Shown here piece after piece: positions 1-37,348 of a DNA stretch of 37,348 nt (the first letter of the stretch is position 1; each line of letters starts with the position of its first letter). The stretch is from Lactobacillus equicursoris DSM 19284 = JCM 14600 = CIP 110162. Lineage in GTDB: Bacteria > Bacillota > Bacilli > Lactobacillales > Lactobacillaceae. Location: contig NZ_AZDU01000020.1 of NCBI RefSeq assembly GCF_001434815.1, forward strand, positions 1 through 37,348, written 5' to 3'. The position numbers and the translations under genes are program-made. The notes beneath the pieces are model-generated. The model made no database searches, had not been told where the DNA came from, and worked only from the letters and a program-made list of their open reading frames with translations.

Positions 1-30
1 CAAAAAAGTAAATTTTTTTGCAAAATAGAA

Positions 31-59
31 TTGACAATAAGGCACTGGTTTAATATACT
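31..59 (+). promoter_or_regulatory. Promoter of the tRNA-Arg gene
   Basis: A perfect -35 box TTGACA at 31-36 and a -10 box TATACT at 54-59 are separated by 17 bases. Transcription should start about 7 bases further on, some 18 bases before the tRNA. Confidence 0.85.
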
Positions 60-83
60 TAATATGTTGCGTCAGGGCATAAC

Positions 84-157
84 GGTTCGGTAGCTCAGCT
101 GGATAGAGCAACGGTCTTCTAAACCGTGGGTCGTGAGTTCGAATCTCACCCGAATCA
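84..157 (+). tRNA. tRNA-Arg (anticodon UCU)
   Basis: The 74-nt sequence folds as a cloverleaf. The acceptor arm pairs 84-90 with 150-156, with one G-U pair and discriminator A157. The anticodon stem ACGGT/ACCGT encloses loop CTTCTAA with anticodon TCT, which reads AGA. The T arm is GTGAG/CTCAC around TTCGAAT. The 3' CCA is not encoded. It has its own promoter and a terminator 14 bases downstream, so it is a single-tRNA transcription unit. Confidence 0.95.
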
Positions 158-170
158 TGATTGCAACCAG

Positions 171-204
171 AAAATCACTAAGGTTTATCCTTAGTGATTT
201 TTTT
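171..204 (+). terminator. Rho-independent terminator of tRNA-Arg
   Basis: An 11-bp stem, AATCACTAAGG (173-183) with CCTTAGTGATT (189-199), extended by A-T pairs, has a 5-nt loop and a run of seven T. It ends the tRNA transcript. Confidence 0.9.
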
Positions 205-308
205 GTTGGATAATTTTTGCAAAGGGCGTCTTTGTCTCAATAATTTAGTTGCAATGGAACATATGGCTCAGACTTTGCAGATAGTTTGATGGATTAATCT
301 GATTTCGA

Positions 309-337
309 TTGAATTTTAACCAGATTTCGGCTATACT
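309..337 (+). promoter_or_regulatory. Promoter upstream of topB
   Basis: A -35 box TTGAAT (309-314) and a -10 box TATACT (332-337) have exact 17-base spacing. It lies 114 bases before the topB start and would transcribe the hairpin at 362-399 first. Confidence 0.65.
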
Positions 338-361
338 TAAGGCAACAATAAGAGAACAAGT

Positions 362-399
362 AGACGGTATAAGGCGTAAGCCTGACCGTCTTTCTTTTT
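362..399 (+). terminator. Hairpin plus T-rich tail in the topB leader: attenuator or end of a short RNA
   Basis: AGACGGT (362-368) pairs with ACCGTCT (385-391). Inside it AGGC (372-375) pairs with GCCT (380-383) around a GTAA tetraloop. The tail TTTCTTTTTG follows directly. From the promoter at 309-337 this would make an RNA of about 55 nt, or act as a terminator in the topB leader. No reading frame with a ribosome binding site lies in it. The match to an intrinsic terminator is visible; its role is inferred. Confidence 0.55.
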
Positions 400-450
400 G
401 AGATCGTTTTTTTACAAATTCCCTGATTTGTTTACTTGCGAGGAGAAAAC

Positions 451-2583
451 ATGAGTACTGTAATCCTAGCGGAAAAGCCCAGCCAAGCCCGTTCCTACGC
501 CGCCGCCTTTGCCAAGAGTCAAAGGGGCGATGGCTTCATTTCGGTCAGTGACCCCCTTTTGCCCGCTGACACCGTCATCACCTACGGCTTTGGCCACCTG
601 GTGAAAATGGCTCTACCTGACCAATACGATGCTAGTTTAAAACGCTGGTCCTTGAAAAAGCTGCCGATTTTTCCTGACCAATATATATATGTCGTTCCCC
701 GCGACAAGAAAAAGCAATTTGGCATCGTCACCGGTCTTTTGAAGCAGGCTGACACGATCGTCATCGCCACCGACAGTGACCGGGAGGGGGAAAACATCGC
801 CTGGTCCATCATGCGGGAAGGCCATATTGACCTTCAGCATAAGCGGCTTTACCGGCTGTGGATCAACTCTTTGGAAAAATCTGCGATCCGTGAAGGTTTC
901 CAGAACCTGCGGCCAGGCGGCAACTACTACTTCCGCTACAAAGAAGCCCAGACTCGGCAGATCAGCGACTGGCTGGTGGGGATGAATGCCAGTCCCTTGT
1001 TTACCCTGCTTTTGCGGGGACAGGGCGCTAAAGGAGTTTATTCCATTGGCCGGGTGCAAACTCCAACTTTGTATCTGGTTTACCTGCGGGACATGGCTAT
1101 TGCCAACTTTAAGCCAGAGGACTACTGGCTCCTTCAAGCTGAATGTTGGTCGGGGCGGAAGAAGTTTATCGCCAAGCTGTCTCCTGACCATAAGTTTAAG
1201 AGCCCAGCTGAACTAGAAGAATTTTTATTAAAAAATCAACTGGACTTTGACAAACGTAAAGGCATCGTCAGCGACTTGAAAAGGGAAAAGAAATCTGTTT
1301 CTAGTCCGCGCTTGTTCTCCCTGTCAAGCCTACAAACCGAGGCTAACCGACTCTTTCATGCTTCTGCCAGCCAGGTTCTCAATGCCGTCCAAAGCCTGTA
1401 CGAAAGCAAATTCTTGAGCTATCCGCGTACAGACTGTAACTTTATTACGCTCAATGAATACGGCTACTTGGCACAAAATTTGGGCCGCTATGCTTCCTTA
1501 TTAGCTGATCCTGCGGCATTTCAGCCGCAAATGCCGCTTGCGCCAAACAAGCGCTACGTTGACTCCAGCAAGGTGCATGAACACCACGCCATTATCATGA
1601 CCAAGACTACGCCGTCTGCCGCCCAGCGGGCCAAGATGGCGCCTTTAGAAGGCAAGATTTATGACCTGGTTTTACGCCGGACCCTAGAGAGCTTCATGAA
1701 GCCTTACTTCTATGAAAAGACGACGGCATCAATCAAGGTAAATGATCTTTTATTTAAGGCTAGTGGCAACGTGACCTTGGATCTGGGCTGGAAGACCCTA
1801 GAAAGCCAGGTCAAAGACAGCGAGCTGCCGCCACTTGAACAAGGGCAAGAATTAACCGTTAAGCTGAAGGAAAAGCAAGAGCAGACTAAGCCGCCAGCTA
1901 AGTATACGGAAGGGACCCTGATCGCCGCCATGAAGACGGCCGGCAAGGACTTGTCTGAAGAGGACCAGGTCATCTTAAAAGACGTGGAAGGGATCGGAAC
2001 TGAAGCTACCCGGGCCAGCATCATCGATGTTTTGAAAAAGAGGGGCTACTTGGAGAGCAAGCAAAACAAGCTGAGCGTAACGCCAACTGGGATCATCCTT
2101 TGTAAGGCGGCTGAAAGCGAGCCGCTCTTGGTTAGTGCTGAAATGACCGCCAAATGGGAGAAAGCCCTAAAGCAGGTCGGGGACCAAGAACGCAGTCAGG
2201 ACAACTTTTTAAGCCAGATCAAGCGCTTCATTCAAAAAATGCTGGCCGAAGTGCCTGGCAAGATGCAGATCGACCAGAATTTAGCGGCCCAGGTGAGCGA
2301 AAAGAAGGCTCAAGAGGCTAGTCTTGGGACTTGCCCCGTTTGCAAAACTGGGCAAATCAGCGATAAGGGTAAGTTTTATGGTTGCTCCAACTACAAGGGT
2401 GGCTGCCGCTTTACCCTGCCGAAAAAGTTTGCCGGCAAGACTATGGGCAAGCGAATCGTCAAGACCTTGATCAATAAGGGTAAGACTGACAAGCTTGACG
2501 GCTTTATTTCCAAAAAAACTGGCCGGAAATATTCTGCCAAATTAAAGCTGAATGGCGATAAGCTTGAGCTCTTATTTGACTAA
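451..2583 (+). CDS. topB: DNA topoisomerase III (type IA)
   Basis: A 710-residue type IA topoisomerase that passes one DNA strand through a break in another and helps decatenate and resolve recombination or replication intermediates. The N-terminal Toprim domain shows the AEKPSQA glutamate motif and TDSDREGEN (about 107-115). The catalytic tyrosine is Tyr324 in FLSYPRTDC. A C-terminal four-cysteine zinc finger has Cys628, Cys631, Cys645 and Cys652, followed by a basic tail. The start is ATG at 451 with AGGAG at 441-445; a TTG 15 bases upstream overlaps that site and is not used. The motif set and length fit TopB better than TopA. It appears to be monocistronic, though I see no clear terminator after it. 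Confidence 0.95.
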   Translation: MSTVILAEKPSQARSYAAAFAKSQRGDGFISVSDPLLPADTVITYGFGHLVKMALPDQYDASLKRWSLKKLPIFPDQYIYVVPRDKKKQFGIVTGLLKQADTIVIATDSDREGENIAWSIMREGHIDLQHKRLYRLWINSLEKSAIREGFQNLRPGGNYYFRYKEAQTRQISDWLVGMNASPLFTLLLRGQGAKGVYSIGRVQTPTLYLVYLRDMAIANFKPEDYWLLQAECWSGRKKFIAKLSPDHKFKSPAELEEFLLKNQLDFDKRKGIVSDLKREKKSVSSPRLFSLSSLQTEANRLFHASASQVLNAVQSLYESKFLSYPRTDCNFITLNEYGYLAQNLGRYASLLADPAAFQPQMPLAPNKRYVDSSKVHEHHAIIMTKTTPSAAQRAKMAPLEGKIYDLVLRRTLESFMKPYFYEKTTASIKVNDLLFKASGNVTLDLGWKTLESQVKDSELPPLEQGQELTVKLKEKQEQTKPPAKYTEGTLIAAMKTAGKDLSEEDQVILKDVEGIGTEATRASIIDVLKKRGYLESKQNKLSVTPTGIILCKAAESEPLLVSAEMTAKWEKALKQVGDQERSQDNFLSQIKRFIQKMLAEVPGKMQIDQNLAAQVSEKKAQEASLGTCPVCKTGQISDKGKFYGCSNYKGGCRFTLPKKFAGKTMGKRIVKTLINKGKTDKLDGFISKKTGRKYSAKLKLNGDKLELLFD

Positions 2584-2644
2584 TTTCCCATTTTTTAATA
2601 ATAATTAACAATTTCGTTACAAAGACAGTTGGCTGGATTATTTG

Positions 2645-2653
2645 TGCTAGAAT
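2645..2653 (+). promoter_or_regulatory. Extended -10 promoter for the secreted paralog pair
   Basis: TGCTAGAAT is an extended -10 element about 94 bases before the start at 2747. There is no good -35 box at 17 bases. The rest of 2584-2746 is AT-rich with no other recognisable element. Confidence 0.45.
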
Positions 2654-2746
2654 ATGAACTAGCTTTTCATGTAAATGAAGTTTTTTTATATATCAAAATA
2701 AGTAGTTAGTAACGATTGAAATGATTTTTTCTGAAGGGATGAGAAG

Positions 2747-4570
2747 ATGCGACGCTTTGCAGTTGCGCTTGTAACTACTGCAGCTTTACTAGGAGGCTTG
2801 ACCAGTCAGGCCCAAGCCAGCAGCGAAAAAGATTATAGTCAAACGACGAAAACTGATTTGACAACCAAGATCATTGGCAACAACACTTATTCAGTCTATT
2901 CGTCCATGAAGCTGGTCAAGGTTCAAAAAAAGGTCAAGACGAAGCAAAAGGTTAAGGAAAAATACACCGTGCAGACCAAGGTGCCTTATACCAAGAAGGT
3001 AGCCTACAGGGTTAAAGGGAAGAAAAAGTATAAGACTGTAACCAAGTACAAGACCGTTAAGAAAACAAAGTACCGCTGGGTTACTAAGACCGTTGCCAAG
3101 AAGAAGTGGAAGTTTGGCAAAAAGCTGGCTGCTTCCACCGACTTCAAGTACTCCCACGTTCAAGCCAAGGCCTATAAGCTGAGAAACAAGACCAGATACT
3201 ACTATATTTATGTCGATGGCCGGGGCGTGGGCTACGTCAATGAAAAAGCTTTCGCCCGATCTAGCGCCAAAGTTGTCTCCAGCATTTCCTTGGTCAACAA
3301 CTCAGCAGACTCAGTTGGCTTTAATGCGCAAGACGCCATTAACTATGTGACTGACAGCCACGGCAGCTTGGTTGATAACGACTCTGTAGCAATTTCCTGC
3401 AAGTCAACTAAGCTGAAGATCTCAGATTCTGGTTATGTTTCTAGCAAAAAGGCTGGCACGGCCGTTTTGACCTACAAGTACGGCAAGGCCAAGGCCACTG
3501 CTAAATTAACTGTCCGCTCTGATGCTAAAGAAGGGATCAACAGCGCCAATTTGGCCGGGCAAGATACCGACTTAGCCGACAACCTGGAAACCTGGTCAGC
3601 TAGTGATGGTAGAATTGCCTCTTCTAGCCTAGATTTGGTCAAAAGCTCAAACAAATACTGGGCAACTAACAGTGCCGGCACCGAAAAGGCCGCCAATATG
3701 GAAACCTTCTTCTATCACCCAGCCAACTTATCAGTTGCTGGCTCCCCAAACCAAGAAGGCCGGGTATCTAGCGCCGTTCAAGGCATCGACATCTATGGCC
3801 ACGACATGGTGTCAACCAACCTGGACAGTGGTTATGCCAACAACCTGGAAGCCCGTGGCCACATGGTCTACTACAACTTGAAGGGGCTGACGAAGTACAA
3901 CTGGCAGCTGATCCCAAGCACCAAATTGAGCTTTGCTACTTGGCTAAGCTACATCAAGAACGTGAAGGTCAGCCCGTACATGAAACTAGGCCACGGCCAA
4001 GCTGTTGGGTCAACCAAGAAGTACGCTTACGTTGTGGCCAACTGGAACCGGTCTAACAACTGGGCTAATTCTCAAGAACTATTGAGAGTCAACAAGTCCA
4101 CCATGCAGGTGGACAAGATCTGGACCTTCAAGGTCTGGAATGGCTCATTTAAGTACCCAAGAATCTTCTTGAATGCGGACGTGATTGACGACAAGACCAT
4201 CATTGGTCTTTTCCATAACGCTTCCAAGAAGCGCTATGAGTTCTGGAAGATTAGCAGAAGCGGGGATAAGTTTACGGCTAAAGAAGTGGCTGCCACTAAC
4301 AGCAACCTGATCTCCAATTCTTCTGAAGTGCAAGGCTTTGTCTGGAACAGCGTCCTTGACAACTATTACATCGGCTTTAACGATTATATCTTCAAGATCA
4401 AGGCCGGCTTAAACGACGATGCTAGCGACGCCGGCAAGCTGCTCAACTACTACCATTTCAGTACTCATCATCGGGAAACGGAAGGCCTAGCCAGCTACAA
4501 GGATAAGCTCTACCTTAACTTGAATCACCCAACCGAAACTCTGAAGTTCAACTATCAATATGTGAATTAA
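2747..4570 (+). CDS. Secreted protein: SH3/GW-like module with a Lys-rich insert, Ig-like domain and large C-terminal domain
   Basis: A 607-residue exported protein of unknown function. Residues 1-24 are a signal peptide with likely cleavage at AQA-S. A GW/SH3-like cell-wall module starts near residue 38 and ends near 172 with YYYIYVDGRGVGYVNEKAF. It is interrupted at about 55-120 by a repeat with roughly 26 lysines in 66 residues, in units like YKTV and KTKYR. Residues about 198-258 resemble a small bacterial Ig-like domain ending GKAKATAKLTV. The rest, about 345-607, contains LGHGQAVGSTKKYAYVVANW and EGLASYKDKLYL and may be a beta-propeller; I cannot name its family. There is no LPXTG or lipobox, so wall attachment would be non-covalent. 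The start has AAGGG 8 bases upstream. A paralog follows 18 bases later. Confidence 0.85.
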   Translation: MRRFAVALVTTAALLGGLTSQAQASSEKDYSQTTKTDLTTKIIGNNTYSVYSSMKLVKVQKKVKTKQKVKEKYTVQTKVPYTKKVAYRVKGKKKYKTVTKYKTVKKTKYRWVTKTVAKKKWKFGKKLAASTDFKYSHVQAKAYKLRNKTRYYYIYVDGRGVGYVNEKAFARSSAKVVSSISLVNNSADSVGFNAQDAINYVTDSHGSLVDNDSVAISCKSTKLKISDSGYVSSKKAGTAVLTYKYGKAKATAKLTVRSDAKEGINSANLAGQDTDLADNLETWSASDGRIASSSLDLVKSSNKYWATNSAGTEKAANMETFFYHPANLSVAGSPNQEGRVSSAVQGIDIYGHDMVSTNLDSGYANNLEARGHMVYYNLKGLTKYNWQLIPSTKLSFATWLSYIKNVKVSPYMKLGHGQAVGSTKKYAYVVANWNRSNNWANSQELLRVNKSTMQVDKIWTFKVWNGSFKYPRIFLNADVIDDKTIIGLFHNASKKRYEFWKISRSGDKFTAKEVAATNSNLISNSSEVQGFVWNSVLDNYYIGFNDYIFKIKAGLNDDASDAGKLLNYYHFSTHHRETEGLASYKDKLYLNLNHPTETLKFNYQYVN

Positions 4571-4588
4571 CGAGTGTGATTAAAAAGT

Positions 4589-6223
4589 GTGGAAATAATA
4601 AGAGTGATTAAAAAAAGCATTAAGTGCCTGGCTTTCGTGTGTTTGCTTGGTCTGTTTTTCCAAGGAAAAAGCGTCCAAGCTGAAGCCTTAACAACCAAGG
4701 TAATCGGCAATAAGAACTATGGTATTTACGCTAGCCTTGGTAAGGTACCGGTCAAGTATCAGGTTCGGCAAAAAGTCTACAGTAAAAAGAAAAAGCGCTA
4801 CGTCCTTAAAAAGGTAACCAAGACCAAGCTGGTTTGGAAATTCGGCCAAAAGCTGGCAAATTCCCGGGAGTTTAAACTAACCCATATCCAATCTCAAAGC
4901 TACAAGCGCTACCAAGGCAAGCGCTACTACTTCATCTATGTTGATGGCCGAGCAATCGGCTATGTTAATGAGAAGGCTTTTGCCAGAAGCAAGGCAAATG
5001 TCGTCAAAGAAGTCAGTCTGGTCAATAATCCTAAAGATACCAAGGGCTTTGATGTCCGGGATGCAGTTAACTATATTACCGATAGCCACGGCAGCGTGAT
5101 TGACAAGTACCAAGTGAAGACCAATGCTGACCGGATTTCTGAAAAAAAGCCAGGGACTTACTGGGTGACTTTTAAGTATGGGAAAGCTCATGCCAAGGTC
5201 AAGGTGACTGTGCGCAATAACCCCAAAGAGGGGATGAGCGCAGCTAAGCTTAAACCGGGCCAGGGTGGCACCTTCGCTCAAACCTGGTATCCTCAGCAAT
5301 TAGCCTACCGCGGCAACTATAAAGCTCAAGTCTTTCCGCACACTTATTGGGGCAGTGACAATAAGGGCCAGAAGAAAGCTGCTAAATTAACGACTAAGTT
5401 TTATGAGCCAAATAGCTTTAGTCTTTTAGCTGGCAGCGTTGAAACTAATGTCCGGACCAATGTTCAGGGCCTGGATGTTTATGGCCAAGACATGGTGACG
5501 ACCAATTTCTATGGCGTGGGGAAAGCATCCAAAGACGGTGCTAATGGCCGGGTAATTTTATATCGCTTAAACCGGGTGCCAACCTATGCCTTGCAATATA
5601 TTCCAACGCCAGCTTTGACCTTGTCAGTTTGGAAAAACTATGTAAAGCAGATTCGGATCAGCCCTTGGATCAAGCTGGGGCATGGTCAGTCAGTTGGGTC
5701 AACCGGCCGCTATATTTACGAGCTGGCTAACTGGAACCGGGCGAAAAAATTGCGGTCCAATGAGCTGATGCAGATTGATAAAAAGACCATGCTGGTCAAG
5801 AAAATTTGGACCTTCAAAGTAAGTAATGGTCCTATCAAGAACAACCGCTACTTCCTAAATGCTGACGTAATCGATGACAACACGATTTTGGCCTTATTCC
5901 ATAACAAGTCCAAGGGCCGGTATGAATTCTGGCGGATCAAACGGAATGGCTATACTTTTTCCGCTAAAGAAGCTGCAGCCGTTGATGGGGACCTGATTTC
6001 TAACTCCAGCCAAGTCCAAGGCTTTACCTACAATGTAGCCCACAAGTGCTACTACATTTCCTTTAATGACTTCTTGTTTAAGATCTCGGCTAAGGGCAAC
6101 TTGGTCAACTACTACCGCTTCCACGCCAATCGGGAAGTTGAAGGTCTGGCTAGCTACAAGTCTAAGATCTATGTGGCCATGAACCACCGGGCAGAGGTTT
6201 TGGATTCGACGATGTATAAATAA
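4589..6223 (+). CDS. Secreted protein, paralog of the preceding gene
   Basis: A 544-residue exported protein with the same domain order as its upstream neighbour: signal peptide (likely cleavage VQA-E at 31/32), split SH3/GW-like module, Ig-like domain ending GKAHAKVKVTV, and a C-terminal domain closely matching that of the neighbour (LGHGQSVGSTGRYIYELANW; EGLASYKSKIYVAMNH). The Lys/Arg-rich insert is only about 31 residues here (52-82). The start is uncertain: GTG at 4589 has a weak binding site, while GTG at 4604 has GGAA 9 bases upstream and still leaves a complete signal peptide. It is almost certainly co-transcribed with the first gene, 18 bases away. Function unknown; probably a cell-envelope protein. 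Confidence 0.8.
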   Translation: MEIIRVIKKSIKCLAFVCLLGLFFQGKSVQAEALTTKVIGNKNYGIYASLGKVPVKYQVRQKVYSKKKKRYVLKKVTKTKLVWKFGQKLANSREFKLTHIQSQSYKRYQGKRYYFIYVDGRAIGYVNEKAFARSKANVVKEVSLVNNPKDTKGFDVRDAVNYITDSHGSVIDKYQVKTNADRISEKKPGTYWVTFKYGKAHAKVKVTVRNNPKEGMSAAKLKPGQGGTFAQTWYPQQLAYRGNYKAQVFPHTYWGSDNKGQKKAAKLTTKFYEPNSFSLLAGSVETNVRTNVQGLDVYGQDMVTTNFYGVGKASKDGANGRVILYRLNRVPTYALQYIPTPALTLSVWKNYVKQIRISPWIKLGHGQSVGSTGRYIYELANWNRAKKLRSNELMQIDKKTMLVKKIWTFKVSNGPIKNNRYFLNADVIDDNTILALFHNKSKGRYEFWRIKRNGYTFSAKEAAAVDGDLISNSSQVQGFTYNVAHKCYYISFNDFLFKISAKGNLVNYYRFHANREVEGLASYKSKIYVAMNHRAEVLDSTMYK

Positions 6224-6252
6224 TGCAATAGCGGGTAAGATGCTTTTTACCT

Positions 6253-6284
6253 AAAAAGCCGTGCAAAAGTGCACGGCTTTTATT
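6253..6284 (+). terminator. Terminator after the secreted paralog pair
   Basis: An 11-bp stem AAAAGCCGTGC (6254-6264) with GCACGGCTTTT (6271-6281), a 6-nt loop and a T-rich tail. It separates the pair from the purEKB unit. Confidence 0.9.
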
Positions 6285-6295
6285 ATTCTTGAGTT

Positions 6296-6308
6296 AAAAG
6301 CGAATAAT
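6296..6308 (+). promoter_or_regulatory. PurBox-like site upstream of purE
   Basis: AAAAGCGAATAAT matches the lactococcal PurBox consensus AWWWCCGAACWWT at 11 of 13 positions. Its centre lies about 77 bases before the predicted purE transcription start, close to the position where the PurR activator site sits in Lactococcus. Binding by PurR is inferred. Confidence 0.55.
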
Positions 6309-6343
6309 TCTTGAAACTGGCCTTAAAATAGTTCATCTTTCCC

Positions 6344-6372
6344 TTTAAAAAAGTCTGCTTTTCTGTTATTCT
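6344..6372 (+). promoter_or_regulatory. Promoter of purEKB
   Basis: TGTTATTCT (6364-6372) is an extended -10 element. TTTAAA at 6344-6349 sits 17 bases upstream as a weak -35 box. A weak -35 box fits a promoter that needs an activator such as PurR. Confidence 0.55.
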
Positions 6373-6399
6373 AATGGTAAGTAGACAGGAGGAACTAAC

Positions 6400-6891
6400 G
6401 TGACTAGTAGAATCAGTGTCGTAATGGGCTCGTCATCTGATTGGGGCTACATGCAGGAAGCCTGCAAGCTGCTTGATCAATTTGGTGTCGAGTATGATAA
6501 GAAGGTTATTTCCGCTCACCGGATGCCGCAAGAAATGTTTGATTTTGCCCGCGAAGCCAAAGACAAGGGCGTTAAGGTGATTATCGCTGGGGCCGGCGGT
6601 GCCGCTCACTTACCAGGGATGCTAGCCGCTAATACCCCGCTTCCAGTCATTGGCTGCCCGGCCAAGACCAGTGCCTTGGGCGGGATGGACTCCCTTTTGT
6701 CCATCGTTCAAATGCCAGCCGGCATCCCGGTAGCAACGACCGCCATTGGCCCAGCCGGTGCCAAGAACGCGGCTTTACTGGCCATGCAGATCTTGGGTTT
6801 AAGCGACCCAGACTTGCAAGACAAGATCGTAGAATACCGCAAGCAAATGCACGACCAAGCTAAAGAAAGCAGTGCCGACCTTGTCTATTAA
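6400..6891 (+). CDS. purE: N5-carboxyaminoimidazole ribonucleotide mutase
   Basis: A 163-residue class I PurE that converts N5-CAIR, the product of PurK, to CAIR in IMP synthesis. It shows the phosphate-binding GSSSDW loop (10-15), catalytic His40 in SAHRMP (most relatives have SAHRTP), and GAGGAAHLPGM (64-74). The start is GTG with AGGAGG 7 bases upstream. It is the first gene of purEKB and overlaps the probable purK start by 20 bases, which suggests translational coupling. Confidence 0.95.
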   Translation: MTSRISVVMGSSSDWGYMQEACKLLDQFGVEYDKKVISAHRMPQEMFDFAREAKDKGVKVIIAGAGGAAHLPGMLAANTPLPVIGCPAKTSALGGMDSLLSIVQMPAGIPVATTAIGPAGAKNAALLAMQILGLSDPDLQDKIVEYRKQMHDQAKESSADLVY

Positions 6892-8005
6892 GATTATGCC
6901 AGGGCAAACGATTGGGATCATCGGCGGGGGCCAGCTGGGGCAAATGCTGACCTTTGACGCCAAGGCCAGCGGGATGAAGGTCATTATCTTAGACCCAACG
7001 CCGGCTTGCCCAGCCGCTCAAGCTGCTGATGACCAGATTGTAGCCGAATACCGCGATTTAGCTGCCATTCAAGAACTGGCTGACCGCTGCGACGTTTTGA
7101 CCTATGAATTTGAAAATGTCGACTTAAAGGCCTTAGACAGCGTCAAGGACAAGGTCTTCATTCCCCAAGGGACCAAGCTGCTTTATACCACCAACAACCG
7201 GATTCGGGAAAAGACTTTTATCGAAAGTGCCGGCTGTGAAGTGGCTAAGTTTAGAGCAGTGAAAAATCGTTCTGATTTAGACAGTGCCGTTAAAGAGCTC
7301 GGCCTGCCAGCAGTCCTCAAGACCTGTGAAGGCGGCTATGATGGCAAGGGCCAAGTCGTTTTAAAAGGCGAAGCCGACCTGGCCAAGACTGGTGGCGTTT
7401 TGGCTTGCGGTGACTGCATCTTGGAAAAGTTCGTTGACTTCCGCATGGAAGCCTCCGTCATGGTAGCCCGCAACGTTGATGGGCAAATCACCGTCTTCCC
7501 AGTCAGTGAGAACATCAACCAAGGCGAAATCCTGCACGAAAGCATCGTTCCAGCCAGAATTTCTCCCGAATTAGCGAAGAAGGCTAAAGAAGATGCCGTC
7601 AAGATTGCCAAGGCCATTGACCTCTGCGGCATCCTGGGCGTAGAAATGTTCGTCACTAAGGATGACCAGATCGTCATCAACGAGCTGGCTCCGCGGCCGC
7701 ACAATTCTGGCCACTATTCTATTGAAGCCTGCAACTTCTCCCAGTTTGCCGTTCACAACCGCGCCATTTGCAACTGGCCGCTGCCTGAAATCAAGCTGCT
7801 AAGCCCAGTTGTCATGGTGAATGTCCTGGGCCAGCATGTAGCAGGCGTCCGCAAGCTAATCGCGGAAAAGCCGCAGTGGTCTTTCCACGACTATGGCAAG
7901 GCCGAAGTGCGGGAAAACCGGAAGATGGGTCACGTCACGATTTTAACCGACGATGTCGACCAAACCCTAGCAGAAATCGCTGCTACCAAGGTTTGGGATG
8001 AATAA
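6872..8005 (+). CDS. purK: N5-carboxyaminoimidazole ribonucleotide synthase
   Basis: An ATP-grasp enzyme of 377 residues that carboxylates AIR with ATP and bicarbonate, feeding PurE. It shows the N-terminal GIIGGGQLGQM motif and the conserved APRPHNSGHYSIEACNFSQF segment. The GTG start at 6872 gives an N-terminus of the usual Bacillus length but has only a weak GAAAG site. An in-frame ATG at 6896, just past the purE stop, is an alternative. The next gene, purB, starts 56 bases later with no terminator between. Confidence 0.93.
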   Translation: MPTLSIKIMPGQTIGIIGGGQLGQMLTFDAKASGMKVIILDPTPACPAAQAADDQIVAEYRDLAAIQELADRCDVLTYEFENVDLKALDSVKDKVFIPQGTKLLYTTNNRIREKTFIESAGCEVAKFRAVKNRSDLDSAVKELGLPAVLKTCEGGYDGKGQVVLKGEADLAKTGGVLACGDCILEKFVDFRMEASVMVARNVDGQITVFPVSENINQGEILHESIVPARISPELAKKAKEDAVKIAKAIDLCGILGVEMFVTKDDQIVINELAPRPHNSGHYSIEACNFSQFAVHNRAICNWPLPEIKLLSPVVMVNVLGQHVAGVRKLIAEKPQWSFHDYGKAEVRENRKMGHVTILTDDVDQTLAEIAATKVWDE

Positions 8006-8061
8006 TTTTTCTAGAAGATCAAAAAAGAAGATACATAATTAAGCAACAAGGGTGAAAATAA

Positions 8062-9357
8062 ATGATTGAACGTTACACCAGACCTGAAATGGGTGCCATT
8101 TGGACCGATGAAAAGAAGTACGAATGCTGGCTGGCAGTTGAAATTGCCGCTGACGAAGCTTGGTCAAAGCTGGGCCACATTCCTGCTGAAGACGTTGAAA
8201 AGATCAAGAAGAACGCCAAGTTCAGCGTTGACCGAATTAATGAAATTGAAGCCGTGACTCACCACGACGTAATCGCCTTCACCAGAACGGTTTCTGAATC
8301 TTTGGGGCCAGAAAAGAAGTGGGTTCACTACGGCTTGACCAGTACCGACGTCGTTGACACGGCCCAAGGCTACCAATTAAAGCAGGCTAATGACATCTTG
8401 AGAAAAGACATCCAAGACTTCATCGACATCTTGGCTAAGCGCGCCGTCGAATTTAAGGACACGGTCTGCATGGGCCGCACCCACGGCATCCATGCAGAGC
8501 CAACCACTTTTGGCTTGAAGTTTGCCCACTGGTACTCAGAAATGAAGCGCAACCAAGAACGCTTTGAACACGCTGCCCGCGGCGTTGAAGCTGGCAAGAT
8601 CTCTGGTGCCGTAGGTACCTTTGCCGAAGTGGACCCAGAAGTTGAAGCATATGTCTGCAAGAAGCTGGGCCTGCACGCGCAAGAAATTTCTACGCAGGTT
8701 CTGCCACGCGACCTCCACGCTGAATACATCGCTGCGATTGCCTTGGTAGCTACTTCTATTGAAAACATCGCAACCGAAATCAGATCCTTGCAAAGAACCG
8801 AAATCCACGAAGTTGAAGAACACTTTGCCAAGGGGCAAAAGGGCTCTTCTGCCATGCCTCACAAGAGAAACCCAATTGGCTCAGAAAACATGTGCGGGAT
8901 GGCCAGAGTTCTGCGCGGCAACATGGTGACAGCTTACGAAGACGTAACCTTGTGGCACGAAAGAGACATCTCACACTCAGCCGCTGAAAGAGTCATCTTG
9001 CCAGACTCAACCATTGGCCTAGACTACATGTTGAACCGGATGGGCAAGATCTTGAAGAACCTGGATGTCTTCCCAGAAACCATGAAGAAGAACATGGACA
9101 AGACCCTGGGCTTGATCTACTCTGGCCGGGTACTCTTGAAGCTGGTTGAAAGCGGCTTGAGCAGAGAAGCAGCTTACGACCTGATTCAGCCATACACGGC
9201 CAAGTGCTGGGCTGAACAAGTGCCATTTAGACCGCTTCTAGAAGCTGACCCAACCATCCAAAAGCAATTGACCAAGGCGGACTTAGACGACGCCTTTGAC
9301 TACCACTGGCACCTGCGTCACGTGGACGACATCTTCAAGCGTCTGGGCTTGGAATAA
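8062..9357 (+). CDS. purB: Adenylosuccinate lyase
   Basis: A 431-residue enzyme of the fumarase/aspartase superfamily. It acts twice: SAICAR to AICAR in the IMP pathway and adenylosuccinate to AMP. The signature [15 protein letters not shown] (from about 262), with the catalytic serine in the flexible loop, is intact, as are [10 protein letters not shown] and [24 protein letters not shown] lies about 7 bases before the ATG. It ends the purEKB unit and is followed by a strong terminator. In Bacillus subtilis these genes run straight on into purC, so here the operon is split. Confidence 0.97.
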
Positions 9358-9400
9358 GCTATTACTCAAAATAGTAATTATTTAACAGTATTTTTACTTG

Positions 9401-9429
9401 AAAAAGCAACTCGCAAGAGTTGCTTTTTT
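9401..9429 (+). terminator. Terminator after purB
   Basis: A 12-bp stem AAAAAGCAACTC (9401-9412) with GAGTTGCTTTTT (9417-9428), closed by a GCAA tetraloop and followed by T residues. Confidence 0.92.
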
Positions 9430-9499
9430 GTTCGACTTTTTTGCTAAAAAACTGTGAAATAGAAGTAAGTCAATCTTTTTATTAGGACTTATCCGACTA

Positions 9500-9532
9500 T
9501 ATACCGAACGTTGATAAAAAATGTTCGCAAAT
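9500..9532 (+). promoter_or_regulatory. Inverted pair of PurBoxes upstream of the purC promoter
   Basis: The plus-strand box TATACCGAACGTT (9500-9512) matches AWWWCCGAACWWT at 11 of 13 positions. The minus-strand box ATTTGCGAACATT (9532-9520) matches at 12 of 13. They are 7 bases apart, and the second ends 3 bases before the -35 box. They are probable PurR sites. Confidence 0.72.
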
Positions 9533-9535
9533 ACC

Positions 9536-9564
9536 TTGACCTCTTTTCCTTAAGTTGTTAGACT
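9536..9564 (+). promoter_or_regulatory. Promoter of purCSQLFMNHD
   Basis: A -35 box TTGACC (9536-9541), a 17-base spacer, and an extended -10 TGTTAGACT (9556-9564). The start is expected near 9571, giving a leader of about 68 nt before purC. Confidence 0.75.
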
Positions 9565-9579
9565 AAATGCAAGAAGTGA

Positions 9580-9622
9580 ATTACGAATAGTAATTCCCCT
9601 TAACACTGTTATAGTTCGTATT
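9580..9622 (+). promoter_or_regulatory. Second inverted PurBox-like pair, inside the purC leader
   Basis: AATTACGAATAGT (9579-9591) matches the lactococcal PurBox at 10 of 13 positions. The reverse-strand box at 9623-9611, TAATACGAACTAT, matches at 11 of 13 and includes a perfect 12-base match to the Bacillus form AWWWCGAACWWT. The pair lies downstream of the predicted transcription start, where binding would hinder rather than help initiation. Confidence 0.5.
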
Positions 9623-9638
9623 AATCGGAGGGTTAAAA

Positions 9639-10361
9639 ATGGCAGAATTGCTTTATCGCGGTAAGACTAAGGAAATGTGGACCACTGACGATCCAGAAGT
9701 TTTGCGGGCAGTCTACAAGGACGACGCTACAGCTTTGGACGGTTTGAAGCACGACGTATTCCAAAACAAGGGTGAACTTGACGCTGAAATTTCCACTTTA
9801 GTTTTCGAATATTTGATGAAGCATGGCGTGAAGACGCACTTTATTAAGCGTTTATCAAAAACCGAACAATTGGTTAAGAAAGTAAAGATGATCGACTTGG
9901 AAGTCGTAACTCGCAACATTGCGGCTGGGTCTTTCTGCAAGCGTTACGGCATTAAAGAAGAAGGGGCCAAGCTGGACACCCCAGTTGAGGAATTGTTCAT
10001 GAAGAGCGACGAGCTGCACGACCCACTGATGAACGAATCAGATGCCATTGCCTTCCACTTGCTCACTCATAAAGAACATGAACAAATCTGGGAAATCTCC
10101 CGCCAAGTCAACAAGCTTTTGACCAAGCTCTTTAGAGAAGCTGGCATGGAACTAGTTGACTTTAAGATCGAATTTGGTACCTTGCCAAACGGTGAAGTTG
10201 TTTTAGCCGATGAATTCTCACCTGACAACTGCCGCCTGTGGGACATCGCCACTAAGGACCACATGGACAAGGACGTATACCGCCGGCAAATCGGCAACTT
10301 GATTGATGTTTATGAAAGAGTATTGGTCCGGCTGAAGGATGCCCTGGCTAAGGAGGACTAA
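9639..10361 (+). CDS. purC: Phosphoribosylaminoimidazole-succinocarboxamide synthase (SAICAR synthetase)
   Basis: A 240-residue cytoplasmic enzyme that joins aspartate to CAIR using ATP to form SAICAR. Conserved segments include the N-terminal LYRGKTKEMW, VVTRNIAAGSF, and DFKIEFG followed by LADEFSPDNCRLWD. Length is typical. The ATG is preceded by CGGAGGG. It is the first gene of the long purCSQLFMNHD unit; purS starts 3 bases after its stop. Confidence 0.97.
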   Translation: MAELLYRGKTKEMWTTDDPEVLRAVYKDDATALDGLKHDVFQNKGELDAEISTLVFEYLMKHGVKTHFIKRLSKTEQLVKKVKMIDLEVVTRNIAAGSFCKRYGIKEEGAKLDTPVEELFMKSDELHDPLMNESDAIAFHLLTHKEHEQIWEISRQVNKLLTKLFREAGMELVDFKIEFGTLPNGEVVLADEFSPDNCRLWDIATKDHMDKDVYRRQIGNLIDVYERVLVRLKDALAKED

Positions 10362-10364
10362 CAA

Positions 10365-10613
10365 ATGACCACTGTTCGGATTTACGTAACTTACAAGCAA
10401 TCAGTTTTTGACCCACAAGGTGAAGCCATCACCAACTCAATTCACTCTTTAGGCCACAGCGAAGTTAAGGGCGTTAAGGTTGGCAAGTTCTTCGACGTGA
10501 CCATCGAAGAAGGCACCAAGCCAGTTGAAGAAACTGTTAAAGAAATCTCAGAAGAACTCTTGGTTAACTTCAACATGGAAACATACAGCTACAAGGTCTT
10601 GGAGGAAAAATAA
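10365..10613 (+). CDS. purS: Phosphoribosylformylglycinamidine synthase subunit PurS
   Basis: A small protein of 82 residues that bridges PurQ and the short form of PurL in the Gram-positive FGAM synthase complex. Typical length, with the family segment [19 protein letters not shown]. It is squeezed between purC (3-base gap) and purQ, whose ATG overlaps its stop by one base, consistent with coupled translation of the complex. Confidence 0.95.
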
Positions 10614-11287
10614 TGAAGTTTGCGGTAATTCAATTCCCAGGCTCAAACTGTGACATTGACCTCTACGAAGCTCTGCACACGGTTTGCGGTGCTGATGTCG
10701 CTTACGTGCCATCCAAGGAAAGCAGCCTTGATGGCTTTGATGCAGTCATGCTGCCAGGCGGCTTTTCCTACGGTGACTACCTGCGGGCCGGCGCGATTGC
10801 CCGTTTTACCAACATCATGCCAGCCATCGTTGACATGGCAAATGCTGGCAAGCCAGTCTTTGGGACTTGCAATGGTTTCCAGATTTTAACTGAAGCTGGC
10901 CTTTTACCAGGTGCCTTGAAGCGGAATGACTCTTTGAAGTTCGTCTGCAAGACGGTTGAACTTGAAGTTGAAAATAACAACACGATTTTCACTTCTGAAT
11001 ACCAAAAGGGTGAAAAGATCAACCTGCCAATTGCTCACGCTGATGGGTCCTTCTACGCTGACCCAGAAACCTTGAAGCAGATTGAAGACAATGGCCAAGT
11101 TGTTTTCCGCTACTCAAAGGAAAACCCTAATGGTTCATTGAACAACATTGCCGGCATTACCAACGAACGTGGCAACGTTTTGGGCATGATGCCTCACCCA
11201 GAAAGAGCAGTTGAAGCCTTGCTCGGCAACACCGATGGCTTGCGTTTATTTAAGTCAATTTTGGATCACGCGGAGGTAAAAGCATAA
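10613..11287 (+). CDS. purQ: Phosphoribosylformylglycinamidine synthase subunit PurQ (glutaminase)
   Basis: A class I glutamine amidotransferase of 224 residues that supplies ammonia to PurL. The catalytic triad is visible: Cys86 in GTCNGFQ, then His195 and Glu197 in MMPHPERA. The N-terminal FPGSNCD motif is also present. Its start overlaps the purS stop and its stop overlaps the purL start, each by one base. Confidence 0.97.
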
Positions 11288-13509
11288 TGATGCAGGAAAT
11301 GACTCCAGAAGAAATTAAAGAAAAGAAGCCTTATCTTGATTGGAGCTTGTCTGAAGAAGAATACAACTACATCAGCGAAAAATTGCTCCACCGCCTGCCA
11401 AACTACACTGAAACTGGTCTTTTCTCTGCCATGTGGAGTGAACACTGCTCATACAAGAAGTCAAAGCCAGTATTGCGCCTGTTCCCAACCAAGGGGCCAA
11501 GAATCTTGCAAGGTCCTGGTGAAGGTGCCGGCGTTGTTGACATTGGCGATGGCCAAGCAGTTGTTTTCAAGGCAGAAAGCCACAACCACCCAACTGCCGT
11601 TGAACCTTACCAAGGGGCAGCGACTGGCGTTGGCGGCATCTTGCGTGACGTCTTCAGCATGGGGGCTCGTCCTGTAGCTACTTTGGACTCCCTCCACTTT
11701 GGCGAATTAGACGATGCCCACACCCGTTGGCTCTTAAACGAAACGGTCGCTGGGATCGGCGGCTACGGCAACTGCATGGGGATCCCAACTGTCGGCGGTG
11801 AACTGACTTTTGACGACATCTACAAGGGCAACCCAGTCATGAACGCCATGAGCGTTGGCCTTTTGGACGTTAAGGATATGCAAAAGGGCTTAGCTCAAGG
11901 TGAAGGCAACGCCGTAATGTACGTCGGCGCTAAGACCGGCCGTGACGGGATCCATGGGGCTACTTTTGCATCCCACTCCTTTGACTCTGAACACGAAAGC
12001 CAACGTTCAGCTGTCCAAGTCGGCGACCCATTTATGGAAAAGCTCTTGCTTGAAGCCTGCCTGGAATTGACCCAAAAGCATGCTGACTGGCTGGTTGGCA
12101 TCCAAGACATGGGGGCAGCCGGGATCGTTTCTTCAAGTTCAGAAATGGCTTCAGAAGGCAAGTCCGGCATGGAACTGAACCTGGACTTAGTACCGCAGCG
12201 TGAACCTGGCATGTCCGCTTACGAAATCATGCTGAGCGAATCTCAAGAAAGAATGCTGCTCTGCGTCAAGGCAGGCCACGAAGAAGACGTTAAGAAGATT
12301 TTTGACTTTTACGACCTGGATGCAGTGGTGATTGGTCACATTACGGCTGGCCACAACTACGTTTTGCGTCACCACGGCGAAGTTGTCTGCGACATCCCAG
12401 TTTCCAGTTTGACTGAAGACGTTTTGGAAGAACCAAGCGAAGAAAAGCAGCCACAGCACATGCTGGATGATGCGGCTAAGCCTGCTTGGGAACCAGAAAT
12501 CAAGGACCTGGCTGATACTTACAAGAAGATGCTGGCTCAGCCAACCGTTGCTTCTAAGGAAATGTTCACCCAGACCTACGACTCCATGGTTAGAACCTCA
12601 ACTGTGGTTGGGCCTGGCGAAGACAGCGGCGTTCTCCGCATTCGCGGCACCCACAAGGGGATTGCCATGACCACTGACGGCAATGGCCGCTTCATTTACC
12701 TGGACCCAGAAATCGGCGGCAAGCGGGCCGTTGTTGAAGCAGCTGACAACATTATTGCTAGCGGCGCAGAACCACTGGCTATTACCGACTGCCTGAACTA
12801 CGGTAACCCTAACGAACCAGAAGTCTTCTGGGAACTCCACCACTCAGTCATGGGGATTGCCAAGGCTTGTGAAGTGTTGGAAACGCCAGTCGTATCAGGC
12901 AACGTTTCTCTTTACAACGAAACCGATGACAAGTCCATCTACCCAACCCCAATGATCGGGATGGTTGGTTTGGTGAAGAACCTGGACCACCTGGTAAGAG
13001 ACAGCTTCCAAGAAGCTGACGATGACCTGTACCTAGTTGGTCAAACCGGTGCCGATTACGCTGGTTCAGAACTGCAAAAGATGCTGGTTGGTGAAATTAC
13101 CGGCAGCTTGAACGACCTGGATCTTGACCACATTCACGATTACCAAATGCGCCTTCTGGCCGAAATGGAAGCAGGTCACGTAGCCAGTGCTCACGACCTC
13201 AGTGAAGGCGGCTTGGCCGTATCTTTGGCTGAATCCAGCTTTGGCCACGAAATTGGTGCAGACATCAAGTCTGACCTCACGAGTGCAGAATTCTTCAGCG
13301 AAACTCCAGGCCGCTTCTTGGTCAGCGTACCTAGCGAATTCTCAGCAGAATTTGCGGAAAAATTGGGCCAAGATGCTATTAAATTGGGCCAAACTGGCGG
13401 CGACAGCTTGAAGGTTGCTTTGAAAGACCAAGCAGTGGACTTGCCAGTAGCAGAACTGAAGCAAATTTGGGAGGAAGCCCTGCCATGCCTTATGAAATCA
13501 AAGGATTAA
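11287..13509 (+). CDS. purL: Phosphoribosylformylglycinamidine synthase subunit PurL (small form)
   Basis: A 740-residue synthetase that converts FGAR to FGAM with ATP and ammonia. Its length is that of the Bacillus-type PurL working with PurS and PurQ, not the 1,300-residue fused enterobacterial enzyme. Conserved motifs include [45 protein letters not shown] and [17 protein letters not shown]. Two adjacent ATG codons at 11287 and 11290 could both start. The last 25 bases overlap purF, whose AGGAGG-like site lies inside purL. Confidence 0.97.
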
Positions 13510-14963
13510 ATGAAGAATGTGGCGTTTTCGGCATCTACAATGTGCCTGACGCGGCCAATGTGACTTACTTTGGCCTGCACGCCCTTCAACACCGCGGCCA
13601 GCAAGGTGCCGGCATCGTTGCCAGCGATGGGCAAAAGTTGCGACAATTTAGAGACAGAGGACTTTTATCAGAAGTCTTCTCCAATCCAGCTGACCTGGAC
13701 TTTTTAAAGGGCAACATGGCCATTGGCCATGTCCGCTATGGTACGGCCGGATCTGACTCTTTAGCCAACGTTCAGCCATTCCTTTTCCACTTCCAAGATG
13801 GGGAAATTGCGCTTTGCCACAACGGCAACCTGACCAATGCTCAAACCTTGAAAAAGCGTCTAGAAGACTCCGGCTCAGTTTTTCAATCAAGCTCTGACAC
13901 CGAAGTCTTGATTCACCTGATCCGCCGCAAGGTGAGAATGCCTTTCATCGAAGCCTTGAAGGCCAGCTTGAACGAAGTCAAAGGGGGCTTTGCCTTCTTG
14001 CTAATGACCAAGGACACTTTGTATGCTGCCCTTGACCCTAACGGCTTTAGACCTTTAGTTTTAGGCCAAACGGATGAAGGCAGCTACGTGGTAGCTAGTG
14101 AATCTTGTGCCCTTGACGCCGTTCACGCCAAATTGATCCGGGACGTACAGCCTGGTGAGCTCCTCATCATCAACAAGGATGGGATCAAGATCGACCACTA
14201 CACGACCGAAACCCAGCTGGCTGTCTGCTCCATGGAATATATCTACTTTGCCCGGCCAGACTCCATCATGCACGGCGTCAACATCCATACCGCTAGAAAG
14301 CGGATGGGGATGCTGCTGGCCAAAGAGCAGCCAGCTCCAGAAGATGCAGACATGGTTATCGGGGTACCACACTCCTCCTTGTCAGCAGCGACTGGCTACG
14401 CTGAAACTGCCGGTTTGCCATATGAAATGGGCTTGATCAAGAACCAATACATCGCCCGGACCTTCATCCAGCCAACCCAAGCCTTGCGTGAACAAGGCGT
14501 AAAGATGAAGTTGGCTCCAGTCCGCGGGGTGGTTGCCGGCAAAAATATTATCGTGGTCGACGACTCCATTGTCCGCGGGACGACTTCCCGGCAAATTGTC
14601 CAAATGCTGAAAGAAGCAGGGGCCAAGTCAGTCCACATGCGGATTGCCTCACCTCCTTTCAAGTATCCGCACTTTTACGGGATCGATATTTCTGAGCGGC
14701 AAGACCTGATGGCTGCCAAGTACTCGGTTGAGGACATGTGCAAGCTGATCGGGGCAGACAGTTTAGGCTTTTTGAGCATTCCTAGCCTGATCAAGGCCAT
14801 TGACATTCCAGATGCTGGTGATGCACCAAATGGCGGTTTAACGGTAGCTTACTTTGACGGCAAGTACCCAACTCCTCTGTATGACTATGAACAGCAGATC
14901 AAGGAGCCGCTCCATATTGTGCCAGTTGATGAAGTTTTGAAAAAACAACACAGAGGTGAATAA
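13485..14963 (+). CDS. purF: Amidophosphoribosyltransferase (glutamine PRPP amidotransferase)
   Basis: A 492-residue enzyme that makes phosphoribosylamine, the first committed step of purine synthesis. The N-terminal nucleophile Cys12 follows an 11-residue propeptide, as in Bacillus forms that self-process. The PRPP loop [14 protein letters not shown] lies near residue 357. Of the cysteines that hold the 4Fe-4S cluster in the Bacillus enzyme, only the one in [15 protein letters not shown] (Cys248) is kept. The second position is His396 in YPHFYG, and the C-terminal pair region (443-455) has no cysteine. ATG at 13485 is chosen because GGAGG sits just upstream; a longer TTG start would include that site. 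Confidence 0.95.
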
Positions 14964-14965
14964 TC

Positions 14966-16003
14966 GTGAATCGCTATAAGGATGCAGGCGTTGACGTTAA
15001 TGCTGGTTATGAGTTAGTTCGGCGGATTAAAGGAGCAGTTGCTTCCACCAAGCGCCCTGGCTATGTGGGCAATATTGGCGGTTTTGGCGGTCTTTTTGAT
15101 CTGGATTCTCTTGGCTACAAGCACCCAGTCCTGGTTTCTGGGACTGATGGCGTTGGGACCAAGCTGATGATTGCACAAAAGATGGGCAAAAACGACACGG
15201 TCGGCATTGACGTTGTCGCTATGTGCGTCAACGACGTCTTGGCTCAAGGCGCTGAACCGCTCTTTTTCCTAGACTATATTGCCTGCGGTCACAATGATCC
15301 AGCACTGCTTGCTGAAGTCGTGCAAGGCGTGGCTGAAGGCTGCAAGCAGTCTGGTTCCAGTCTCATTGGCGGGGAAACGGCCGAAATGCCAGACATGTAC
15401 GCGGCTGACGAATACGACTTGGCCGGTTTTACGGTTGGCGTTGCAGAAAAAGACCGCCTCTTGTCTGTTGATACTCCTCAAGAAGGAGACATTCTTTTGG
15501 GATTAGCCTCAACGGGCGTTCACTCTAACGGTTTTTCTTTGGTAAGAAAAATCCTCTTTAAAGACCATGATGTTGACTTAAACGACAAGCCTGAAGAATT
15601 AAAGGGCAAGTCAGTTGGCGAAAGCCTTTTGGCACCAACCAAGATTTACGTGAAGGAAGTCTTGCCGCTGATCCGCCAAGACCTGGTTCACGGCGTTGCC
15701 CACATTACGGGTGGTGGGCTGATTGAAAACGTTCCGCGGATGTTTAATGACGGTCTGCAAGCGCAAATTACGGCCGGCAGCTGGGATGTCCCAGACATCT
15801 TTAACTACCTCCGCAAGCTTGGCGACTTGTCAGACGAAGACTGCTACCAAACCTTCAACATGGGCGTGGGCATGATCCTGGCTGTTCCAGCTGAAGCTAA
15901 GGCCGATGCCATCCGTGAACTGCAAGCAGCCGGTGAAAAGGTCTTTGAAGTCGGTAAGCTGGTTAAGCGTCCAGAAGGCGCCGAAAAGGTTGTTATTAAA
16001 TAG
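14966..16003 (+). CDS. purM: Phosphoribosylformylglycinamidine cyclo-ligase (AIR synthetase)
   Basis: A 345-residue enzyme that closes the imidazole ring, FGAM to AIR, using ATP. Conserved segments include the N-terminal [61 protein letters not shown] and [14 protein letters not shown]. Normal length. A GTG start lies 2 bases after the purF stop, with AGAGGTGA upstream. purN follows 8 bases later. Confidence 0.97.
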
Positions 16004-16011
16004 GTAGAAAA

Positions 16012-16596
16012 ATGAAAGTAGCAATTTTTGCATCCGGCAACGGGACAAATTACGAAGTCCTGGCCGAACATTTTCAAAGTGGCGATTTGCCAGGTGAGCT
16101 TGCTCTGCTTTTTTGTGACCACCCCGATGCACCGGTGATCAAGCGGGCAGAAAAGTTCCACACTCCAGTGGTAACTTTTACCGTTAAATCTTGCGGGGGC
16201 AAGCAAAAGTACGAAGAAAAGATCCTGCAAGTCTTGAAGGACTACCAAATCGACTTTATTGCCTTGGCTGGCTACATGCGGGTGATTGGACCAACGATTC
16301 TTAACGAATACGAAGGCCGGATCGTCAACCTCCACCCAGCTTACCTGCCAGCCTACCCGGGCTTGCACTCAATCGAAAGAGCCTTTGCTGACCACGTTAA
16401 TGAAACGGGCGTAACTGTCCACTACATCGACTCTGGCTTAGATTCAGGCCCCGCGATTGCGCAAAAGCACGTGCCACTTTATGATGATGACACGGTTGAC
16501 ACCCTGGAAGCCCGGGTTCATGAATGTGAACACCACCTTTATCCAGAAGCCTTGAAGAAGGCCTTGTTAAAATTTGAAAAGGAGAACAGCAAGTAA
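16012..16596 (+). CDS. purN: Phosphoribosylglycinamide formyltransferase
   Basis: A 194-residue enzyme that transfers a formyl group from 10-formyl-tetrahydrofolate to GAR, giving FGAR. The catalytic residues fall at the numbers known for the E. coli enzyme: Asn106 and His108 in VNLHPAYLP, and Asp144 in SGLDSGPAI. The usual FPG segment reads YPG here. Its stop overlaps the purH ATG by one base. The cofactor comes from the folate pool in which FolD (at 31425) takes part. Confidence 0.96.
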
Positions 16597-18137
16597 TGAA
16601 GCGTGCACTTGTAAGTGTTTCAGATAAGACCAACCTGGTTCCTTTTGTTAAGGGCTTAGTTGAAAACGACTACGAAATCGTCTCAACTGGAGGTACCAAG
16701 CGCGTTTTGGACGAAGCCGGCATCCCAACCATCTCAGTTGAAGATGTGACTGGCTTCCCAGAAATCCTGGATGGCCGGGTAAAGACTCTTAATCCTTACA
16801 TCCACGGGGGGCTACTGGCAAGACGGGAACTGCCAGAACACGTAGCAACCTTGAAGGAGCACAAGATTACGCCAATCGACCTGGTTTGCGTTAACCTGTA
16901 TCCTTTTAAAGAAACCATTGAAAAGCCAGATGTAACCTTGGCCGAAGCTATTGAAAACATCGATATCGGCGGCCCAAGCATGGTGCGGTCTGCTTCTAAG
17001 AACTACCGCGACGTGACGATTGTCGTTGACCAAAAGGACTACGACCTGGTTTTGGGCGAAATCAAGGAAAGTGGCACCACCACCTTGGAAACCCGGGCTA
17101 AGCTGGCAGCTAAGGCCTTCCGGCTGACTGCTTCCTACGACGCCTTGATCTCCCAATATCTGACGCAAAAGGCTGGCGAAACCGCTCCTGAAAAGCTGAC
17201 CTTGACTTACGACTTAAAGGAAGCCATGCGCTACGGCGAAAACAGCCACCAAAAGGCTTGGCTTTACGAAGACGCTCTGCCAAAGGCCTTCTCAATCTTG
17301 CAAGCTGAACAATTAAACGGCAAGCAATTGTCATACAACAACATCAAAGACGCTGACGAAGCCTTGAGATGCGTGCGTGAATTCGACAAGCCAACAGTGG
17401 TTGCCATGAAGCACATGAACCCATGCGGGATTGGCCAAGCGGACACCATCGAAGAAGCTTGGGACCGGGCTTACGACGCTGACCCAGTCTCCATTTTCGG
17501 CGGGGTTATCGCTTTGAACCGCAAGGTTGACTTGGCAACGGCTGAAAAGATGCACAAGATCTTCTTGGAGATCATCATCGCTCCAGACTACGATGAAGAC
17601 GCCTTGAAGGCCTTGACCACCAAGAAGAAGAACCTGCGGGTCTTGAAGCTGGACTTTAACAAGAAGGATGAAACAAGCCGCCACGAAACGGTTTCTGTCA
17701 TGGGCGGGCTCTTGGTCCAAGACCAAGACATCTTGGATGAAGATCCAGCCAACTGGGAATGCGTCACGAGCGTTAAGCCAACCAAGGAACAGCTTGAAAC
17801 CCTGCTCTTTGCCTGGAAGGCAGTTAAGCACACCAAGTCAAACGCCATCGTGGTTGCTAACGATGAACGGACCTTGGGCGTTGGTGCTGGCCAGCCAAAC
17901 CGGATCGACTCTGAAAAGATCGCTATCAAGCACGCTGAAGAAGACCTGGATGACCGGGCAGTAATCGCTAGTGACGCCTTCTTCCCATTCAACGATTGCG
18001 TGGAATATGCTGGCAAGCACGGCATCAAGGCTATCGTTCAGCCAGGCGGCTCAGTGCGTGACCAAGAATCCATCGACATGGCCAACAAGTACGGCATTGC
18101 CATGGTCTTCACCGGTGTTCGTCACTTTAGACACTAA
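16596..18137 (+). CDS. purH: Bifunctional AICAR transformylase / IMP cyclohydrolase
   Basis: A 513-residue enzyme that performs the last two steps to IMP. The N-terminal methylglyoxal-synthase-like domain (about 1-195) is the cyclohydrolase, with [14 protein letters not shown] and [16 protein letters not shown]. The C-terminal part is the transformylase, with [25 protein letters not shown] and [11 protein letters not shown]. Normal length. GGAG lies about 12 bases before the ATG, which overlaps the purN stop. Confidence 0.97.
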
Positions 18138-18154
18138 TAAGGAAAGTGGCAAAA

Positions 18155-19426
18155 ATGAAAGATATGAAAGTTTTGGTTGTTGGCTCTGGCGGCCGGGAAT
18201 ATGCGGTCGCTCGGGCTTTAAAGAAGAGTCCTTTAGTGAGTGAAGTTTACTGCGCGCCTGGCAACAGTGGCTTGGACCAAATTGGCGTCAAGCAGCTGGA
18301 CATTGCTGAAGACGACTTCAAGGGCCTGAAGGATTTTGCCATCAAGGAAGAGATCGACTGGACCTTTGTGGGCCCAGAAGATGCCTTGGTAGCCGGGATC
18401 GTGGACTACTTCCACGCCTTTGACCTGAAGATTTTTGGGCCAAATGCCCGGGCTGCTCAGCTGGAAGGGTCAAAGGACTACGCTCTCCGCTTTATGGAAA
18501 AATACGGCGTTCCGCACCCACGTTATGACACCTTCCAAGATGCTGAAAGTGCGATTCAAGCTCTGCCAGAATTTGGCCTGCCAGTGGTCTTAAAAGAAGA
18601 TGGCCTAGCTGGCGGCAAGGGCGTGGTCATTGCTGAAGACCAAGAAACTGCTGAAAACACCCTGCGGGAGATGTTTGACAAGGGGCAAAAGCAGGTTGTC
18701 TTAGAAGAATTCCTGACTGGTCCTGAATATTCTGTCTTTGCCGTGATGCAAGGCGGGGAATACCGGCTTTTGCCATTAGCCCAAGACCACAAGCGGGCTT
18801 ATGACGATGACAAGGGACCAAATACCGGCGGCATGGGTTCCTACAGCCCGGTTCCGCAACTGTCACAGGCAGAATACGACGAAATCGTTGACCAGCTGGT
18901 CAAGCCAACGGCAGCGGGGCTGGAAAAGGGTGGCTACGACTACCACGGCGTTTTGTACCTAGGCTTGATGATGACCGAAAAGGGTCCAAAGATGATCGAA
19001 TATAATGTTCGTCTGGGTGACCCAGAAACGGAAGTTGTCTTGCCGCGCCTGGCCAGTGACCTGGCAGAACTGGTTGATGCCAATGTGAACGACCGGGAAA
19101 TGCCAGAAGTCAAGGAAACGGACGATGCTGTCCTTGGCGTGATCTTGGCCGCTGAAGGCTACCCAAAGAGTCCTCTTAAGGGGCAAAAATTGGGTGCTTT
19201 CCCAGCTGAAGCTGGGATTGCGGTTGACTACGCCAATGTGAAGGCAGATGAAGCAGGAGACCTGTTTGGCAATGGGGGCCGGATCTTGATGGTTCGGGCA
19301 ACTGCCAAGGACCTGGCTGCGGCCCAAGAGCACGTTTACTCTTACTTAAAGAAGCTGGATATTCCGCAAACCTTCTACCGCCACGACATTGGCTTTAGAG
19401 CCACGGGCAAGAAGTATCAGGATTAA
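18155..19426 (+). CDS. purD: Phosphoribosylamine-glycine ligase (GAR synthetase)
   Basis: A 423-residue ATP-grasp ligase that joins phosphoribosylamine and glycine to form GAR. Motifs: VLVVGSGGRE at the N-terminus, KEDGLAGGKGV, GPNTGGMGSYSPVP, and EYNVRLGDPETEVVLPRL. In the first motif the usual GGREHA reads GGREYA, so Tyr16 replaces a highly conserved histidine. ATG at 18155 is chosen because AAGGA ends 11 bases before it; an upstream GTG at 18146 overlaps the site. It ends the long pur unit and is followed by a terminator. Confidence 0.95.
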   Translation: MKDMKVLVVGSGGREYAVARALKKSPLVSEVYCAPGNSGLDQIGVKQLDIAEDDFKGLKDFAIKEEIDWTFVGPEDALVAGIVDYFHAFDLKIFGPNARAAQLEGSKDYALRFMEKYGVPHPRYDTFQDAESAIQALPEFGLPVVLKEDGLAGGKGVVIAEDQETAENTLREMFDKGQKQVVLEEFLTGPEYSVFAVMQGGEYRLLPLAQDHKRAYDDDKGPNTGGMGSYSPVPQLSQAEYDEIVDQLVKPTAAGLEKGGYDYHGVLYLGLMMTEKGPKMIEYNVRLGDPETEVVLPRLASDLAELVDANVNDREMPEVKETDDAVLGVILAAEGYPKSPLKGQKLGAFPAEAGIAVDYANVKADEAGDLFGNGGRILMVRATAKDLAAAQEHVYSYLKKLDIPQTFYRHDIGFRATGKKYQD

Positions 19427-19455
19427 GCAAACTCTAAAAATTTGAACTATAACTT

Positions 19456-19488
19456 AAGAAGCTAGTCAATCTAGCTTCTTTTCTTTTG
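19456..19488 (+). terminator. Terminator after purD
   Basis: A perfect 10-bp stem AAGAAGCTAG (19456-19465) with CTAGCTTCTT (19471-19480), a 5-nt loop and a T-rich tail. Confidence 0.9.
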
Positions 19489-19559
19489 GCAAAAATACGA
19501 TAACGAATGGCCGTATAATAGGATCTCTGAAAAAAATTAGACAAAAATGATAAATAAGG

Positions 19560-19588
19560 TTGACATGAGAGAAAAAATAAAATAGAAT
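19560..19588 (+). promoter_or_regulatory. Promoter of the liv operon
   Basis: A consensus -35 box TTGACA (19560-19565), a 17-base spacer, and a -10 box TAGAAT (19583-19588). The start is expected near 19595, giving a leader of about 266 nt before livJ. Confidence 0.85.
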
Positions 19589-19611
19589 AAAAACAACTTA
19601 AGATTAAAAGG

Positions 19612-19673
19612 AGCTGAGAACAATGAAATCATCTATGTGTCATCAAATGAATAATTCAATGCTGTTCTCAGCT
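19612..19673 (+). repeat. Perfect 11-bp inverted repeat flanking the first half of the leader peptide
   Basis: AGCTGAGAACA (19612-19622) is the exact reverse complement of TGTTCTCAGCT (19663-19673). The left arm ends on the base before the leader ATG and shares 2 bases with its ribosome binding site. The right arm ends at the first Val codon. In RNA it would form a stem with a 40-nt loop that could limit leader initiation or be opened by the translating ribosome. Confidence 0.7.
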
Positions 19674-19703
19674 GTCGTCATTACTCTCTTGCAAATTATG
19701 TAG
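19623..19703 (+). CDS. Leader peptide of the liv operon, 26 residues
   Basis: A short reading frame with AAGGAG 9 bases before its ATG, 28 bases after the predicted transcription start. It has five methionines (residues 1, 5, 9, 13 and 26) and ends in AVVITLLQIM, a run containing two Val, two Leu and two Ile codons, then TAG. The stop lies at the 5' base of the next hairpin. Size, position, substrate-matched codons and downstream competing hairpins are those of an attenuation leader peptide. It is not known to me as an annotated gene. Translation has not been shown. Confidence 0.72.
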   Translation: MKSSMCHQMNNSMLFSAVVITLLQIM

Positions 19704-19720
19704 AGCTCTTTACGAGCTCT
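19702..19720 (+). promoter_or_regulatory. Leader hairpin 1:2, overlapping the leader peptide stop codon
   Basis: AGAGCTC (19702-19708) pairs with GAGCTCT (19714-19720) across loop TTTAC. Because GAGCTC is self-complementary, the 3' arm can instead pair with GAGCTC at 19742-19747 in the next segment. A ribosome sitting at the stop codon would cover the 5' arm. A loose T-rich stretch follows at 19721-19735. Confidence 0.65.
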
Positions 19721-19735
19721 TCTTCGGTTGTTTTT

Positions 19736-19776
19736 GTGAGTGAGCTCAGATGATCCGGATATGAGTCTTCGCTCAC
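19736..19776 (+). promoter_or_regulatory. Candidate antiterminator hairpin 3:4 of the liv leader
   Basis: GTGAGTGAG (19736-19744) pairs with the segment at 19768-19776, and CTCA (19745-19748) pairs with TGAG (19762-19765), leaving a 2-nt bulge and a 13-nt loop. The 3' half is the same sequence that forms the 5' half of the terminator at 19763-19806, so the two structures exclude each other. Confidence 0.65.
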
Positions 19777-19806
19777 AAGGGTGAGTGAAGGCTCTTTTAA
19801 TTTTAG
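19763..19806 (+). terminator. Intrinsic terminator (4:5) in the liv leader
   Basis: GAGTCTTCGCTCAC (19763-19776) pairs with GTGAGTGAAGGCTC (19781-19794) over all 14 positions, including two G-U pairs, with loop AAGG. The tail is TTTTAATTTT. It sits 55 bases before livJ and inside the transcript, so it must be avoided for the transporter to be made. Confidence 0.82.
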
Positions 19807-19860
19807 TTTAACGAATAGAGAATATTAAAGGTGTAATAAATTTTTGAAAGAGGAATCGTT

Positions 19861-21054
19861 ATGAACTTCAAGAAATTCTTCGGTGTCGCAGCCGCAACCA
19901 TGATGTCCGCTGCTGCTTTAACCGGTTGTGCAACTGCTAAGACTAGCTCAAACTCAGGCAATAAGGCAACTGACAACAAGATCAGAATCGGAGTTAACCT
20001 TGAATTATCAGGTTCAGTTGCCAGCTACGGCCAACAAGAAAAGAAGGGTGTTACTTTAGCCGCCCAACAAATCAACAAGAAGGGCGTTAAGATCGGTGGA
20101 AAGACTTATAAGGTTAAGCTTTATATCAGCGACAACAAGTCATCCACGTCAACTGCTGCTTCTGTTGCTGCTCAGCTTGCCAACTCAGATAAGATCGTTG
20201 CTGAAGTTGGTCCAGCCGCAACTGCTTACGCAACGGCTTCAATCTCCAACCTGACCAAGGCTGGCGTGCCACTGGTTTCACCATCAGCAACTGCTGCTGA
20301 ATTTACCCAAACTAAGAGCGGCCAAACTCAAAAGTACGTCTTCCGTTCATGCTTCATCGACCCATTCCAAGGTAAGAAGGCTGCGGACTTCATGTACAAC
20401 ACGCTGAAGAAGAGAAAGGTTGCTATTGTTGCTGACAACTCAACTGACTACGGTACTGGCCTTACCAAGTCCTTCACTACTGAATTCAAGAAGTTGGGCG
20501 GCAAGATCGTAACTACCCAATACTTCCAATCAGGTGACAAGGACTTCAACTCCACTCTGACAACGGTTAAAGGCAAGAACCCAGACGCAGTTTACCTGCC
20601 AGGCTACTACACTGAACTTGGTTTAGTTCTCAAGCAAGCTCGTGAAATGGGCATCAAGGTACCATTTGTCGGCGGTGACGGTATGGGTTCACCAAAGCTG
20701 GCTCAAATCGCTGGCAACAAGAACGCCACTAACGTTTACTACACTACTCACTTCTCAACTAAGTCAACTGACCCTGCAGTTACTAAGTTCATGAAGGTTT
20801 ACAAGGCTAAGTACCACGAAGACCCAGCTGTCTTCTCATCATTAGCTTACGACGCCGTTTACATGATTGTTAAGGCTGCTCAAAACGAAGGCGAAGTTTC
20901 ATCAAGCGCCGTTCAAAAGGGCTTAGCTAACCTGAAGAACTTCAAGGGTGTAACTGGTTCAATCACCATGGACTCCAAGCACAACCCACAAAAGTCAGTT
21001 GTTGTTGAACAAATGACTAACGGCAAGATCGCTAAGGCTTACACTGTTAAGTAA
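19861..21054 (+). CDS. livJ: Branched-chain amino acid ABC transporter, substrate-binding lipoprotein
   Basis: A 397-residue extracellular binding protein of the Leu/Ile/Val receptor family that delivers amino acids to the LivHM permease. A lipoprotein signal ends in the lipobox LTGC, with lipidation predicted at Cys23. The mature part follows the type I periplasmic-binding fold, with GVNLELSGSVASYGQQEKKG and EVGPAATAYATASISN. AGAGGAA lies about 7 bases before the ATG. It is first in the livJHMGF unit and lies behind the attenuator leader. Exact substrate preference among Leu, Ile and Val is inferred from family and leader codons. Confidence 0.93.
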   Translation: MNFKKFFGVAAATMMSAAALTGCATAKTSSNSGNKATDNKIRIGVNLELSGSVASYGQQEKKGVTLAAQQINKKGVKIGGKTYKVKLYISDNKSSTSTAASVAAQLANSDKIVAEVGPAATAYATASISNLTKAGVPLVSPSATAAEFTQTKSGQTQKYVFRSCFIDPFQGKKAADFMYNTLKKRKVAIVADNSTDYGTGLTKSFTTEFKKLGGKIVTTQYFQSGDKDFNSTLTTVKGKNPDAVYLPGYYTELGLVLKQAREMGIKVPFVGGDGMGSPKLAQIAGNKNATNVYYTTHFSTKSTDPAVTKFMKVYKAKYHEDPAVFSSLAYDAVYMIVKAAQNEGEVSSSAVQKGLANLKNFKGVTGSITMDSKHNPQKSVVVEQMTNGKIAKAYTVK

Positions 21055-21090
21055 CAGTTTTTAGCGTAGCAAATCAAGGAGGTTTTAATT

Positions 21091-21969
21091 TTGCATACAT
21101 TTTTTCAGCAATTGATAAATGGACTGTCACTCGGTAGCATTTATGCTTTGCTGGCTCTGGGGTACATGATCGTTTATGGTATCTCCAAGCTGCTGAACTT
21201 CGCTCACGGTGACGTCTACATGCTAGGTGCTTATTGGGGCTACTACACCATCAACTACTTGCACTTTGGCTTTTTAGCCGCCTTGATCACTGCTATGCTG
21301 GCCTGCGGTTTGGCTGGGGTGATTATCGAAGCTGTTGCCTACCGGCCGCTGCGTAATGCACCCCGGGTGGCTGCTTTGATTACGGCTATCGGTGTTTCCT
21401 ACTTTTTGGAAAACGGGATGTCTTACCTGGTAACGTCAGACACCAGAAACTTCCCGCAGGTTATCAAGAGAAAGACTTTTGATCTTGGTGGTGTGTCAAT
21501 TTCTAACATTCAGCTGATCATCTTTGCGACCACGATCGTCTTGATGGCGGCTCTGGTTTACATCATCAACCATACCAAGACCGGCCGGGCCATGCGGTCA
21601 GTATCAACTGACTACGACGCAGCCAGTCTGATGGGGATCAACATCAACCACGCAGTTTCCATCACCTTCGCTTTGGGGAGCGCCTTGGCGGGTGCCGCCG
21701 GCGTTTTGATTGGGATGTACTACAACTCAATCGACCCTCTGATGGGGATGACTCCTGGTATTAAGGCTTTTGTTGCCGCGGTTTTAGGCGGGATCGGCTC
21801 CATTCCAGGTGCGGCTGTTGGTGGCTTCTTGATTGGTCTTTTGGAAACTGCTGTTCAAGCTCTGGGCTTCTCAGCCTTTAGAGATGCAGCCGTATATATC
21901 GTATTAATCGTTATCCTGCTCGTTTTGCCAGGCGGTCTGTTTGGCAAGAAGCAAGTTGAAAAGGTTTAG
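21091..21969 (+). CDS. livH: Branched-chain amino acid ABC transporter, permease LivH
   Basis: A 292-residue inner-membrane permease with about eight hydrophobic segments. The conserved start NGLSLGSIYALLALGYMIVYGI and the C-terminal FVAAVLGGIGSIPGA loop, which contacts the ATPase, are typical. The start is TTG with a perfect AAGGAGG 7 bases upstream; the usual family N-terminus begins here. It pairs with LivM to form the translocation channel. Confidence 0.95.
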   Translation: MHTFFQQLINGLSLGSIYALLALGYMIVYGISKLLNFAHGDVYMLGAYWGYYTINYLHFGFLAALITAMLACGLAGVIIEAVAYRPLRNAPRVAALITAIGVSYFLENGMSYLVTSDTRNFPQVIKRKTFDLGGVSISNIQLIIFATTIVLMAALVYIINHTKTGRAMRSVSTDYDAASLMGININHAVSITFALGSALAGAAGVLIGMYYNSIDPLMGMTPGIKAFVAAVLGGIGSIPGAAVGGFLIGLLETAVQALGFSAFRDAAVYIVLIVILLVLPGGLFGKKQVEKV

Positions 21970-21985
21970 GAGGGACAAGTCAGAC

Positions 21986-22963
21986 ATGAAAAAGAATTTG
22001 AAATACAATCTTTGCTGGCTGGTCCTGATGGTAGCAGGTTTCTACCTGATCAACACCTTGATGCTGACAGGTGTCATCAATACCTTTATTGAAAACATGC
22101 TGGTGACGATCGGGATTAACATTATCTTGGCCGTTGGCTTGAACTTGATCATTGGTTTCTCTGGTCAGTTCTCCTTGGGTCACGCCGGTTTTATGGCCTT
22201 GGGTGCCTACGCAACTGGGATTATGACCCAAACTATGAATTCAGCAGGTGGCTTTTACCTGTCAATCTTGGTCGGCGTAGTCATTTCCATTATCGTGGCC
22301 TTAATCGTCGGCATCCCAACCCTCCGTCTGCATGGTGACTACTTCGCCATCGCCACGATGGGGGCTGCGGAAATCATCAGAATTGTCATCAACAATATGA
22401 AGATCACCAACGGGGCAGCTGGATTGTTCAACATTCCGCAGTTTGCTACTTGGGACATTGTCTACATCTTCGTTTGCTTGACGACGATCGTCACGGTAAA
22501 CTTTATCCATTCTAAGAATGGCCGTGCCGTGATCTCAATTCGGGAAAACGAAATTGCCGCTGAAGCCATGGGGGTTAACACCACCAAGTGGAAGCTGTCA
22601 GCCTTTGTTTTAGGGGCTGCTACTGCCGCCATTGCTGGTTCTCTTTACGCTTCATACCTCCAAACCATCGTTCCATCCAGTTTCGGCATCATGGAATCAA
22701 TCACCATTTTGATTTACGCCGTGCTTGGGGGGCTGGGCAGCATCACTGGTACCTTTGTCGCTACCATCTTGCTGGGCGTTTTGGACACGGCCCTTCAAAG
22801 CTTGGGCGTTTTGCGGATGGTCTTTTACGCAATTGCCTTGATCGTAATCATGATCTTCAGACCAGGTGGTCTGTTTGGCAAGTGGGAATTTTCATTCAAG
22901 CACCTATTGACCCGCAAGCAAAATGGGGACATGGCTGAAGTTGAAAAAGAAGAAAGCAAGTAG
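21986..22963 (+). CDS. livM: Branched-chain amino acid ABC transporter, permease LivM
   Basis: A 325-residue multi-pass permease, partner of LivH. It shows GLNLIIGFSGQFSLGHAGFM and the ATPase-contact loop YAVLGGLGSITGTF near the C-terminus. ATG at 21986 follows AGGAGG by 12 bases, which is long. A TTG at 21941 within livH would extend it by 15 highly charged residues without a better site, so I reject it. Confidence 0.93.
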   Translation: MKKNLKYNLCWLVLMVAGFYLINTLMLTGVINTFIENMLVTIGINIILAVGLNLIIGFSGQFSLGHAGFMALGAYATGIMTQTMNSAGGFYLSILVGVVISIIVALIVGIPTLRLHGDYFAIATMGAAEIIRIVINNMKITNGAAGLFNIPQFATWDIVYIFVCLTTIVTVNFIHSKNGRAVISIRENEIAAEAMGVNTTKWKLSAFVLGAATAAIAGSLYASYLQTIVPSSFGIMESITILIYAVLGGLGSITGTFVATILLGVLDTALQSLGVLRMVFYAIALIVIMIFRPGGLFGKWEFSFKHLLTRKQNGDMAEVEKEESK

Positions 22964-22978
22964 CGAAGGAGGAACAGA

Positions 22979-23755
22979 ATGACAGAAGCTTTAAGCGCAG
23001 ATCACATTACCAAAGTGTTCGGCGGTCTGACTGCCGTTGACGATGTTTCTCTGCACGTTAATGAAAAAGAATTGGTGGCATTGATTGGACCAAACGGTGC
23101 CGGCAAGACCACTTTCTTCAACTGCTTGACCGGCGTGGCTCCGGCAACGTCTGGCGTAGTTAAGATTGGCGGCCAGGAAGTCAAGAAGAATACCAAGGCT
23201 TACAAGGTGGCCCAAATGGGGATTTCCCGGACCTTCCAGAACATCCGGCTCTTTAGCCAATTGTCCGTTTTGGAAAACATCTTGATTGCCATGACCAATC
23301 AATTTAAGGAAGGCTTTTTAACCTCAGTTTTCCGTCTGCCAAGTTTTTACAAGACTGAGGACGAGATGGAAGAAAAGGCAATTGCCTTGCTGAAGGACTT
23401 CAACTTGCAAGACGTCATGTACTACCCAGCTGGTGACCTGCCATACGGGACCCAGCGGAAGGTGGAAATCGTCCGGGCCCTGGCAACCAAGCCAAAGATT
23501 ATCTGCTTGGACGAACCAGCAGCCGGGATGAACCCAGAAGAAACGGCTGACTTGACCCGCTTGATCAAGCGCCTGCAGACTGAATACGGGATTGCCGTTT
23601 TGCTGATTGAACACGACATGTCCTTGGTAATGAACCTGGCAGAAAGAATTTACGTTTTGGCTGAAGGCAAGCTTTTGGCCAAGGGGACGCCAGAGGAAAT
23701 TCAAAATAACCAAGCCGTTATCGATGCCTACTTGGGAGGTGGCGTAGATGCCTAA
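22979..23755 (+). CDS. livG: Branched-chain amino acid ABC transporter, ATPase LivG
   Basis: A 258-residue ATP-binding subunit. Walker A GPNGAGKTT, Q-loop SRTFQNIRLF, the degenerate signature LPYGTQRKVEIVRAL that is characteristic of LivG, Walker B IICLDEPAAGMNP, and the H-loop LLIEHDMSLV are all present. AGGAGGA lies just before the ATG. It overlaps livF by 8 bases. Confidence 0.96.
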   Translation: MTEALSADHITKVFGGLTAVDDVSLHVNEKELVALIGPNGAGKTTFFNCLTGVAPATSGVVKIGGQEVKKNTKAYKVAQMGISRTFQNIRLFSQLSVLENILIAMTNQFKEGFLTSVFRLPSFYKTEDEMEEKAIALLKDFNLQDVMYYPAGDLPYGTQRKVEIVRALATKPKIICLDEPAAGMNPEETADLTRLIKRLQTEYGIAVLLIEHDMSLVMNLAERIYVLAEGKLLAKGTPEEIQNNQAVIDAYLGGGVDA

Positions 23756-24464
23756 TGAAATCTTAAAAGTTGACCATCTCTCAGTAAACTACGGGGCGAT
23801 TAAAGCCGTTCGTGATGTCAGCTTTGACATCAAGGAAGGGGAAATCGTAACCCTGATTGGGGCAAACGGTGCCGGCAAGTCTACTATCTTGAAGACCATC
23901 TCAGGACTCCTCAAGCCAAGTGCTGGTGATATCCTCTTTATGGGTGAGTCTTTGGCTAAGCTGACCGCTCCTAAGATTGTAGCGGCCGGGGTCTCCCAAG
24001 TGCCAGAAGGTCGGCGAATCTTTGCCGACATGACGGTTAAGGAAAACCTGCAGCTGGGGGCCTATCTTCGTAAAGACAAAGATGGGATTAACGAAGACAT
24101 GGAAAAGATGTTCAAGCGTTTCCCAATCTTGAAGGAAAGACAAAAGCAAGACGCTGCTACCTTGTCAGGTGGTGAGCAGCAGATGCTGGCCATGGCCAGA
24201 GCCTTGATGGCAAAGCCAAAGCTGCTGTTGCTGGACGAACCATCAATGGGTTTGGCGCCAATCTACATTCAGGAAATTTTTGACATCATTGAAAGCATCA
24301 ACAAGGAAGGCATGACCGTCCTCTTGATTGAACAAAATGCCCGGCAAGCCTTGAGCATTGCCGATCGGGGCTACGTTCTGGCTTCTGGTGAGGTCAAGAT
24401 GACTGGTACCGGGCAAGAGCTCTTGCACGACCCAGCCGTCCAAAAGGCTTACCTGGGTGGCTAA
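23748..24464 (+). CDS. livF: Branched-chain amino acid ABC transporter, ATPase LivF
   Basis: A 238-residue ATP-binding subunit, the heterodimer partner of LivG. Walker A GANGAGKST, the signature LSGGEQQMLAMARAL, Walker B LLLLDEPSMGLAP and the switch region LIEQNARQAL are intact. The start ATG lies inside the last codons of livG behind GGGAGGTGG. It closes the operon, and a terminator follows 14 bases later. Confidence 0.96.
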   Translation: MPNEILKVDHLSVNYGAIKAVRDVSFDIKEGEIVTLIGANGAGKSTILKTISGLLKPSAGDILFMGESLAKLTAPKIVAAGVSQVPEGRRIFADMTVKENLQLGAYLRKDKDGINEDMEKMFKRFPILKERQKQDAATLSGGEQQMLAMARALMAKPKLLLLDEPSMGLAPIYIQEIFDIIESINKEGMTVLLIEQNARQALSIADRGYVLASGEVKMTGTGQELLHDPAVQKAYLGG

Positions 24465-24478
24465 AAATAAAATAAAGA

Positions 24479-24507
24479 AGCGTCGCGGATGTTGCCGCGG
24501 CGTTTTT
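24479..24507 (+). terminator. Terminator after livF
   Basis: AGCGTCGCGG (24479-24488) pairs with CCGCGGCGTT (24495-24504), including two G-U pairs, around a 6-nt loop, then a run of T. Confidence 0.85.
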
Positions 24508-24577
24508 CTTTGGTTAAAATATAAATAAGAATTAAATTAAAAAGAGACTAGAAATAGACGAGGAAAAGGGGAATATC

Positions 24578-25729
24578 ATGACAGGCTTTCAAACCCGCTT
24601 GGTTCACCAGCCCAAGCAAAATGACAACAATACTGGTGCCGTAACGGTGCCGATTTATAAGGCGACGACTTTTGCCTATCCCAAAATCGGGGCCGAGGTC
24701 AAGTATGATTATTCCCGGTCGGGCAACCCAACGAGAAATGCGGTAGAAGAGCAGCTGGCTGACCTGGAAGGCGGTGCTAGAGCCTTCTTGTTTGGCTCCG
24801 GCATGGCGGCCATTCATGCAGCTCTGGCAATTTTTCAAAAGGGCGATCACATCATTATCGGCGACCAGATTTATGGGGGGACCTTTAGAATCCTCCACCA
24901 ATTCTTTGAAAATTGGGGACTAGAAGTAACGCCGATTGACACCCGGGACCTAACAGCAGTTGAATGGGCCATCCAGGATAATACCAAGGGCGTTTACTTT
25001 GAGCCGGTGACTAATCCCTTGCTGCAAGTAACCCCGGTTGCAGGCATTGCCAAGATTGCCCAAAAACATGGTCTCTTGACCATCGTGGACAACACCTTCT
25101 TGAGTCCTTACCTTTTAAATCCAATTGAATATGGGGCAGATCTGGTTGTTCACTCAGCAACTAAGTATCTGTCGGGTCACTCTGACGTCAGTGCCGGAGC
25201 CGTGATCACTAAAGACGAGGAATTAGCTAAGAGAGTCTACTTTGTTCAAAATGCCATTGGCGGGGTCTTGTCACCAGAAGATTCAAACGAGCTTGCCCGC
25301 GGGATTAAAACTCTGGCCTTGCGGATGGACCGGCAAGAAGCAAATGTCTTGAAGCTGGTCGCCTTTTTGAAAAAGGAGAAGGGGATTGCCAAGATTTACT
25401 ATCCAGGCGACCCAGACCTGGCAGGCTACGAAGAGCTAAAAACGGAAGCCAAAGGGGCCGGCGGCGTCTTCTCTTTTGAACTGGATGAAGCAGTCTATGA
25501 CCCAGAAGTCTTTGTCAACTCCTTGGAGATTTTTGCCCTGGCGGTTAGCCTGGGCGCTGTTGAAAGCCTGGTGGAATTGCCAAGTAAGATGAGTCACGCC
25601 GAACTGAGTCCAGAAGAGCAGCTAGCTGCCGGCATCAAGCCCGGCCTCATCCGCTTAGCTGTCGGGATTGAAGACGCTGACGACTTGATTGAGGACTTAA
25701 AGCAGGCTTTGGCTAAGGCAAAGAGATAG
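24578..25729 (+). CDS. Cys/Met-metabolism PLP-dependent enzyme (cystathionine beta-lyase or gamma-synthase type)
   Basis: A 383-residue enzyme of the trans-sulfuration family that acts on cystathionine, homoserine esters or sulfur amino acids. Motifs: YDYSRSGNPTRNAVE, GSGMAAIHAAL, VDNTFLSPYL, and the PLP lysine Lys196 in VVHSATKYLSGHSD. The C-terminal RLAVGIEDADDLIEDL is typical. The segment between YPG and GGVFSFEL has normal length. Sequence alone does not separate beta-lyase, gamma-lyase and gamma-synthase, so I give no symbol. AAGGGGA lies about 6 bases before the ATG. The upstream gap of 70 bases after the liv terminator holds only a weak promoter candidate and no riboswitch that I can see. 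Confidence 0.88.
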   Translation: MTGFQTRLVHQPKQNDNNTGAVTVPIYKATTFAYPKIGAEVKYDYSRSGNPTRNAVEEQLADLEGGARAFLFGSGMAAIHAALAIFQKGDHIIIGDQIYGGTFRILHQFFENWGLEVTPIDTRDLTAVEWAIQDNTKGVYFEPVTNPLLQVTPVAGIAKIAQKHGLLTIVDNTFLSPYLLNPIEYGADLVVHSATKYLSGHSDVSAGAVITKDEELAKRVYFVQNAIGGVLSPEDSNELARGIKTLALRMDRQEANVLKLVAFLKKEKGIAKIYYPGDPDLAGYEELKTEAKGAGGVFSFELDEAVYDPEVFVNSLEIFALAVSLGAVESLVELPSKMSHAELSPEEQLAAGIKPGLIRLAVGIEDADDLIEDLKQALAKAKR

Positions 25730-25812
25730 CGAATATCAAATATCAAACATCAAGTTGAATAGAAAAAATATAAAACAATGTAGTTAGGATTTTAATTAGG
25801 AAGAGGATTAGC

Positions 25813-26961
25813 ATGAGTCAAGAAGAGAAGAAGCAAGACGCAAAGGACCAGTTGGCCTTTGCCACCATCGCTGCTGAAGCCGGTTCCATTAAAGACGGAG
25901 CAAATCCGGTATCTCAGCCCATTTACCTGTCAGCCTGTTACCGCCACCCAAGCTTAGACCAAGCCATTAACTTTGACCGCCTGAAGGGCTTTACCTATTC
26001 CCGGGTGGAAGCTCCCAACCGCAAGGTGGCAGAAGAGACCATTGCTAAGATGGAAGAAGGCTACCAAGCCTTTGCCGTGGCCAGCGGGATGGCAGCGGTC
26101 CAGCTGGTTTTAAGCGTCTTAAAGTCAGGGGATGAAGTTGTGTCTTTAGACGACCTCTACGGCGGGGACTTCCGCTACTTCCGCCACTTGGAGAGCCACT
26201 TTGGCATTGCCTTTAAGCAGTGGAATGGGCAAAAGGTGGAAGATTTAGTTTCCCTTCTTACTGACAAAACCAAGATTGTTTGGCTAGAAACTCCTTCTAA
26301 CCCAACCATGAAGGAGCTAGATATCAAAAAAATTGCCGACGCTGTCCACAATTTTAATGAAAAAATCCTGGTTGCGGTCGACAATACTTTTTATACGCCA
26401 TACTACCAAAAGCCGCTCACCTTGGGGGCCGACGTGGTGATCCACTCGGCTACCAAGTATTTGGGTGGCCATAATGACATTTTAGGCGGCTTGGTCGTGG
26501 TTAACGATCCAGATCTAGCCGATACTTACTTCCAATATACGATCACGGTAGGTGATACCATGTCAAACTTTGACTCCTGGCTCTTGACCAGAAGCCTGAA
26601 GACCCTGCCGATCAGAATGGATCGCCATACCGCTAGCGCCCAGAAGATTGCCAAGTTCTTGGAAATGGCAAATCACGTAGAGAAGGTCCTTTATCCAGGT
26701 AAGGCCGGGATGATTTCCTTCTACCTGGACAGTGAGGCGGAAGTCGAAAGGGTCTTAAACAGCGTTAAGGTGATCACTTTTGCTGAAAGCCTAGGCGGGG
26801 CTGAAAGCTTGATCACTATCCCTTACTACCAGACCCACGATGACGTGGAAGCTGAGCAAAGAGTTCGTCTGGGTATTACCACCAAGCTGCTCCGTTTGTC
26901 AGTTGGTTTGGAAGACCCTGATGACTTGATTGCTGATTTAAAGCAGGCTTTAGGCGACTAA
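25813..26961 (+). CDS. Second Cys/Met-metabolism PLP-dependent enzyme, divergent
   Basis: A 382-residue paralog of the preceding enzyme. The PLP lysine is Lys215 in VIHSATKYLGGHND, and SGMAAVQLVL and RLSVGLEDPDDLIADL are present. Two features are unusual. The YSRxxNPT motif reads YSRVEAPNRK, and the stretch between YPG (294-296) and GMISFYL is about 15 residues shorter than in the neighbour. The N-terminus is about 20 residues longer and charged. It may have a changed substrate or be a degraded duplicate, although the frame is fully open. Its stop codon overlaps that of the convergent gene. Confidence 0.85.
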   Translation: MSQEEKKQDAKDQLAFATIAAEAGSIKDGANPVSQPIYLSACYRHPSLDQAINFDRLKGFTYSRVEAPNRKVAEETIAKMEEGYQAFAVASGMAAVQLVLSVLKSGDEVVSLDDLYGGDFRYFRHLESHFGIAFKQWNGQKVEDLVSLLTDKTKIVWLETPSNPTMKELDIKKIADAVHNFNEKILVAVDNTFYTPYYQKPLTLGADVVIHSATKYLGGHNDILGGLVVVNDPDLADTYFQYTITVGDTMSNFDSWLLTRSLKTLPIRMDRHTASAQKIAKFLEMANHVEKVLYPGKAGMISFYLDSEAEVERVLNSVKVITFAESLGGAESLITIPYYQTHDDVEAEQRVRLGITTKLLRLSVGLEDPDDLIADLKQALGD

Positions 26962-27314
26962 AGCCAAGTTTCCTCATAAACGTCCTCTTTAAAGCCGCAA
27001 GTGAGCTTGTCCTCACTAACGACTAGGGGGCGTTTTATTAGTTTACCGTCTTTCGACATGAGATTTGCTGCTTCTTCGATAGTCATGTCCTTGATCTGGT
27101 CTTTTAAGCCAAGCTCTCGGTAATGCTGGCCGCTCGTATTAAAAAAGTAGCGCAGGCCCCGGTCTTGGTACTTGGTCAGCCAAGTGAGCAAGTCACTTTT
27201 GGCTGGCGGGGTTTCGACTAGGTCTTGGAAGTAGTAGCTGACGCCATGGTCATCCAGCCACTTTTGGGCCTTTTTGGAAGTAGAACAACGTTTATAGCCG
27301 TAAAAAGTAATCAT
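26958..27314 (-). CDS. Spx/ArsC-family thioredoxin-fold protein
   Basis: A 118-residue member of the ArsC/Spx/MgsR/YffB family. It has Cys10 in YKRCSTSKKAQ, so the redox motif is CxxS, not the CxxC of Spx. KLIKRPLVV near residue 91 is the conserved family segment. This could be a regulator that binds RNA polymerase or a glutaredoxin-like reductase; the sequence does not decide. AGGA lies 9 bases before the ATG on the minus strand. It converges with the PLP gene with a 4-base overlap of stop codons and no terminator between, so the two transcripts must overlap. Confidence 0.8.
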   Translation of the reverse strand: MITFYGYKRCSTSKKAQKWLDDHGVSYYFQDLVETPPAKSDLLTWLTKYQDRGLRYFFNTSGQHYRELGLKDQIKDMTIEEAANLMSKDGKLIKRPLVVSEDKLTCGFKEDVYEETWL

Positions 27315-27435
27315 GTGAAATTCCTGCCTTTCTTTGATTATTTAACTTTTATTTTATAATAACTAAACCTATAATAAAAGTAAACGAATACTGGTGTGCT
27401 TGCTCAATTCGAGTTGTGTGAAAAAGGTGATGGTG

Positions 27436-27819
27436 ATGATGACTTTAAAAAGAAAAATTGTCTTTTGGATTCAGTTATTCGTGAATATTGCATTTGCACT
27501 AAAGCTAGTATCAGAGGGAAATTTCCTGTGGCCGATCTTAATCGTGGCCCTGCCAGTCTGGACCTATTATTTTGAATTTAAGCTGAATCTGGGATATCTA
27601 AGCAAGGTAGGAAAGATTTTTTACGTGATTGCCTGGCTGTTACAGCTTGGGATCAATTTTACAGAAATTCTAGAGGCATTCTCTTACCTAGACAATTATT
27701 TGCCTATTTATGGGTGGGGAATTATCGTTGGCATAATGATGTTTTTTGCTGCCTTCTTTTTAGCTTTGATGCTAACCATGAAATTTGAAAATCGGGGAGG
27801 GCAAGCTGGCGAAGGATGA
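27436..27819 (+). CDS. Small four-segment membrane protein, unknown function
   Basis: About 127 residues, nearly all hydrophobic. There are four probable membrane helices: IVFWIQLFVNIAFALKLV, FLWPILIVALPVWTYYF, IFYVIAWLLQLGINF and IIVGIMMFFAAFFLALML. The N-terminus is short and basic and the tail polar. I do not recognise a family. GGTG (27426-27429) lies 6 bases before the ATG at 27436; ATG at 27439 and 27430 are alternatives, and a GTG at 27394 without a site is unlikely. A TATAAT at 27355-27360 may be the promoter, back to back with that of the minus-strand gene. Confidence 0.6.
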   Translation: MMTLKRKIVFWIQLFVNIAFALKLVSEGNFLWPILIVALPVWTYYFEFKLNLGYLSKVGKIFYVIAWLLQLGINFTEILEAFSYLDNYLPIYGWGIIVGIMMFFAAFFLALMLTMKFENRGGQAGEG

Positions 27820-27845
27820 ATTTTTGCTTTTTTCTAGCAAAAGTC

Positions 27846-27875
27846 TTGAGATTCCCGGTCAAACCGTGTTATACT
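27846..27875 (+). promoter_or_regulatory. Promoter of rplU-rpmA
   Basis: A -35 box TTGAGA (27846-27851), an 18-base spacer, and an extended -10 TGTTATACT (27867-27875). The start is expected near 27882, exactly where the L21 leader structure begins. Confidence 0.75.
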
Positions 27876-27881
27876 GTTAAC

Positions 27882-27985
27882 GTTGCAATTTGAGTGATAT
27901 ACCTCGATTCTGCAACCGCACAGATGAGGTTGAGAAGTCTGCTTTGGCAGCACCTCTAATGGCGAGTCTAAGTATTTTTTACGGA
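27882..27985 (+). ncRNA. L21 leader (ribosomal protein autoregulatory leader of rplU)
   Basis: The transcribed region before rplU has conserved-looking structure. GTTGCA (27882-27887) pairs with TGCAAC (27911-27916). GAGGT (27926-27930) pairs with ACCTC (27952-27956) and encloses CTGC/GCAG (27939-27942 with 27947-27950). Location and layout match the Bacillota L21 leader family, in which the ribosomal protein is thought to control its own operon. The family assignment is from memory of its layout, not a model search. Confidence 0.7.
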
Positions 27986-27994
27986 GGTGTACTA

Positions 27995-28306
27995 ATGTAC
28001 GCAGTTATTAAGACCGGTGGCAAGCAATACAAGGTTGCCGAAGGCGAAAGTATCTTCGTTGAAAAGCTTGATGTACAAGCTGGCGAAGAAGTTGTTTTTG
28101 ACCAAGTTATCTTGGTAGCTAATGGGGACGACGTTAAGGTTGGTACTCCAGTAGTTGAAGGTGCTAAGGTTGTCGCAACTGTTGACAAGCAAGGCAAGGA
28201 AAAGAAGGTTGTTACCTTCAAGTACAAGCCAAAGAAGCACTCACACTCTAAGTATGGTCACCGTCAACCTTATACCAAGGTTACTGTTAAGAGCATCGAA
28301 GCTTAG
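27995..28306 (+). CDS. rplU: Ribosomal protein bL21
   Basis: A 103-residue 50S subunit protein beginning [14 protein letters not shown] and carrying the C-terminal [18 protein letters not shown] segment that contacts 23S rRNA. ATG at 27995 is chosen because GGAGGTG lies about 7 bases upstream; an in-frame ATG or GTG further upstream would run through the L21 leader. rpmA follows after only 15 bases. Confidence 0.97.
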
Positions 28307-28321
28307 TAAGAGGTGAACACT

Positions 28322-28621
28322 ATGATGATGAACATTCTTTCAAACGCAAAGTTACTTGCCCACCACAAGGGTGGTGGTTCAACTGCCAACGGTCGTAACT
28401 CAGCTGGTCGTCGTCTTGGCGCAAAGCGTGCCGACGGTCAAGAAGTTCACGCTGGTTCAATCATTTACCGTCAACGCGGTACTAAGATCCACCCAGGCAA
28501 GAACGTAGGTCGTGGCGGCGATGACACTTTGTTTGCATTGGTAAACGGTGTCGTTAAGTTTGAACGTCTTGGCAAGTACAAGAAGCAAGTTTCTGTTTTG
28601 CCAGTAGAAGACGCAGAATAA
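28322..28621 (+). CDS. rpmA: Ribosomal protein bL27
   Basis: A 99-residue 50S protein near the peptidyl-transferase centre. The core [36 protein letters not shown] and [10 protein letters not shown] are typical. In most Bacillota, L27 is made with an N-terminal extension ending LQFF that the protease Prp removes; here the extension reads [12 protein letters not shown] and lacks that motif. The prp gene that usually sits between rplU and rpmA is absent. Start codons at 28322, 28325 and 28328 follow AAGAGGTGA; I chose the first. Confidence 0.96.
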
Positions 28622-28635
28622 TTTTGCCGTAAAGA

Positions 28636-28663
28636 GCAGGCAGTTTCACTGCCTGTTTTTTTC
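28636..28663 (+). terminator. Terminator after rpmA
   Basis: An 8-bp stem CAGGCAGT (28637-28644) with ACTGCCTG (28648-28655), a tight 3-nt loop and seven T residues. Confidence 0.9.
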
Positions 28664-28730
28664 TGTCTAAATTTGCTTGATTTTCCATTTTTTCTTTTGC
28701 AAAAGCGCTATCTAACATCTTAAACTCTTG

Positions 28731-28736
28731 TATAAT
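28731..28736 (+). promoter_or_regulatory. Promoter -10 box for pepP
   Basis: A perfect TATAAT follows TTG directly. The -35 region is poor. It lies 47 bases before the chosen pepP start, right after the rpmA terminator. Confidence 0.45.
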
Positions 28737-28783
28737 AGGAGTAAAATGAACAATTACTTAAAATTTCAGATAGGATGGTGGCT

Positions 28784-29890
28784 ATGAGTAAAAAGGAAGA
28801 ATTATTGACCCTCTTGTCGCGGCGGATCAGCGAAACCTGCAAGCTGATTCAAAAAGAAGATGCAGATGCCCTGTTAATTTTTAACCGGGCTAACTACCGC
28901 TACTTGACCAACTTTACTGGTGAAGAAGCCCAGCTGATTTTGACCAAAAATGGGGATCGGGTGCTCTTATCCGACTCCCGCTTTGCCCCGCAGATTGAAG
29001 ACCAAGCCGTTGGCGAATTGACCGTAGTCATGAAGCACGGCCATGAAGCGCAAGAAATTGCTGAGCAGGTCAAGAAACTTGGCGTCAAGAAGCTGCTAGT
29101 AGAAGCTGAATTTGTCTCAGCCTATGAATATGACGCCATCAAGGCCTTTTTGCCAGATGTGGAATTTGTCATGTCAGCCGAAATCGTCGAACGGGTAAGA
29201 AACGTCAAGGACGAACTGGAAATTGCCACCTTGAGAAAGGCAGTTGAAATTTCCCAAATCGCCTTTGAAGGCGTCTTGCCAATGCTGAAGCCTGGCGCTA
29301 AAGAAAGAGACGTTGGGGCCAAGCTTGACTACCTCTTTAAGCTAAACGGCGGGGATGGTCCCGGCTATGACTCTATCGTAGCGTCTGGCTACCGGTCTTC
29401 TTGGGCCCACGGGGTGGCTAGCGATAAGTTGATGCAAGAACACGAATTAGTCGTCATCGACGCTGCTGCTTCTTATAATGGCTACACGGCCGATATCACC
29501 CGGACTTACGCTATAGGCTCAGTTGAACCAGAGCTGGAAAAGATCTACAAGATCGTTTATGAAGCGCAAAAGCGGGGGATTGAAGCAGCTAAAGCCGGCA
29601 ATACCGGTAAGGACGTGGATACCGCTGCCAGATCTTACATCAATGAAGCTGGCTATGGTCAATACTTTGGCCACGGGATCGGCCACGGCATTGGCCTGGA
29701 GATCCACGAAATGTGTCAACCTGCCTTCTTGTTCAGCCAAACCACCCTGGAAAATGGAATCGTGCACACGGTTGAACCCGGCATCTACTTGAAGCAGGGC
29801 GGGGTTAGAATTGAGGATGACATTTTGGTTAACGGCGATACCCCAGAAGTATTGTCCACCTTGCCAAAAGAAGAACTCATCCATCTATAA
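28784..29890 (+). CDS. pepP: Xaa-Pro aminopeptidase (M24B family)
   Basis: A 368-residue metallopeptidase that removes N-terminal residues before proline, part of peptide use in lactic acid bacteria. The creatinase-like N-domain is followed by a pita-bread catalytic domain from about 150. The five metal ligands are Asp226, Asp237 (in ADITRT), His301, Glu331 (VEPGIYL) and Glu344 (RIEDD); His297 and His308 match the other active-site histidines. The start ATG 28784 follows AGGATGG; ATG 28775 overlaps that site. It sits directly before efp, as pepP does in Lactococcus; prolidase PepQ is the alternative. Confidence 0.85.
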   Translation: MSKKEELLTLLSRRISETCKLIQKEDADALLIFNRANYRYLTNFTGEEAQLILTKNGDRVLLSDSRFAPQIEDQAVGELTVVMKHGHEAQEIAEQVKKLGVKKLLVEAEFVSAYEYDAIKAFLPDVEFVMSAEIVERVRNVKDELEIATLRKAVEISQIAFEGVLPMLKPGAKERDVGAKLDYLFKLNGGDGPGYDSIVASGYRSSWAHGVASDKLMQEHELVVIDAAASYNGYTADITRTYAIGSVEPELEKIYKIVYEAQKRGIEAAKAGNTGKDVDTAARSYINEAGYGQYFGHGIGHGIGLEIHEMCQPAFLFSQTTLENGIVHTVEPGIYLKQGGVRIEDDILVNGDTPEVLSTLPKEELIHL

Positions 29891-29921
29891 GATGATTTTT
29901 ATGGTAAAATCAAGTTTTTAT

Positions 29922-29930
29922 TGGTACAAT
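29922..29930 (+). promoter_or_regulatory. Extended -10 promoter for efp
   Basis: TGGTACAAT is an extended -10 element 29 bases before the efp start. A second similar element, TGGTAAAAT, lies 20 bases upstream of it. Confidence 0.45.
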
Positions 29931-29959
29931 TTAAGTTGTAGAAATGGGGGATTTTTCCG

Positions 29960-30526
29960 ATGACAATGATTTCTGTTAATGAATTCAAGAATGGCCTCAC
30001 GATCGAATTTAACAACGATTTGTGGCGCATTGTTGAATTCCAGCACGTAAAGCCAGGTAAGGGTAGTGCTTTCGTTCGTTCAAAGTTGAAGAGCTTGCGT
30101 ACTGGTGCAGTTCAAGAATACACTTTCCGTTCAACTGCTAAGGTAGAAACTGCTGAAATCTCAACCCGATCAATGCAGTATCTGTACAACGACGGCTCAA
30201 GCTACGTCTTCATGGACACTGAAACTTATGAACAATTAGAAGTTCCAAACTCACAAATCGACGAAGAAGCTAAGTACTTGAAGGAAAACATGATTGTGAA
30301 CGTAATTTCTCACAATGGTGAAACTTTGGGTCTGGACTTGCCAAACACGGTTGATTTGGAAGTTGTTGACACCGAACCAGGCATCCGCGGCGATACCTCT
30401 TCCGGTGGTGGTAAGCCAGCTACGATGGAAACTGGCTTGGTTGTTAACGTTCCATTCTTCATCAACGTTGGGGACGTTTTGACGATCAACACTAGTGACG
30501 GTTCATACGTATCACGTACTAAGTAG
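29960..30526 (+). CDS. efp: Elongation factor P
   Basis: A 188-residue protein that binds the ribosome and speeds peptide-bond formation at polyproline stretches. Domain I contains the loop [10 protein letters not shown] with the modifiable lysine at Lys34. The C-terminal [18 protein letters not shown] is typical. The kind of lysine modification cannot be read from this window. ATG at 29960 lies 9 bases after GGGGG; ATG at 29966 is possible. It is followed by yqhY after 19 bases. Confidence 0.97.
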
Positions 30527-30545
30527 TATTTTTTGAGGTGGAAAG

Positions 30546-30980
30546 ATGGCTGATAATTCAACAATCGTTTTAAGCGGCAGTGAAGATGGCGATCAAATCA
30601 AAATTGATTTGCGGGTTCTTGAAGTGATTTTAGGCATTTCAGCCCAAAAAGTTGACGGCGTTGCCGGCATGCGGGGAGGCCTGAAGTCCGGCTTCAACCG
30701 GGTATTTGGTCGTGAAGACCGCGGCAAGGGCGTTGACGTTTCTGTAGATGAAGACTCACAATTGACTGCTGATGTTTATGTTTATCTTAAATATGGGGTT
30801 AATGTGCCTGCAGTTGCCGGTAAGGTTCAAGCTGCCTTGCAGCAGCAACTGACGCAGATGACCGACATGAATTTGAAGGCAATCAACGTTCACGTCGTTG
30901 GTCTGGTTTTCCCTGAAGATGAAAAGAACTTTGAGGAAGCTAGTCAACCATTGTTTCCCGATCAAGAAGAAGATAAGTAA
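30546..30980 (+). CDS. Asp23/Gls24 family protein (YqhY-like)
   Basis: A 144-residue cytoplasmic protein of the Asp23/Gls24 family, with KIDLRVLEVILGISAQKVDGVAGM near the N-terminus and VYVYLKYGVNVPAVAGKVQ in the middle. The tail is acidic. In Bacillus subtilis the YqhY homolog sits at this place beside nusB and is linked to acetyl-CoA carboxylase; the accBC genes found upstream there are not here. Its stop overlaps the nusB start by one base. Confidence 0.92.
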   Translation: MADNSTIVLSGSEDGDQIKIDLRVLEVILGISAQKVDGVAGMRGGLKSGFNRVFGREDRGKGVDVSVDEDSQLTADVYVYLKYGVNVPAVAGKVQAALQQQLTQMTDMNLKAINVHVVGLVFPEDEKNFEEASQPLFPDQEEDK

Positions 30981-31378
30981 TGAATCAACACGATAGTCGT
31001 AAGATCGCACTGCAAGCCATTTATTTATATAACCAAGATCCAGGCTTAACGGCCGCTGAAGTTGAAAGCAACGTTAAATCTGCCCTGGATTTGAAGGAAG
31101 TGCCAAAATACAGCCAAGAGCTGATCGCTGGCGTCATTGACAAGCAAGCAGAACTGCGGGATAAGATTTCTTCTAAGCTGAAGGCCGGCTGGCGCATCGA
31201 GCGTTTAAGCCTGACCACCTTAGCCATTTTAGAGATCGCCCTGTACGAAATGCTTTACAGCTCAGTGATCGAAGATCGCTCAGCCATTAACGAAGCTTTG
31301 AACTTGTGTGATGAATTTGATGAACCGAAGCACAAGCCATTCGTCAATGGTCTCTTGGCCAACTTTGTGCAAGAATAA
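30980..31378 (+). CDS. nusB: Transcription antitermination factor NusB
   Basis: A 132-residue all-helical protein that binds boxA RNA with S10 (NusE) and supports rRNA transcription. Typical features are RKIALQAIYLYNQ at the start and EDRSAINEALNLCDEFDEPKHKPFVNGLL at the end. It overlaps yqhY by one base. An intrinsic terminator follows 5 bases after its stop. Confidence 0.96.
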   Translation: MNQHDSRKIALQAIYLYNQDPGLTAAEVESNVKSALDLKEVPKYSQELIAGVIDKQAELRDKISSKLKAGWRIERLSLTTLAILEIALYEMLYSSVIEDRSAINEALNLCDEFDEPKHKPFVNGLLANFVQE

Positions 31379-31383
31379 CCTTT

Positions 31384-31409
31384 AAGCCGGCAATATTGCC
31401 GGCTTTTTT
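31384..31409 (+). terminator. Intrinsic terminator between nusB and folD
   Basis: The 22-base palindrome at 31384-31405 has arms AAGCCGGCAAT/ATTGCCGGCTT, with about 9 bp able to form around a 4-nt loop, followed by TTTT. It lies between co-oriented genes only 46 bases apart, and the folD ribosome binding site begins 3 bases later. Confidence 0.85.
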
Positions 31410-31424
31410 GTTAAGGAGAAAATT

Positions 31425-32276
31425 TTGGGACAAATTTTAGATGGAAAAAAGCTCGCCCAGCACTTGGGCCGCGATCTGGCAGACCAAGTTGCCGATTTAA
31501 AAAAGCATGGCATCCTACCCAAGTTTTGCGTAATCAATATTGGCGATGACCAAGCCAGCAAGGTCTACGTGGAATCAAAAAAGCGGAAGGCCGAAAAGCT
31601 GGGCATTAAGCAGGTGGTTTACCAATTGCCCGCAGATGAAAGCGAAGAAGATGTCTTAAAGCTGATCGACAGCTTAAATGCGGATCCCGAAGTGATGGGC
31701 TTAATGGTGCAATTGCCAGTTCCAGAGCAAATTGACAGCGACAAGGTCATTGAGCGCATTGATCCGGAAAAAGACGTTGATGGCTTGACTCCGGCCAATA
31801 TCGGCCGCTTGTGGCAGGGCAAGCATTTTGTCGAGCCAGCTACAGCTGCTGGGATTATTTCCCTTTTGGACCACTATGGCATCGACTTAAATGGCAAAAA
31901 CGCGGTGATTGTCGGCAGGTCCAACATCGTGGGCAAGCCACTGGCGGCCTTGATGCTGGAGCGGAACGCATCTGTATCGATTTTGCACTCCCACAGCCGC
32001 AAGCTGGGCGATTTAACCAGGCGGGCCGATGTCCTGGTTTCAGCAGTCGGCAAGGCCGGCATGATTACCAAAGACATGGTCAAGCCAGGTGCTGTCGTGG
32101 TCGACGTCGGTATCAACCGGGTTAACGGCAAGCTTGCCGGTGACGTTGACTTTGACCAGGTCAAGGACGTGGCTAGCTACATTACCCCCGTACCCGGGGG
32201 AGTTGGTCCCTTGACGGTTGAGTTTTTAATGGAAGAAGTAATCAAACTGACGAGGCGGCATCATGGACTCGATTAA
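31425..32276 (+). CDS. folD: Methylenetetrahydrofolate dehydrogenase / cyclohydrolase
   Basis: A 283-residue bifunctional enzyme that interconverts 5,10-methylene- and 10-formyl-tetrahydrofolate, supplying the formyl donor used by PurN and PurH. Visible motifs: YVESKKRKAEKLGI with the catalytic lysine, EKDVDGLTPANIG, VIVGRSNIVGKPLAALM, and PVPGGVGPLTVEFL. It begins at a TTG codon with AAGGAG 6 bases upstream. It overlaps xseA by 14 bases. Confidence 0.96.
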   Translation: MGQILDGKKLAQHLGRDLADQVADLKKHGILPKFCVINIGDDQASKVYVESKKRKAEKLGIKQVVYQLPADESEEDVLKLIDSLNADPEVMGLMVQLPVPEQIDSDKVIERIDPEKDVDGLTPANIGRLWQGKHFVEPATAAGIISLLDHYGIDLNGKNAVIVGRSNIVGKPLAALMLERNASVSILHSHSRKLGDLTRRADVLVSAVGKAGMITKDMVKPGAVVVDVGINRVNGKLAGDVDFDQVKDVASYITPVPGGVGPLTVEFLMEEVIKLTRRHHGLD

Positions 32277-33645
32277 AGATACAGCTGACCAAAAATACCT
32301 TACGGTCAGTGAATTAAATTGGTATGTCAAGCAAAAGTTTGACCGGGATCCCTACCTGCGGCAAGTCTTTTTGCAAGGGGAAATCAGCAACTTCCGCTAC
32401 CGGAGGAATGGGCACCAGTATTTTTCCATCAAAGATGACCATGCCAAGATCAATGTAGTCATGTTTAGAGGCGACTTTGACAAGGTACAGTTTATGCCGG
32501 AAGAGGGGATGAAGGTCTATATCAGCGGCCGGGTGTCTAGCTATGAGGCTCAAGGCAGCTACCAGTTATATGCCAAGACCATGGAGCCAGCGGGCCTGGG
32601 GGCCTTATATGAGCGCCTGCGCCAGCTCCAAGAAAAACTGGCTAAAGAAGGGCTGTTTAACCAAGACCACAAGCGTCCCTTGCCAAGGTTTCCGGACAAG
32701 ATTGCCGTGGTGACCTCACCATCTGGGGCGGTCATCCACGACATCATGGTGACGGCCAACCGCCGCTTCCCCCATGCGGAGATTGACCTCTACCCGGCGC
32801 AAGTGCAAGGCGAAGGGGCTGCGCCTAGTTTAGTTGCCGCCATGCAGCAGATTGCCGCTCGGGGCAGCGAATACGATGTGATGATCATTGGCCGAGGGGG
32901 CGGGTCTTTAGAAGACCTTTGGGCTTTTAATGAAGAAGCGGTTGTGCGGCAGGTCTACCAGATGCCGATGCCGGTTATTTCTTCAGTTGGCCACGAAACG
33001 GACACCACCCTCTGTGACCTGGCAGCTGACTGCCGGGCAGCAACGCCAACGGCGGCAGCGGAAATGGCCACGCCGGACCGAGGCGAGATTTTTGCCTGGG
33101 TCAATCAAGAACAGGCACGCCTTTTGAACCTGATTAACGGCGCAATAAGGGACAGAAAGCAGGCCTTAAGCCGCCTGGAAAATTCCTACATCATGAGAGA
33201 GCCCCAACGGCTCTATGAGCAAAAGGCCATGCAGGCGGACCAGGCTAGCCAAGCACTCGTGAGACAGATGGAATTGCTCTTGAACAATCGCCGGCAAAGG
33301 CTGGAGTTGACGGGGCAAAAGCTGTATAACCAATCGCCTGCCTTAAAGATCAAGCAGCTGGAGCAGACCAATGACTTTTTGGCTAAAAATTTGCGTCAGC
33401 AGATGGACCGCTTGCTGGAACAAAAGAAGTCGGTCTTTGGCGGCTTAGTCCAGCAGCTAAACGACTTCAGTCCCTTGAAGACCCTGAGCCGGGGCTACAG
33501 CTATACGACCGATGAGGAAGGTACTGTCTTGACCTCGGTCAGCCAGCTGCAAACAGGAGAAAAAATCAAGCTGCACCTGGCAGATGGGATTGCCAGTGCT
33601 GCAATTACAGAAGTGAAGGAAAAGGACCATGGCAGAGAAGAATAA
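32263..33645 (+). CDS. xseA: Exodeoxyribonuclease VII large subunit
   Basis: The 460-residue catalytic subunit of exonuclease VII, which degrades single-stranded DNA from both ends. An N-terminal OB-fold (about 10-110, with QGEISNFRYRRNGHQYFS) precedes the nuclease domain with GRGGGSLEDLWAFN and SVGHETDTTLCDLAAD. A long coiled-coil-like region of about 300-410 binds XseB. It starts inside folD and ends inside xseB, pointing to coupled translation. Confidence 0.95.
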   Translation: MDSIKDTADQKYLTVSELNWYVKQKFDRDPYLRQVFLQGEISNFRYRRNGHQYFSIKDDHAKINVVMFRGDFDKVQFMPEEGMKVYISGRVSSYEAQGSYQLYAKTMEPAGLGALYERLRQLQEKLAKEGLFNQDHKRPLPRFPDKIAVVTSPSGAVIHDIMVTANRRFPHAEIDLYPAQVQGEGAAPSLVAAMQQIAARGSEYDVMIIGRGGGSLEDLWAFNEEAVVRQVYQMPMPVISSVGHETDTTLCDLAADCRAATPTAAAEMATPDRGEIFAWVNQEQARLLNLINGAIRDRKQALSRLENSYIMREPQRLYEQKAMQADQASQALVRQMELLLNNRRQRLELTGQKLYNQSPALKIKQLEQTNDFLAKNLRQQMDRLLEQKKSVFGGLVQQLNDFSPLKTLSRGYSYTTDEEGTVLTSVSQLQTGEKIKLHLADGIASAAITEVKEKDHGREE

Positions 33646-33868
33646 TTTTGAAGAGCAACTGAACCAGTTGCAGATGATCGTCAACAACCTGGAAAACGGG
33701 CAATTGTCTTTGGAAGAATCCTTGAACCAGTTCCAAGCTGGCGTCAAGCTGAGCAAAGAACTCAAGCAAGAATTGTCCAAGGCTGAAGAAACGGTCGCTA
33801 AGCTGATTGAAAGTGACGGGAGCGAAAAGCGCCTTGACCCAAATGACGCCAGTGCCCCAAAGGAATAA
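33629..33868 (+). CDS. xseB: Exodeoxyribonuclease VII small subunit
   Basis: A 79-residue helical hairpin protein that decorates the XseA coiled coil. The conserved FEEQLNQLQMIVNNLENGQLSLEE stretch and the LEESLNQFQAGVKLSK segment are clear. It overlaps xseA by 17 bases and is followed by ispA after 3 bases. Confidence 0.95.
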   Translation: MAEKNNFEEQLNQLQMIVNNLENGQLSLEESLNQFQAGVKLSKELKQELSKAEETVAKLIESDGSEKRLDPNDASAPKE

Positions 33869-33871
33869 ACG

Positions 33872-34735
33872 ATGACGACTTTTAAAGAATTTCAGGCGAA
33901 GTATACGCCAATTATCAACGACTATTTAGAGCAGAACTTGGCAAAGGAAAGCGACGATCCACGCTTTGCCGAAATCATGGCATACTCGGTCATGGCCGGC
34001 GGCAAGCGCCTGCGACCGCTCCTCTTTTTAGCCACTTTAGACAGCTTAGGAAAGGATATTGACCAAAAGGCCGTGCAAACAGCCTGCGGGATTGAGCTGA
34101 TTCATACTTATTCCCTCATTCATGACGACTTGCCAGCTATGGACAATGATGACTACCGGCGGGGCAAACTGACCAGCCACAAGAAGTGGGGCGAAGCGGA
34201 AGCCATTTTGGCAGGGGACGGACTTTTGCCCTTAGGGATCCAGTGGATCGCTGAAGGCAGCCAGTCCGCCAAGCTGGTTGAAATCATCACGAAGGCAGTT
34301 GGCCCAGCCGGCATGGTGGGCGGCCAATACCTGGATATTGATACGACCAACAATGATTCAGTTGATGCCCAAACCATCGACCACATGGAATGGCTGAAGA
34401 CGGGCTGCTTGATCTTGGCTAGCGTAGAAATGGCAACGGCTTTTGCTGGTGCGGCTCAAGAGCAAGCTGCTAAGTACCTGGACTTTGCCAAAGACTTTGG
34501 CCGGGGCTACCAGCTTTATGACGACTTAGTAGATATCGTGGAAACCAGCGAAGAAGCCGGCAAGCTGACCCACAAGGACCAAGAAGTTGGCAAAAACAAC
34601 TCCTTGACCATGCAGGGAGCTGCGGAAACCAGACAAGAGCTGAAAGACTTGATTGCCAAGGGCCAAGCTGCTTTAGCCGGCGAAAAGGCTGAAGTCTTAC
34701 TCGGCTTTTTAGACTTGTACCAGAAGGTGCTTTAA
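33872..34735 (+). CDS. ispA: Polyprenyl synthetase (farnesyl or geranylgeranyl diphosphate synthase)
   Basis: A 287-residue enzyme that condenses isopentenyl diphosphate with allylic diphosphates. The first aspartate-rich motif DDLPAMDNDDYRRG starts at Asp85. The second, YDDLVD, lies near residue 216. GGKRLRPLL is also conserved. dxs, which follows ispA in Bacillus, is absent, as expected for a lactobacillus using mevalonate. The stop overlaps the tlyA start by one base. Product chain length is not certain. Confidence 0.93.
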   Translation: MTTFKEFQAKYTPIINDYLEQNLAKESDDPRFAEIMAYSVMAGGKRLRPLLFLATLDSLGKDIDQKAVQTACGIELIHTYSLIHDDLPAMDNDDYRRGKLTSHKKWGEAEAILAGDGLLPLGIQWIAEGSQSAKLVEIITKAVGPAGMVGGQYLDIDTTNNDSVDAQTIDHMEWLKTGCLILASVEMATAFAGAAQEQAAKYLDFAKDFGRGYQLYDDLVDIVETSEEAGKLTHKDQEVGKNNSLTMQGAAETRQELKDLIAKGQAALAGEKAEVLLGFLDLYQKVL

Positions 34736-35550
34736 TGACGAAAAAAGAAAGAGTAGATGTCATTCTCGCAAATAAGGGAATTTTCAACTCCCGCAGCCAG
34801 GCCCAGCGGGCCATCATGGCGGGCCTGGTCACCGACCACAATCACCAGCGGATCGATAAGGCAGGAGAAAAGTTCCCGGTTGACGAAGAATTTTTCATCA
34901 AAAAAGACAAGTTGAAGTACGTGTCACGGGGCGGCTTTAAGCTGGAAAAGGCTGTCAAGATCTGGCAGATCGACTTAAAAGACAAGATTTGCCTAGACAT
35001 TGGCGCTTCGACTGGCGGCTTTACCGACGTTGCCTTGCAAAATGGGGCCAAGCTGGTTTATGCGCTGGATGTGGGCTACAATCAGCTCGCCTGGCAGCTC
35101 CGGGATGACCCGCGGGTGGTGGTGATGGAAAGACAGAACTTCCGTTATTCTGTGCCTGCTGACTTTACCGAAGGCCAGCCGGACTTTGCCATGACCGATG
35201 TTTCCTTTATTTCTCTGGACCTGATTATGCCGCCAATGTATGACATCTTGAAAGACCAAGGCGAAGCCGTGTGTTTGATTAAGCCGCAATTTGAGGCTGG
35301 CCCAGAAAACGTCGGCAAGCACGGGATCGTCAGAGACCATGCTGTCCACGAGAGCGTCATTCGCCACACGGCCCAAAAGGCGCTAGAGATTGGCTTTGAC
35401 GTCTTAGGGATCGACTATTCCCCAATCAAGGGGGGCAAGGGCAATATCGAGTTCTTGATCCACCTGAAAAAGGACCTGGCAAATCCTGGTCAAAACTTGT
35501 GGAATGGACAGATCAGCGATGTCATCCAGGCAGCCGACCAGGGCTTATAG
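34735..35550 (+). CDS. tlyA: TlyA family rRNA (cytidine-2'-O)-methyltransferase (YqxC)
   Basis: A 271-residue protein with an N-terminal S4 RNA-binding domain (about 1-65, KKERVDVILANKGIFNSRSQA) and an FtsJ-type methyltransferase domain with the SAM motif CLDIGASTGGFTDV near 86. The K-D-K-E tetrad is visible in SRGGFKLEKA, AMTDVSFISLDL, CLIKPQFEAG and GNIEFLI. Relatives methylate 16S and/or 23S rRNA and were once called hemolysins. recN follows after 21 bases; the argR/ahrC gene that lies between them in Bacillus is missing. Confidence 0.93.
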   Translation: MTKKERVDVILANKGIFNSRSQAQRAIMAGLVTDHNHQRIDKAGEKFPVDEEFFIKKDKLKYVSRGGFKLEKAVKIWQIDLKDKICLDIGASTGGFTDVALQNGAKLVYALDVGYNQLAWQLRDDPRVVVMERQNFRYSVPADFTEGQPDFAMTDVSFISLDLIMPPMYDILKDQGEAVCLIKPQFEAGPENVGKHGIVRDHAVHESVIRHTAQKALEIGFDVLGIDYSPIKGGKGNIEFLIHLKKDLANPGQNLWNGQISDVIQAADQGL

Positions 35551-35571
35551 AAAGGGTATGAGTGATATCTG

Positions 35572-37257
35572 ATGCTGATTGAACTAGATATCCAAAATTT
35601 TGCCATTATTAAAAGCTTGAAAATTATGTTCCAGCCGCAGATGACGGTCTTGATCGGGGAAACCGGTGCTGGGAAGTCAATCCTGATTGATGCCTTGTCC
35701 CTGCTCTTAGGTCATCGGGCCCAAAAGGAAATGGTGCGGTCTGGCCAAACTAAGGCAGTAGTTACCGGACTTTTTACCTTGAGAGACGAAGAAATGGCAG
35801 AAGTCAGCTCAATTGCAGCTGATTACGGCCTGCCCATGGACGGGGATGATTTGATCATCAGCCGGGAAATTTCCAGCAAGGGGCGGAACGTTATCCGGAT
35901 CAATGGACAGCTAACGACCATCACGGCCTTAGGAAAAATTGGCGAGTACCTGGTTGACATCCATGGACAAAACGACCAGCAGATGCTGATGGATCAAAGT
36001 CGGCAGGTGGACCTGGTTGATGAATATGCTGGCAAGGCTTTTAAGGGAAAGCTGGCTGAATACCAAGCTTCCTATGGCCAGTGGCTCAAGGTCAAGCATC
36101 AATTAGAGCAGCTGCGGCGCAATGCCCAGGAGCTGGCCCAGAGACAGGATATCCTGCAGTTCCAGGTAGAAGAATTAACCCAGGCTGACCTAACCAGCCC
36201 AAACGAAGATCAAGAGTTAAGCGATGAGTTCAATAAGCTGAACAACTACCAGCGGATTGCGGAATCTGCCAACTTTTTAATTCAGCTCTTTGACGATGAT
36301 GAGCATGGCTTGACCAACCTCTTGGGGGATGCGCAAGGGACGGCAGAAGACTTAGCAGATCTGGACAAGGACTTTAAGAATGTGGCCCAGTCGGTAACTG
36401 ATGGGGTCTACTCTTTAAGCGATGCGCGCTCAGAACTCGGCGACCTCTTAGACAGCATGGAATTTGACGAAGAGCGCTACCAGTACGTGCAAAGCCGCCT
36501 GGACCTCTTGAACAACTTGAAGAAGAAGTACGGTCCTAGTCTAGAAGACGTTTTTGCCTTTTATGAAAAAGCCTCTAAAGAACTCAGCCAGTTTGAAACG
36601 GGCGGTTTAGACGAAGACAAGCTGGTCAAGGAATTGGAAAAGATTGAAGCCGTCATGACTGAGCAGGCCAATCGCCTCCACCAGGAAAGAGAGGCAACTA
36701 GCCTGAAGCTGGAAATGGCTATCAAGAAAGAATTAGCCGACCTTTACATGGACAAGGCTCGTTTCTCCATCCGCTTTGCCAAGACCGACACCTTCACCGA
36801 AAAAGGGACGGACGACCTTGCCTTCTACATCGCGCCAAACCCAGGCGAAGAGCTGATGCCGCTAGTCAAGATCGTGTCTGGCGGGGAACAGTCTCGCTTG
36901 ATTCTGGCTTTGAAGTCCATCTTTTCCAAGGTTGAGCCAGTGGGCACCATGGTCTTTGATGAAGTTGATACCGGGGTTTCCGGTAGAGTTTCAGCTGCAA
37001 TCGGTAAAAAGATGCACGCCATTGCCAAGGATAAGCAGGTCATTGCTATCACTCATGCGCCGCAAGTGGCGGCCAGCGCTGACCACCGTTTTGCCATCTC
37101 CAAGCAGGTGGCAGATGACGAGACCTTCACCAAGGTTGAGCCGCTGGACCAAGAAGACAGCGTAAAGATGATTGCCCAAATGATGGCTGGGGCCAATGTG
37201 ACCGAAGCGGCAGAAAAAAATGCGGCTGACCTCATTGCCAGTCAAAAAATAGAATAA
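35572..37257 (+). CDS. recN: DNA repair protein RecN
   Basis: A 561-residue SMC-like ATPase active in double-strand break repair. Walker A GETGAGKS lies at 29-36, and coiled-coil arms fill about 150-380. The ABC signature SGGEQSRL lies near 436 and Walker B VFDEVDTGVSGR near 461. GAGTGAT (35560-35566), 5 bases before the ATG, is the likely binding site. It ends the folD-recN block and is followed by a terminator. Confidence 0.96.
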   Translation: MLIELDIQNFAIIKSLKIMFQPQMTVLIGETGAGKSILIDALSLLLGHRAQKEMVRSGQTKAVVTGLFTLRDEEMAEVSSIAADYGLPMDGDDLIISREISSKGRNVIRINGQLTTITALGKIGEYLVDIHGQNDQQMLMDQSRQVDLVDEYAGKAFKGKLAEYQASYGQWLKVKHQLEQLRRNAQELAQRQDILQFQVEELTQADLTSPNEDQELSDEFNKLNNYQRIAESANFLIQLFDDDEHGLTNLLGDAQGTAEDLADLDKDFKNVAQSVTDGVYSLSDARSELGDLLDSMEFDEERYQYVQSRLDLLNNLKKKYGPSLEDVFAFYEKASKELSQFETGGLDEDKLVKELEKIEAVMTEQANRLHQEREATSLKLEMAIKKELADLYMDKARFSIRFAKTDTFTEKGTDDLAFYIAPNPGEELMPLVKIVSGGEQSRLILALKSIFSKVEPVGTMVFDEVDTGVSGRVSAAIGKKMHAIAKDKQVIAITHAPQVAASADHRFAISKQVADDETFTKVEPLDQEDSVKMIAQMMAGANVTEAAEKNAADLIASQKIE

Positions 37258-37263
37258 TTTTTT

Positions 37264-37297
37264 AAAACGACTTTAATTTGCTAAAGTCGTTTTTTCT
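37264..37297 (+). terminator. Terminator after recN
   Basis: AAAACGACTTTA (37264-37275) pairs with TAAAGTCGTTTT (37282-37293) around a 6-nt loop, then T-rich sequence. The remaining 51 bases to the window end hold no feature I can support. Confidence 0.9.
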
Positions 37298-37348
37298 TTA
37301 GCTTTATTTTGCACGATTGTAAGCACCCAATAGCGCGGTATCTATCAA

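Follow-up and report, generated by a model that had tools for sequence, protein, structure and literature searches.

The enterobacterial trp and his leaders, the latter built of six segments (A–F), combine a peptide carrying a codon run with hairpins that exclude each other in series and with termination when the leader is not translated, features also predicted for the leader of a liv transporter operon described here. Lactobacilli, food and gut bacteria among which auxotrophy is widespread, are usually said to regulate their amino acid genes through repressors and T-boxes. The leu attenuators of E. coli and Salmonella are treated in PMC6123439, which in the portion available to us also cites predicted branched-chain attenuators in L. 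lactis, Corynebacterium and Streptococcus. In case of the Gram-positive S. aureus, the ilv-leu attenuator has a 26-residue peptide rich in branched-chain amino acids, a terminator with an alternative fold and a response to Leu, the last being predicted for the leader here, which shares the other features, but precedes biosynthetic genes rather than a transporter (PMC5794164, in excerpt). Rli60, before the ilv operon of Listeria, is likewise described as a ribosome-mediated attenuator with a peptide rich in branched-chain amino acids, mutants of which terminate without leader translation; it differs in its 13-residue peptide, its four segments and its biosynthetic operon (PMC5864092, in excerpt). 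The Gram-positive branched-chain attenuators named in the accessible parts of PMC5794164, PMC5864092 and PMC6123439 precede biosynthetic operons. Leader peptides of the same kind, with His codons, are reported before hisS/hisZ in bacilli by a survey of premature terminators in Firmicutes (PMC2965389), the main text of which does not contain the words liv, branched or leucine. Within the titles and abstract openings of the open full-text literature we found no description of such a leader in lactobacilli, and an earlier one, for instance in a subscription journal, is possible; the lactobacillus paper PMC10832526 is, in the part accessible, unrelated to such a leader.

We analysed a stretch of 37,348 nucleotides from Lactobacillus equicursoris (contig NZ_AZDU01000020.1; hereafter the window), for which a leader-peptide attenuator before the livJHMGF operon had been predicted from the bare sequence. 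Our analysis gives good support to a leader-peptide attenuator before liv whose hairpins exclude each other. Judging from sequence comparison and folding models, we consider it very probable that ribosome-mediated transcription attenuation in this region adjusts expression of the transporter to the charging of branched-chain tRNAs. The consensus promoter of the original prediction and its 26-codon frame with a good ribosome binding site were both recovered (Table 1), the promoter scan returning 3 promoter-like sites against 2.2 expected in shuffles; the transcript would be expected to start at about 19595. A terminator-like site lies upstream of the leader, after purD (19456–19480), and the scan of the window assigned 14 pairs and a T tail to the terminator of the leader itself (19763–19794). 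Two genes of the cystathionine lyase/synthase type, with scores below the curated cut-offs, directly follow livF (24578–26961), and Rfam matches elsewhere in the window comprise a ribosomal protein L21 leader (27904–27979) and a tRNA gene (84–157).

Table 1. Features of the liv leader and of the genes behind it (window coordinates).
Feature	Position	Strand	Basis
Sigma-70-type promoter, TTGACA-17-TAGAAT	19560–19588	+	Promoter scan, 11/12 matches
Shine-Dalgarno of leader frame, AAAGGAG	19607–19613	+	9 nt 5' of ATG
Helix A, 5' arm, AGCUGAGAACA, overlapping the ribosome site	19612–19622	+	Minimum-energy fold, covariation
Leader peptide frame, MKSSMCHQMNNSMLFSAVVITLLQIM and stop, 26 codons	19623–19703	+	Read from sequence; frame kept in 4 relatives
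Helix A, 3' arm, UGUUCUCAGCU, mid leader frame	19663–19673	+	Minimum-energy fold, covariation
Putative controlling codons, GTC GTC ATT ACT CTC TTG (V V I T L L)	19674–19691	+	Leu at -5/-4 before segment 1; codon table, edge model
Segment 0, CTC T CTTGCAAA, partner of segment 3 around 1:2	19684–19695	+	Fold, permutation test
Segment 1, AGAGCTC, begins within stop codon	19702–19708	+	Folding, alignment
Segment 2, GAGCTCT	19714–19720	+	Folding, alignment
Segment 3, pairs alternatively with 0, 2 or 4	19733–19748	+	Folding
Segment 4, forms the antiterminator (with 3) or the terminator (with 5)	19762–19776	+	Folding
Segment 5 and T tail of intrinsic terminator	19781–19804	+	Terminator scan, folding
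livJ-type substrate-binding lipoprotein, first regulated gene	19861–21054	+	Annotation search
livH, livM, livG, livF	21091–24464	+	Permeases 21091–21969, 21941–22963; ATPases 22979–23755, 23748–24464

Folding of the leader returned the four hairpins and the terminator that had been claimed, exact to the base, with energies for the isolated hairpins of -9.7 (1:2), -11.4 (2:3), -15.1 (3:4) and -23.6 kcal/mol (4:5). The region 19595–19806 as a whole reached -71.4 kcal/mol against -48.2 (sd 4.3) for its shuffles, none of 200 being as stable (z -5.4). The set was nevertheless incomplete, two conserved helices having been overlooked: helix A and a helix 0:3, which belongs to the minimum-energy fold and pairs CUC-U-CUUGCAAA (19684–19695) with UUUGUGAG-U-GAG (19733–19744) whilst enclosing 1:2. 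According to the folding model, 0:3 should make the untranslated leader terminate, and helix A should cover the ribosome site of the leader frame.

The front edge of a ribosome was taken to lie 12 nt beyond the first base of the A site, and with this usual footprint (edge model) segment 1 is free in the window when the ribosome is placed at GTC 19677, ATT 19680, CTC or TTG, whilst a ribosome at the TAG covers the RNA up to 19713, segment 2 being freed exactly from its first base. Limited-length folding with the RNA end at 19792 gave predicted terminator probabilities of 0.02 (GTC), 0.03 (ATT), 0.03 (CTC) and 0.01 (TTG) for stalled ribosomes compared to 0.52 with the ribosome at the stop codon and 0.76 without a ribosome, 0:3 standing at 0.49 in the last case; the direction of the proposed switch, in which stalling favours 1:2 and 3:4 and arrival at the stop favours 2:3 and 4:5, is thus borne out in the model. 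With RNA ends at 19776–19784, 3:4 leads in every ribosome state (dominating to 19784 with the ribosome at the stop and to 19788 without one), whereas once the RNA extends to 19796 every state favours the terminator, so that the choice must be one of timing; as the full-length leader always folds the terminator at equilibrium, read-through must be kinetic. A cruder measure over the whole ensemble scored the untranslated (-12.0) and stalled (-11.9) leader of the window as equal, with the stop state alone differing (-13.8), and the switch predicted for the window itself is modest. Applied to 80 leaders of the family described below, the same measure gave both expected shifts for a stall at -5 in 65, one or both being missing in 15; for a stall at -4 the expected shift was seen in 55/80 relative to the untranslated state and in 62/80 relative to the stop state.

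Conservation in relatives was then the comparison on which the prediction depended, and the same layout was found in four other Lactobacillus genomes, all of which keep the leader frame, as well as family-wide. By DNA search the leader is present in 5 of 75 Lactobacillus genomes, the window included, and the peptides of the four relatives read MKCQMCQQMNNAMLFSAAVITLLQIM, MKCQMCQQMNNAMLFSAAVITLLQIM with LLQVM, MKCQMCQQMNNAILFSSSVITLLQIM and MEKQMCQQRNNAMMFSANVIARLQIIG; variation within this five-member delbrueckii group alone is too low for a pairing test. The livJ of one locus (L014) is 81% identical to that of the window. A plasmid collection contained no similar DNA, and spread by plasmids was set aside for this reason. 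Among 397 sampled Lactobacillaceae genomes, 111 contained livJ homologues (123 matches), and the upstream regions of 109 matches were read; the other 14 comprised the window, second copies in tandem and a few additional places. A frame finder kept 83 of these, from which three unrelated frames (L102, L110, L115) were removed by eye. The remaining 80 leaders have a frame led by a ribosome site, with (Q)NLALLLxKKDP at or close to its end in most cases and a terminator behind it in nearly all, and could be aligned to a common serial scheme: 1, AAGGACCCGAC; 2, GTTGAGCCCTTATT; 3, AATGATGAGGGCTT; 4, ACCTCATTCATT; 5, AATGAATGAGG-T(n).

A covariance model (R1) was built from 44 leaders thinned from the 80 at 85% identity (41 family rows and 3 from the delbrueckii group). 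At a threshold of 1e-6, R1 found 119 sites in 99/397 genomes and 14/40 genera, 81 of them no more than 700 nt upstream of livJ, which corresponds to 81/123 livJ matches and 81/111 livJ-bearing genomes; 40 of the 81 had served as training rows, the other 41 had not. Such leaders had been called unusual in lactobacilli, a view that these counts contradict. The 42 livJ matches without an R1 site at this threshold include the window, which as a training row scores 3.4e-9 by construction and is missed at 1e-6 under stricter filters, and which contains segments 0–5 and the leader frame; L100, likewise a training row, yields no R1 site at 1e-6. In several Lactobacillus genomes (L164, L167, L171) there are two liv operons, both preceded by a leader of their own, the two leaders lying about 5 kb apart. 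Examination of 21 of the 38 sites not before livJ, the others being one at a contig end and 16 outside this set, showed 14 before leuA, 5 before leuB, 1 before an iron-containing dehydrogenase and 1 before an Opp4A-type gene, where NCBIfam served to check a single protein each for leuA, leuB and Opp4A, and BLAST to those three to assign the rest. Opp4A-type oligopeptide binding proteins follow the leader in some Lactobacillus at L135, L136 and L137 (BLAST) and at L166 and L168, the last two judged from their first residues only; L165 is a further Lactobacillus locus of this type. The dehydrogenase, which is glycerol-dehydrogenase-like and follows a leader ending in KDP (L223:277-414), is an odd target for the class.

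In a sample of 295 genomes from the whole order, 12 had R1 sites at 1e-5, two of them in another family. Of 76 genomes from that family, 5 had sites at 1e-4, with modest scores of 42–51 bits, and at these sites (L229:1501-1645, L230, L233, L234, L235) the same scaffold carries an Ile run (IIIII or IIIVI): MQLLSQQNIIIIINNRT before a branched-chain aminotransferase in two genomes, MFSLSQNIIIIIKSRA before a livJ-like protein and MFTHFNNIIIVIQRPDLLN before an SBF-family transporter in two genomes.

T-boxes had been named as the better known form of control in these bacteria, and a Leu-responsive T-box does control ilv-leu in B. subtilis according to the available portion of PMC6123439, which would agree with the leader being a T-box, a protein-bound leader or a metabolite riboswitch, with no role for the small frame. 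Rfam gave no T-box match in the window or in 40 loci (one of them the window's own) at E 0.1, and no regulatory RNA of Rfam 15, Leu_leader included, at the liv leader of the window; together with the conservation of frame, ribosome site and Leu run, these results make such a reading extremely improbable. The sole Rfam matches in the 40 loci at E 0.1 were to Ref68 (Lacto-3 RNA) in two of them, in the flank upstream of the leaders (L022:820-924, L042:803-908).

Pairing of the segments was tested on 80 of 85 leaders, 75 of them distinct, the misaligned L037, L085 and L123–L125 being left out. The energy of each leader's own duplex was compared to that after permutation of partners between species, giving -12.6/-8.6 (1:2), -17.0/-14.1 (2:3), -14.8/-12.1 (3:4), -17.4/-12.4 (4:5) and -15.1/-10.9 kcal/mol (0:3), so that a partner taken from another species costs 4.0, 2.9, 2.7, 5.0 and 4.2 kcal/mol, respectively; for none of the five did any of 2000 permutations reach the observed value. 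Eight of ten control pairs (0:1, 0:2, 0:4, 1:4, 1:5, 2:4, 2:5, 3:5) gained at most 0.4 kcal/mol, whilst 1:3 (0.7 kcal/mol) and 0:5 (1.1 kcal/mol) also gave 0/2000, from which it follows that relatedness contributes something, the permutation test leaving shared ancestry in. The gain for 2:3 falls to 0.3–0.55 kcal/mol once segment 3 is cut shorter. Helix A gained 7.2 kcal/mol over 81 distinct leaders (-18.2 against -11.1 permuted; 0/2000) and is weak, at -4 to -8, in a few leaders (L018, L123, L124, L126). Column counts for 1:2 and 3:4 showed changes on both sides in 13/21 pairs, a number reached in 5/500 shuffles and compared to 3–8 in slid versions, with two of the eleven positions of 1:2 unpaired in 37–38 of 44 rows and with pair types within the range of the shuffles (71/500). 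For 2:3 and 4:5 the corresponding count was 9/16 (1/500 shuffles; slid versions 1–4), eight of the nine belonging to 4:5 and a single one to 2:3. For 2:3 the leaders divide into two registers, according to how segment 3 is aligned, and the window pairs 6/6 in its own register. On this comparative evidence, helices 0:3 and A are conserved and covary across the family, as do the hairpins originally predicted. The alternative that the region is a mere transcription terminator accompanied by chance hairpins, without regulation, could draw on the modest switch of the window and on its run of branched-chain codons, which alone is not significant; given helices that are conserved and covary across genera, its probability is virtually negligible.

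The codon run itself comprises Val, Ile or Leu at 6 of the last 9 residues of the window peptide (P 0.009 for the stretch, about 0.16 when position is allowed for), and its significance comes from the relatives. Of the 80 leaders, 69 show segment 1 clearly (the 11 without the motif being left out of the codon table), and in these Leu occupies codons -5, -4 and -3 before segment 1 in 67, 69 and 68 cases, written with several synonymous codons (TTA, TTG, CTA and others). Segment 1 itself lies in frame 0 inside the leader frame in 60 of 75 leaders; another 12 have it in frame 2, and the last 3 at the stop or beyond. The RNA word is thus retained across differing frames, whereas for Leu it is the amino acid that is conserved. 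The window has CTC at -5, TTG at -4, CAA at -3 (Gln, as throughout its clade), ATT at -7 and GTC at -8 and -9. An arrest peptide, which would sense a small molecule via the nascent chain rather than codon supply, would agree with the well conserved peptide core Q-N/D-L-A-L-L-L-x-x-K-D-P of the family; its Ala (GCC) and Lys-Asp (AAGGAC) are, however, explicable by the need of the RNA to pair with segments 3 and 2, the run turns to Ile before other branched-chain amino acid genes and the clade of the window is without the motif, all of which renders an arrest peptide very improbable.

Given a codon-sensing leader, the amino acid sensed has to be considered, and here Val or Ile had been named as the signal. 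This is at best part of the answer: V V I do precede L L in the window, and a leader sensing mainly Val and Ile, with Leu incidental, would also fit the leader of L006 (V I A R L Q I I, one Leu being kept in the run) and the Ile runs on the same scaffold in the other family. The class is, however, anchored on Leu at -5/-4/-3 and on its leuA/leuB targets, and the window keeps Leu at -5/-4, in the edge model the last codons at which a stall spares 1:2. We regard mainly Val/Ile sensing as rather unlikely, and a version with Val and Ile as the only signals was set aside owing to the family codon table and the leuA/leuB targets. Read from the codons, Leu would be the signal of the class, and in the clade of the window Ile and Val codons stand beside Leu. 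ATA serves as an Ile codon in the L006 leader; it accounts for 1 of 247 Ile codons in the eleven window genes that served as reference, and could sharpen stalling. The first half of the window leader is rich in Met and Cys (MKxxMCxQMNNxM, 19623–19661) and lies in the loop of helix A; leaders L018, L022 and L042 share this feature, and MSxMCM occurs in another genus. Met/Cys sensing by this half was set aside, as the Met and Cys codons at 19635–19661 lie at least 14 codons before segment 1 and a stall there would leave 0:3 able to form.

Anatomy, conservation, covariation, codon placement and target genes having been computed here, we infer transcript start, translation, actual termination, starvation response and order of folding as follows. 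A ribosome would load on the leader before helix A forms. Were Leu-tRNA (or Ile/Val-tRNA) short, it would stall at the V-V-I-T-L-L codons, covering segment 0 and leaving segment 1 free; 1:2 would form, 3 would pair with 4 and the terminator 4:5 would be delayed, allowing transcription of liv. With charged tRNAs the ribosome would reach the stop codon, its front edge (about 19713) covering segment 1 and not segment 2, upon which 2:3 would form and 4:5 terminate. If no ribosome loads, 0:3 would enclose 1:2 and again sequester segment 3, leading to termination at 4:5, and helix A probably shuts the leader ribosome site after passage of the first ribosome. The window has hallmarks of an attenuator: a short frame, predicted to be translated, with codons of the regulated amino acid (V V I T L L), an exclusive antiterminator and terminator between which ribosome position is predicted to choose, modestly in the window, and target genes that act on the same amino acid (livJ in the window, leuA and leuB at other sites of the class).

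How far this extends the described systems can be seen by comparison. The antiterminator and terminator energies given for Rli60 (-10.3 and -17.1 kcal/mol) stand in a ratio similar to that of 3:4 and 4:5 here (PMC5864092, in excerpt), whilst the S. aureus antiterminator is described as leaving the terminator stem-loop in place and sequestering the poly-U, and a serial scheme of segments 0–5 is not described in the accessible text of PMC5794164. If true, codon sensing on such a scale would account for the way in which transport keeps pace with the demands of translation; the Leu, Ile and mixed sensors would form a natural series for how codon choice sets specificity, and an RNA family without a match in Rfam 15 would be added. 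We give an even chance to the wider proposal that the Lactobacillales have an undescribed portable scaffold of seven RNA elements, which is redirected between genes of transport, biosynthesis and peptide uptake through exchange of the codon run alone (Leu, Ile or mixed Leu/Ile/Val), the run doubling as the 0:3 partner of the antiterminator strand and a covarying hairpin gating the leader ribosome site, with one sensing ribosome per transcript. Compared to the trp, his and leu leaders, with sequence relation assessed through Rfam only, the leader here differs in that its ribosome site lies in a covarying hairpin and in that its codon run is a third partner of segment 3.
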